A stretch of 44,664 nucleotides of DNA from Syntrophorhabdales bacterium (GTDB lineage: Bacteria; Desulfobacterota; Syntrophorhabdia; Syntrophorhabdales; WCHB1-27), in the NCBI GenBank assembly GCA_035541455.1, contig DATKNH010000154.1, positions 1 through 44,664 of the forward strand, written 5' to 3'. Each line of letters begins with the position of its first letter. Within the stretch, counting starts at the first letter, position 1. The position numbers and the translations under genes were made by a program. Shown one piece after another: positions 1 to 44,664 of the stretch. The notes under the pieces are model-generated. The model ran no database searches, was not told where the DNA came from, and saw only the letters and a program-made list of their open reading frames with translations.

Positions 1-1
1 T

Positions 2-799
2 GCCGGAACATCCCAGTTTGATGTGACCGGTTTTCAGCCGGCCAACGTGAGCGCCACAAACAATCAGTCAACCACGTCGAATTACAGCAGTTCCATCACT
101 ACCTATGACTCGCTCGGGCAGCCACACACAGTAACCGTCTATTACAGGAAGGGCTGGCAGGAGATTGCGGCCGGCGTCCAGACAAACGTGTGGGAGTGGT
201 ATGCGGAGGCGGATGGAACAGACACGCTTTCGAAGTGGGGCTACCTGAGGTTCAACAATAATGGCGTCCTTGTCTCCGGCGGCGACCCGCAGTCAATCAT
301 CTTTAACTTCGGCGGCGGTGCGGAGCCCAATCAAAGCATAGACCTAGTGCTGGGTGCGAAATCGGGAGGCGGCGCATCGACGCAGTACCCTCTCGCGTCA
401 ACCACTAATTTTCAGACGCAGGACGGGTACGCGCCCGGTGAGCTGACGAACGTGACCGTAAACACCGATGGGGTCATCTCGGGCCACTACTCCAACGGAC
501 AGGTGCTCAGCCTCTACCAGATCAGCCTGGCGAACTTCTACAACCCTTGGGGTCTGCAGCGCGACGGAGGGAACCTCTACACGCAAACCTATAAATCTGG
601 CATCGCGTATACGAACGCCCCCGGAGTTGGCTCTCTGGGGAATATCAACCCTAACTCTCTCGAACAATCAAACGTGGATCTGGCCACCGAGTTCGTCAAG
701 ATGATCACAACGGAACGCGGTTACCAGGCAGATTCGAAAGTCATTACCACGACAGACGCGATGCTGCAGGAATTGATGAACATCAAGAGTTCCCCATAA
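2..799 (+). CDS. flgE: Flagellar hook protein FlgE, C-terminal part (5' end outside window)
   Basis: The reading frame is open from the first complete codon at position 2, so the gene starts upstream of the window; the GTG at 23 is an internal valine. About 265 residues are visible. The segment has the hook D1/D2 type of sequence (an SSITTYDSLGQPHTVTVYY stretch) and ends with the conserved axial-protein C terminus (DLATEFVKMITTERGYQADSKV region followed by MLQELMNI), which packs into the coiled-coil core of rod, hook and filament proteins. FlgE is exported through the flagellar type III apparatus and polymerises into the hook outside the cell. The TAA stop lies inside the loop of an intrinsic terminator, so this gene ends its transcription unit. 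The family call is secure; only the N terminus is missing. Confidence 0.95.
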   Translation, partial: AGTSQFDVTGFQPANVSATNNQSTTSNYSSSITTYDSLGQPHTVTVYYRKGWQEIAAGVQTNVWEWYAEADGTDTLSKWGYLRFNNNGVLVSGGDPQSIIFNFGGGAEPNQSIDLVLGAKSGGGASTQYPLASTTNFQTQDGYAPGELTNVTVNTDGVISGHYSNGQVLSLYQISLANFYNPWGLQRDGGNLYTQTYKSGIAYTNAPGVGSLGNINPNSLEQSNVDLATEFVKMITTERGYQADSKVITTTDAMLQELMNIKSSP

Positions 800-814
800 C
801 GGGGAGCTTTTTTT
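788..814 (+). terminator. Intrinsic terminator overlapping the flgE stop codon
   Basis: Bases 788-795 pair with 801-808 (eight pairs including one G-U) around the five-base loop 796-800, and the 3' arm runs into seven T residues at 808-814. The TAA stop of flgE (797-799) lies in the loop. It separates flgE from the fliL promoter downstream. Confidence 0.7.
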
Positions 815-820
815 GAGTCC

Positions 821-850
821 CTTTCTCTGTCAATGAAATGACAGAGAAAG
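821..850 (+). repeat. Perfect 12-bp inverted repeat with 6-base loop
   Basis: CTTTCTCTGTCA (821-832) and TGACAGAGAAAG (839-850) are exact reverse complements around ATGAAA. No T-run follows on either strand, so it is not a standard terminator. It could be an RNA-stabilising hairpin or a protein-binding site upstream of the fliL promoter. The 110 bases between it and the promoter show nothing I recognise. Confidence 0.6.
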
Positions 851-961
851 CAGTAGCTGTAACGCACAGGGGCAGCCACGGAATGGCATCCAGGCCGCCC
901 CTTCCCGCTCTTTCTCCTAGAACCGCCTGCCTCTGAACGTTTCGACACATCCTTCCCTATC

Positions 962-977
962 TGGCATACATATTGCT
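962..977 (+). promoter_or_regulatory. Sigma-54 promoter for the fliL operon
   Basis: TGGCATA at 962-968 and TTGCT at 973-977 are separated by exactly four bases, matching the -24/-12 consensus TGGCACG-N4-TTGCW. The expected start point, about 11-12 bases further on, falls just before the ribosome binding site AAGGAG at 991-996. An in-frame TTG at 973 lies within the -12 element and so cannot be the fliL start. Confidence 0.8.
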
Positions 978-1002
978 CATCCAGAAGCTGAAGGAGAGAC
1001 GC

Positions 1003-1578
1003 ATGGCCAAGGAAAAGGATGAAAAGGAAAGAGAAGATAAGGTAAACGGAAACCGGGAAGAGAAATCGGCCGCTGGGCGGGAGGAAGCTCCTCCCAAGAA
1101 GAGATCGAAACTCATTCTTGTGCTGCTCCTTCTGGTGGTGTTGCTTCTCGGGGGCAGTGCCGGAACCTATTTCTTTTTTGGCGACCAGATTCTCGAGCGC
1201 CTCCTGGCGCACAGCAGCGCAGGCCGCTCGCTGACAAAGAAGGCGGCTGCGGTCGAGGCAAAGAAAGCGAGCCCGGACGGGCCTATCCTGACGCTCGACC
1301 CCTTCATTTTCAATCTGGCAGGAAATAGTTCCAGGTTTGCAAAGGTTTCCCTCGCGCTGAGCCTGCAGAACCCGAAAGCCTTTGAAGAGGCCAAAAAGAT
1401 AGTGCCTGTGCTCAGAGATAAGGCCTTGATGGTCCTCAGCGGCAAAAGCGCCGAGGAACTCATCGATATAAGCAAACGAAATTCGATCAAAATAGAATTG
1501 CAGAACGGCCTGAAAGAAGTGTTCAAGGAGAAAGAGGATCTGGAGTCCGTCTACATTACTGACATCATAATTCCATAG
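1003..1578 (+). CDS. fliL: Flagellar basal body-associated protein FliL
   Basis: FliL is a single-span inner-membrane protein that surrounds the stator and supports torque generation. The 191-residue product has a short, highly charged cytoplasmic N terminus, one hydrophobic segment at about residues 35-58 followed by FFFG, and a periplasmic domain ending in the family's typical TDIIIP terminus. I chose the ATG at 1003 because AAGGAG lies seven bases upstream and the longer in-frame start overlaps the sigma-54 promoter. It is the first gene of the fliLMNOPQR-flhBA unit and is followed nine bases later by fliM. Overall similarity in this family is low, so the call rests on topology, C terminus and position. 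Confidence 0.9.
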   Translation: MAKEKDEKEREDKVNGNREEKSAAGREEAPPKKRSKLILVLLLLVVLLLGGSAGTYFFFGDQILERLLAHSSAGRSLTKKAAAVEAKKASPDGPILTLDPFIFNLAGNSSRFAKVSLALSLQNPKAFEEAKKIVPVLRDKALMVLSGKSAEELIDISKRNSIKIELQNGLKEVFKEKEDLESVYITDIIIP

Positions 1579-1587
1579 GGTGCGGCA

Positions 1588-2565
1588 GTGAGTCAGCTAC
1601 TAAGTCAGGACGAGATAGACGCTCTGTTGAAGGGCATTGCCGACGGGGATGTGGCAACCGAGGCGGAACAGACGGCAGTGGCGCCAGAGGAGGATGTACG
1701 CCCGTTTGATTTCTCAAGCATGGCGCGAAGCAAGAAAGAGGAACTACCTACGCTCCAGTTTATATATGAAAAATTCGGCAAATCCCTCACCTCTGCCTTG
1801 AGCCTGTTCATCGAGCGGGCAGTGGAGGTAAATGCTAGTAAGGTTCAAAATACTGAGTACAAAGAGCTGACCAAGAATCTTCCAGTGCCGACGAATATGA
1901 ACCTTGTTACTTCGGAGAACCTTAAAGGATTTCTCGTCCTCATCTTCGATGCGAAGCTTATCTTTTCAGTGCTGGAAACCATTTTTGGGGGCTCTCGTCT
2001 GTCGGCTCCGAAGATTGAGGGAAGGGAATTCACCAGGATCGAGTTGAAGGTGGTAAAGAAGCTCCTGGAGGTCGTGCTCGCGGAGATGGAGAAAGCCTGG
2101 TCGAATGTCTACGACCTGCGCTGCAAGTATTCCCGATCAGAAATGAACCCGAATTACGTTACCGCCATAGCGCCTGAGGAGGTGGTCAGCCTCTGCGAGT
2201 TCTCGGTTGCCGTGGATGATATGACCAGCTGGATGAAGGTCTGTGTACCCTACTCGATTCTTGAGCCTATAAAGAATATTCTTGTTCTGGCTCCTTCACG
2301 GGAGGATAGGGAGATTAAGCAACGCTGGGAAAAACAACTCAAGAACAGGCTGATGAAAGTTCCTATAGAGCTGACGGCAACCCTCGGGCGGAGGCGGATG
2401 TCTCTTCACGAATTTGTAAGCCTCAAGGAAGGAAGCCTGATCCTGGTTGATCGTCATGTAAATGATCCCTTGCACCTGGAGATAGACAACCGGGCACGGC
2501 TCAGCGGTAAACTCGGCCTCTTTAAAGGGAACAAAGCGATAAAAGTTGAGCAGATTATAAGGTAG
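1588..2565 (+). CDS. fliM: Flagellar motor switch protein FliM
   Basis: FliM is the middle component of the C-ring and binds phosphorylated CheY to reverse rotation. The 325-residue product starts with the CheY-binding peptide (MSQLLSQDEIDALLKGI), then has the CheC/FliY-like middle domain (about 45-230, with FGGSR near 130) and a C-terminal SpoA domain (about 250-320) that contacts FliN. The start is GTG with AGGGTG just upstream. The intact CheY-binding peptide implies that a CheY is encoded elsewhere, because no stand-alone CheY lies in this window. Nine bases separate it from fliN. Confidence 0.97.
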   Translation: MSQLLSQDEIDALLKGIADGDVATEAEQTAVAPEEDVRPFDFSSMARSKKEELPTLQFIYEKFGKSLTSALSLFIERAVEVNASKVQNTEYKELTKNLPVPTNMNLVTSENLKGFLVLIFDAKLIFSVLETIFGGSRLSAPKIEGREFTRIELKVVKKLLEVVLAEMEKAWSNVYDLRCKYSRSEMNPNYVTAIAPEEVVSLCEFSVAVDDMTSWMKVCVPYSILEPIKNILVLAPSREDREIKQRWEKQLKNRLMKVPIELTATLGRRRMSLHEFVSLKEGSLILVDRHVNDPLHLEIDNRARLSGKLGLFKGNKAIKVEQIIR

Positions 2566-2574
2566 GGAGGAAGA

Positions 2575-2886
2575 ATGGAAAAACTGGTGGAAGAGCCTCA
2601 GAACACAACCGAGGCAGGGGGCGCCGCGCTCAACCTCGACAGCCTGCTGGATGTGCCGATCGATATATCTGTCGAAATAGGTCGCACCAAAATGACGATC
2701 GGAGAACTTCTTATGTTGAACAAAGGCTCCATCGTTGAATTGAAAAAGGCAGCGGGTGAATCTGTAGACATATTCGTCAACGGCAAGCTGCTGGGGAAAG
2801 GCGAAGTGGTCGTCGTTAATGAGAGATTAGGCGTTCGGGTAAATAAGATTGCAGCGCCCTCAGAGAGGGTTCAGAAGCTGGTATGA
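2575..2886 (+). CDS. fliN: Flagellar motor switch protein FliN
   Basis: FliN forms the lower C-ring and docks the FliH-FliI export cargo complex. The 103-residue product is the short single-SpoA type: a variable N-terminal 20 residues, then the conserved LDVPIDISVEIGRTKMTIGELL block and the VNGKLLGKGEVVVVNERLGVRV strand pair. GGGAGG lies just before the ATG. Its stop overlaps the fliO start (ATGA), which indicates translational coupling. Confidence 0.97.
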   Translation: MEKLVEEPQNTTEAGGAALNLDSLLDVPIDISVEIGRTKMTIGELLMLNKGSIVELKKAAGESVDIFVNGKLLGKGEVVVVNERLGVRVNKIAAPSERVQKLV

Positions 2887-3161
2887 TTGAAGGCATGTAC
2901 GCCGAGTTCATAAAGGTGATCCTGGTACTGCTGGGATTGCTGGGATGTCTCGGTGCTCTTTACAAGGTGATGGGAAAATACAAGGGGAGCTGGAATTCTA
3001 AAGCTACGGGTTGCGGACTCAGAAGAATTGAGACCATACCTCTCGGTTATAAGAAGTTCATCTCTGTGGTGGAGGTCAGAGACCAACTGCTGGTACTGGG
3101 TGTGGGGCAGGACACCATCTCGCTGCTTGCCCGGTTGAAAAAGGAGGAGACGCCGCAATGA
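2883..3161 (+). CDS. fliO: Flagellar biosynthesis protein FliO
   Basis: FliO is a small membrane protein that assists assembly of the FliP ring in the export gate. The 92-residue product has one transmembrane segment at about residues 8-27 and a short cytoplasmic domain with the family-like pattern ETIPLGYKKFISVVEVRDQLLVLGVG. It overlaps both neighbours by four bases (ATGA at each junction), the usual position between fliN and fliP. It is near the short end for FliO. The family is poorly conserved, so position is part of the evidence. Confidence 0.9.
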   Translation: MIEGMYAEFIKVILVLLGLLGCLGALYKVMGKYKGSWNSKATGCGLRRIETIPLGYKKFISVVEVRDQLLVLGVGQDTISLLARLKKEETPQ

Positions 3162-3928
3162 GGCTTCTCGCGATTTCTTTGATGCTTCTTCTCCTGTTGC
3201 CTTCTGTTGCTTTTTTTCCTGGATCGGCCGGCGCAAAGACGGCGACGGCTGAGAAGACTCCTGCAAAAGTTGATCTGATAAGCATGTTCAGCGGGGGGGA
3301 GGGTAACAAGAATCTCGTCAATCTCGCCCTGATCTTTACCGTCCTGAGCTTTGCACCGGCGATCCTGCTCCTGATGACCTCGTTTACGCGCATCGTCATA
3401 GTGTTGTCCTTTCTGAGACAGGCGATCGGAACACCGACGCTTCCTCCTACACAGGTGATCGTAGGGTTATCGCTCTTTCTGACTTTCTTTATTATGGGAC
3501 CCACCTTTGAAAGGATTCATGTGAACGCTCTTTCGCCGTACATGAGCAATAAGATTGCGTATGACGATTTCATTGACAAATCATCCAAGGAAATGGGGAC
3601 GTTCATGTTCAAGTTTGCCAAAGAAAAAGACGTTGCGTTGTTTGCGAACATGGCCGGTCTTGCGCGTCCTAAGAACGAGGGCGATATCCCCTTCCGCGTG
3701 CTCGTGCCGGCATTTGCGATAAGCGAGCTCAAGAGAGCCTTTCAGATAGGTTTTCTACTCTACGTACCTTTCCTGATAATCGACATGGTGGTGGCAAGCG
3801 TGCTTCTCTCCACCGGCATGATGATGCTGCCTCCTATTTTCATATCGCTGCCGTTCAAGCTCATGCTCTTTGTTTTGGTCGACGGCTGGAATCTGCTCGT
3901 CGGCTCGCTAGTGAAGGGATTTATGTAG
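3158..3928 (+). CDS. fliP: Flagellar export gate protein FliP
   Basis: FliP forms the pentameric core of the type III export channel in the inner membrane. The 256-residue product has a cleavable-type signal sequence (about 1-26), then the diagnostic segments LLMTSFTRIVIVLSFLRQA, TPTLPPTQVIVGLSLFLTFF and a C-terminal hydrophobic part with MMMLPPIFISLPFKLMLFVLVDGW. The length matches the family. The start overlaps the fliO stop by four bases. Downstream, an AT-rich palindromic element separates it from fliQ, the only sizeable gap in this operon. Confidence 0.98.
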   Translation: MRLLAISLMLLLLLPSVAFFPGSAGAKTATAEKTPAKVDLISMFSGGEGNKNLVNLALIFTVLSFAPAILLLMTSFTRIVIVLSFLRQAIGTPTLPPTQVIVGLSLFLTFFIMGPTFERIHVNALSPYMSNKIAYDDFIDKSSKEMGTFMFKFAKEKDVALFANMAGLARPKNEGDIPFRVLVPAFAISELKRAFQIGFLLYVPFLIIDMVVASVLLSTGMMMLPPIFISLPFKLMLFVLVDGWNLLVGSLVKGFM

Positions 3929-3940
3929 GAGATTGGATGA

Positions 3941-4096
3941 TTGCATTTCAAATCCTGAATCCTGAGTACGAAATTTCAAACAATTATCAAATGCCGAATG
4001 TTCCAAACGCATTTGCGCACCCGGGCAGTTTTCGTATGGGAATTTTGAACATTGGAATTTGTTTAGGATTTCGGAATTGGAATTTGGTATTTCAAC
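3941..4096. repeat. AT-rich large imperfect palindrome between fliP and fliQ
   Basis: The left arm (about 3944-4008) is rich in CAAAT, GAAAT and CAAAC words. The right arm (about 4039-4095) carries their reverse complements: CGAAATTTCAAACAA on the left corresponds to TTGTTTAGGATTTCG on the right. The stretch is clearly richer in A and T than the genes around it. It resembles the long intergenic palindromic repeats common in delta-type proteobacterial genomes, but I cannot check copies elsewhere. It could fold into a long hairpin within the operon transcript. Confidence 0.65.
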
Positions 4097-4109
4097 CTAG
4101 AGAGTTGTT

Positions 4110-4379
4110 ATGAGCCAGGAGCTTGTCCTAGAAATTTTTAGAGGGTCATTGAAAATGGGAATGCTGATCATGTCCCCGTTGCTGCTGGCTGCGATGATCG
4201 TGGGGCTTCTGGTCAGTATTGTGCAGTCGGCTACGCAGATACACGAGGTAACCCTTACGTTTGTGCCCAAGATACTCGCTGTGGTTCTTGTTCTCGTATT
4301 GCTCTTTCCGTGGATGCTCAACAACATTGTAACCTACACGGTCACCCTGTTTTCGAACTTCTCCACTTATGTGCGGTAG
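4110..4379 (+). CDS. fliQ: Flagellar export gate protein FliQ
   Basis: FliQ wraps around FliP and FliR in the export gate. The 89-residue product has two transmembrane hairpin helices (about 16-38 and 49-75), with the conserved motifs SPLLLAAMIVGLLVSIVQSATQIHE and LTFVPKI. The length is typical. The ATG follows GAGAG just upstream. It lies six bases from fliR. Confidence 0.98.
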   Translation: MSQELVLEIFRGSLKMGMLIMSPLLLAAMIVGLLVSIVQSATQIHEVTLTFVPKILAVVLVLVLLFPWMLNNIVTYTVTLFSNFSTYVR

Positions 4380-4385
4380 GTTCGA

Positions 4386-5144
4386 ATGATCACTGACGTC
4401 CCGAAATTTATACTGATCTTTTTCAGAGTGCTGGCGATACTCTGGCTTCTGCCCGTTTTTTCCGTGCGCAGCCTCTCGATTGTCTTCAAGGTGACCTTTT
4501 CTCTTCTGGTGTCATTCCTTCTGGTGGGAGCGGTCTCCTATCCTGCCGAAATTGCAAGCGACGGCTATGTCGTGTTGCTTGCGATTCTGAGGGAGGTGCT
4601 GATCGGCCTCTCCATAGGTTTTGCAGTCCGTCTTCTCTTTGCAATAATTCAGGCCACCGGTGAGATAGTCGGCTTCCAGACAGGATTCGGCTTTGCGCGA
4701 ATGGTCGATCCTATTTCCTCAGGTCAGTCGTCAATACTTGAGGAGTTCCTGTACATGCTCAGCCTCATGATCTTTTTTGCGGTGGACGCGCACCACATTG
4801 TGGTACGAGGCATCTACGCCAGTTTCAAGGAATTGCCCCTGGGAAGCGCCGCCGTTACCAGCGGTCTTTTCAACTATTTTACCACGGCGAGCGGCAGGAT
4901 TTTCAGCCTGGGCCTCAAGTTCGGCGCACCTTTGGTCGTGGCCCTCTTCCTTATAGAACTCTCGTTGGGCCTTCTGTCGCGGATGATTCCGACTATGAAC
5001 ATCTTTGTCGAGGGACTTCCGGTAAAGATCTTTGTGTCGCTCACCATACTCTCCCTCATGCTTTCCTTCCTGGCTCCTGCACTTGGAACATTGTTCAAAG
5101 GGATCGATACGGAATTTCTTAAAGTGCTGAGGGCTATGCGATAG
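4386..5144 (+). CDS. fliR: Flagellar export gate protein FliR
   Basis: FliR is the single-copy subunit that completes the FliP5-FliQ4-FliR1 export gate. The 252-residue product is a polytopic membrane protein with about six hydrophobic segments. It includes the family signatures REVLIGLSIGFAVRLLFAIIQ, GFQTGFGFARMVDP and a C-terminal MIPTMNIFVEGLPVKI stretch. The length is typical. Two bases separate it from flhB. Confidence 0.98.
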   Translation: MITDVPKFILIFFRVLAILWLLPVFSVRSLSIVFKVTFSLLVSFLLVGAVSYPAEIASDGYVVLLAILREVLIGLSIGFAVRLLFAIIQATGEIVGFQTGFGFARMVDPISSGQSSILEEFLYMLSLMIFFAVDAHHIVVRGIYASFKELPLGSAAVTSGLFNYFTTASGRIFSLGLKFGAPLVVALFLIELSLGLLSRMIPTMNIFVEGLPVKIFVSLTILSLMLSFLAPALGTLFKGIDTEFLKVLRAMR

Positions 5145-5146
5145 CT

Positions 5147-6211
5147 ATGGCTGAAAGCTTCCAGGAAAAAAGCGAAAAACCTACTGACAAGAAGCTCGAC
5201 GAAGCGAGGAACAAAGGGCAGGTCATCAGGTCGGCGGAATTGGGCTCCTGCCTGATTATACTTTTTTCGGCAATCTTTCTTTATTTCACCATGTCGCACA
5301 TATTCCAGGAGGCCTTCAAATCGTACGTAACGTCCGTTCAGACCATGAACACGGACGTGTCGCTGATGAGTATCCACGGGATCCTTTCATCCGGTATTTT
5401 CAGATGGCTGGCTCTGGTCCTGCCCATTTTCGGCCTCGTAACGTTTCTGAGCATCGCGGGAACCGTGGCGCAGGTGGGCTTTGTATGGAGCACGCAGGCC
5501 CTCAATTTCAAGCTTGAGATGCTCAACCCCATAGCAGGCATAGGCAGATTCTTCAGCCTCAGGTCTCTGCAGGAAGTATTGAAGGCCATGCTGAAGATCC
5601 TGATCCTTACGTATATCAGCTATTCCATTATAAGAGACGAGTTCCCTGTGATCCTCTCTCTCGTGCAAAAGGATGTGAAGTTCACTGTCGGCTACCTGGG
5701 GCAGACGGGATTCAGGCTGGCCTGGAAGCTTGGCATCATATTCATGTTCCTTGCCGGTGTTGACTACCTCTTCCAGAGGTGGCAGTTCATGAGAAATATG
5801 AGGATGACCAAGCAGGAAGTGACCGAGGAAATGAAGGAGCGGGAAGGGAATCCCCTTGTCAGATCACGAATCAGAAGCTTGCAGAGAGAATTCGCTCGCA
5901 GGCGCATGCTGGAGGATACGAAGAAGGCTGACGTTGTCGTGACAAACCCTACAACCTACGCCGTCGCGCTCAAGTATGCAGTGAAGGAAATGCCCGCGCC
6001 TCAGGTTGTCGCCAAAGGCGCAGGCTTTGTGGCTGACAAGATAAAAGCCGTCGCCCGCCTCCATGGCGTCCCCATTGTCGAGAATAAGCCCCTTGCCAGG
6101 GGTATTTTCTACGGTGTCAAAATCGGGGATTATATCCCCGAAAAATTCTACCTCGTCGTCGCAGAGCTCCTTGCACAGGTCTACAAGCGAAAGAAGAAGG
6201 TCGGTCTCTAG
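5147..6211 (+). CDS. flhB: Flagellar export switch protein FlhB (NPTT instead of NPTH)
   Basis: FlhB sets the substrate-specificity switch of the flagellar export apparatus. The 354-residue product has the N-terminal DKKLDEARNKGQV stretch, four membrane segments (about 27-210) and a cytoplasmic C-terminal domain with the autocleavage site. Cleavage occurs between Asn and Pro of a loop that normally reads NPTH. Here residues 267-270 read N-P-T-T (DVVVTNPTTYAVAL), so the scissile Asn-Pro is kept but the histidine is threonine. The rest of the domain (VVAKGAGFVADKI, VPIVENKPLARGIFY) is normal. The stop abuts the flhA start. Confidence 0.97.
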   Translation: MAESFQEKSEKPTDKKLDEARNKGQVIRSAELGSCLIILFSAIFLYFTMSHIFQEAFKSYVTSVQTMNTDVSLMSIHGILSSGIFRWLALVLPIFGLVTFLSIAGTVAQVGFVWSTQALNFKLEMLNPIAGIGRFFSLRSLQEVLKAMLKILILTYISYSIIRDEFPVILSLVQKDVKFTVGYLGQTGFRLAWKLGIIFMFLAGVDYLFQRWQFMRNMRMTKQEVTEEMKEREGNPLVRSRIRSLQREFARRRMLEDTKKADVVVTNPTTYAVALKYAVKEMPAPQVVAKGAGFVADKIKAVARLHGVPIVENKPLARGIFYGVKIGDYIPEKFYLVVAELLAQVYKRKKKVGL

Positions 6212-8269
6212 ATGGAAAACGCGCTTGTCTGGCTGAGAGGAAAAAGCGATTTACTCATTGCCACGAGCGTTGTGGTCGTGATTCTCATCATGATCATTCC
6301 GCTCAATCCTTTTTTTATCGATCTTTTTATTTCGCTGAGCATCTCTACTTCGCTGATGATCCTGCTTCTCGGCATGTATACGCATCGTCCGCTCGATTTC
6401 TCGGTATTTCCCTCGATTCTTCTGATAGTGACACTTTTCAGGCTCTCCCTGAACATCGCTTCCACCAGACTCATACTCCTGCATGGTGACGAAGGGTCGC
6501 AGGCTGCCGGAAGGATCATAAAGGCATTCGGCACATTCATTATCGGCGGCAATTATGTCGTGGGAGCGATCGTATTCTTGATCCTCATCATCATTAACTT
6601 CGTGGTCATCACAAAGGGCGCCGGACGCGTGGCGGAAGTGGCAGCCAGATTCACCCTAGACGCGATGCCCGGCAAGCAGATGAGTATAGATGCGGATTTG
6701 AATGCCGGTCTTATCGACGACAGACAGGCCAAGGAGAGGCGCGCCCGCATAGAGATGGAAGCAGACTTCTACGGGGCCATGGATGGCGCAAGCAAGTTTG
6801 TCCGCGGAGACGCTGTAGCGGGCCTCATAATCATTTTTGTCAATCTCCTGGGAGGTTTGATCATCGGTGTGGTGCAGAAGGATATGCCTGTACTTGATGC
6901 GCTTTCAGTCTACACCGTGCTGACGATCGGCGATGGTCTCGTCAGCCAGATACCGGCATTGCTGACCTCCACAGCTGCCGGCATTATCGTGACCAGGGCA
7001 GCCGGTGAGTCGGACCTTGGAAGCGACGTGATGACACAGCTCACCATGCAACCGAGAGCCCTGATACTGGCGGCCGTCATACTGGTGACTATCGGCATGG
7101 TCCCGGGCATACCTGCCGTGCCCTTCTTTCTCCTGGCATCAGTGGCTGCCGGGGGCGGATATGTTATTTCCAAAGCTCAGAAAGAGGAGGCTCTTCAGAT
7201 CCCGGAGGTGCCTCAGGAGGCGGTGGAAAAGGCAGAAGTGGTCCAACCTGTTGACATTCTTGAAGTGGAGATCGGCTATGGGCTTATTCCGATTGTAGAC
7301 ACCGACCAGAGTGGTGAACTGCTCGAGAAGCTCAAGGCCATCAGAAAGCAGCTTGCAGGAGAACTGGGCATTGTGGTTCCACCGATGAAGGTGAGGGATA
7401 ACCTCCAACTTAAGGCGGGGGAATATGCCATCTTTCTCAAAGGTATCGAAATGGGGAAGGGCGAGCTGCTCCTCGGGCATCTGCTGGCAATGGGCGCTGA
7501 CGAGCATCACAGGATAGCGGATGCCATTCCGACCAGAGAGCCGGTATTTAATCTAGAAGCCGCCTGGATCAAAGAGAAGGACAGGGACAGGTGCACATCT
7601 GAAGGCTTCACCATTGTCGATCATGCGACGGTGATTGCTACACATTTGACAGAGATACTGCGGAACAACGCGCATGAGCTGATGACGCGGCAGGAGGCCC
7701 AGAAACTCGTTGACAATGTATCCGGAACCCACCAGAAAGTAGTCGAGGAACTGACGCAAGGCGGGGCCAATATCGGTGTGATACAAAAGGTTTTCCAGAA
7801 CCTGCTGCGGGAGCAGGTTTCCATACGGGATATAGTGACTATCCTCGAAACCATCGCTGATCACGCCTCTTCTACGAGGGACCCGGAGGTGCTGACCGAG
7901 TTCGTGCGGCAACGCATGGCGAGGAGTATCCTGAAGCCTTATCTTGTCGACGGCGTGCTCAACGTCTTGATTTTCGAGAAGGTCCTGGAGGAAAAACTGA
8001 TCTCCAGCCTCCAAACATCAGAACAAGGAACATATCTTGCACTGGATTTGGGATTCACCCAGAGCATGATCGATAAGATCAGCAATGAGGTTAAGAATAT
8101 GATGATACAGAACATACAACCCGTCATGCTTGTGCATCCGATTTTGCGCCCGAGACTGCGTAAACTCCTCGAACGCTATATCCAGGGGATTGCGGTCATA
8201 TCCCATAACGAAATCCCGCAACAGATCAAAATCAAATCAGCGGGGGTGATAAGAGCTCATGAAGGTTAA
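6212..8269 (+). CDS. flhA: Flagellar export apparatus protein FlhA
   Basis: FlhA forms the nonameric export ring that receives chaperone-substrate complexes. The 685-residue product has about eight N-terminal membrane segments (about 17-320). Its conserved FHIPEP-type loop contains the TLDAMPGKQMSIDADLNAGL and RRARIEMEADFYGAMDGASKFVRGDA motifs. A cytoplasmic domain follows (about 350-685), with VIEKAWIK-type and GVLNVLIFEKVLEEKL segments. The length matches the family. The start follows the flhB stop directly, and the end overlaps flhF by 11 bases. Confidence 0.98.
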   Translation: MENALVWLRGKSDLLIATSVVVVILIMIIPLNPFFIDLFISLSISTSLMILLLGMYTHRPLDFSVFPSILLIVTLFRLSLNIASTRLILLHGDEGSQAAGRIIKAFGTFIIGGNYVVGAIVFLILIIINFVVITKGAGRVAEVAARFTLDAMPGKQMSIDADLNAGLIDDRQAKERRARIEMEADFYGAMDGASKFVRGDAVAGLIIIFVNLLGGLIIGVVQKDMPVLDALSVYTVLTIGDGLVSQIPALLTSTAAGIIVTRAAGESDLGSDVMTQLTMQPRALILAAVILVTIGMVPGIPAVPFFLLASVAAGGGYVISKAQKEEALQIPEVPQEAVEKAEVVQPVDILEVEIGYGLIPIVDTDQSGELLEKLKAIRKQLAGELGIVVPPMKVRDNLQLKAGEYAIFLKGIEMGKGELLLGHLLAMGADEHHRIADAIPTREPVFNLEAAWIKEKDRDRCTSEGFTIVDHATVIATHLTEILRNNAHELMTRQEAQKLVDNVSGTHQKVVEELTQGGANIGVIQKVFQNLLREQVSIRDIVTILETIADHASSTRDPEVLTEFVRQRMARSILKPYLVDGVLNVLIFEKVLEEKLISSLQTSEQGTYLALDLGFTQSMIDKISNEVKNMMIQNIQPVMLVHPILRPRLRKLLERYIQGIAVISHNEIPQQIKIKSAGVIRAHEG

Positions 8270-9308
8270 GCGGCTCTTCTTCGAGAGCGTCAAGGAGGGC
8301 ATAAAGCGGATAAAGGCTGAGTACGGCCCGGATGCAATCATCATAGACATAAAGGAGAGCACCGACCCTGGTCGAAAAGGGTACGAGATCCTGATCGCAA
8401 TCGACGAAGAATTGACACCCCAGGAAGCTCCTGTGAACGAAGTTATGAAGAGAATCGAAGAGATCGGGTTGACCGTCAGGTCCCTGAGCGAACGCATGGG
8501 CTCAATCGAATCGGATACGTTAAGGTATCGGGTCGACGCCTTTCCGCCAACCCTGCAGCTCCTCTACCAGAAAATGGTGAAGAATGGCCTGGACCCAAAA
8601 CTCGCTTTCGCTCTTCTGTCAGAGGTGTATGCAGAGGCCGGAAAATTTGCCGAGGATTCGAGTAAGGTAAACCATTTCTTGAAGAGAATGCTGGCAAAAC
8701 GGATAACGGTAAGCTCTATCGATAGCTCGAATGAGCCGATTCTCATGCTTGGTCCCAGCGGCGCTGGCAAGACTGAAACGACCAAGAAACTGGCGAGGCG
8801 CTTCACAGATGCGGGCGTACCGGTAGCGATCATAGCCTATGAGCCTGTGAGGAAAGAACGTTACAATGAGCTGATGCTCTTCTCGGAGAGTACCGGCATA
8901 CCTTTTTACTTCACAGCAAACGATGAAGACCTCCCTTTTCTGATTGAGCGGGAGACACGCAAGAAGATCATCGATGTTACGGGTAATGAGCTTCTGCAGA
9001 AGAAGGTGCTTGGGAGGTTGAAAGGCTGCAAAAAATTCCTGCTCTTCCCCTCATGGGTGAGGAGCGAAAAAGTCGTGGACTACTGCGGCCAATTCAACGG
9101 GACGGACGCGGCCGGCCTGATCTTCACGAAACTCGATGAGGAAAAGTCGCTGGGCCATCTCTTTGCCCATCTGGTAACTCTCAGGAAACCGCTTTATTTC
9201 CTGACCACAGGCATGGGTATCAAGGACATAGTGGTACCCGATCAAGAGACATTCTATACCTTAGTCTTAGAGGAGAACGTATGGAGGCACGAAGAAAGAA
9301 AACCATAG
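8259..9308 (+). CDS. flhF: Flagellar SRP-type GTPase FlhF, with degenerate GTPase motifs
   Basis: FlhF marks the pole where a flagellum is built and is an SRP-family GTPase. The 349-residue product has the basic N terminus (MKVKRLFFESVKEGIKRIKAEYGPDAIII), a helical N domain and a G domain. The P-loop at 165-172 (GPSGAGKT) and the TKLDE specificity motif (290-294) are intact. The usual DTYR switch motif reads AYEPVR (193-198), and the usual DTAGR motif reads DVTGN (239-243). These changes suggest weak or absent GTP hydrolysis, although nucleotide binding may persist. It overlaps flhA by 11 bases and flhG by 28, so the three are co-translated. No other reading fits as well. Confidence 0.9.
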   Translation: MKVKRLFFESVKEGIKRIKAEYGPDAIIIDIKESTDPGRKGYEILIAIDEELTPQEAPVNEVMKRIEEIGLTVRSLSERMGSIESDTLRYRVDAFPPTLQLLYQKMVKNGLDPKLAFALLSEVYAEAGKFAEDSSKVNHFLKRMLAKRITVSSIDSSNEPILMLGPSGAGKTETTKKLARRFTDAGVPVAIIAYEPVRKERYNELMLFSESTGIPFYFTANDEDLPFLIERETRKKIIDVTGNELLQKKVLGRLKGCKKFLLFPSWVRSEKVVDYCGQFNGTDAAGLIFTKLDEEKSLGHLFAHLVTLRKPLYFLTTGMGIKDIVVPDQETFYTLVLEENVWRHEERKP

Positions 9309-10024
9309 CGATCACGAGCGGGAAGGGGGGTGTCGGGAAATCCTCGATCGTCTCCAACATGGCCTACCTCCTGAGTGCGATGCGAAAATCGACGTACATA
9401 CTCGATGCAGATCTCGCTCTGGGAAATATTGACATCATGCTTGGCATGGTGCCGAGGTTCAATATCAGAGACTTGATCAACGGCACCAAGTCCATGAAAG
9501 ATATCATCGTGGAGGGTCCCTTCGGGATTAAAATCATACCCGCTACTTCGGGTATTTCAGAGTTCTCGAATCTCTCGATGGAAGAGAAGAATATACTGCT
9601 GTCCTCCTTTCAGGATATTCCTGATTATGATTTTCTTATCATGGACACTTCGGCGGGGATTTCTTCAAACGTGGTCTACTTCAATGCGATCAGCGAGGAT
9701 GTGTTCGTCATCATCACGCCCGATCCCGCCAGCCTCACGGATTCGTACGCCACGATAAAAGTACTTAGTAAAGAGACGGGGCGCAGGGACTTCCAGATCA
9801 TTGTGAATATGGTACGAGACGAGAAGGAAGCGCTCGACATGTATAAGAAGATTCTTCTGGTGACAGACAGATTCCTCAATATCTCCCTTGACTTTGCAGG
9901 GTATATCCCAGTGGACAAGAACGTTAACATAGCGGTGAAAAAACAGAAGCTTTGGGCAGAAACATTTCCGGAGACAAACGCGACAAAGGCCTTGGCCCGG
10001 ATCTGTCACAGGCTGGTGGCTTAA
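9281..10024 (+). CDS. flhG: MinD-like ATPase FlhG (FleN), flagellar number regulator
   Basis: FlhG limits flagellar number by acting on FlhF and, in several species, on the sigma-54 activator. The 247-residue product has the deviant Walker A motif GKGGVGKS (14-21, signature Lys15), the DADLALGNIDIMLG switch region and the MDTSAGIS Walker B-type motif. It lacks the N-terminal DQAxxLR activating helix found in many FlhG proteins, since the P-loop begins only 13 residues from the start. The pairing with flhF indicates polar flagellation. Confidence 0.93.
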   Translation: MEARRKKTIAITSGKGGVGKSSIVSNMAYLLSAMRKSTYILDADLALGNIDIMLGMVPRFNIRDLINGTKSMKDIIVEGPFGIKIIPATSGISEFSNLSMEEKNILLSSFQDIPDYDFLIMDTSAGISSNVVYFNAISEDVFVIITPDPASLTDSYATIKVLSKETGRRDFQIIVNMVRDEKEALDMYKKILLVTDRFLNISLDFAGYIPVDKNVNIAVKKQKLWAETFPETNATKALARICHRLVA

Positions 10025-10026
10025 GT

Positions 10027-10761
10027 ATGCTGAGGAGAGCCTACAAGAAACAGGCGGTTGATGATCGCGAGAGGACAATCGAGGAATTCCTTCCGATCAT
10101 AAAACACCTGGCTTTCAAAGTATCGAGGGGATTCGACGACGACGGTATAACGGAAGATCTTATCTCCTCAGGCGTGCTCGGCCTCCTGGAGGCCATGGAG
10201 AAATTTGATCCGAGCAGAGGAATAAAACTGAACACGTTCGCTTACCTGAGGATCAGGGGGGCGATGATTGATGAGCTCCGTAAACGGGATTGGTTTCCGA
10301 GAAGCGCCAGGACAAAGGCGAAAAAGCTGGAGGAAGTGATACGCAAACTAGAGACGGAGCTGGGGCGGTATCCGCGCGAGGAAGAAGTAGCGGAAGAGCT
10401 GAAGGTTGATCTTGACGATTACCTGATCATGCTCAAGGACTTCGGAAGCCTGTCCATCCTGAGTATCGAAGATATTTCCGAGGTATCGGGAATGGACCGG
10501 GACGGCATCATCAGGTATGTCATGGAGGAGGGCGCCAGTCCCGAAAAGTGCGCCGAGATGAGAGAGCTGGAGTCGATGCTCGGACGCGAGATCGATCGCC
10601 TTCCTGAGAAGCAGAGACTGGTTCTCAGCCTCTATTACTATGAAGACATGAATATGAAGGAGATCGCCGAGGTACTCGGCATCACCGAGGCAAGGATATC
10701 GCAGATCCATTCACAGGCGGTCCTGAGCCTCAGGACATATCTCAAGAAAAAGGTGAAGTAG
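10027..10761 (+). CDS. fliA: Flagellar sigma factor FliA (sigma-28)
   Basis: FliA directs RNA polymerase to late flagellar promoters. The 244-residue product has region 2 (EDLISSGVLGLLEAMEKFDPSRGIKLNTFAYLRIRGAMIDELRKRDWFPRS), a region 3 and a region 4 with the helix-turn-helix (MKEIAEVLGITEARISQIHSQAV). I placed the start at the ATG at 10027, two bases after the flhG stop. A longer in-frame reading would overlap flhG and add 25 unlike residues. It closes the fliL operon. Candidate target promoters in this window lie at 10845, 20123 and 44436. Confidence 0.95.
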   Translation: MLRRAYKKQAVDDRERTIEEFLPIIKHLAFKVSRGFDDDGITEDLISSGVLGLLEAMEKFDPSRGIKLNTFAYLRIRGAMIDELRKRDWFPRSARTKAKKLEEVIRKLETELGRYPREEEVAEELKVDLDDYLIMLKDFGSLSILSIEDISEVSGMDRDGIIRYVMEEGASPEKCAEMRELESMLGREIDRLPEKQRLVLSLYYYEDMNMKEIAEVLGITEARISQIHSQAVLSLRTYLKKKVK

Positions 10762-10844
10762 ATTAACGCCGAAGCCGAGGCAGAAGGCTACCTATCAAAT
10801 CCAACAAACAAGAACCAGCCCGCCCGCCCGATACCTGACAAGAG

Positions 10845-10872
10845 TTAAGATGAAGCCGTAGTTGCGCGATAA
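10845..10872 (+). promoter_or_regulatory. Probable sigma-28 promoter for the HDOD-che operon
   Basis: TTAAGATG (10845-10852) and CGCGATAA (10865-10872) are separated by 12 bases. They resemble TAAAGTTT-N11-GCCGATAA, with the -10 element well kept and the -35 element partial. The position, 16 bases before the HDOD gene ATG, is right. The remaining part of the 127-base gap after fliA shows no other clear signal. Confidence 0.5.
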
Positions 10873-10888
10873 CTAAGTAGGGCGATCC

Positions 10889-11794
10889 ATGGGCAACCAG
10901 AACCATATACTAAAGAAGCTTCGCCAGATCGAGATCCTGCCGACCTTCCCTAAAATAGTCAGCGAAATCCTGGTGCTAATAGACGATCCCATGAGCTCTG
11001 CTTCGGACCTGGCACGCCATATGGACCCCTCGATGTCGGGTGAGGTGTTGAGGGTTGCAAACACGGCGTATTTCGGCACCCGTAGTTTCAGGAACATCAC
11101 GACTATAGAGAGAGCTATAGCCGTCATAGGCTATGAGCACCTCGGCTATATTGTGCTTCAGATGCCTTTCCTTGCGATGATACAGGGCGCCGATACGACG
11201 TTTGACCGCAAATTGTTTATCACTCACGCAATTATCTGCGGAAGCCTGGCAAAATTGCTGGGCTCGCACGCCGCTTCTCCGGTCGACCACAATGAGATTT
11301 ATGTGAGCGGTATCCTCCACGATATCGGCAGAATCATTATGTACCGCTACTTCAAGAAAGAATGGCAGGAGATGCTCTCTTTAATTAAGACCAAGCAGAC
11401 CTCGACAGTAGAAGCGGAGCGAGCAGTCTTTTCCATCGACCACGGTGAAATGGGTGCGTTCCTGCTTGAGTTGTGGAACCTGCCGTCAGCCATTTCTGAT
11501 GGAGTGAGGTATCACCATTTTCCCGTGTCGGCTCCGCAAAACAAGGAGAGTGCTTTTGCAACCTACCTAGCCAATCAATTTGCCAAGCGCATCGATATGA
11601 ACACAGATCTGCAGAGCTTCGATGACTTCGCAGCGCGTCACCGGGAATTCTGTGAGACAGCCAATAAGTCCACCGACACAATCGCAGTAGACGACCCGAT
11701 CGGGTTCCTGTCTCTGGTATATGACTCACTCAGCAGTGCTAAGGGACTGATAGAAGTCACGGCAGGGGACGATGATACGCGTCCTCGTGGTTGA
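10889..11794 (+). CDS. HDOD domain protein in the chemotaxis operon
   Basis: HDOD domains are relatives of HD phosphohydrolases that usually act as signalling scaffolds. The 301-residue product has the typical opening (LRQIEILPTFPKIVSEILVLIDDP), the SASDLARHMDPSMSGEVLRVANTAYFG block, the TIERAIAVIGYEHLGYIVL helix and a SGILHDIGRIIMYRYF segment with an HD pair. No GGDEF or EAL domain is attached. It is first in the operon and overlaps cheB by 23 bases, so it is probably made together with the chemotaxis proteins. Its specific function cannot be read from the sequence. Confidence 0.88.
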   Translation: MGNQNHILKKLRQIEILPTFPKIVSEILVLIDDPMSSASDLARHMDPSMSGEVLRVANTAYFGTRSFRNITTIERAIAVIGYEHLGYIVLQMPFLAMIQGADTTFDRKLFITHAIICGSLAKLLGSHAASPVDHNEIYVSGILHDIGRIIMYRYFKKEWQEMLSLIKTKQTSTVEAERAVFSIDHGEMGAFLLELWNLPSAISDGVRYHHFPVSAPQNKESAFATYLANQFAKRIDMNTDLQSFDDFAARHREFCETANKSTDTIAVDDPIGFLSLVYDSLSSAKGLIEVTAGDDDTRPRG

Positions 11795-12800
11795 TGATTC
11801 GCCCCTGATGCGGCGGATCATTTCACGTATCCTCGGCAAAGACCCTCTTATCCAACTTGTCGGAACGGCACAAAACGGTGAGGAAGCACTGGAGAAGGTA
11901 GAAACACTGCAGCCTGACGTGGTCACAATGGACATCGAGATGCCGCGCATGAACGGGCTCGAAGCCCTCAAGGCTATCATGGCTCGATCGCCCTTGCCGG
12001 TCATAATGTTGAGTGCAGCGACGCAGGAGGGGGCAGCCGTAACACTCGATGCGCTCAATGCTGGAGCATGCGACTTTGTGCCTAAAGAACTCTGCAGTGG
12101 AGCCCTCAACATCACACGGATTGCCGAAGAGCTGATAGGCAAGATAAGGGCTGTTGCAAAGAGGCTCCCCCATCCCCCCCTTCCCGATTCCCGTGGCTCG
12201 GACAAACCTCTCGCGTTTACTTCCGGAAAGAGACTTTCAGGCGCTGTGGTGGCGATCGGCGCCTCTACAGGCGGACCCAGGGTGCTTCAACAAATACTGA
12301 CCAGCCTGCCAAAGGATTTTCCGGTCCCGATAGCCATAGCGCAGCACATGCCTAAATCGTTTACGCGATTCTTTGCTGAGAGACTGGACGCTCTGGCACC
12401 AATTAAGGTGAAAGAGGCGGAACATAACGAGAGATTAATGCCGGGTGTGGCGCTGCTCGCGCCGGGGGATGTGCATATGATCGTGCGTCGCACAGGCCGG
12501 AATGTGATCGTTCAACTGGTGGAAGATCAGAGTTACATATACAGGCCCTCGGTTGATATGCTGTTCACGGGGGTATCAGAGGCGTACGAGTCGAAAGCTG
12601 TAGCAGTAGTTCTGACAGGTATGGGCGTAGATGGGTTGAAGGGGGCGATAGCTATCCGGACAAGGAACGGTTTTGTAATAGCCCAGGACGAAGAAACCTC
12701 GGTTGTGTACGGCATGCCCAAGGCTGTGGCCGAGGCCAGCCTAACCAATTCCGTCGTGCCGGCGCAAGAGATTTCAGCAGCAATTATGGGGGCACTATGA
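11772..12800 (+). CDS. cheB: Chemotaxis protein-glutamate methylesterase CheB
   Basis: CheB removes methyl groups from (and deamidates) chemoreceptors for adaptation. The 342-residue product has a receiver domain with Asp8-Asp9 and the phosphoacceptor Asp54 (VTMDIEMPRMNG), a linker (about 125-155) and the esterase domain. The catalytic Ser165 lies in GASTGG, the histidine in IAQHMP, and the aspartate in LTGMGVDG. The linker includes an unusual PHPPLPDSRGSDKP stretch. Its methyltransferase partner CheR is not in the window. It overlaps the HDOD gene upstream. Confidence 0.97.
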   Translation: MIRVLVVDDSPLMRRIISRILGKDPLIQLVGTAQNGEEALEKVETLQPDVVTMDIEMPRMNGLEALKAIMARSPLPVIMLSAATQEGAAVTLDALNAGACDFVPKELCSGALNITRIAEELIGKIRAVAKRLPHPPLPDSRGSDKPLAFTSGKRLSGAVVAIGASTGGPRVLQQILTSLPKDFPVPIAIAQHMPKSFTRFFAERLDALAPIKVKEAEHNERLMPGVALLAPGDVHMIVRRTGRNVIVQLVEDQSYIYRPSVDMLFTGVSEAYESKAVAVVLTGMGVDGLKGAIAIRTRNGFVIAQDEETSVVYGMPKAVAEASLTNSVVPAQEISAAIMGAL

Positions 12801-12803
12801 AGA

Positions 12804-12825
12804 CAAGCGGTTCTCATGCCGCTTG
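12804..12825 (+). repeat. Hairpin between cheB and cheA
   Basis: CAAGCGG (12804-12810) and CCGCTTG (12819-12825) form a perfect 7-bp stem with an 8-base loop just after the cheB stop. No T-run follows, so it is more likely an RNA-processing or stabilising hairpin than a terminator. Confidence 0.5.
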
Positions 12826-12876
12826 CTGACCTGGAGAGAACAAAACAACTGGAAATGAGGATGCGGGTGCTGAATC

Positions 12877-14670
12877 GTGGATGAGGCGATCGACAAAGCT
12901 GAGCTCGACGAAATCAGGGAAGAATTCGTCGTCGACACCATTGAGCTCATAGAAGGGGCCGCACGGGACCTTGTTGTTTTGGAAGAGGGACCTTCTTCTG
13001 AGATGCTGAACGCAATATTCAGGTCTGTGCATACCATCAAGGGGACCTCGGCGTTTCTCGGTTTTGACCGCCTTTCTTCGCTTGCCCACAAGACGGAAGA
13101 CGTGCTGGGCAAGCTGCGGAGAGGCAATCTGGAACCTGAGAGGGATAACATCGATTGCATTCTGAGAGCCCTCGACGGAATGAAGCTTCTTGTCAACGAG
13201 ATCAGAAGGGAATGCCGTGAGGAAAGCGATATGGCTCACTTGCTGGCTGAACTGGACGCTCTCGGAGAGTCCGGGAATAAAGTGAAACCCGCTGTCGGAT
13301 CCTTCGCAAAAGCGGGTGAAGGGACTACTCACCTCAAAAGAGGCCCTTTAGTCTCAGACGACAGGAAAGATGCAGGATCAGTAACGAGGCCGGCAGGGGA
13401 AAAAGAGGCTCGTGCAGCTACCCTGTCTTCCCGGGAGCAGACCGTGCGAGTTGACACCAGAAAACTGGACGAGTTGATGAACCTGGTGGGCGAACTGGTA
13501 CTCTGCAAGAACAGGTTGCTTCTCTTCAATAGTATCCTGCAAGAGAACCAATCCATAGTGTCTCTTGCCGAACTTGACTGCGATACATGGTTACCAACCC
13601 TCAAGCCAATGATAGCAGGTCTCATGGAGGGAACGCGTTACGTCGAGACGATTACAAACAACCTGCAAACGGTTGTGATGCGAGTTCGCCTGGTGCCGAT
13701 AAACAGGCTTTTCAGTAAGGTGCCGAGGCTTGTCCGTGATCTATGCGCGCAAACCGGCAAGCAGGTGGAGTTGATCATAGAGGGTGGTGAGACCGAGCTG
13801 GATAAGGCCTTGATCGAAGCTCTTTACGACCCTCTCACCCATATCATGAGGAATGCTGTAGATCACGGCATTGAAGCGCCTGAAGAAAGGAGCAGGATGG
13901 GTAAAGCAGCAAAAGGGGTCATATCCCTCAAGGCCAGACAGGAGGCTAATCAGGTTGTCATAGAAGTATTGGATGATGGAAGAGGGATAGACGTCGGAGC
14001 AATAAAAGAGAAGGCCGTGGAAAAGGGCTTTGTGCACCGTGATGAGAAAGAAAATCTAAGTGCGCAGGAAGCCGTTACTTATATATTCACTCCGGGGTTC
14101 AGCACGTCAAACGAAGTCACATCCCTTTCGGGCAGGGGCATCGGCATGGACGTGGTCAAGACGAACGTTGAACGGATGCACGGGCAGGTGTACGTTGATT
14201 CGCTGCCGGGAAAATGGACCAAGTTCACAATTATCCTGCCGCTGACGCTGGCCATCATGAAAGCGCTTCTGGTCAGTGTCGGAATAGAGATCTATGCGAT
14301 TCCCCTCGAGGTCGTGCTCGAAGTAATAAAGGTCAGAGAGGAACAGATCAAAACGATACAGGGCAGCGACGTGCTGCTGCTTCGAGACATGATCATCCCC
14401 CTGGTGCGACTCTCAAAGGTGGTGGCGGGAGAGCAAGAGGCGGGAAACACCCGTTCAATCATACTCTGCAAGACCCCTGGGAGGCCGGTAGGCTTGTGTG
14501 TGGATTCGGTTGTGGGTCAGGAGGAAGTGGTCATCAAGGCGCTGGGTGAGTTTCTAAAGGGTGTACCCTGGATAGCAGGCGCTACCATACGGGGTGATGG
14601 CAGGGTCGTGCTCATGCTTGATATTCCTGCCATCGTCAGTCACTTTTGTAAACAGCCTGTAGCAGCATGA
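12877..14670 (+). CDS. cheA: Chemotaxis histidine kinase CheA lacking the P2 domain
   Basis: CheA phosphorylates CheY and CheB in response to receptors. The 597-residue product has P1/Hpt with the H-box SVHTIKGTSAFLGF (His52), a charged linker of about 65 residues (120-187), the P3 dimerisation helices from about 188 (VRVDTRKLDELMNLVGELV), the P4 kinase with N-box (HIMRNAVDHGIE, 322-333), G1 (DDGRGID, 366-372) and G2 (GRGIGMDVV, 419-427), then a CheW-like P5. No room is left for the CheY/CheB-binding P2 domain, so CheA would contact its response regulators through other surfaces. The start is GTG at 12877, with only a weak upstream binding site. Confidence 0.95.
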   Translation: MDEAIDKAELDEIREEFVVDTIELIEGAARDLVVLEEGPSSEMLNAIFRSVHTIKGTSAFLGFDRLSSLAHKTEDVLGKLRRGNLEPERDNIDCILRALDGMKLLVNEIRRECREESDMAHLLAELDALGESGNKVKPAVGSFAKAGEGTTHLKRGPLVSDDRKDAGSVTRPAGEKEARAATLSSREQTVRVDTRKLDELMNLVGELVLCKNRLLLFNSILQENQSIVSLAELDCDTWLPTLKPMIAGLMEGTRYVETITNNLQTVVMRVRLVPINRLFSKVPRLVRDLCAQTGKQVELIIEGGETELDKALIEALYDPLTHIMRNAVDHGIEAPEERSRMGKAAKGVISLKARQEANQVVIEVLDDGRGIDVGAIKEKAVEKGFVHRDEKENLSAQEAVTYIFTPGFSTSNEVTSLSGRGIGMDVVKTNVERMHGQVYVDSLPGKWTKFTIILPLTLAIMKALLVSVGIEIYAIPLEVVLEVIKVREEQIKTIQGSDVLLLRDMIIPLVRLSKVVAGEQEAGNTRSIILCKTPGRPVGLCVDSVVGQEEVVIKALGEFLKGVPWIAGATIRGDGRVVLMLDIPAIVSHFCKQPVAA

Positions 14671-14859
14671 AGTAGAGTCCAGGGTCCAGCGTTTCCCGTC
14701 AGATCAAGAGCATGAAATACGCATCATGACGTGTCTTCACAGGCGATGCTGGCCTCTCCCCGCAGCCGCAAGTTATCGCCAAGCATGCTTTTTGCATCAA
14801 ATCACCAAGTGTTACGATGAGTAAGCGATCACACACTTCAGTGGTACGGGAAATTAGTC

Positions 14860-15339
14860 ATGGCGAGTGGAGCTATTCGATCGTTTGTAGCGTTTAACCT
14901 TGGCAATGAGGAGTTTGCAGTCGACATCACCAAGGTGCAGGAAATTAACAGGTGGGTCGACCTCACGAGAATTCCCAACACATCCCCGCACGTGCAGGGA
15001 GTGATGAACTTACGCGGAAAGATCGTCCCTGTAATCGACTTGCGGAGCATGCTCGGTTTTGACGGGAAGCCTGCCGACAAGCAGACCAGGATTATCGTGG
15101 TAGAGGATGGGGGGGTAGTCGCGGGCTTTCTGGTTGATGCCGTCTCTGAGGTGGTACAACTCCCTGAAAGCGCGATAGAGGCTCCCCCGTCGCTTGGCGG
15201 AATTGCAGAGCCACGCTACGTTGCAGGCGTGGGAAGAATAGCAGAGCGGCTTGTGGTTCTTCTCGATCTCCAAATAATGTTTCAAGCAGGCGTAGAAGCA
15301 GGCGAGGGAGGGGTTCCAGCCAGCGGGCAAGCCGGCTGA
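14860..15339 (+). CDS. cheW: Chemotaxis coupling protein CheW
   Basis: CheW links chemoreceptors to CheA. The 159-residue product is a single CheW domain: FNLGNEEFAVDITKVQEINRW near the start, then the conserved VQGVMNLRGKIVPVIDLRSMLGF block, and FLVDAVSEVVQLPESAIE. A glycine- and alanine-rich tail of about 17 residues follows the domain. It is separated from cheA by 189 bases in which I see no convincing promoter. The 64-residue gene follows 46 bases later. Confidence 0.96.
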   Translation: MASGAIRSFVAFNLGNEEFAVDITKVQEINRWVDLTRIPNTSPHVQGVMNLRGKIVPVIDLRSMLGFDGKPADKQTRIIVVEDGGVVAGFLVDAVSEVVQLPESAIEAPPSLGGIAEPRYVAGVGRIAERLVVLLDLQIMFQAGVEAGEGGVPASGQAG

Positions 15340-15385
15340 CGGGTATCCGTGAGGCGGGTGTCCGAAAAGATGGAAGGAGGTTACT

Positions 15386-15580
15386 ATGGCAGGAGCATTC
15401 GATGTAGACCTCATTCCGAAGATCCTGTCAGTAGACAGAAAGGTACGCCTTTCCGGAATCGATAAACGGCGTGAACACGGAAACAATGCTGGAAAAGGGA
15501 ATCGCTCACAACGATCCACCGCGGATGAATCCAGTGAAAAGGATGCGGAAAAGCAGGGCACGATCGATATTACGGTGTGA
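15386..15580 (+). CDS. Small uncharacterised protein (64 aa) after cheW
   Basis: I do not recognise this gene. AGGAGG (15375-15380), five bases before the ATG, makes translation very likely. The product has a more hydrophobic first 20 residues (AFDVDLIPKILSVDRKVRLSG) and then a strongly charged, low-complexity, probably disordered region rich in K, R, E, S and N. It ends with a short hydrophobic IDITV. There is no signal peptide or membrane segment. Its place between cheW and the flgF operon suggests a motility role, but nothing in the sequence tells which. Confidence 0.6.
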   Translation: MAGAFDVDLIPKILSVDRKVRLSGIDKRREHGNNAGKGNRSQRSTADESSEKDAEKQGTIDITV

Positions 15581-15637
15581 ACTTTTCTGTACCGGAAAAT
15601 TTTTCCTACCCCGGTTACGACAAATCCTAATGTCCGT

Positions 15638-15730
15638 TATCTAAACTCGAAATCAAATTTGTAGGGCCGAACGTCTCAAGCCGCTGAAACAAATACTCTT
15701 CCTGCTGAGCTGCTGCTTAGGGTTTAGATA
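15638..15730. repeat. Inverted repeat in the gap upstream of the flgF promoter
   Basis: TATCTAAAC (15638-15646) and GTTTAGATA (15722-15730) are exact reverse complements 75 bases apart. The flanks contain AAATCCTAA- and GGAATTTAG-type words like those of the fliP-fliQ palindrome, so this may be a decayed copy of the same element. The rest of the gap between 15581 and 15770 shows no gene. Confidence 0.4.
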
Positions 15731-15770
15731 TTGGAATTTAGATCTTGACGGGTGTAGGGGCCCCGGGGCA

Positions 15771-15786
15771 TGGCACGCCCTTTGCT
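15771..15786 (+). promoter_or_regulatory. Sigma-54 promoter for the flgF operon
   Basis: TGGCACG (15771-15777), four bases, then TTGCT (15782-15786) is an exact match to the -24/-12 consensus. Transcription should start near 15797, about a dozen bases before the flgF ATG at 15809. An in-frame ATG at 15770 overlaps the promoter itself and is therefore not the start codon. Confidence 0.9.
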
Positions 15787-15808
15787 TTATTCATGCGAAG
15801 AGGTTCGT

Positions 15809-16531
15809 ATGGCAGGTATATACACAGTTGTAAGTGGTGCAGTAGCGGAAGAGAAGAGGCTGAGCATCATCAGCAACAATCTGGCGAATTCGCTTACGAG
15901 CGGCTACAAGTCGGCAAAACCCGTCTTTGAAGCGGTCCTTTCGAGCAGTATCGTAGACACCGCTGACCAGTCTGACAGCACCTTCGTCGGCACCTACGAA
16001 TCGCAGATAAATTTTTCCGAAGGACCACTTATTGAATCGGGCAACAGACTTGACGTGGCCCTCCAGGGCGACGGTTTCTTTGTTGTACAGACAGCCGAGG
16101 GCGAGAGGTATACACGCAACGGCCACTTCAGTCTTGACCCAAACGGCAAACTGATGACAGCAGACGGGAATACTGTCGTGGGGGAGGGCGGAGAGATTGT
16201 GGCACCCGGCAAAATGATCACCATAGAGAGGGACGGATCGGTTTACGCTGAGAAAACATCGGTCGGAAAAATCAAAGTTGTCCGTTTTGCGGACAAGTCT
16301 TTCCTGAAACCGGTTGGAAACTCTCTTTTTGAAAATGAGGAGCCTTCGAACCAGGCGTTGCCAGCAGTCAACGTTACACTAAACCAGGGCTTTCACGAAG
16401 GCTCAAACGTTGACGTTATTAAGGAGATGATCGACATGATTGCGTGCACCAGAGCTTACGAGGCTTACGGAAAAGTGCAGCAAGCCTTCGGTGATATGGA
16501 AAGCAAATTGCAGGAAGCAGCAAGAGTGTAA
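15809..16531 (+). CDS. flgF: Flagellar proximal rod protein FlgF
   Basis: FlgF is a rod subunit exported by the flagellar type III system. The 240-residue product opens with the axial-protein N-terminal pattern (IYTVVSGAVAEEKRLSIISNNLANSLTSGYKS). A central beta domain has the hook/rod motif LDVALQGDGFFVVQTAEGERYTRNGHF, and the C-terminal helix is SNVDVIKEMIDMIACTRAYEAYGKVQQAF. I chose the ATG at 15809 because it follows the sigma-54 promoter and GAAGAGG. It is shorter than FlgG, as is usual for FlgF. FlgG follows nine bases later. Confidence 0.93.
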   Translation: MAGIYTVVSGAVAEEKRLSIISNNLANSLTSGYKSAKPVFEAVLSSSIVDTADQSDSTFVGTYESQINFSEGPLIESGNRLDVALQGDGFFVVQTAEGERYTRNGHFSLDPNGKLMTADGNTVVGEGGEIVAPGKMITIERDGSVYAEKTSVGKIKVVRFADKSFLKPVGNSLFENEEPSNQALPAVNVTLNQGFHEGSNVDVIKEMIDMIACTRAYEAYGKVQQAFGDMESKLQEAARV

Positions 16532-16540
16532 GGAGGCGAG

Positions 16541-17329
16541 ATGATCAGGTCTCTCTGGACGGCAGCAACAGGCATGGCAACGCAGCAGAAACATCTCGAC
16601 GTGATTTCCAATAACATCGCCAACGTCAATACAAACGGTTACAAGAGGAGCAGGGCAGACTTTCAGGAACTGATGTACCAGAACCTGCGCATGGCGGGCG
16701 TGCGTTCAGAGCAGGGAAACCAGGTACCGACGGGCATTCAGATCGGATTGGGCTCGATGCTGGCTTCTGTGCAAAAGCTGTTTACCCAAGGGGATTACCA
16801 GCAGACGCAAAACAGTCTCGACCTGGCGGTTGAGGGTATAGGCTTTTTCCAAATTACCCTTCCGACAGGTGATAAGGCCTACACAAGGTCCGGCTCCTTC
16901 AAAACAGACTCTCAGGGCCGGGTTGTGACGGCCGACGGGTACCTCTTCGAGCCGGCGTTGACCATACCGCAAGGTGCCACCGCAATTTCAATTGAAGTGG
17001 ACGGCACGGTTTCCGTCACGCTCCAGGGGCAGCCGAAACCGCAGCAGATAGGTAAAATCGAACTTGCGACCTTCCAGAACCAGGCGGGATTGGCTGCAAT
17101 CGGCAAGAACCTTTTTGTCGAAACAGACGCCAGCGGTACGCCTATTGTGGGCAGCCCGAACCTGAACGGCTTCGGAAGCATCAGACAAGGGTATCTCGAA
17201 ATGTCGAACGTGGACATTGTGCAGGAGATGGTTGATCTGATCATTGCTGAGCGCGCCTATGAAGTCAATTCGAAGGCGATACAGGCCGCGAACGACATGC
17301 TTCAGATTGCAAACAACGTGAGACGGTAG
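16541..17329 (+). CDS. flgG: Flagellar distal rod protein FlgG
   Basis: FlgG forms the distal rod that crosses the periplasm. The 262-residue product is the standard length and carries the FlgG hallmarks: [47 protein letters not shown], the central [24 protein letters not shown] motif and the C-terminal [33 protein letters not shown] helix. AAGGAGG lies just upstream of the ATG. It is three bases from flgA. Confidence 0.98.
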
Positions 17330-17332
17330 GAT

Positions 17333-18016
17333 ATGAAGTTGCGGGGATTGATTCTTGCAGTGATCTTTTTCGCGATATCAAGCACTGCCTGCCTGGCAGA
17401 GCAAATGACCGTTGAAAACAGGCTGGGCGGCCTTCTCAAAGAAGGTTATGACGCAAGGGATATACAGGTTAAGCTTGAAAGCGTTCCGGCTCATTTGAAA
17501 CAGGATGCGAAGGTGAGATCAGTGAGCATCTACACAATGCCTGACATAGGAGGGAAAGGGCTTGCGTTCGTGGAGTTTGAGGGAGAGGACCGGAAAGCAA
17601 GATCCTCCTACGTCCCCTTCAGAGTCTACGAAAAGAAGAAACTCTTCTATGCCAAGAGGGCCCTTCAGAGAGGCAGTTTTGTTTCGACTGACGACGTTGC
17701 GAGCAAAGAAGCGTACGTGAGCGATAGCGAACTGCTTTACCCCAAGGATGTGCAGGAACTGAGCAGCAAGGTACTAAAACGGGATGTCGCGCCGGGTACT
17801 GTGCTTACGACAGTTATGCTGGACAGTCCCCAGGTGGTCCGCAGAGGGGAAATGGTGACGATTGTCGCGGAGAACAGACAGTTGCTGGTGAAAGCAAAAG
17901 GAAAGGCCGAGGAGCCAGGAAGAGTGGGTGACAAAATCAGGGTAAAGAATCTTTCTTCGGAGCGGGAAATCGTTGGCAAAGTGGCGGGTGACGGCACCGT
18001 TATTGTGGAATTTTGA
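17333..18016 (+). CDS. flgA: Flagellar P-ring chaperone FlgA
   Basis: FlgA is a periplasmic chaperone for assembly of the FlgI P ring. The 227-residue product has a signal peptide (about 1-22, ending near CLAEQ), a variable N-terminal domain and the SAF-like C-terminal domain with RALQRGSFVSTDDVASKEAYVS, VLKRDVAPGTVLTTVML and VRRGEMVTIVAE. The ending GDKIRVKNLSSEREIVGKVAGDGTV is characteristic. It lies between flgG and flgH, the usual order. Confidence 0.95.
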   Translation: MKLRGLILAVIFFAISSTACLAEQMTVENRLGGLLKEGYDARDIQVKLESVPAHLKQDAKVRSVSIYTMPDIGGKGLAFVEFEGEDRKARSSYVPFRVYEKKKLFYAKRALQRGSFVSTDDVASKEAYVSDSELLYPKDVQELSSKVLKRDVAPGTVLTTVMLDSPQVVRRGEMVTIVAENRQLLVKAKGKAEEPGRVGDKIRVKNLSSEREIVGKVAGDGTVIVEF

Positions 18017-18023
18017 GGGAAGT

Positions 18024-18713
18024 ATGAAGACATTTTTCTTTGTGGCTACGATGGGTCTTGCTCTTGCTGGCTGTTTTCCTTTTGAACAGTCGCATATCAA
18101 AGACCAGCCATTTGTGCCTGACAATGTGTACAGGTACTCGACAATCAATAAACAACCGACAGGCAGCCTGTGGCCGGCAAGCTACAATGGCAACTTGTAT
18201 TTCGGGGATCACAGAGCCGGAGCCATGGGTGATCTCATCACGGTGAAAGTTGTAGAGGTGTCGGCGGCTTCGGAAAAGGCAACAACGGACACTGCTCGGT
18301 CGTCTGCCCAGGATTATGGCATCCCGTACTTCTTCGGATGGCCCGGGGCCAACCCTCCCCAGAACACGAATCCGGCTCACCTGATTCAGGCCAATTCGTC
18401 AAATACATTCGCCGGGACCGGTGAAACAACGAGAACCGGAAGCATAACGGCAACCGTGTCCGCAAAGGTTGTGGAAGTTTTTCCCAATGGCAATCTTGCC
18501 GTGGAAGGGAAGAGAGAGATTTACGTGAACAACGAAAAGAAGGAGATCCTGTTGCAGGGCATCGTTCGGCCCAAAGACATAGCCAGTGACAATTCTGTCC
18601 TTTCCACCCAGGTCGCAGATGCCAAGATCATTCTCACCGGCATTGGCGTCGTTAGTGAAAAGCAGAGGCCCGGCTGGTTCAGCAGGATACTGGACGGCAT
18701 CTGGCCCTTCTGA
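18024..18713 (+). CDS. flgH: Flagellar L-ring lipoprotein FlgH
   Basis: FlgH builds the outer-membrane L ring. The 229-residue product has a lipoprotein signal with lipobox LALAGC near residues 12-17, then the family blocks SLWPASYNGNLYFGDHRAGAMGDLITVKVVE and TGSITATVSAKVVEVFPNGNLAVEGKREIYVNNEKKEILLQGIVRP. The ATG at 18024 follows GAGGGA and gives the signal sequence; an upstream in-frame start would overlap flgA and bury it. Its presence shows that the host has an outer membrane. Confidence 0.96.
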   Translation: MKTFFFVATMGLALAGCFPFEQSHIKDQPFVPDNVYRYSTINKQPTGSLWPASYNGNLYFGDHRAGAMGDLITVKVVEVSAASEKATTDTARSSAQDYGIPYFFGWPGANPPQNTNPAHLIQANSSNTFAGTGETTRTGSITATVSAKVVEVFPNGNLAVEGKREIYVNNEKKEILLQGIVRPKDIASDNSVLSTQVADAKIILTGIGVVSEKQRPGWFSRILDGIWPF

Positions 18714-18720
18714 GCATGGC

Positions 18721-19830
18721 ATGAAGACGAGATCCTCAACGATAGTCATAGTAGTGGCGCTGGCGGCTCTCCTGTTCTGTTCATCCAGCGAGGCGGCACG
18801 GATAAAAGACCTCGCTTACATAAACGGTCTGCGGGCTAATCAGCTGATAGGGTATGGGCTCGTGGTCGGGCTTGAAAATACGGGTGACAGGGTCACCAAT
18901 ACGGTTTTCACGATACAATCTCTGACCAACATGCTGGAGAAGATGGGCATTCGGGTTGACCCGACCACCATAAGGGTGAACAATGTCGCCGCGGTGGCAG
19001 TGACCGCCGATCTCCCCCCGTTTGCCAGGATCGGCAACAAGATAGATGTCACGGTCTCTTCGATCGGTGACGCCAGGAGCCTCCAGAGTGGGACACTGCT
19101 CTTTGCTCCTCTACGCGGCGCCGATGGTGAAGTCTATGCTGTGGCGCAGGGTCCTGTGCTCCTCGGCGGCTATTCGGTCAACGCCCCAGGGGCGCAGATG
19201 CAGAAGAATGCGGTGACAACCGGCAGAGTGGTGAATGGCGCGACTATCGAGCGGGAGATCAACTATCAGGCAGTCAATAGCGATTCCGTCGTTATATCAC
19301 TCAGGTCACCTGATTTCACCACAGTCAAAAGGGTTACTGACCGCATCAACGAAGTGTTTCGTGGAAGTGCAGCCTCCAAGGACGGGGCAACGGTTGCGAT
19401 CGGTATTCCGTCGGAATTCAAGGTCAATCCTGTGGCCTTCATATCGGCGGTAGAGAATCTGGATGTTGATCCTGGTACCTTCAGCAAAATCGTGGTGAAC
19501 GAGCGGACAGGCACGGTCGTCATCGGAGAGAACGTGAAGATCCAGACCGTAGCCGTTTCACATGGGAATATCAGCATACAGGTGAAGGAGCAACCGCAGG
19601 TAAGCCAGCCTATGCCGTTTTCGGAGCGGGGCAGGACGGTTGTCACCCCAAATACACAGATGAAGGTGCAGGAGGAAAAGGGTAAGTTCTTTGTCATGGA
19701 CAGCGGCGTCACAATCCGCGACCTGGTGACGGCTCTCAATGCACTGGGTGTCTCTGCGCGCGACGTGATTTCTATCCTGCAGGGGGTCAAGGCTGCGGGA
19801 GCTTTACATGCGGAACTGGAGGTCCTGTAA
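18721..19830 (+). CDS. flgI: Flagellar P-ring protein FlgI
   Basis: FlgI forms the periplasmic P ring around the rod. The 369-residue product has a signal peptide (about 1-24, ending SSEAARIKDLA), then the highly conserved YINGLRANQLIGYGLVVGLENTGD segment, the MLEKMGIRVDPTTIRVNNVAAVAVTADLP block and the C-terminal TIRDLVTALNALGVSARDVISILQ. I chose the ATG at 18721, seven bases after the flgH stop, because it yields the signal sequence and the usual length. Its stop overlaps the flgJ start (TAATG). Confidence 0.97.
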   Translation: MKTRSSTIVIVVALAALLFCSSSEAARIKDLAYINGLRANQLIGYGLVVGLENTGDRVTNTVFTIQSLTNMLEKMGIRVDPTTIRVNNVAAVAVTADLPPFARIGNKIDVTVSSIGDARSLQSGTLLFAPLRGADGEVYAVAQGPVLLGGYSVNAPGAQMQKNAVTTGRVVNGATIEREINYQAVNSDSVVISLRSPDFTTVKRVTDRINEVFRGSAASKDGATVAIGIPSEFKVNPVAFISAVENLDVDPGTFSKIVVNERTGTVVIGENVKIQTVAVSHGNISIQVKEQPQVSQPMPFSERGRTVVTPNTQMKVQEEKGKFFVMDSGVTIRDLVTALNALGVSARDVISILQGVKAAGALHAELEVL

Positions 19831-20156
19831 TGAAGATACCTGACCAGAGCCTTTTTCTTCAGGAAAATGCCCTGAAGGGCATTAAAGGGAAAAACACCAA
19901 GGACCTCAAATCAGCCTGCGAGGGATTTGAAGCCTACCTCGTATCGACTATGCTCAACCAGCTTCACAAGACCGCTGATTCTTCTGACAAGAGCCACGCG
20001 GAACAGACCTATTTTTCCATGTTCCATGACAAAGTGGCCGAGTTTGTGGCAAAGAAAGGAATCGGGATCAAGGATGCACTGATGCGCTATCTGGAACGCA
20101 ATCATACTGCGCAAATTAATACTAAAGTTCTAACGGAATCGGCCGATAATAAGTGA
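19830..20156 (+). CDS. flgJ: Single-domain FlgJ-type rod-binding protein
   Basis: This is the rod-capping half of FlgJ, needed to assemble the rod. The 108-residue product contains LKSACEGFEAYLVSTMLNQLH and EQTYFSMFHDKVAEFVAKKGIGIKDAL, which match the N-terminal domain. The muramidase domain of enterobacterial FlgJ is absent, as in many delta- and epsilon-type bacteria, so a separate wall-cutting enzyme is implied. The last ten codons overlap a sigma-28 promoter that drives flgM. Confidence 0.9.
   Translation: MKIPDQSLFLQENALKGIKGKNTKDLKSACEGFEAYLVSTMLNQLHKTADSSDKSHAEQTYFSMFHDKVAEFVAKKGIGIKDALMRYLERNHTAQINTKVLTESADNK
20123..20149 (+). promoter_or_regulatory. Sigma-28 promoter for flgMNKL inside the flgJ 3' end
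   Basis: TAAAGTTC (20123-20130), 11 bases, then GCCGATAA (20142-20149) matches the FliA consensus TAAAGTTT-N11-GCCGATAA at all but one position. The start should fall near 20157, some 20 bases before the flgM ATG. It lies within the coding end of flgJ. Confidence 0.88.
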
Positions 20157-20178
20157 AAGCAAAGAAAGGGAGGGGTCT

Positions 20179-20493
20179 ATGAAAATTGACAACAGCAACA
20201 AGGTGCAGGTGCTGGATCACCTCGTCAAGTCGGCCGATGCGAAACCTCCAAAGCAGGGTAGTGTCGGCCAGAAGGACAACGTACAGCAGTACACTGACAA
20301 AGTGGAACTCTCCGGCCGCAAGGCGGAAATCGATGATCTGAAAGCCAGGGTCCAGGCCGCTCCGGCGACAAGGCAGGAGAAGATAGACGCCATAAAAGAG
20401 GCGCTGGAGAACAACACTTACAGTGTCAAGGGCGAGGACATCGCCCGGTCGATTATAAAAAATCAGGTACTGGATGAAGCCCTGAAACCATGA
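20179..20493 (+). CDS. flgM: Anti-sigma-28 factor FlgM
   Basis: FlgM binds FliA and is exported once the hook is complete, releasing late gene expression. The 104-residue product has a polar, probably disordered N-terminal half and a C-terminal sigma-binding half with VELSGRKAEIDDLKARVQAAPATRQEKIDAIKEALENNTYSVKGEDIARSII. GGGAGG precedes the ATG. The gene sits behind a sigma-28 promoter, giving the usual negative autoregulatory loop. It overlaps flgN by four bases. Confidence 0.95.
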   Translation: MKIDNSNKVQVLDHLVKSADAKPPKQGSVGQKDNVQQYTDKVELSGRKAEIDDLKARVQAAPATRQEKIDAIKEALENNTYSVKGEDIARSIIKNQVLDEALKP

Positions 20494-20912
20494 GCGACCA
20501 GCTTCTGTTCGAATTGATGGGGACTCAACTCGGAGTCCTGAGGCAGTTCCTCCGGGTACTCACGGAAGAGCGCGACGCGATTATCTCCTTTTCTCTCGAA
20601 GGGATTGTGCGCGCCAACAATACCAAGGAGGAACTTCTCAAGAAACTCGAGTTCCTGGAAGCAGAACAGGAGCGAATGACGGTTGATGGTGCCACAACAG
20701 GTGCTCCTTCAAAGGAGTGGGCTCGCCTGCGCAAGGATTTCGAACAGACGCTAAGGGATGTGAGAGTCGCGCTGGAGAAGAACATGCGACTGCTCACTTT
20801 CTCTATGGATCACGTCAAGTCTTCGATTGAAAAGATGATCAGCTTTATCAATCGGTCATCATACGGAAGGCGTCGAGAAGCACTGTCCTTTGTCCTTTCG
20901 AAGGAAGTATAG
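20490..20912 (+). CDS. flgN: Flagellar export chaperone FlgN
   Basis: FlgN is the cytoplasmic chaperone for FlgK and FlgL. The 140-residue product is wholly helical with the family-like opening (LLFELMGTQLGVLRQFLRVLTEERDAIISFSLEGIVRANNTKEELLKKLEFLE). The sequence is poorly conserved in this family, so the call relies on size, helical character and its place between flgM and flgK. It ends one base before the flgK ATG. Confidence 0.9.
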   Translation: MSDQLLFELMGTQLGVLRQFLRVLTEERDAIISFSLEGIVRANNTKEELLKKLEFLEAEQERMTVDGATTGAPSKEWARLRKDFEQTLRDVRVALEKNMRLLTFSMDHVKSSIEKMISFINRSSYGRRREALSFVLSKEV

Positions 20913-22340
20913 ATGTCCGGCATCCGGTCTATTCTCGACATTGGCAAGACAGCGCTCTCAGCCAATGAGCTGGCCCTTCAGACCCTCTCTCACAACGTGG
21001 CGAATGTAGATACTCCCGGGTACTCGCGGGAAGAGACTGTGCTCCAGACAGCCACGCCAGAGCCTGCTGCCGCGGGCATGTTGGGCAATGGGGTACGGGT
21101 GGAACAGGTCAGGCGGTTTGTTGATAACTATCTCAACAATACCATAATGAACAAAAACACGGATCTGCAGTTTCAGAAGACCTCGGAACAGTATCTGGGG
21201 CAGATGGAAGCGATTCTCAATGAAGACAACTCGCAGCTCACGCAGAACTTGACTGGATTTTTCAATGCCTGGCAGGATCTTTCCACGGACCCCACGAGTG
21301 TCCCGGCCAGGGTCGCTCTTGAGGCGCAGGGCGAAAATTTCGCAGGGAGCGTACGTAGCGTGTATAGCGACTTGCGCGGGCTGCAAAATCAGGCCAACAA
21401 CAGCGTAGCTCAGGAAGTGGACAACATCAACAGAATGACAACCACGATCGCGAGCCTCAACCAGCGCATCTCAGAAGCTGGAAAGGATGGCCAGGCGAAT
21501 GACTACCTGGATCAGCGCACGGAGTTGCTCAAAGAGCTCTCTGGTGAACTGGGCATTGTCTCCTTCCAGGATGAGCAGGGTGATATCACTGTTCTGGCGG
21601 CCGATGGAAAGCCACTCGTCGACGGAAATATTCATTGGAATCTGAAGGTATCGGATCCGAATGCAACCGGATCCTTTTCGGTCAATTGGGAGGATTCCAA
21701 TGGTAAGCTGTCAGATATCACGTCTGACATACAAACCGGCACCCTTGGATCCCTTCTCTACGAGCGCGACGTGGATGCGCAAGGCTTCATCGACCAGCTC
21801 AATGCTCTGGCTCAAACAATCACCACTCAGGTGAACCAGATTCACCAGACCGGGTACAATCTGAATCAGACCACGGGCATCTCTTTCTTCAAGCCCCTCA
21901 CGCAGAATTTTGCTGCCGACATGGCGGTCAGTGACGATGTCAAGAATGATGTCAGTAATATCGCAGCCACTTCCTCCCTCGACCGACCGACCGATAATGA
22001 TGTCACTCTTAAGATTGCCGGATTGGCGGATGCCAGTCTGCCCTTCACTGCGGGGGGTACTACCACTCATGCGAAACCAGTGGATTTCGTCTCCGCAATA
22101 CTCAGTAGTGTAGGACAACTGACCAAGAATGCCCAGGACCTGGTGACCTACCAGACCAACACCATGAATGTCCTGACCCAGCAGCAGGCAGCTGTATCCG
22201 GCGTATCTCTCGATGAAGAAATCACAAACCTGATGCAGTACCAGCGGGCGTATCAGGCATCGGCGAAACTGATTTCAGGTGCAGACGACCTTATGGTCAC
22301 ATTGCTCGGGATGGTAGGTACCGCGAGTAGTGCGGCCTAA
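20913..22340 (+). CDS. flgK: Hook-associated protein 1 FlgK
   Basis: FlgK is the first hook-filament junction protein. The 475-residue product has the conserved N terminus (LDIGKTALSANELALQTLSHNVANVDTPGYSREETVLQ), the DNYLNNTIMNKNTDLQFQKTSEQYLGQMEAILNE coiled-coil segment, a variable middle and the C-terminal GVSLDEEITNLMQYQRAYQASAKLISGADDLMVTLLGMV helix. The length is typical. GAAGG precedes the ATG within the end of flgN. Confidence 0.97.
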   Translation: MSGIRSILDIGKTALSANELALQTLSHNVANVDTPGYSREETVLQTATPEPAAAGMLGNGVRVEQVRRFVDNYLNNTIMNKNTDLQFQKTSEQYLGQMEAILNEDNSQLTQNLTGFFNAWQDLSTDPTSVPARVALEAQGENFAGSVRSVYSDLRGLQNQANNSVAQEVDNINRMTTTIASLNQRISEAGKDGQANDYLDQRTELLKELSGELGIVSFQDEQGDITVLAADGKPLVDGNIHWNLKVSDPNATGSFSVNWEDSNGKLSDITSDIQTGTLGSLLYERDVDAQGFIDQLNALAQTITTQVNQIHQTGYNLNQTTGISFFKPLTQNFAADMAVSDDVKNDVSNIAATSSLDRPTDNDVTLKIAGLADASLPFTAGGTTTHAKPVDFVSAILSSVGQLTKNAQDLVTYQTNTMNVLTQQQAAVSGVSLDEEITNLMQYQRAYQASAKLISGADDLMVTLLGMVGTASSAA

Positions 22341-22362
22341 GATGGGAGTCATGGGAGCGTAG

Positions 22363-24834
22363 ATGCGAGTAACGAGTAAACTGGTCTTTGACCAGATGAA
22401 GAGCAACCTGCAGAGCGCCATCAGCGGGATCAACAAGATCCAGGGAGAGATATCTTCCGGGAAGAAAATAGAGCGTCCATCAGACGATCCGGTGATTTAC
22501 ACCAGAGCCACCCTGGTCGATGCGCAGAAGAGCTCAGACACGCAGCTCAATCGCAATCTTTCGAGCATCAAGACGCTCGGGACCATGTATGAGAATACGT
22601 TTAATAATGTCAACGACCTGCTCACCCAGGCAAAGCAGCTGGCCCTTACGTACGCGGATGACACCGTGTCTCCCGCTGATCGGCAAACAGGAGCGCAGGC
22701 GGTTGAGAATATCATCGAGCAGCTCGTAACGCTGGGCAACACCAAACTGAATAACACCTACATCTTTGGGGGCACAAAAGCAAACCAGCCCCCCTTCGGG
22801 CTGAACCCGGACTACTCGGTTGATTACAACGTGCGGCTGGGAGCCCGCCAGCCGGTAAATACCTATGTCGATGAGGGGGAGGTAGACACGACCGGATTCT
22901 CCGGCCAGGAGCTCTTTTACGACCAGAGCAAAGCGTTGTATGAAAACCCTGCCAACTCCTATAGGGGCGGTACGTTTAGTGACTCGAGTTACTTCGCCTT
23001 TGTGATCGACGCCAAGAATAATACCCTCTATCTCAACGGGTCTCCGGTCGTGCTTGATAACGGTACCTACCGTGGATCGGAGCTTGCCGGTGAGATCCAG
23101 TCAAAATTGGGTCCGGGGTACTATGTAACCTATGACAGTGCATCAGGCCGTTTTGCAATACAGAATCAGACCGGACAGCCGGTCACCTTCAACTGGTCTG
23201 ATGGGCGGTCAACTGCTGCAAAGACTCTAGGGTATGATCGTCTCGACTCGACTGTCAGCAATGGTGACAGTGACGTGAGCGATGTTGAGGCGGGAGGGGG
23301 TTCCATCCTCGTAAAGGTCACGCAGAACGGAAGCACCACGGGACCGCTGCAGGAGCGGGCGCGGTACAGGTACTCGCTGGATGGAGGCCAGACGTGGTCA
23401 GCCGAAGAGATGATAGCGAATTACGGACGGGCCACCACAGCCGCCGAGTTTGTGGTGGACTCATCGAATAATACGGTGTACGAGAATGGCTCTCCGGTGA
23501 ATCTCACTGCAGGGACGTACACCGGGGCAGCGCTGGCTACAGAGATAGCGACGCGGCTTAATGCGCTTCAAGCCGGGCACACGGTGACCTACGATCCTGC
23601 AACAATGAAGTTCACCATCACGAACGGAACCGGTAGCACAATCAATCTTAACTGGTCAAATCCTCTGGCCACCGCCGGTTCCCTGCTAGGGTTCAATGCA
23701 CAGGACCAAGGCCTTGTGACGGGAGTCAGCACCACGAGCGACGTTCAAGCGGGCCTTTCGATGGGCGCCATCATGCAAGTGGGTTACCAGGTTGATCCAA
23801 GCACGGACCAGCTTGTCGTTAATGACGGCGTGAGCGATCACACGATTACCCTGAACGCAGGAGTTTACGGTGGAGCCGGACTTGCTACAGAGGTCCAGAC
23901 AGAGCTGAACAACACGCTCGGTGCAGGCGCCTTCGCAGTATCTTTTGACGGAGTCACGAACAAGTTCACCGTACAGAATACAAGCGGAGGTACCACCTAC
24001 ACGCTGAAATGGTCCAGCGGCAGCACCACAGCAGGGGCGCTGTTGGGATTCGGTACTACGGATAGCGTGGTTGCACCGGGTGGCAGCGCCGTCAGCGACG
24101 TTGCGACTGATCCACGGAACACCATTTACGAAAACGGAGCGCCGGTAACGCTCGATGCAGGCACGTACACTGCCTCAGGTCTTGCCGCAGAGATTCAAGC
24201 TAAACTCGGCGCGGGTTTTCAGGCCTCGTACGACGAGACTTCCAGACAATTCAGCATCACCAACAATAGCGGAGTTCCTGTTATCTTCAATTGGTCTAAT
24301 CCCAGTACGACCCTGGGCGCTATGCTTGGTTTCGATAACCGCGACAGCACTGTTGCGAACGGAGAGAGTGCCCGGAGCACCTTCGACGCGGGCATGATGA
24401 TCAACGGGACGAACGGGGCTGACTCGATCAACAACCGGCTTAAGATAGCGTTCGGATCCAGCGGTTCTCTGATCAGCGGCGACAACTTTGTGATCAAAGA
24501 TCTGGACATATTCGGTTTCCTCAAGAATTTGAAAGAATCCCTGGAAAATAACAATACCACCGGGATCAAGAGTGCAATCCAGGACATGGACCTCAGTCTT
24601 GATGTGCTGAACAAAGACATCACCAAAGTCGGCATGTTCAACAGCAAAGTGGAGACGCTGACCCAGCAAAACACGAACCGGGACTATCTATATACCACGA
24701 TGATGTCGCCGATGACGGATGCAGACATCACGCAACTCACGACAGACCTCACGTCCTTGATGAACAGCTATCAAGCATTACTCTATTCTATGGCTAAGAT
24801 CCAGAATCTTTCAATCATGGATTACCTGAGGTGA
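22363..24834 (+). CDS. flgL: Oversized hook-associated protein 3 FlgL with four internal repeats
   Basis: FlgL is the second junction protein and the base on which flagellin polymerises. FlgL is usually about 300-400 residues; this one has 823. The N-terminal 150 residues are standard (MRVTSKLVFDQMKSNLQSAISGINKIQGEISSGKKIERPSDDP and TLGNTKLNNTYIFGGTKANQPPF), and the C-terminal 150 are also standard (TKVGMFNSKVETLTQQNTNRDYLYTTMMSPMTDADITQLTTDLTSLMNSYQALLYSMAKIQNLSIMDYLR). Between them are four related blocks of about 95-110 residues (211-312, 362-464, 472-581, 582-677). They are predicted to be exposed on the outer surface of the junction. No frameshift or base-composition break is evident. 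Confidence 0.93.
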   Translation: MRVTSKLVFDQMKSNLQSAISGINKIQGEISSGKKIERPSDDPVIYTRATLVDAQKSSDTQLNRNLSSIKTLGTMYENTFNNVNDLLTQAKQLALTYADDTVSPADRQTGAQAVENIIEQLVTLGNTKLNNTYIFGGTKANQPPFGLNPDYSVDYNVRLGARQPVNTYVDEGEVDTTGFSGQELFYDQSKALYENPANSYRGGTFSDSSYFAFVIDAKNNTLYLNGSPVVLDNGTYRGSELAGEIQSKLGPGYYVTYDSASGRFAIQNQTGQPVTFNWSDGRSTAAKTLGYDRLDSTVSNGDSDVSDVEAGGGSILVKVTQNGSTTGPLQERARYRYSLDGGQTWSAEEMIANYGRATTAAEFVVDSSNNTVYENGSPVNLTAGTYTGAALATEIATRLNALQAGHTVTYDPATMKFTITNGTGSTINLNWSNPLATAGSLLGFNAQDQGLVTGVSTTSDVQAGLSMGAIMQVGYQVDPSTDQLVVNDGVSDHTITLNAGVYGGAGLATEVQTELNNTLGAGAFAVSFDGVTNKFTVQNTSGGTTYTLKWSSGSTTAGALLGFGTTDSVVAPGGSAVSDVATDPRNTIYENGAPVTLDAGTYTASGLAAEIQAKLGAGFQASYDETSRQFSITNNSGVPVIFNWSNPSTTLGAMLGFDNRDSTVANGESARSTFDAGMMINGTNGADSINNRLKIAFGSSGSLISGDNFVIKDLDIFGFLKNLKESLENNNTTGIKSAIQDMDLSLDVLNKDITKVGMFNSKVETLTQQNTNRDYLYTTMMSPMTDADITQLTTDLTSLMNSYQALLYSMAKIQNLSIMDYLR
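22993..24393 (+). repeat. Four tandem protein-level repeats inside flgL
   Basis: Blocks at 22993-23298, 23446-23754, 23776-24105 and 24106-24393 each follow the same order: a D..NNT.Y.NG.PV strand pair, L.AGTYTG..LA.EIQ.KL, G..VTYD....F.I.N.SG, then a FNWS....TA..LLGF motif and an SDV.AG ending. They are similar in protein but diverged in DNA. The third has the least typical first strand. They probably arose by duplication of one domain. Confidence 0.85.
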
Positions 24835-24910
24835 CAGGATTGATGAGGCGAGGGAAGTATCGGAACCTGGTCAGCGTTTGAGATAGACAAAAAGAGGCGG
24901 TAAGGCACGG

Positions 24911-25135
24911 ATGCTCGTGTTGACAAGGAAGTCGGGAGAAGCCATAAACGTTGGAGATGAGATTACCGTTACCGTGTTAGAGGTCAGAGGCAATCAGGTC
25001 AGGCTAGGCATTCAAGCCCCCCACAACGTCATCATCCACCGTAAGGAACTTTACGAGAAAATTAAGAGCGAGAACCTCAGGTCGTTAGGGTTATCCATAG
25101 ATGACTTCAAGAAGATCAGAGAGGGGCTGCGATAA
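24911..25135 (+). CDS. csrA: Carbon storage regulator CsrA
   Basis: CsrA is a dimeric RNA-binding protein that blocks translation by binding GGA-containing hairpins. The 74-residue product has the conserved MLVLTRKSGEAINVGDEITVTVLEV strands and the RLGIQAPHNVIIHRKELYEKI end with the RNA-contacting arginine (residue 44). A 14-residue C-terminal extension follows. It sits directly before fliW (the stop abuts the next ATG). In bacteria with this pair FliW sequesters CsrA, and CsrA represses flagellin. Likely binding sites lie in the fliC leader at the end of the window. Confidence 0.97.
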   Translation: MLVLTRKSGEAINVGDEITVTVLEVRGNQVRLGIQAPHNVIIHRKELYEKIKSENLRSLGLSIDDFKKIREGLR

Positions 25136-25516
25136 ATGATGCTTTTCGAGACATCAAGGTTTGGACGGCTGGAGGTGGCTGAGGACAAAGTCATCATGTT
25201 TCCTGCCGGCCTTCTCGGTTTTCCTCACGTAAAGAGGTACGTGCTGCTTGACTACGAGGATACGCCCGTCAAATGGCTCCAGGCTGTCGATGACCCTGAT
25301 GTAGCATTCATCGTGATGCAGCCGACGCTGGTCGCTCAAGACTACAATCTTGCGCTGGATGATGCGACGCGTCACACGCTGAAACTCGAGACAGAAGAAG
25401 ACCTGGCAATACTGACGATCGTGCGTGTTGAGGAAGGTAAGCTTCTGGCCAATCTGAAAGGGCCGCTGCTGTTTAACTCTCGCCTCAAATTAGGCCTTCA
25501 AGCCGTGCTGGAGTAA
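25136..25516 (+). CDS. fliW: Flagellar assembly factor FliW
   Basis: FliW binds either flagellin or CsrA, so translation of flagellin follows its export. The 126-residue product has the typical opening (RFGRLEVAEDKVIMFPAGLLGFPHVKRYVLLDYEDTPVKWLQAVDDPDVAFIVMQP) and the LANLKGPLLFNSRLKLGLQAVL end. Two ATG codons begin the frame (25136 and 25139); either may be used. It is the last gene before the sigma-54 promoter of the sugar cluster. Confidence 0.97.
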   Translation: MMLFETSRFGRLEVAEDKVIMFPAGLLGFPHVKRYVLLDYEDTPVKWLQAVDDPDVAFIVMQPTLVAQDYNLALDDATRHTLKLETEEDLAILTIVRVEEGKLLANLKGPLLFNSRLKLGLQAVLE

Positions 25517-25517
25517 C

Positions 25518-25533
25518 TGGCACACATATTGCT
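25518..25533 (+). promoter_or_regulatory. Sigma-54 promoter for the glycan gene cluster
   Basis: TGGCACA (25518-25524), four bases, then TTGCT (25529-25533) matches the -24/-12 consensus closely. Over 17 bases beginning with the preceding C it differs from the fliL promoter at only one position. The predicted start near 25545 gives a leader of about 80 bases before the first sugar gene. The promoter begins two bases after the fliW stop. Confidence 0.85.
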
Positions 25534-25571
25534 TTAAACCCCTGAGAGTAAGTTGTAGTGGAGGGCTGACG

Positions 25572-25634
25572 GTGACACTGGAAGACTGCCTTTCTTCATC
25601 AGAATGCGGGTTTCAAGGGAGTAAGTATGTTTGA
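25572..25634 (+). CDS. Possible 20-residue leader peptide before the pseB-like gene
   Basis: A GTG at 25572 lies a few bases after GGAGGG and opens a 20-codon frame (VTLEDCLSSSECGFQGSKYV) that ends at a TGA overlapping the pseB ATG (25627) by eight bases. The arrangement would allow translational coupling. It could equally be chance; I have no homology support. Confidence 0.25.
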   Translation: MTLEDCLSSSECGFQGSKYV

Positions 25635-26661
25635 CGACAAAGTGGTTCTTATTACGGGCGGGACCGGGTCTTTCGGGCAAAAATTCACGGCATATCTGTT
25701 CGCCAACTACAAACCTCGAAAAGTTGTTATTTTCAGCAGGGACGAATTCAAACAGTTCCAAATGTCGGCAGACTTTCACGAGCCGGAATTCGAGGTGCGC
25801 TACTTCATTGGCGACATAAGGGACAAGGAACGGCTCTACCGGTCCTTCGAGAGCGTTGATTACGTGATCCACGCGGCTGCGCTCAAACAGGTGCCGGCAG
25901 CAGAGTATAATCCGTTCGAGGCGGTCAAGACGAATATACTGGGCGCACAGAATATCATTGATGCTGCGATCGACAGGGGCGTGAAAAAGGTAATAGCCCT
26001 CTCCACGGACAAAGCGGTGAGCCCCATCAACCTGTATGGCGCTACAAAGCTCGCCATGGAAAAGCTTCTGATAGCGGCAAATGCGTACGCCGGAAACAAA
26101 GAGACCTGTTTTTCAGTGGTGAGATACGGGAATGTTATAGGGAGCAGGGGCAGCGTTATTCCTTTTTTCAAGAAGTTTGTTAACAGCGGCGAAGGTAAGC
26201 TTCCGATAACGGACGAACGAATGACGCGTTTCTGGATTACGCTCAGGCAGGGAGTAGAACTGGTCGCCAAGGCTGTGCATGAAGCTGTGGGAGGAGAAGT
26301 TTTTGTTCCCAAGATTCCCAGTATGAGAGTTCTTGATCTCGCACGAGTCATCGCTCCCGACGCCGATCACCAGGTAATCGGCATACGTCCCGGTGAGAAG
26401 TTGCATGAAAGCCTGATATCAAAAGACGAGGGCAGGAACACGGTCGACATGGATCAGTACTACGTAATACTTCCCCTTTTCGCGAACGGAACCAAGAGAT
26501 TTCACAAGTACAGCAAGTGCCGCAGAATGGGGGAAGGATTTTCCTATCGCAGCGACAAAAATGACCGCTGGCTCAGGGCGGAAGATCTCAGCCGCATGGT
26601 GGCTGAATTTGAGTTTGGGGAACATGATACCGTACAGCAGACAGCTCATAGAGCAGGATGA
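25627..26661 (+). CDS. pseB: NDP-N-acetylhexosamine 4,6-dehydratase, PseB-like
   Basis: PseB converts UDP-GlcNAc to a 4-keto-6-deoxy sugar, the first step towards pseudaminic-type nonulosonic acids. The 344-residue product is an extended SDR with TGGTGSFG (10-17), IGDIRD, HAAALKQVPAAEYNPFEAVKTN and the active-site segment S-T-D-K with Asp128, Lys129, Tyr137 and Lys141, the pattern of inverting dehydratases. Substrate nucleotide (UDP or GDP, as in LegB) cannot be told from sequence. Its end overlaps the aminotransferase by 38 bases. Confidence 0.85.
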   Translation: MFDDKVVLITGGTGSFGQKFTAYLFANYKPRKVVIFSRDEFKQFQMSADFHEPEFEVRYFIGDIRDKERLYRSFESVDYVIHAAALKQVPAAEYNPFEAVKTNILGAQNIIDAAIDRGVKKVIALSTDKAVSPINLYGATKLAMEKLLIAANAYAGNKETCFSVVRYGNVIGSRGSVIPFFKKFVNSGEGKLPITDERMTRFWITLRQGVELVAKAVHEAVGGEVFVPKIPSMRVLDLARVIAPDADHQVIGIRPGEKLHESLISKDEGRNTVDMDQYYVILPLFANGTKRFHKYSKCRRMGEGFSYRSDKNDRWLRAEDLSRMVAEFEFGEHDTVQQTAHRAG

Positions 26662-27868
26662 TATAGAGGCGGTAAATAGTGTTCTGCGGTCGGACTTTCT
26701 CACGCAGGGTCCGGTTGTTGAATCCTTTGAGTCAGCACTGAAATCGTATTGTGGAGCCCGGCATGCGGTGCTTTTCTCCTCCGGCACAGCAGCCCTCCAT
26801 GCAGCTTACTTCGCGGCGGGTGTGTGCGGAGGTGACGAAGTCGTTACGTCACCAATCACCTTTGCGGCGACCGCAAACGCAGCGCTTTACCTCGGTGCTA
26901 ACCCCGTGTTTGTTGACGTTGAGCCTGATACGGGCAACATGGAGGTTGAACATCTCCGGCAGGCGGTCACCGAAAGAACAAAAGCTATCGTGCCGGTACA
27001 TTTTGCGGGACACCCTGTTGACCTTGAAGGGGTGTTTGCTGTTGCCAGGAAATCCAGAGCAATTGTCATTGAGGATGCCTGTCATGCATTGGGAGCGCAC
27101 TACAGGGCGAGCGGCTCAAGGTTCAAGCGTCAAGGCTCCGGTGAAAAACCTGGAGAGTCGGGGAACTCGGACCCAGATACATGGACGAAAATCGGTGGTT
27201 GTGCCTATTCGGATATGACCGTCTTCAGTTTCCATCCGGTCAAGCAGATCACGACGGGTGAGGGTGGGGCAGTACTCACAAACAGGGATGATCTTTGCGA
27301 TAGGCTCCGCCTCTTTCGCACGCACGGCATTACCAAAGACCCCTCTAAATTTCGCATGACCCATGATCCGTGTCCCGAGCCTCAACTCTGTGTCGGTGAC
27401 TGGTACTACGAGATGCAGGAGCTTGGTTTCAATTACAGGATTAGCGATATCCATGCAGCCCTTGGAATGTCACAGCTTCGCAAGCTCGACATCTTCGTGG
27501 CAAGAAGGAGAGAGATAGCGGAACGCTACCGGGTCGCCTATGCAGAAAATCCTTTTTTTGAAACGCCTCCGGAGAGAAGCTACGCAAGGTCTGCATATCA
27601 TCTCTATCCCATAAGACTCTCCCGGGCGCTGGTGGACAGGAAGCGGGAAATATTCTCCGGGTTGAAAGATTCAGGGCTCGGGGTCCAGGTGCATTACCTG
27701 CCTGTCTATCTTCAGCCCTACTACCTGGAAATGGGCTATAGACGGGGGTTGTGTCCTGCGGCTGAGCAATTTTACGAGAGAGAAATAAGCATTCCTCTTT
27801 ACCCGGCTATGGATGACGAGACTGTGAACACCGTTATCAACACGCTACTTGGGAGTTTACGGATATAG
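26624..27868 (+). CDS. pseC: PLP-dependent nucleotide-sugar aminotransferase, PseC-like
   Basis: This enzyme transaminates the 4-keto sugar made by the upstream dehydratase. The 414-residue product is a DegT/DnrJ/EryC1-family protein with the PseC-typical start MIPYSRQLIEQDDIEAVNSVLRSDFLTQGP, ALHAAYFAAG, EDACHALGA and FSFHPVKQITTGEGG with PLP-binding Lys207. The start at 26624 is chosen because it gives this conserved N terminus. Residues about 162-187 (SGSRFKRQGSGEKPGESG region, 27107-27184) are a hydrophilic insert next to the conserved YSDM segment, not usual in PseC. Confidence 0.87.
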   Translation: MIPYSRQLIEQDDIEAVNSVLRSDFLTQGPVVESFESALKSYCGARHAVLFSSGTAALHAAYFAAGVCGGDEVVTSPITFAATANAALYLGANPVFVDVEPDTGNMEVEHLRQAVTERTKAIVPVHFAGHPVDLEGVFAVARKSRAIVIEDACHALGAHYRASGSRFKRQGSGEKPGESGNSDPDTWTKIGGCAYSDMTVFSFHPVKQITTGEGGAVLTNRDDLCDRLRLFRTHGITKDPSKFRMTHDPCPEPQLCVGDWYYEMQELGFNYRISDIHAALGMSQLRKLDIFVARRREIAERYRVAYAENPFFETPPERSYARSAYHLYPIRLSRALVDRKREIFSGLKDSGLGVQVHYLPVYLQPYYLEMGYRRGLCPAAEQFYEREISIPLYPAMDDETVNTVINTLLGSLRI

Positions 27869-28762
27869 ATGTCAGCGAGACTGATCCTTGGAACCGCCAA
27901 TTTCGGGCTTACGTACGGCATAGCAAATAAGCGCATGTTCTCGGAAGGAGAAGCATTTGCGATACTGGAGAAAGCAGTTGAGGCTCACGTGACGGGAGTC
28001 GATACGGCTCAGGGGTATGGCGAGGCGGAGAAAATTCTCGGCAGATTTTTCAGAATGCACGGCAAGGTCTTCGACGTTACAACCAAACTTCCGGATCGCG
28101 AATATCTCTCCGTTGTAGACGTGGAATCTCAGATAGAGAAAAGCCTGGTGCATCTTGGTTTGGGGCGAATAGATACGCTGCTCGTGCACAGTTCGAGCAC
28201 ATTTGAACGTCATGGGGACGTGCTGTTGACCGCACTCGAGCGGTGCACAGCTCAGGGCCTTATCGGAACGTATGGTCTCTCCGTATATCATCCTGACGAT
28301 CTGCGGAGAGCTGCTGAGAAGGCACGGAAGGCAGGGTGTCGCATCGGCGCGGCACAACTGCCATTAAACCTTTTTGATCAGCGCTTCTTGAAAGATGCGC
28401 ATCTGGCTCAATTTCGATCTGCAGGCATCACACTGTATGGCCGTTCTCTTTTTCTTCAAGGCCTGTTCTTCATGGACAGCAAGAGACTTCCCGGGCACCT
28501 CCGTCAGGCGGCACCCAAGATAGAGAGCCTGAAGCATCTCGCAAAACTCCATGATACGTCCATCGAAGCATTGGCGCTTCTTTTTGCGCGTTCGTCTGGT
28601 GTTGATTACGTAGTCGTGGGTGTTGACAGTGTGGCCCAGCTGGAAAGGAATGCCGCGCTTATGGCAGCCGGCGGAGACCTGTTGCCAGAACTGAAAGCCA
28701 GCTTTGATGCGCTTGAAATCTATGATGAGGAGATCATTCTGCCTTATAGATGGAAGCAATGA
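27869..28762 (+). CDS. Aldo/keto reductase of the sugar cluster
   Basis: A 297-residue NAD(P)H-dependent oxidoreductase of the aldo/keto reductase fold. The catalytic tetrad is complete: Asp45 and Tyr50 (DTAQGYG), Lys73 (TTKLP) and His107 (LLVHSS). The start follows the pseC-like stop directly, so the two are probably co-translated. Aldo/keto reductases are not part of the classical Pse or Leg pathways. It may reduce a keto group on the sugar or on a substituent. The substrate is unknown. Confidence 0.85.
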   Translation: MSARLILGTANFGLTYGIANKRMFSEGEAFAILEKAVEAHVTGVDTAQGYGEAEKILGRFFRMHGKVFDVTTKLPDREYLSVVDVESQIEKSLVHLGLGRIDTLLVHSSSTFERHGDVLLTALERCTAQGLIGTYGLSVYHPDDLRRAAEKARKAGCRIGAAQLPLNLFDQRFLKDAHLAQFRSAGITLYGRSLFLQGLFFMDSKRLPGHLRQAAPKIESLKHLAKLHDTSIEALALLFARSSGVDYVVVGVDSVAQLERNAALMAAGGDLLPELKASFDALEIYDEEIILPYRWKQ

Positions 28763-28805
28763 GTTTATAAAGGCTTATTAGAAACATGCGACGGAGAGGA
28801 TACCA

Positions 28806-29885
28806 ATGATTCTGTTTGTGGTTGATGAAGACAGGGAAAGATATCGGGGGCGAGCTGTTCGCGCTTCTATCCTGGCACACGCCTGTCTCATGCAGGGACT
28901 GGAAGTCTCGTTCATGTGTGCAGAACAGGACGTGCATGACTGCCTGACGAGGGAAGGTTCTTCAGGCGTGCGTGTCGTAGACAGGGAGCAATTAATCTTT
29001 GAGGCCGCTCTTGAGCGACCGACTCTCCTCGTGTGGGACGCGGCCAGGCCGTTGACCCACAAGGAAGTAACGCTTTTTCATCAACATGACACGTTCGTCG
29101 TTGAGTTTGATGCACCCGATGGTGAAAGCCGCGCCGATGAGGTGGTAAATGGCTTTGAATCCACCCTTCGCAGTGCCCGTGGACGCCAATACAAGCTTAT
29201 CGGGCCCGGCTATCTTGTGGTTGATAAGTGTTTCACCAACGCCAGGGAATGGCGGAGAGCTTCAGCGTTCTTAGGGAACGGCCTGGACCTGTTCATCTGC
29301 CTCGACGGCGTTGAGCCTGAGATCGTGACATCAACCCTCGATGTTCTTGCAGATATCCCTGCGTGCCGTTCAATGCAGATACGAATTATGGCCGGGGCGG
29401 ATGAAAAGAGAGGAAGGGCCGTACAACGGAGTTTCTCCTCGTTTAAGAATCTTCAGCTTTATACAGGAACCAACTCCGCCCTCATCGCTCAGCTGATGAG
29501 ATTTTCGCAGCTTGGCATCATATCCTTCGGTCCTCTCCTTATTCAGGCTATGGCCGCGGAGCTTCCTGTGCTTATGATCAACAGCACCGAGGGAGATGAG
29601 CGGTACGCGGCCAGGGTGCTCAACGGTGTCTTTGCCGGCGCAGGGCTGACCTTTGGGTATGCCCAGCACATTGACTGGGGAATGTTTCAGAGAAAGCTCG
29701 CATTTCTCCTGGAACGACCAAGAGAGATAGAGCGGATGCAGGAAGCTACTCACCGGTTGGTGGATGGTCAGGGAGCCCAAAGGATAGCGAGGTTTATCCA
29801 GAGTCACCGGAAGATACGAGGTATGGGTCACGGAGATTGGGTCGCCGCAGAAGGCCCACGGACAATAATTCCCCTCACCCGATAG
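28806..29885 (+). CDS. PseG/SpsG-like protein lacking the catalytic GxGH motif
   Basis: The 359-residue product has a GT-B-like two-domain layout as in PseG (UDP-sugar hydrolase). The C-terminal half has LIAQLMRFSQLGIISFGPLLIQAMAAELPVLMINSTEGDE, resembling the family's GTSIYELAYLGVPTI region. The N-terminal strand-loop that should read G-x-G-H reads RYRGRAVRASILAHACLMQG, so the catalytic histidine is missing. It may be a non-hydrolytic relative, for instance a binding or transferase protein. AGAGGA lies before the ATG. A canonical PseG lies at 33118. The family assignment is moderate. Confidence 0.55.
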   Translation: MILFVVDEDRERYRGRAVRASILAHACLMQGLEVSFMCAEQDVHDCLTREGSSGVRVVDREQLIFEAALERPTLLVWDAARPLTHKEVTLFHQHDTFVVEFDAPDGESRADEVVNGFESTLRSARGRQYKLIGPGYLVVDKCFTNAREWRRASAFLGNGLDLFICLDGVEPEIVTSTLDVLADIPACRSMQIRIMAGADEKRGRAVQRSFSSFKNLQLYTGTNSALIAQLMRFSQLGIISFGPLLIQAMAAELPVLMINSTEGDERYAARVLNGVFAGAGLTFGYAQHIDWGMFQRKLAFLLERPREIERMQEATHRLVDGQGAQRIARFIQSHRKIRGMGHGDWVAAEGPRTIIPLTR

Positions 29886-29918
29886 ACATGGAGGCGGGAT
29901 GTTACTGAGAGGCGCATC

Positions 29919-30929
29919 ATGAGGATAGGCAGCACTGAACTGGGGAAGGGCAGGGCTTACGTGATTGCCGATGTGGGGTCAAACTATAACGGCAGCCTTG
30001 AAATGGCAAAGGAGTATATCTATGCGGCGAAGGAGATCGGGGTAGATGCGGTCAAATTCCAGACTTACGAAGCCGCGACCCTTCTCAATCCGTTCAAACC
30101 GGGTGGTGAGCCCTGGCAGGCGTACGACGTGGTGAAGAAATACGAATTGCCCTTGTCATGGCATCAGGAATTGTTTGATCACGCAGAGAATATGGGCATC
30201 GAGTTTCTTACGACCCCCTTTGACCTGTCCGTCCTGGATGAGCTTAGCCGCATCGGCATAAGGGCTTTCAAGATAGCATCCGGTGATCTTACCTTCAGCC
30301 CTCTTCTGCGCAAAGTAGGTTCTTTCGGTAAACCTGTGCTGCTTTCCACCGGTATGGCTGATCTGGAGGAGGTGAGGTTGGCAATCCGGACGCTGCAGGA
30401 AAGCGGCAGCCGGCACATTGCTCTTCTCCATTGCGTTTCCAACTACCCACCAAGGTTTGAGCAGGTGAATTTGAAGGCGATGGTCACCATGGCGGAGAGG
30501 TTCGACGTGCCTGTGGGGCTGTCGGACCACACGTCCGGGAACACGACGGCACTGGGAGCAATCGCTCTTGGCGCTTCAATCATTGAAAAGCATATCACCA
30601 TGGACCGCCAGCTGGGGACCCCTGATGCGCCGTTCGCTATGACCGTGGCTGAGTTCGGCCGCATGGTCACGGATATTCGCAATCTGGAACGAGCGCTGGG
30701 TGACGGGGTCAAAGTCCCGGCCGAGGATGAGCGCGAGGAGCGCACCTGGGCGCGCAGAGGGATATACGCGCGGGTCGATATAGAAGCAGGCGGGCCTCTG
30801 ACAATGGAAAACGTGAAGTTCGTGCGGCCGGAAAACGGCGTACCCGCAAGCGAGTGGTCAAGATTCGAGGGGAAGGTCTTGAGAGAGACCCTCACGAAGG
30901 ACCGGCCGCTGAAAAGGGACTACATATGA
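29919..30929 (+). CDS. Nonulosonic acid synthase, NeuB/PseI/SpsE-like
   Basis: This family condenses phosphoenolpyruvate with a six-carbon amino sugar to form a nine-carbon nonulosonic acid. The 336-residue product has the (beta/alpha)8 domain with ADVGSNYNGSLEMAKEYIYAAKEIGVDAVKFQTY, GIEFLTTPFDLSVLDEL, FKIASGDLTF, LLHCVSNYPP, GLSDHTSG and EKHITMDR, and a C-terminal antifreeze-like SAF domain (about 275-336). The motifs are complete. The sequence does not say whether the product is a pseudaminic, legionaminic or other isomer, so I leave the symbol empty. It overlaps the next gene (ATGA). Confidence 0.92.
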   Translation: MRIGSTELGKGRAYVIADVGSNYNGSLEMAKEYIYAAKEIGVDAVKFQTYEAATLLNPFKPGGEPWQAYDVVKKYELPLSWHQELFDHAENMGIEFLTTPFDLSVLDELSRIGIRAFKIASGDLTFSPLLRKVGSFGKPVLLSTGMADLEEVRLAIRTLQESGSRHIALLHCVSNYPPRFEQVNLKAMVTMAERFDVPVGLSDHTSGNTTALGAIALGASIIEKHITMDRQLGTPDAPFAMTVAEFGRMVTDIRNLERALGDGVKVPAEDEREERTWARRGIYARVDIEAGGPLTMENVKFVRPENGVPASEWSRFEGKVLRETLTKDRPLKRDYI

Positions 30930-31705
30930 GCCGTGACAAGGTCAAGGCGATAGTGCAGGCACGCATGGGCTCAACGCGTCTTCCGGGAAAGATTCTGAAG
31001 CCCTTGGCGGGAAAGCCTGCACTCTGGCATGTGGTCAACAGGCTTAAACGGGCCGGGAGCTTGAAAGAAGTGGTCGTGGCCACAACGACGAGCCCTGAAG
31101 ACGATGTGGTCGTTAGCTATTGCGAGGAGCACGGGATCAAATGGTTTCGTGGTAGCGAGAATGACGTACTGGACCGCTACTACCAGGCTGCAAAGGAATT
31201 CGGCGCGGATCCAATCGTCCGCATCACAGCCGACTGCCCGGTTATCGATCCCCAAATAGTTGACGAAGTGGTTGAAGGGTTCTTCGCAGGCGGGTACGAC
31301 GTTTATGCGATGGGGGGCGAGTTCCCGGATGGACTCGATTGCGAATGTTTTTCATTTGCGGTGATCGAAGACACTTGGAAATATGCGGTTTTGCCCTCAG
31401 AAAGAGAGCATGTGGGTGTATATCCGGGCAAGCACAAAGAAAAATACCGGGTGGGTAGCTACACCAAGTTCACCGGCCTCGCACATCATCGCTGGACCCT
31501 TGATGAAGAAGCCGATTTACACTTCCTGCAAGAGCTCTACGAACGGCTCGATAGACCGGGCTCTTGTTTCGGGACAAGAGAGATACTGGTATTGCTCGAC
31601 CGGGAGCCTGAATTGATGGCCATCAACAGCGGGATCATCAGAAACGAGGGGCTCTTGAAATCCCTCACACAGGATGAAACCTTTCTCAAGGAGAAAAGTC
31701 TATGA
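30926..31705 (+). CDS. Cytidylyltransferase, SpsF-like
   Basis: The 259-residue product is a nucleotidyltransferase of the SpsF/NeuA group that would attach CMP to the nonulosonic acid. The nucleotide-binding motif is AIVQARMGSTRLPGKILKPL, followed by VVVATTTSPEDDVV, WFRGSENDVLDRYYQAA and VRITADCPVIDPQIVDEVV. The ATG at 30926 overlaps the synthase stop; a longer reading would intrude into that gene. It is the only cytidylyltransferase in the cluster, so it most likely does the CMP activation. It overlaps the aminotransferase gene by four bases. Confidence 0.85.
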   Translation: MSRDKVKAIVQARMGSTRLPGKILKPLAGKPALWHVVNRLKRAGSLKEVVVATTTSPEDDVVVSYCEEHGIKWFRGSENDVLDRYYQAAKEFGADPIVRITADCPVIDPQIVDEVVEGFFAGGYDVYAMGGEFPDGLDCECFSFAVIEDTWKYAVLPSEREHVGVYPGKHKEKYRVGSYTKFTGLAHHRWTLDEEADLHFLQELYERLDRPGSCFGTREILVLLDREPELMAINSGIIRNEGLLKSLTQDETFLKEKSL

Positions 31706-33051
31706 ATCGTCGAGCAGCCCTGCATGAGATGAGAGAGGACGTAAGCAAAGAACGTGGCCGGCAAGTGCCGCCAAGAGACCTCACGCAGTCGGAATACTGG
31801 TGGGCAAAAGCAAAAGAGATCATTCCTCGCGGTACCCAGACGCTGAGCAAGGGCCCTGATCAGTTTGTCGACGGGGTGACACCCAAATACCTGGACCACG
31901 GCCAGGGATGCCACGTCTGGGATGTGGATGGCAACGAGTATATCGACTATCCTATGGCGCTTGGCCCCATCCTGCTCGGCTATAACTATCCACCTGTGGT
32001 GGAGGCCGTGACGAGGGAGATTCGAAAAGGAACGACGTTCACACTGATGAGTCCCTTGGAGGTAAGGCTTGCGGAGCTGTTGGTCGAAGTGATCCCCTGC
32101 GCGGAGATGGTGCGGTTCGGGAAGAATGGTGCGGATGCCACCATGGCCGCTATACGCATTGCCAGAGCGTACACAGGCAGAGACCACGTCGCCTTCTGCG
32201 GCTATCACGGCTGCCACGACTGGTACGCGATCACCACGTCTCTGAATAGAGGCATACCGAGATTTAATGCGGGGCTCGTCCACCCCTTCGAATACAACAG
32301 GCCGGAGACGTTGGAAGCGCTCTTATCGCTCTATCCCGATAAGATTGGAGCAGTCATAATGGAAGTGCCCGCGGAGGAGCCGCGAGATAATTTTCTGGAA
32401 CGCGTTATCGAAATCGCTCATAAGCATGGAGCGCTCTTTATCCTCGACGAAACCTGCACCGGATTCCGCTGGTCTCTGGGGGGTGCGCAAGAATACTACG
32501 GTGTTGTGCCTGACCTCGGTTGTTTCGGCAAAGGGATGGCGAATGGATTCTCTATCTCTGCCATTGTGGGAAAGAAAGAGTTTATGAAGGAGCTGGACGA
32601 GATATTTTTTTCCATGACTTTTTCAGGGGAGACGATCGGCCTGGCTGCATCAATCGCCACGGTCAGTGAGATTCGCAAAAAGGGCGTTGTCGATTGTATC
32701 TGGAAACAGGGCAGGAAGTTGAGAGACGGGCTTTATAAGATAAAAGAGGAATTGAAAGTCAACGTCGAGATCATAGGTCATCCACCACGCTCGGGCTTTC
32801 TCTTTAGAGACGCTTCTGGAAATGAGTCTCTTGAGATTAAGAGCCTCTTCTTGCAGGAAACTCACAAGAGGGGGATTCTGTTTGGAGGGCCCGTCTACCT
32901 CTCCTTCTCGCATACGGACGATGATATCGAACGGACATTGGATGCGTCTTTTGAGGCAATGAGGGTTGTCAAGGATGCAGCGGACGAGGGCAGCGTGGAC
33001 AGATTTATGGAAGGAAAAAAGATAGGAACCGTCTATAGGTCACGGCGATAG
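31702..33051 (+). CDS. Class III aminotransferase, glutamate-1-semialdehyde aminomutase-like
   Basis: The 449-residue product is a fold-type I PLP enzyme with the GSAM-like order of motifs: IPRGTQTLSKGPDQFVDG, VWDVDGNEYIDYPMALGPILLGYNYPPV, RFGKNGADATMAAIRIARAYTGR, FILDETCTGFRW and the PLP Lys277 in FGKGMANG. GSAM itself acts in haem biosynthesis and would not be expected in an operon of this kind. Here the enzyme likely aminates or isomerises a sugar intermediate. Its start overlaps the SpsF-like stop. About 60 bases of gap follow, with a weak inverted repeat AGTCCCAT/ATGGGACT. Confidence 0.85.
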   Translation: MNRRAALHEMREDVSKERGRQVPPRDLTQSEYWWAKAKEIIPRGTQTLSKGPDQFVDGVTPKYLDHGQGCHVWDVDGNEYIDYPMALGPILLGYNYPPVVEAVTREIRKGTTFTLMSPLEVRLAELLVEVIPCAEMVRFGKNGADATMAAIRIARAYTGRDHVAFCGYHGCHDWYAITTSLNRGIPRFNAGLVHPFEYNRPETLEALLSLYPDKIGAVIMEVPAEEPRDNFLERVIEIAHKHGALFILDETCTGFRWSLGGAQEYYGVVPDLGCFGKGMANGFSISAIVGKKEFMKELDEIFFSMTFSGETIGLAASIATVSEIRKKGVVDCIWKQGRKLRDGLYKIKEELKVNVEIIGHPPRSGFLFRDASGNESLEIKSLFLQETHKRGILFGGPVYLSFSHTDDDIERTLDASFEAMRVVKDAADEGSVDRFMEGKKIGTVYRSRR

Positions 33052-33117
33052 TCCCATATCGAAACAAAAAACAAGAAAACCCTTCTTTGTGGGGCTATTA
33101 ATGGGACTTTAGACGCG

Positions 33118-34188
33118 ATGAAACGAGAACACGTGCTTATTATCAGGGTGAAAGGGGGACCCCTCATCGGCATGGGCCACCTCTATCGAACCATGGCGAT
33201 TGCGGAAGCCGCGGCGGCAGATTCGCCTATGGTCGTACTCTTCGTACATAACGATGACGTGGCTGTGTCAACGGTCCTTTCCAAGATGCCCTTCCAGAGT
33301 TGTGCAGTCGATGACCTCTCTTTTGCCCAGGATGCTGTCCAACACCTCCTCGACCGCTATGCAGCGGATAAAGACGCCGTGTGCATCATCGATTCCAAGG
33401 AAGAGATGGCTGGGGAAATTGATGTGCTGCAGAGATCGGGCATTCCCGTTCTTCTTCTGGACAACCATACAAGGGCACGCCTGCAGGCAGATGCCAATAT
33501 ATATCCAGTCGCCCACTTCGACTCCCGTTCCCTCACATGGAACGGCTATACAGGCGAACACCTGTCAGGTAAAGAGTGGGTACCGATTTCGAGACGGTTT
33601 CTAAAGGCCCGCTCCACACTCAAGCCCTTTGCTGAGCGTAATTCGCTTCTCGTGACCCTGGGAGGTGCCGATCCGAACCGGATTACACTGAAGGTGATGG
33701 AGGACCTCAGAGGATTCAATCCTGACGTGCCGATTTTGGTAATCCTCGGCCCAGCCTGCAGCTTTCAGGAAGCGGTGCACAAAAAGAACGAACTCCTGGG
33801 GCATCGATTCACTGTCATCGAGCAGGCGACAAACATGGAGGAGTTGATGTCTGAGGCGGGACTTGCCATTACCGCCCTCGGGACGTCCATATACGAACTC
33901 GCGTATCTCGGAGTTCCGACCATAATCATAAGCAATTACCGTGAGGACGAACCTAGTGAAAGCGAACTGCGCAGGCTTGGCTTTGCGTCGCCACTCGGCT
34001 TCCACGCCGATCTCTCTGAGGCAGTAATTGGAAATGCAGTGGAAGGTTTTTGGAACGACATCAAGATACGAGCCGCCATGTCGAGGATAGCCCTCCAAAC
34101 TATTGACGGCGGAGGAGCAGAAAGGATTGTTGAAAAGGCTGTGGGTATGATTGCCGGCACACAGCAGACGAGTAGTCAAGCCACGTGA
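33118..34188 (+). CDS. UDP-sugar hydrolase, PseG/SpsG-like (catalytic histidine present)
   Basis: PseG removes UDP from the bacillosamine-type sugar before condensation. The 356-residue product has the GMGHLYR motif with His21, the expected catalytic base, and the C-terminal motifs LLVTLGGADPNRITLKV and AITALGTSIYELAYLGVPTII. This is the complete family pattern. No acetyltransferase (PseH) lies beside it, as is common in Pse loci. Its relation to the 28806 gene, which lacks the motif, is discussed in the findings. Confidence 0.82.
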   Translation: MKREHVLIIRVKGGPLIGMGHLYRTMAIAEAAAADSPMVVLFVHNDDVAVSTVLSKMPFQSCAVDDLSFAQDAVQHLLDRYAADKDAVCIIDSKEEMAGEIDVLQRSGIPVLLLDNHTRARLQADANIYPVAHFDSRSLTWNGYTGEHLSGKEWVPISRRFLKARSTLKPFAERNSLLVTLGGADPNRITLKVMEDLRGFNPDVPILVILGPACSFQEAVHKKNELLGHRFTVIEQATNMEELMSEAGLAITALGTSIYELAYLGVPTIIISNYREDEPSESELRRLGFASPLGFHADLSEAVIGNAVEGFWNDIKIRAAMSRIALQTIDGGGAERIVEKAVGMIAGTQQTSSQAT

Positions 34189-34204
34189 GAGGGAGAGGGC
34201 TACT

Positions 34205-35116
34205 ATGGGTGCAACACATCCGGGTGAGACCCTGAGCGTAAGCAATGGGTTTGAGGTGATCGATTGCGGCATCTGCGGCTTTAAGCACGTAAACCCTATT
34301 CCGATGCCAGACGATCTGAAAAGAATCTACGAGAAAGAGTACTACGCGTCGGAAAACCCCGATTGGATCGAAAAGACGTTACGCGAGAGCGACTACTGGA
34401 GGCTCGTCTACGACGATAGGTACGATGTTCTGGAACGCTTTGTCAGTGCAGGCCACCTGAGAATACTCGATGTAGGGAGTTTTCTTGGGCTGTTTTTGAA
34501 GCGTGGGAAAGAACGTGGATGGGAAGTTTTGGGGATAGAACCTTCGGAGCAGGGCGTGCGCTACGCAGCCGGGCAGGGCATTCTTACACATAAAGGTTTC
34601 TTTGAGGATTTACCCAACGAAAGCCTCGGGCACTTCGGTGCGGTCAATCTCTCTCTGACGCTGGAGCATGTTACAGATCCTGCGGCGATACTCTCGAAGA
34701 CTCACGAGCTCTTGTGGCCTGGAGGAATCGTCTGTGTCGAGGTTCCGAACGATTTCAGCCCTCTGCAGGCCGCCGTGAGGGAAGCCCTGGGCAAGCCCGT
34801 TTACTGGGCTGCGCCACCGCATCACATCAATTATTTTGATTTTGATTCCTTAACCAGACTACTTGTGCGATGCGGATTCTCCCTCATCCACAAGACAACA
34901 ACCTTTCCCATGGAAATGTTTCTCCTCATGGGCGAGGACTACCTTGGTAATGATCCCCTGGGGCGATCCTGCCATGCAAAACGGATGGCATTCGAGCTCA
35001 ACCTCGCAGCCGGTGGGATGAAGGAGTTTCGCAGAGAACTTTACCGTTTTTTGGCGAGTTGGAACGTAGGGCGGGAGGTGGTGCTCTTCGCGCAAAAGCC
35101 ATACAGCCAAGAGTAG
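34205..35116 (+). CDS. SAM-dependent methyltransferase 1 of the sugar cluster
   Basis: The 303-residue product has a short N-terminal region with one CxxC pair (DCGICGFKHVNPIP), then a class I Rossmann methyltransferase with motif I LRILDVGSFLGLFLKRG (about 95-111), GIEPSEQG, and LSLTLEHVTDPAAILSKTHELLWPGGIVCVEVPNDF. The ATG at 34205 has GAGAGGGAGAGGG upstream. It resembles the second methyltransferase at 36885 in layout. A sugar O- or N-methyl group is the likely product. Confidence 0.8.
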   Translation: MGATHPGETLSVSNGFEVIDCGICGFKHVNPIPMPDDLKRIYEKEYYASENPDWIEKTLRESDYWRLVYDDRYDVLERFVSAGHLRILDVGSFLGLFLKRGKERGWEVLGIEPSEQGVRYAAGQGILTHKGFFEDLPNESLGHFGAVNLSLTLEHVTDPAAILSKTHELLWPGGIVCVEVPNDFSPLQAAVREALGKPVYWAAPPHHINYFDFDSLTRLLVRCGFSLIHKTTTFPMEMFLLMGEDYLGNDPLGRSCHAKRMAFELNLAAGGMKEFRRELYRFLASWNVGREVVLFAQKPYSQE

Positions 35117-35123
35117 GAGGGTG

Positions 35124-36392
35124 ATGGGTAAACCAGGAAGAATAGAAGAGGCGATCTGGATGTTTGCCGGCGGCCCCATGCAGGAACTCGCGGCAAGCAG
35201 GATTCGCGAACGCGGCTACAAGCTTATCGTCACCGACAGAAATGATACTTGTGTCTGCGCTAAGTACGCGGCCGAGGTCGTGCATCTCGATACGTTTGAT
35301 ATAGCAGGCAACATGAGAGCTGCCGACAAGCTACGACAGAAATGGCGGATAAAGGCTGTGATCTGCCCCGCCGCTGATTGTCACGAGAGCGTGGCCCGCG
35401 TCGGGAGACGGTTAGGGTTACACGCAATTAGCCCGGCAGTTTCACGAAACTGCAGGCATAAGCACATGACGAGGCAGACGCTTACACAGGCCGGCATACC
35501 CCAGCCTCGCTTCAAGGTTGTGAGAACCATGCGCGAGGCCCGCGAGTTTCTGAGGGAGATTGGCGGAGAAGGTGTGCTGAAAGCAACGGATAATTCCGGA
35601 AGCAGAGGCTTCTGCGTAGTCCGGAAAGGTGAGACAATCAGCAACGAAATATTCCAGCGTGCCAAAGACGCTGGGACTACGGGTCTCGTCTTAGTCGAGG
35701 AGCTTCTATATCCCCTGGAGCACGAAATCGCGGAACAGTCGGTCGAAACGCTCTGGTATAACGGTACCATGTATTGGTTGAATTGGGTAGACCGTCTTTT
35801 CCGGAAGGATTTTCTTCTCTTCAACTCCTTGAAGACGGCAGGATACGACAATCTCTCATGGGGCGTCGAAATAGGCCATATCAATCCAGCCCTCCACGAT
35901 GCCGCAACAAAGATGCGTGTCTGCGAGCTGGTGCGCAGAGCCGGTATTGCGATAGGTATGGGTCGTGAACGAGGAGGCCACATTTTAAAGGCGGATATCA
36001 TGCTCACCAAAAAGGGGCCGCATATCATCGAACTCACGCCACGTCTGTCGGGTGGCTGGGACAGCTCAGCCAGTACGCCCGCCCGTGGTGCGGACTTTGC
36101 AGGTGGACTCGTAGCCCTGGCGCTCAGGGAGAGGCTCGATCTCGGGCTGTGGCACCGCTACTTTGAGTTTCGGAATCCGGAGCTCTTTGCCAGTGTCATG
36201 GCTCTTATTGATAAGGGAGCCGAGGACTGTATCGGGAGGCGTTTTGCAATCGGAACATCATTCGAAAGGAAACGTGCTATAGAGTTTGCACTTAACAATC
36301 TGATGGAGGGACGCTATGTCGTACCCGTGGAACAACGAAAAGAAGCTGCTGACGCTCCGGGTTACAGGCGAAGCAGAGGTGCTCACAATTGA
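35124..36392 (+). CDS. ATP-grasp ligase in the sugar cluster
   Basis: The 422-residue product has an N-terminal Rossmann-like domain (WMFAGGPMQELAASRIRERGYKLIVTDRND), then an ATP-grasp domain: GVLKATDNSGSRGFCVV, VLVEELL and a metal-binding IIELTPRLSGGWDSS block. ATP-grasp enzymes of this kind join a carboxylate to an amine or hydroxyl through an acyl phosphate, so an amide or similar bond on the sugar is a reasonable guess. AGGAGG lies three bases before the ATG at 35124. It overlaps the cupin gene by 77 bases. No known sugar pathway component matches it closely to my knowledge. Confidence 0.75.
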   Translation: MGKPGRIEEAIWMFAGGPMQELAASRIRERGYKLIVTDRNDTCVCAKYAAEVVHLDTFDIAGNMRAADKLRQKWRIKAVICPAADCHESVARVGRRLGLHAISPAVSRNCRHKHMTRQTLTQAGIPQPRFKVVRTMREAREFLREIGGEGVLKATDNSGSRGFCVVRKGETISNEIFQRAKDAGTTGLVLVEELLYPLEHEIAEQSVETLWYNGTMYWLNWVDRLFRKDFLLFNSLKTAGYDNLSWGVEIGHINPALHDAATKMRVCELVRRAGIAIGMGRERGGHILKADIMLTKKGPHIIELTPRLSGGWDSSASTPARGADFAGGLVALALRERLDLGLWHRYFEFRNPELFASVMALIDKGAEDCIGRRFAIGTSFERKRAIEFALNNLMEGRYVVPVEQRKEAADAPGYRRSRGAHN

Positions 36393-36885
36393 GACAGGGC
36401 AGGAGGTGGCGAAGGTCTACTTGAAGGACTCGGATATTGATCGCGTGGTGTGCAGTGCATCAGGTACGAGTAGCGTGATCAGTGCAGAACAGGCGCATCA
36501 CATCGTAGTAGGTGAAGGTAATGCACAGAGAGACGTATACCACTACCTTAAGCCAAACGGGCCTGCGCCGCATCTGAGGCTGGGCATAACCAAGCACCGG
36601 GGATATGGGACCTGGTCGAGCCTCCCGCATCACTTTGAGTTGAATGCCGAACTGGGCTTCGAGGAAGTTTTTTTCTATCTTTTGCAAGGTGGTTCTGAAA
36701 GAGCTGTTCAGGTGGGCAGAGGCGTCTGGTGCGACGGTACACCGGCTGAGGCTGCCTGGTTTGTGGCTGATCGTAGCTGGTCCACGATACCGATGGGGTA
36801 TCACCCGGTGGTCGGTGAACCAGGAGTCCATGTTTCATATATCTGGGCGTATCTCGCCAAGAAGAAACATTGGGAGAAGATTTGA
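36316..36885 (+). CDS. Cupin-fold protein, IolB/KduI-like
   Basis: The 189-residue product resembles the C-terminal part of uronate or deoxyglucuronate isomerases of the IolB/KduI group. The stretches YGTWSSLPHHFELNAELGFEEVFFYLLQGG and STIPMGYHPVVGEPGVHVSYIWAYLA resemble the metal-binding and C-terminal strands of that family. It is shorter than IolB (about 270), with little N-terminal domain. GAGGGA precedes the ATG. It is embedded in the end of the ATP-grasp gene and next to two dehydrogenases of the kind that act on keto-deoxy sugar acids. Confidence 0.55.
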   Translation: MSYPWNNEKKLLTLRVTGEAEVLTIETGQEVAKVYLKDSDIDRVVCSASGTSSVISAEQAHHIVVGEGNAQRDVYHYLKPNGPAPHLRLGITKHRGYGTWSSLPHHFELNAELGFEEVFFYLLQGGSERAVQVGRGVWCDGTPAEAAWFVADRSWSTIPMGYHPVVGEPGVHVSYIWAYLAKKKHWEKI

Positions 36886-37787
36886 TGCGGACGACAGCAC
36901 AATTTAAGCGGCAAGAGCCCGAAGCAGCATGCCCGGTCTGTTCCTTCGATCAATCACACACGGTGGTCTCAAAATCTTTTGGTGGCATCTCTTCTACGTG
37001 GTTACGGTGTGCAAGCTGCCAATCAGAATTCATCTGGCCCTTGCCCTCGGCTGCGGAGCTAGAGGAGTATTACCGCATGAGCTATGCTCAGCGCAAGAGC
37101 CCTGGGGCCGTGTCCCACAGTTACCGGTTCAGCGAGGCCAACAGGGGGACCATTTTTAGAGAGTACGGGATGTCGCTCGCCGACGTACACGTTATGCCGG
37201 ACATGCTCTCGCAGAAAAGGATCCTTGACTACGGTTGCGCGAACGGTTTCTTCCTCGATTTTTGCGTGTCGCTGGGATGCCGGAAGCAGGATTTAAGCGG
37301 CTTTGATATTGCGGAGGATTTACTCGTCCAAGTCGCTCGGAAGGGATACCACACCCTCAAATCGAGTGATAAGGATTTTGACTTCATATTCTTGTGGGAT
37401 GTTCTGGAGCATATCCCCGAACCAGCAGCGCTGATTAACCACCTGAAGGCCTGTCTGAGACCCGGCGGGACAGTGATCGTACAGACGCCGAGGTTGGGTT
37501 TCCTGGCGGAGGTGCTAGGAGAACTATGGGAGCACTACCTTCCTCTCGAGCACGTGGTGCTTTACGGACGGGGATCCCTCCGGCGTCTATTTGAGGAGGC
37601 CGGATTGCGCCTTGTGGCTGCCAGCAGTTTTGGGTCCAATGCGCCGCCGGGTATTGTGCCGGAACCCTATAAACAGGCCTTTGACCGGCTTGCCAAAAGA
37701 ACAGATTACGGATCTACCCAGATTGGCCGCTTCGTGCTTGAGGAGTCTCCTCACCCCGAGGAGCGCCATCGGGGAGGTGGTGATTGA
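36885..37787 (+). CDS. Zinc-ribbon SAM-dependent methyltransferase 2
   Basis: The 300-residue product has an N-terminal zinc-ribbon-like pair (CPVC and CASC, about residues 13-50) and a class I methyltransferase domain with ILDYGCANGFFLDFC, SGFDIAEDLL and FLWDVLEHIPEPAALINHLKACLRPGGTVIVQTPRLGF. It starts at the ATG at 36885, whose first base is the last base of the cupin stop, with GGGAGA upstream. It overlaps the SDR start. It probably methylates the sugar or its side chain. Confidence 0.8.
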   Translation: MRTTAQFKRQEPEAACPVCSFDQSHTVVSKSFGGISSTWLRCASCQSEFIWPLPSAAELEEYYRMSYAQRKSPGAVSHSYRFSEANRGTIFREYGMSLADVHVMPDMLSQKRILDYGCANGFFLDFCVSLGCRKQDLSGFDIAEDLLVQVARKGYHTLKSSDKDFDFIFLWDVLEHIPEPAALINHLKACLRPGGTVIVQTPRLGFLAEVLGELWEHYLPLEHVVLYGRGSLRRLFEEAGLRLVAASSFGSNAPPGIVPEPYKQAFDRLAKRTDYGSTQIGRFVLEESPHPEERHRGGGD

Positions 37788-38569
37788 GAAGCCTGAAGGG
37801 AAAGATTGCTGTCATTACAGGCGCCGGCAGCGGGATAGGAGCGGCCGTCGCCGAACGGCTCCACGGCCTGTCGGCAGAGGTCGTACTCCTCGCACGTACC
37901 GAGACGAACGTAAAATCCGTCTGCAGCAAACTCGCTACAAAGCGACCAGGGGCAATGTACTGCGTCTGTGACGTTGCGGAAGAGACAAGCCTTCTTGCAG
38001 TGCGTGAGAAGATTCTCCGAAAGAAAGGAAAGATCGACATACTGGTCACCTGTGCCGCAGCACCAGCCCAGGCCGTAAAAAGCGAGGAAATGAAATTCGA
38101 ATCATGGAGGTCCCTGTTGAGGACCGATCTGGATGGGGTTTTCTTGAGCTGCAAGGTGTTTGGTACACCCATGCTGAAACAGAGGCACGGCAGGATCGTC
38201 AATATGACGAGTTTTCATACAGTAGCCACCTATCCGGAGAGGGTGGCCTACAATGCTGCAAAATCCGGCGTAGAAGGGCTTACCCGGGCACTGGCCGTAG
38301 AATGGGGCAGGTACGGTGTCACCGTCAATGCCGTCGCCCCGGGCCCGATCAGGACGCCCCGCACTTCGTTCTTTCTTTCCCAGAGCCCTGAGGTAGAGGA
38401 GGGCATGATCGGGCGCACCCCGCTCGCAAGAATAGGCGAGACCTCTGACGTGGCCGCACTGATCGCGTTTCTGGTTTCAGACGAAGCAGGCCACATCAGC
38501 GGTCAACAGATCGTTATTGATGGCGGTTGGACGAAAAACGCGTGGTGGGGGCGCCACAGACGAGAGTGA
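37784..38569 (+). CDS. Short-chain dehydrogenase 1 of the sugar cluster
   Basis: The 261-residue product is a classical SDR with the TGAGSGIG cofactor motif (about 13-20), the serine of the MTSFH block, and YNAAKSG as catalytic Tyr-x3-Lys. The usual NNAG stretch reads VTCAAAP, so one structural asparagine is missing. It starts with TTG overlapping the previous stop. It is followed by a related SDR, suggesting a tandem duplication or a two-step redox conversion. Confidence 0.82.
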   Translation: MRSLKGKIAVITGAGSGIGAAVAERLHGLSAEVVLLARTETNVKSVCSKLATKRPGAMYCVCDVAEETSLLAVREKILRKKGKIDILVTCAAAPAQAVKSEEMKFESWRSLLRTDLDGVFLSCKVFGTPMLKQRHGRIVNMTSFHTVATYPERVAYNAAKSGVEGLTRALAVEWGRYGVTVNAVAPGPIRTPRTSFFLSQSPEVEEGMIGRTPLARIGETSDVAALIAFLVSDEAGHISGQQIVIDGGWTKNAWWGRHRRE

Positions 38570-38582
38570 CACTGACAGCCCG

Positions 38583-39377
38583 ATGGGTATGGTTGATACG
38601 TCCATGCAGTTCTTGTTAGAGGGAAGAGTCGCTGTTATTACCGGAGGAAGCGGGGATCTCGGTCTGGCCATGGCCGGGGCTCTGCTGGATGCGGGTGCTA
38701 CGGTCGTGCTCGCATCGCGGGATCTCAGGCGGTTGGAGTCTGCAAGAGAGAAGATTTCAGGCCGTGACGAGCGTGTTTCTATCCAGGCGGTAGATGTGAC
38801 TGATGCGGCGCAGGTTTCCTCTCTCATGCAGAAAATCCTGGGAAAATTCAAACGGCTTGACATACTGGTGCAGGCAGCAGGCGCACAGCTCAGGAAGCCC
38901 GCCATTGAATTGACTTCGGAGGAATGGAACCGCATGATCAGCGTCAATCTAACAGGCGCTTTTCTCTCCTGTCAGGCCGCCGCTCGGTGCATGATACCGC
39001 AGGGAAGAGGTAAGATCATCATGGTCTCTTCCCTTACAGCAGAAATCGGTATCCCTAACATCGCCCCTTACGTGGCGAGCAAAGGTGCGATCCGTCAACT
39101 CACGAAAGCGCTGGCAGTAGAGTGGGCTTCGTCAGGCATCACCGTCAATTCAATTGGCCCCGGCCGTTTCAGAACACACATGACCGAGGATATATTTCGT
39201 GATGAATCCATCAGAGAAAGGTTTCTGGGGCTGATACCGATGCGAAGGGCCGGGCTACCTGCCGACTTGGCGGGAGTCACCGTTTTTCTGGCTTCCGATG
39301 CGTCAGATTACATTACGGGACAGTCGATCTACGTTGACGGTGGATGGCTTGCCGCGGGTGGAAGCCCTCTGGGATAG
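38583..39377 (+). CDS. Short-chain dehydrogenase 2, gluconate 5-dehydrogenase/KduD-like
   Basis: The 264-residue product has TGGSGDLG (cofactor), VQAAGAQ, IIMVSSLTAEIG and YVASKGAIRQLTKALAVEWA (catalytic Tyr-x3-Lys), then GPGRFRTHMT and ASDYITGQSIYVDGGWLA. This combination is typical of gluconate 5-dehydrogenase/KduD-type SDRs. The start is uncertain: ATG at 38583, 38589 and 38604 are all possible, and I see no strong ribosome binding site. It begins 13 bases after the stop of SDR 1 and ends three bases before the GH57-like gene. Confidence 0.82.
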   Translation: MGMVDTSMQFLLEGRVAVITGGSGDLGLAMAGALLDAGATVVLASRDLRRLESAREKISGRDERVSIQAVDVTDAAQVSSLMQKILGKFKRLDILVQAAGAQLRKPAIELTSEEWNRMISVNLTGAFLSCQAAARCMIPQGRGKIIMVSSLTAEIGIPNIAPYVASKGAIRQLTKALAVEWASSGITVNSIGPGRFRTHMTEDIFRDESIRERFLGLIPMRRAGLPADLAGVTVFLASDASDYITGQSIYVDGGWLAAGGSPLG

Positions 39378-39380
39378 GCA

Positions 39381-41447
39381 ATGCTTAAACTCTACAGTAT
39401 CTTTCACCTGAATCTCGCCTATTCGTCGATTTCAGAAGCAAAGCGGAGAGAGGTTATCAAGCGCTGTTTCTGGCCGCTTCTCTCTCTGACGAGACAAAGA
39501 CATGTGCCGTTGGCGATCGAGTTGCCTGGCTACACGCTAGAAGTCGCCGAGGCGCTGGATAGGGCCTGGACTGAAGAGCTGCGGAGAGCCGTCCATTCAG
39601 GATCAGTGGAACTCATAGGTGCAGGATATGCGCAGCTCATAGGTCCGTTGGTTCCGGCGAGTGTGAATGCATGGAATCTTGAGATCGGTCGTGAGATATA
39701 CAACAGGCTGCTCGGTGTGACCCCTGACATATGGTATGTCAACGAGCAGGCATATTCAGCAGGCATTGTGGAGCACTACCTTCGTATTGGTGCGAAGGCG
39801 ATCGTCATGGAGTGGAACAATCCCAGGACGCTTCATCCGGAATGGTGCGAGGAATACAGGTACTATCCGCAGTTGGCAACAGGCACTGAGGGCTTCAGGA
39901 TACCGCTCATATGGAATGACTCCATATCCTTTCAAAAGTTCCAGCGTTACGCACACAGCGATATAGAGGCCGGCGAATTGCTTTCGTATCTTGACGGGCT
40001 CTGCAGTGAGAAGGGGAGGTACCACTGCTTGTACGGTAGCGATGCTGAAATATTCGATTTCCGCCCGGGTAGGTTCGCGACTGAACCAGAACTGGAACAA
40101 CCGCAAGAATGGTCACGTATAGCGAGTTTCTACGAGCGTCTGCAATCGGATCCCCGTTTTCAACTCATCTTCCCTTCGGAAACGCTCAAATCTCCGTCGG
40201 TACCGGCTGTATCGCATATGCCTCTCTCTCTGGAGTCCGTTGTGCAACCCATACCCGTTAAGAAGCAGCCAAAATACAACGTGACGAGATGGTCAGTCAC
40301 CGGAAGAGATAGTCTGTACGTGAATACCCTCTGTTACCGGCTGTATCAGCGCATAGAATTTGAGCATGAAAGAGCCGCGGAGACTAGCCACGAAATTAGA
40401 AACCTTCAAAAGAGGCTCTGTTATTTCTGGTCAAGCGATTTCCGTACGCACATAACGCCAGAACGCTGGGCTGGTTTTCTGGCAGAGGTCGAGAAGCTAT
40501 TATCCGATGTGGCGCCTGCGACCAGGCCGAAAAAGAGATCGAAAGCGCGTCCACTGACAATTAGCTTGAACGGCCTTCGCGGCTCCTTTTTCCCCAACGG
40601 GCAGGGATCGAAAGCAGCCGGGTCAGAATCAAGCATGCACATGCGCGAATGCTCGTCAGACGGGAAGTTTTTAAGGATAACAACGCCCGCTGTCGTAGGG
40701 CTCTTTAACCTCAGGCGCGGGCTTGCCCTGCGGAGTCTGGTGTTCCCCGCACTCTATCCCGAATCGTTACTGGGCACCGTACCACACGGCTATTTTGAAG
40801 ACATCGCTCTCAGCGCCGATTGGTATTCAGGGAACACCGTGCTCCAAAGGCCCGGGAAGCCACAGCTTACCGATCTCACGGCAGTCGAGGCAGAAATACG
40901 TAGGGGTTCGCATCATGGAGAAGAATGGATAGAGATCTCGACTGTGGTACCGACGCAGGCCGGACCCATCAAGAAACTATTCAAAGTCTACAGAAACCGG
41001 CCCCAGATCGACCTCGACTACATGTTTGACTGGGCGAAAATACCTGCCGGATCGTTCAAAACAGCATTTATGACACTCATGCCCGAGTCGTACGATCCAG
41101 CACACCTCTTTTTCGCAACGCACAACGGTGGATCCGGATGGGAGATTTTCAGGCTGAACGGGCAGACGGTTGCGCATAATGCGCCCGCTTCGAGTGTTGT
41201 GACTGCGTCGACGGGTCTTGGCGCTACCGAGGGTCTCGTTGTTATCGGCGACTCCACCAAGGCCCTCGCCATAAGAATGGATCAATCGATCTGCGCTGCG
41301 ATGCCCATGGTCACATTCCGTCAGGCAACCCCCTCCTTTTTTGGAAGGGTCATGTTTTCCTGCGGAGAGCTTGACGAAAGTCGGACTGAAGAAGTCCCCG
41401 GACCGCTGCGCTTTACGTGTAGCATCACCGGGATGGGTAGAGGTTGA
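39381..41447 (+). CDS. GH57-like glycoside hydrolase/transferase
   Basis: The 688-residue product begins with the GH57 catalytic-domain pattern. It has a histidine near the N terminus (FHLNLAY, His9), SVELIGAGYAQLIGPLVP, WYVNEQAYS with Glu122 as candidate nucleophile, and YGSDAEIFDF with Asp221 as candidate acid/base. The C-terminal half (about 400-688) looks like a beta-rich accessory domain and has no recognised motif. GH57 proteins act on alpha-linked glycans. Its place before maf is unusual and suggests action on the flagellar glycan or on a storage precursor. Confidence 0.65.
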   Translation: MLKLYSIFHLNLAYSSISEAKRREVIKRCFWPLLSLTRQRHVPLAIELPGYTLEVAEALDRAWTEELRRAVHSGSVELIGAGYAQLIGPLVPASVNAWNLEIGREIYNRLLGVTPDIWYVNEQAYSAGIVEHYLRIGAKAIVMEWNNPRTLHPEWCEEYRYYPQLATGTEGFRIPLIWNDSISFQKFQRYAHSDIEAGELLSYLDGLCSEKGRYHCLYGSDAEIFDFRPGRFATEPELEQPQEWSRIASFYERLQSDPRFQLIFPSETLKSPSVPAVSHMPLSLESVVQPIPVKKQPKYNVTRWSVTGRDSLYVNTLCYRLYQRIEFEHERAAETSHEIRNLQKRLCYFWSSDFRTHITPERWAGFLAEVEKLLSDVAPATRPKKRSKARPLTISLNGLRGSFFPNGQGSKAAGSESSMHMRECSSDGKFLRITTPAVVGLFNLRRGLALRSLVFPALYPESLLGTVPHGYFEDIALSADWYSGNTVLQRPGKPQLTDLTAVEAEIRRGSHHGEEWIEISTVVPTQAGPIKKLFKVYRNRPQIDLDYMFDWAKIPAGSFKTAFMTLMPESYDPAHLFFATHNGGSGWEIFRLNGQTVAHNAPASSVVTASTGLGATEGLVVIGDSTKALAIRMDQSICAAMPMVTFRQATPSFFGRVMFSCGELDESRTEEVPGPLRFTCSITGMGRG

Positions 41448-41494
41448 ATAAAGGTGGTAGACCGCACTGGGCATTGAAGCCAATAGGGGGAGAG

Positions 41495-44260
41495 ATGAAC
41501 CAGTTTGAAAAGAATCTAGAAGTTCTCAAGAAACACCGCCCTCAGCTTGCTGACACAATCCTGTCAGACGGTATAGATGAAGCCATAGTGCGGTTAGCAA
41601 ACGCGGATAGTGGTGAACCGACGGTGGTATTCACGAAGAGTTGCGGGGAAGAGGTACGCATCGACAGAGCAGACGATCCTGTAAAGTGCGCCAGGGAGAT
41701 CACTGATCGCCTCAAAATCCTGCGACCCAACCAGAATGAGAAAGAAGGCCTTATTGTGCTTCTTGGGTTCGGCCTTGGATATCTGGCGCAGGAAGTTCTA
41801 AAGCACTTCGAAACCGGGCACGCGATGATCATCTATGAGGCAACTCCGCAGCTGTTTAAAACAGCGCTGGAAGCACGGGAACTCACTGATGTGCTGGCGT
41901 CTGAAAAGGTGGAAATCCTCATCGGACCGGAAGTGGACAATTTTTCATTTCTAGAAAAGTACCATCACCACCTTGTGAACGGCACGTGGTACATGGTTGC
42001 CGACAACCCATCTCGGCGCTTGAATGAGGCAGCATACGATAGGTTCCGGAAAAAGCTGGATGACCAGAAGCGACTCACCCTTGCAAATGTCGGAACAGTT
42101 GTTGGTCTGGGGAAAGACTTCGCAGACGCTTTCATGCAGAATGTGCCAAACATCCTGAGGAAGCCTGGTGTAACAGCATTGAAAAACCTTTTCAAAGGGC
42201 GAACAGCCATTGTCGTAGCTGCCGGGCCATCGTTGGAGAAGAACCTTCACCTGCTGCCCAAAGCCAAGCGAAGCAGTGTAATTATTGCAGTGGATGCAGC
42301 GCTTCCCACGCTTCTTGCCGCAGGCATACTTCCCGACCTCCTGGTCGCCATAGACCCCCTGCCCGAAAACGTCGCATTCTACAAGGACAACCCCCTCCTG
42401 AAACACGTACCATTCGTGTGCCTCACCCAGTACACACCGGAGATTGTCAATATCTATCCGGGCCCGTTGTTTATGAACATGTCTGAGCAGAACGCGGTTG
42501 CCTTGTGGCTGCGCCAATATTGGGAGGACAAGGGCAGCATACTCTGTTTCGGTGGTTCTGTTGCTCACCTGGGCTTTGCTGCCGCGGAGTATCTTGGTTG
42601 TTCTACCATAGCACTCATCGGCCTGGATCTCTCGTTTGAGGAGAAGGTCCATGCAGGCGAAGCCTCCAGTCTGCTGAGCGAAGGGGGGCCTTACGACTTG
42701 CGCAATGGAGCCGACACCATTCTGGACATTTTTGGGGAAAAGAGATACACACTCCCTTCTTTTCTCAGTTTCAAGACATCTTTTGAGAATCACATCAAGA
42801 CGTCTACCTGTACGGTCATCAACGCAACAGAGGGAGGGCTGCCCTTGGTTGGTGCTGCCAACGCGAGGCTGAGTGACGTTATCCAAGAGCACTGTGAGGG
42901 ACCGGAGCAGGATGTGGCTGCAGAGATCGCCCGATGCGCAGAAACCGAAGTCACATACAACCTGGAGGGTCTGGCCCAAGAGGCTCGAAGGGCCCGAGAC
43001 AAGCTGCAGGAAATAAGAAGGCATGCGCGGCAGATATTGCAATATATTCGGAAGGTTCAGAATTTACGCAAAAATGGCAGGGAGGAGACGCAAGAATTTC
43101 ACGAGATTCTTTCCAGGATAGAGAGCCTCACGACGAAAGTGCGCCATCCAATCCTCAACCTTATCGCCGCCTACCATTACGAGTTGGAGCTTTATTTGAA
43201 GCGGCAGGCTGTTATAGAAATAGATGAGATGGAAGATAAGCTGGAACGTCTGGACGCGCAGCTAGAAAGGGGAACCACTTACTATAGCCAGCTCCTGAGG
43301 GCGACAGGTTTATTTGTTAAAGGCTTGGAAAAGTTGATGCGCAACGTAACGCAGGAAAAGGGAATCAATCGGATTCTGCAGAATGAGGCAATTTCGCAGA
43401 TGGAGCGGTTATACGCCGCCGGCAAGGCGGCAAGAAAGGCGGGGAGGGTCACGCTGGCCCTGAAGTATTTCGAAGCCTTACGGAACATGGACACCGGGAA
43501 ATCGCCACCTTCCGAAAGAGGACCGATCAACTCCGGTTTTGTCCGTGCCCATGAACTTGATTTGATCCTTGCCGAACTCTATATGCGTCAGTACCGGTAT
43601 TACGAGGCACGCGACCTTCTCAAAGGAATCAACGCACAGGCGCATGGCTTGCGCGCGGGGCTGGTACCCGAGGTCGGTGCTCTCCTGGAAACTTGCAACA
43701 GCAAGATCTGCGGATGGGAGGAACGAAAGAGCAGAATTGGAGACCTCGTACGAAGAGCAGAAGAGAGTTGTGGAGGGTCTCTTGAATCAGGTCTCTTTTA
43801 TTTCAAAGTGGGAAGCTACGAACGCGCAGCCAAGGCGTATCTCAGCGCGGCCGAGGAGCGTGCCGGTGGTCAATCTCCAGAGCTTGTCGCGGCGTTGTAC
43901 GGCCTGGCCCACTCTTATCTTAAGCTCAAAGAGAACCAGAAAGCAGTAGACGCCTTCGCTAACGCGCTCCAGATAGACCCGGAGAACCCTCTAATCTACC
44001 GGGACCTTTCGCTATTGGCAATAGAAAACGGCAACACGGATTCAGGGGAGATGTTTCTGAGTAAAGCCCTCGAACTAGCGCCCTGGTCGGATGAACTCTA
44101 CGCTCTCCTTGCCCGCCTGTATCTCGCGGGAGGGGAGGGTAATAAGGCAATCGCTCTTTACGAATACGGGATTCAACTCAATCCCCAAAATACAAACCTG
44201 CAACGGGAGCTAGCGTTGCTGTACCAGGAGCTGATTCACGAGGGAGGAGCCTTCGCATAA
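41495..44260 (+). CDS. maf: Maf-type flagellin glycosyltransferase with C-terminal TPR repeats
   Basis: Maf (motility-associated factor) proteins transfer nonulosonic acids to flagellin. The 921-residue product has the DUF115 core: LFKGRTAIVVAAGPSLEKNLHLL (about 235-258), VDAALPTLLAAGILPDLLVAIDP and GGSVAHLGFAAAEYLGCSTIALIGLDLSFEEKVHAGE (about 353-389). A coiled-coil-like helical part follows (about 480-640). The end (about 690-910) contains several TPR-type repeats, e.g. AVDAFANALQIDPENPLIYRDL. Typical Maf proteins are about 600-700 residues. GGGGGAGAG precedes the ATG at 41495. Together with the NeuB- and SpsF-like genes it points to nonulosonate decoration of flagellin. Confidence 0.88.
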   Translation: MNQFEKNLEVLKKHRPQLADTILSDGIDEAIVRLANADSGEPTVVFTKSCGEEVRIDRADDPVKCAREITDRLKILRPNQNEKEGLIVLLGFGLGYLAQEVLKHFETGHAMIIYEATPQLFKTALEARELTDVLASEKVEILIGPEVDNFSFLEKYHHHLVNGTWYMVADNPSRRLNEAAYDRFRKKLDDQKRLTLANVGTVVGLGKDFADAFMQNVPNILRKPGVTALKNLFKGRTAIVVAAGPSLEKNLHLLPKAKRSSVIIAVDAALPTLLAAGILPDLLVAIDPLPENVAFYKDNPLLKHVPFVCLTQYTPEIVNIYPGPLFMNMSEQNAVALWLRQYWEDKGSILCFGGSVAHLGFAAAEYLGCSTIALIGLDLSFEEKVHAGEASSLLSEGGPYDLRNGADTILDIFGEKRYTLPSFLSFKTSFENHIKTSTCTVINATEGGLPLVGAANARLSDVIQEHCEGPEQDVAAEIARCAETEVTYNLEGLAQEARRARDKLQEIRRHARQILQYIRKVQNLRKNGREETQEFHEILSRIESLTTKVRHPILNLIAAYHYELELYLKRQAVIEIDEMEDKLERLDAQLERGTTYYSQLLRATGLFVKGLEKLMRNVTQEKGINRILQNEAISQMERLYAAGKAARKAGRVTLALKYFEALRNMDTGKSPPSERGPINSGFVRAHELDLILAELYMRQYRYYEARDLLKGINAQAHGLRAGLVPEVGALLETCNSKICGWEERKSRIGDLVRRAEESCGGSLESGLFYFKVGSYERAAKAYLSAAEERAGGQSPELVAALYGLAHSYLKLKENQKAVDAFANALQIDPENPLIYRDLSLLAIENGNTDSGEMFLSKALELAPWSDELYALLARLYLAGGEGNKAIALYEYGIQLNPQNTNLQRELALLYQELIHEGGAFA

Positions 44261-44435
44261 TCCCCGTGTAATTTTGTCCTGCAACTCTTCAGGAAGGTTA
44301 GCCTGCTCTAAGGGTGCAAAACGTTGACTGAATGGTAAAGCGATATCTTATAACTCCTCGCGAGGTATCACTCTGTTTTTTTTTCGAGCAGCTGCAGAAA
44401 GATTCTGATTTCTTCTTGTTAATACCTTTTTACTA

Positions 44436-44463
44436 TTAAGTTTAAAAGCACAACTCCCGACAA
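44436..44463 (+). promoter_or_regulatory. Sigma-28-like promoter for flagellin
   Basis: TTAAGTTT (44436-44443), 12 bases, then CCCGACAA (44456-44463) resembles TAAAGTTT-N11-GCCGATAA. The -10 is off at two positions and the spacing is one longer than the flgM promoter. The expected start near 44470 gives a leader of about 120 bases. Confidence 0.65.
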
Positions 44464-44489
44464 CTTGATCATAGGAAACCAGAAACCTC

Positions 44490-44527
44490 GGTCCAGCAAG
44501 GAGGTGAAGGAAGCAGATCCACGGACC
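44490..44527 (+). promoter_or_regulatory. Possible CsrA-binding hairpin (upstream) in the flagellin leader
   Basis: GGTCC (44490-44494) and GGACC (44523-44527) could pair, exposing AAGGAGGTGAAGGA, which carries two GGA triplets. CsrA prefers GGA in a hairpin loop. The stem is short, so this is only a candidate. Confidence 0.35.
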
Positions 44528-44574
44528 AGGGGTACCTAACATCAAGGGGTGGCTGGAAGCTATCCCGAAAAAAA

Positions 44575-44590
44575 GATCAAGGAGGAGATC
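44575..44590 (+). promoter_or_regulatory. Flagellin ribosome binding site presented in a small GATC hairpin
   Basis: GATC (44575-44578) and GATC (44587-44590) can pair around the loop AAGGAGGA (44579-44586), which is the Shine-Dalgarno sequence. A GGA in the loop of a hairpin over the ribosome binding site is the classic CsrA target arrangement, and csrA and fliW lie in the same locus. The stem is only 4 bp. Confidence 0.45.
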
Positions 44591-44664
44591 ATGCCATTAA
44601 CCGTCAACACAAACGTCCCAAGTTTAAACGCGCAGAGAAATGTCGGAATAAACAACTCTCAGTT
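44591..44664 (+). CDS. fliC: Flagellin, N-terminal start only (gene runs off the window)
   Basis: The ATG at 44591 follows AAGGAGGA directly and opens MPLTVNTNVPSLNAQRNVGINN, the typical bacterial flagellin N terminus (normally xxINTNVxSLNAQRNL). Only 24 complete codons are visible before the window ends. The conserved start helix and the position after a late-type promoter make the call firm. The sugar cluster and Maf just upstream would modify this protein. Confidence 0.93.
   Translation, partial: MPLTVNTNVPSLNAQRNVGINNSQ

Follow-up and report, generated by a model that had tools for sequence, protein, structure and literature searches.

The window analyzed here, a stretch of 44,664 nucleotides from a Syntrophorhabdales bacterium, encodes a hook-filament junction protein, FlgL, whose outer region is enlarged by four diverged copies of one domain, and this four-block protein is a large, old case of an already known kind of enlarged FlgL. 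It is probably best read as an orthodox FlgL with a D2-type region of four beta domains of about 100 residues each, which would form a collar bracing the junction. The gene (flgL, 22363..24834, plus strand) lies directly after flgK and comprises an open reading frame of 823 aa without an internal stop, the product of which scores 183.7 bits against the whole-protein NCBIfam FlgL model TIGR02550 (cut-off 127.2). Identification as FlgL, as had been claimed earlier, is further supported by a Flagellin_N match at residues 11-139 (4.1e-11), by solved FlgL structures that match the N-terminal part, and by the joint occurrence of helical ends and a neighboring flgK. The ends of the protein are indeed normal, since blockless relatives of 295 aa align solely to residues 1-187 and 704-823. 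The N-terminal part (D0/D1; residues 1-190; 22363..22932, plus strand) is delimited by Flagellin_N, the 295-aa relatives, and helices in a low-confidence model, and the C-terminal part (D1/D0; residues 704-823; 24472..24834, plus strand) by the match to the same relatives. Between these ends lies an inserted stretch of about 516 residues (188-703) holding the four like domains, at the site where outer (D2-type) domains insert in solved FlgL (PMC6155364), in keeping with the surface position that had been proposed for them.

The surrounding genes follow the order flgK-flgL-csrA-fliW, all on the plus strand. FlgK (20913..22340; TIGR02492, 346.5 bits) is a blockless protein of 475 aa, and a block profile run over the window found no match outside the flgL frame. 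CsrA (24911..25135) is matched above cut-off by both NCBIfam PRK01712 and TIGR00202, and FliW (25136..25516) by NCBIfam FliW models, which fall under their own cut-offs (best 4.1e-31). Directly behind this group, at 25627-33051, stand pseudaminic-acid-type sugar genes encoding PseB, PseC, a NeuB/PseI-like synthase, a cytidylyltransferase-like protein, and an aminotransferase. The genome carrying the window (G000) is a 3.9-Mb draft rated 97% complete, in which a genome-wide search returned no second Flagellin_N match and no Flagellin_C, FliD_C, or FlbT match; a congener (G001), unlike G000 as searched, has both flagellin and FliD, and genes of the fliC/fliD type may simply be missing from the G000 draft.

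The repeated units, each of some 95-110 aa, were delimited by block alignment and profile. Block 1, which was also modeled alone, spans residues 209-308 (22987..23286, plus strand), and is followed by a linker of approximately 50 residues, RYRYSLDGGQTWS, with a YRYSLDGGQTW motif (residues 309-358; 23287..23436, plus strand), which was recognized by alignment with 606-aa relatives, where its equivalent sits between both blocks. Block 2 (residues 359-461; 23437..23745, plus strand), block 3 (residues 471-580; 23773..24102, plus strand), and block 4 (residues 579-675; 24097..24387, plus strand) then form a tandem, so that the four are not all contiguous; block 3 is the most diverged copy and coincides with the part of the frame matched by the DUF3383 profile, and the start of block 4 abuts its end. 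The earlier observation of four related blocks is borne out by homology far above chance: local BLASTP among the blocks gives 37-55% identity with E-values from 1e-11 to 5e-28, and profiles built from any three blocks score the fourth at 74-112 bits, compared with a best of 14 bits for 500 shuffles of that fourth block. In full-length alignment the blocks share 36-49% protein identity and 47-53% DNA identity, and at four-fold degenerate codons common to them the third base agrees in 17-40% of cases, which is about random. Synonymous sites are thus saturated and the duplications old, as had been concluded from the divergence of the DNA. An assembly artefact was ruled out, as the blocks differ in DNA and the congener possesses blocks 1 and 4 together with the end of block 3. 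Pfam matches of the frame to USH1C, CFAP65, fn3, and BNR do not reach cut-off and were regarded as chance hits.

Structure prediction of a single block (block 1, positions 22978-23298, from a 28-sequence alignment) yielded a confident model (pLDDT 90.6, pTM 0.84) comprising strands, one long helix, and further strands. The full-length FlgL model is far poorer (pLDDT 60.1, pTM 0.26) and was rejected as a means of placing the blocks relative to the ring; each of its four blocks nevertheless shows the same predicted strand-helix-strand order, and the blocks do not, therefore, appear to fold as unrelated domains. In the block 1 model, strands flank a single helix on either side, an arrangement that could fit the beta-grasp type, and no textbook beta-grasp protein occurs among the fold matches listed for the model. 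The best of those matches are giant-virus capsid proteins, namely the capsids of EhV-201 (Z 11.5, rmsd 2.7 over 101 residues) and PBCV-1 (Z 9.9, rmsd 2.1 over 94), and among predicted viral structures algal-virus and klosneuvirus proteins match at E 1.4e-6 and weaker. This likeness is one of fold without sequence support (DUF5901 reaches 0.012 at best), and common origin with the capsids is not claimed. Residues 183-276 of the Vibrio FlaA filament also resemble the block (Z 7.1, rmsd 2.8 over 83 residues), although a Z of 7 may reflect just a common arrangement. Flagellin_IN (PF07196) and flagellin D2 domains occupy a similar place in exported axial proteins, but no block matches the PF07196 profile, to which no match was found in this genome either.

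Comparison of the blocks with domain databases pointed to DUF3383 (PF11863), the profile of which matches 8 of 16 and 15 of 40 single blocks (E<=0.01 for the 15, best 7e-7). The matches, where positions are listed, are confined to about positions 135-202 of 493, with some 60 positions involved, and the sheath core covered by the whole profile is absent from the blocks; summed over the frame, the score is 37.2 bits (vs. 34.9), yet hmmscan of the complete FlgL does not list DUF3383. The family consists of contractile phage tail sheaths (its records carry the annotation 'tail sheath'), in which the matching region is an optional insert: sheaths of approximately 380 residues do without it (phage loci L109-L117). 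The sheath of phage E217 (gp31) matches the block profile at E 0.008 and the block fold with Z 6.1 (rmsd 3.4 over 91 residues), and profile-profile comparison (hhalign) of block with sheath aligns the correct region at a probability of 22-34%. The link to the DUF3383 sheath insert has weak sequence support and moderate fold support, and a common origin of block and insert is likely but not proven. Other searches were negative: tblastn of a single block consensus against phages gave no match, none of the viral contigs scanned with FlgL matched, and a 16-block profile found no PDB sequence at E 1. A 40-block profile did match a mosquitocidal toxin in the PDB (5.5e-4), but this candidate was set aside as a repeat match of about 45 residues that is absent among the fold matches listed, lower-ranked sheath matches covering the domain better.

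Domains of this kind have already been described in such proteins. A beta-grasp domain was reported in FliD, FlgL, FlgK, and Mu-like phage-tail proteins (Burroughs et al., 2007; PMC1949818), and the block shares with it, as described in the relevant passages of that paper, the hosts FlgL, FlgK, and FliD and may share a phage-tail relative as well. Given this agreement in hosts, the block is probably the same domain and probably already described; the same passages leave four copies per FlgL and copies in FlgE unmentioned. DUF3383, moreover, has been ranked as the seventh commonest domain of flagellin variable regions (PMC5595980). The earlier note had named prior description of the domain, next to a uniform length in close relatives, as something that would refute it, and to judge from these accounts the domain does appear to be largely described already. 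Enlargement of FlgL is itself not confined to the present lineage, as Campylobacter jejuni FlgL (750 aa; PDB 9gsx) also carries a bulky outer D2 (PMC12221982); its sequence matches the present FlgL in the conserved terminal part alone, and no repeat of the present block was detected in it.

Block number varies considerably among relatives. Within the same order, FlgL without a block (295 aa) occurs in many genomes, and forms with one block (about 500 aa), two blocks (about 606 aa, in most Syntrophorhabdus-like genomes), three blocks (706 aa, L018), and four blocks (823 aa, the present frame) complete a range of 295 to 823 aa, such that close relatives are by no means uniform in length. Across the phylum, the 150 listed FlgL frames have a median of 313 aa: 134 are at most 430 aa, 15 are of 500-1000 aa, and one is of 1663 aa, these being open-frame lengths that slightly overestimate protein length. 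The earlier statement that the present protein has about twice the usual length fits these figures. The longest frame (L076, G121:C499, from base 1861) stays open for at least 1663 aa until its contig ends and contains eight matches to the block, and 823 aa is for this reason large but not exceptional. In the three-block protein (G038:C236), residues 207-401 of 706 contain a complete block nested in another, the nested copy scoring 138.5 bits and the two halves of its host, read jointly, 81 bits, with the insertion point between the host block's helix and the next strand. A single genome, G043 (Delta_02), was also observed to encode a pair of FlgL paralogs (L068 and L071), either of which has two blocks. 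The congener's FlgL is split over two contigs, its ends being 76% and 81% identical to those described here; block 1, block 4, and the last part of block 3 are preserved on these contigs, and the middle is lost where the contigs stop. Together with the saturation of the DNA, the presence of these blocks indicates that the four-block expansion is old.

The block is likewise not restricted to FlgL. Its profile finds matches in 35 of the 395 genomes of the phylum sample, in proteins that were assigned by reading their N- and C-terminal sequences rather than by per-protein family search: FlgE-type proteins (e.g., L035, L043, L046, L078, and L081), FlgK (L033, L034, and L037-L042), FlgL (L037, L038, and L080), and FliD (L056, L073 from a Nitrospirae genome, and L077 from the congener). 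These hook, junction, and cap proteins carry one to five copies, and the FlgK frames of G078, G247, and G328 are longer than 1100 aa.

FlbT is a regulator of Caulobacter-type flagellins. Its gene was found in 16 of the 47 genomes of the order (G003, G015, G022, G025, G028, G030, G032-G035, G038, G040, and G042-G045), all of which have a block-bearing FlgL; it is thus present in 16 of 20 genomes with blocks in FlgL vs. 0 of 14 blockless ones, an association whose P of about 2e-6 presupposes independent genomes, whereas most of these come from a few genera. The FlbT genomes carry a divergent flagellin, mostly of 380-390 residues, whose gene in one example (L069:6262-8474) comes after flgL, with FlbT and FlaF next in line, and FliD_C is unrecognised in nearly all of them, with one weak match in G028. 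The block-bearing exceptions that lack FlbT are the present genome, the congener, G027, and G037, and the congener combines a canonical flagellin with a FliD that itself bears a block. The association may reflect shared ancestry alone, and it is unlikely, if conceivable, that a single module has spread over FlgE, FlgK, FlgL, FliD, and contractile phage sheaths with its copy number in FlgL following filament type, such that FlgL with blocks would go with a Caulobacter-type filament (divergent flagellin, FlbT, FlaF, no recognisable FliD) in most of the order. Were this true, the collar could help the junction to fit a different filament or could replace cap function.

Given FlgL biology, in which 11 FlgL stack upon 11 FlgK as a ring at the junction and expose their D2 domains (PMC12221982), the four-block protein is naturally read as forming a decorated collar. 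By analogy, a single ring of eleven such subunits would lie between FlgK and the filament, with their helical ends inward and 44 blocks standing outward, and the inserted chain, at about 57 kDa per subunit, would add approximately 0.6 MDa per ring. Its likely job would be to brace or stiffen the junction through bulk and through lateral contacts between domains. Such a role is suggested by the outer-domain networks of some flagellin filaments, which depend on these contacts for their stability in viscous media (PMC10256154; PMC8931119), and accords with the reinforcement of the junction proposed for the FlgL D2 inserted in D1 (PMC6155364). Counting against this reading, the FlgK of this genome offers no block as a partner, and a collar must be dispensable for a junction as such, many relatives of the same order being blockless. 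Of the earlier interpretation, the FlgL identity, the single domain family, and the old expansion are supported, and the collar is a suggestion drawn from the known ring.

The chief rival explanation, which we regard as rather unlikely, is that an exposed FlgL loop merely tolerates duplicated modules, whose number drifts near-neutrally without specific function. The wide variation in block number among relatives, the block nested within a block and the FlgL with at least eight, and the retention of FlgL, flagellin, and often FliD by blockless relatives all speak for such drift, but the two-block state is stable across many species, and all four copies here have kept their conserved core residues despite saturated synonymous sites, which argues that each copy stayed selected for folding. 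Ranked third, and improbable, is the proposal that the blocks are not a mechanical brace but a binding or glycan-carrying surface serving adhesion, phage shielding, or camouflage. It can draw upon the PseB, PseC, and NeuB/PseI-like genes that begin right after flgL-csrA-fliW, upon the occurrence of the block fold in exposed virus surface proteins, and upon flagellin outer domains, which have known roles in adhesion and immune evasion (PMC10256154); nevertheless, modification of FlgL does not follow from its closeness to sugar genes, no match of a block to a lectin or adhesin family stood out, and FlgL, at about 11 copies per flagellum, is a poor site compared with flagellin. That the protein is instead a flagellin-like filament subunit, its blocks coating the entire filament, is very improbable: although the G000 draft yields no other Flagellin_N, Flagellin_C, or FliD_C match, the FlgL match is at equivalog level, the gene order is flgK-flgL-csrA-fliW, and the congener, with FlgL ends 76-81% identical, has a separate canonical flagellin and FliD. 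On the preferred account of a junction collar, copy number would shift through module duplication and insertion, once, in the three-block relative, within another copy.

Finally, the hook-filament joint, commonly pictured as a simple adaptor, can bear surface domains on the scale of a large flagellin, and the relatives described here offer a natural series of 0, 1, 2, 3, 4, and 8 copies with which the mechanics of outer domains at the junction could be measured. The main interest of the finding lies in the module's wider distribution, as its sharing among hook, junction, and cap proteins makes the outer flagellum resemble a kit of shared parts.
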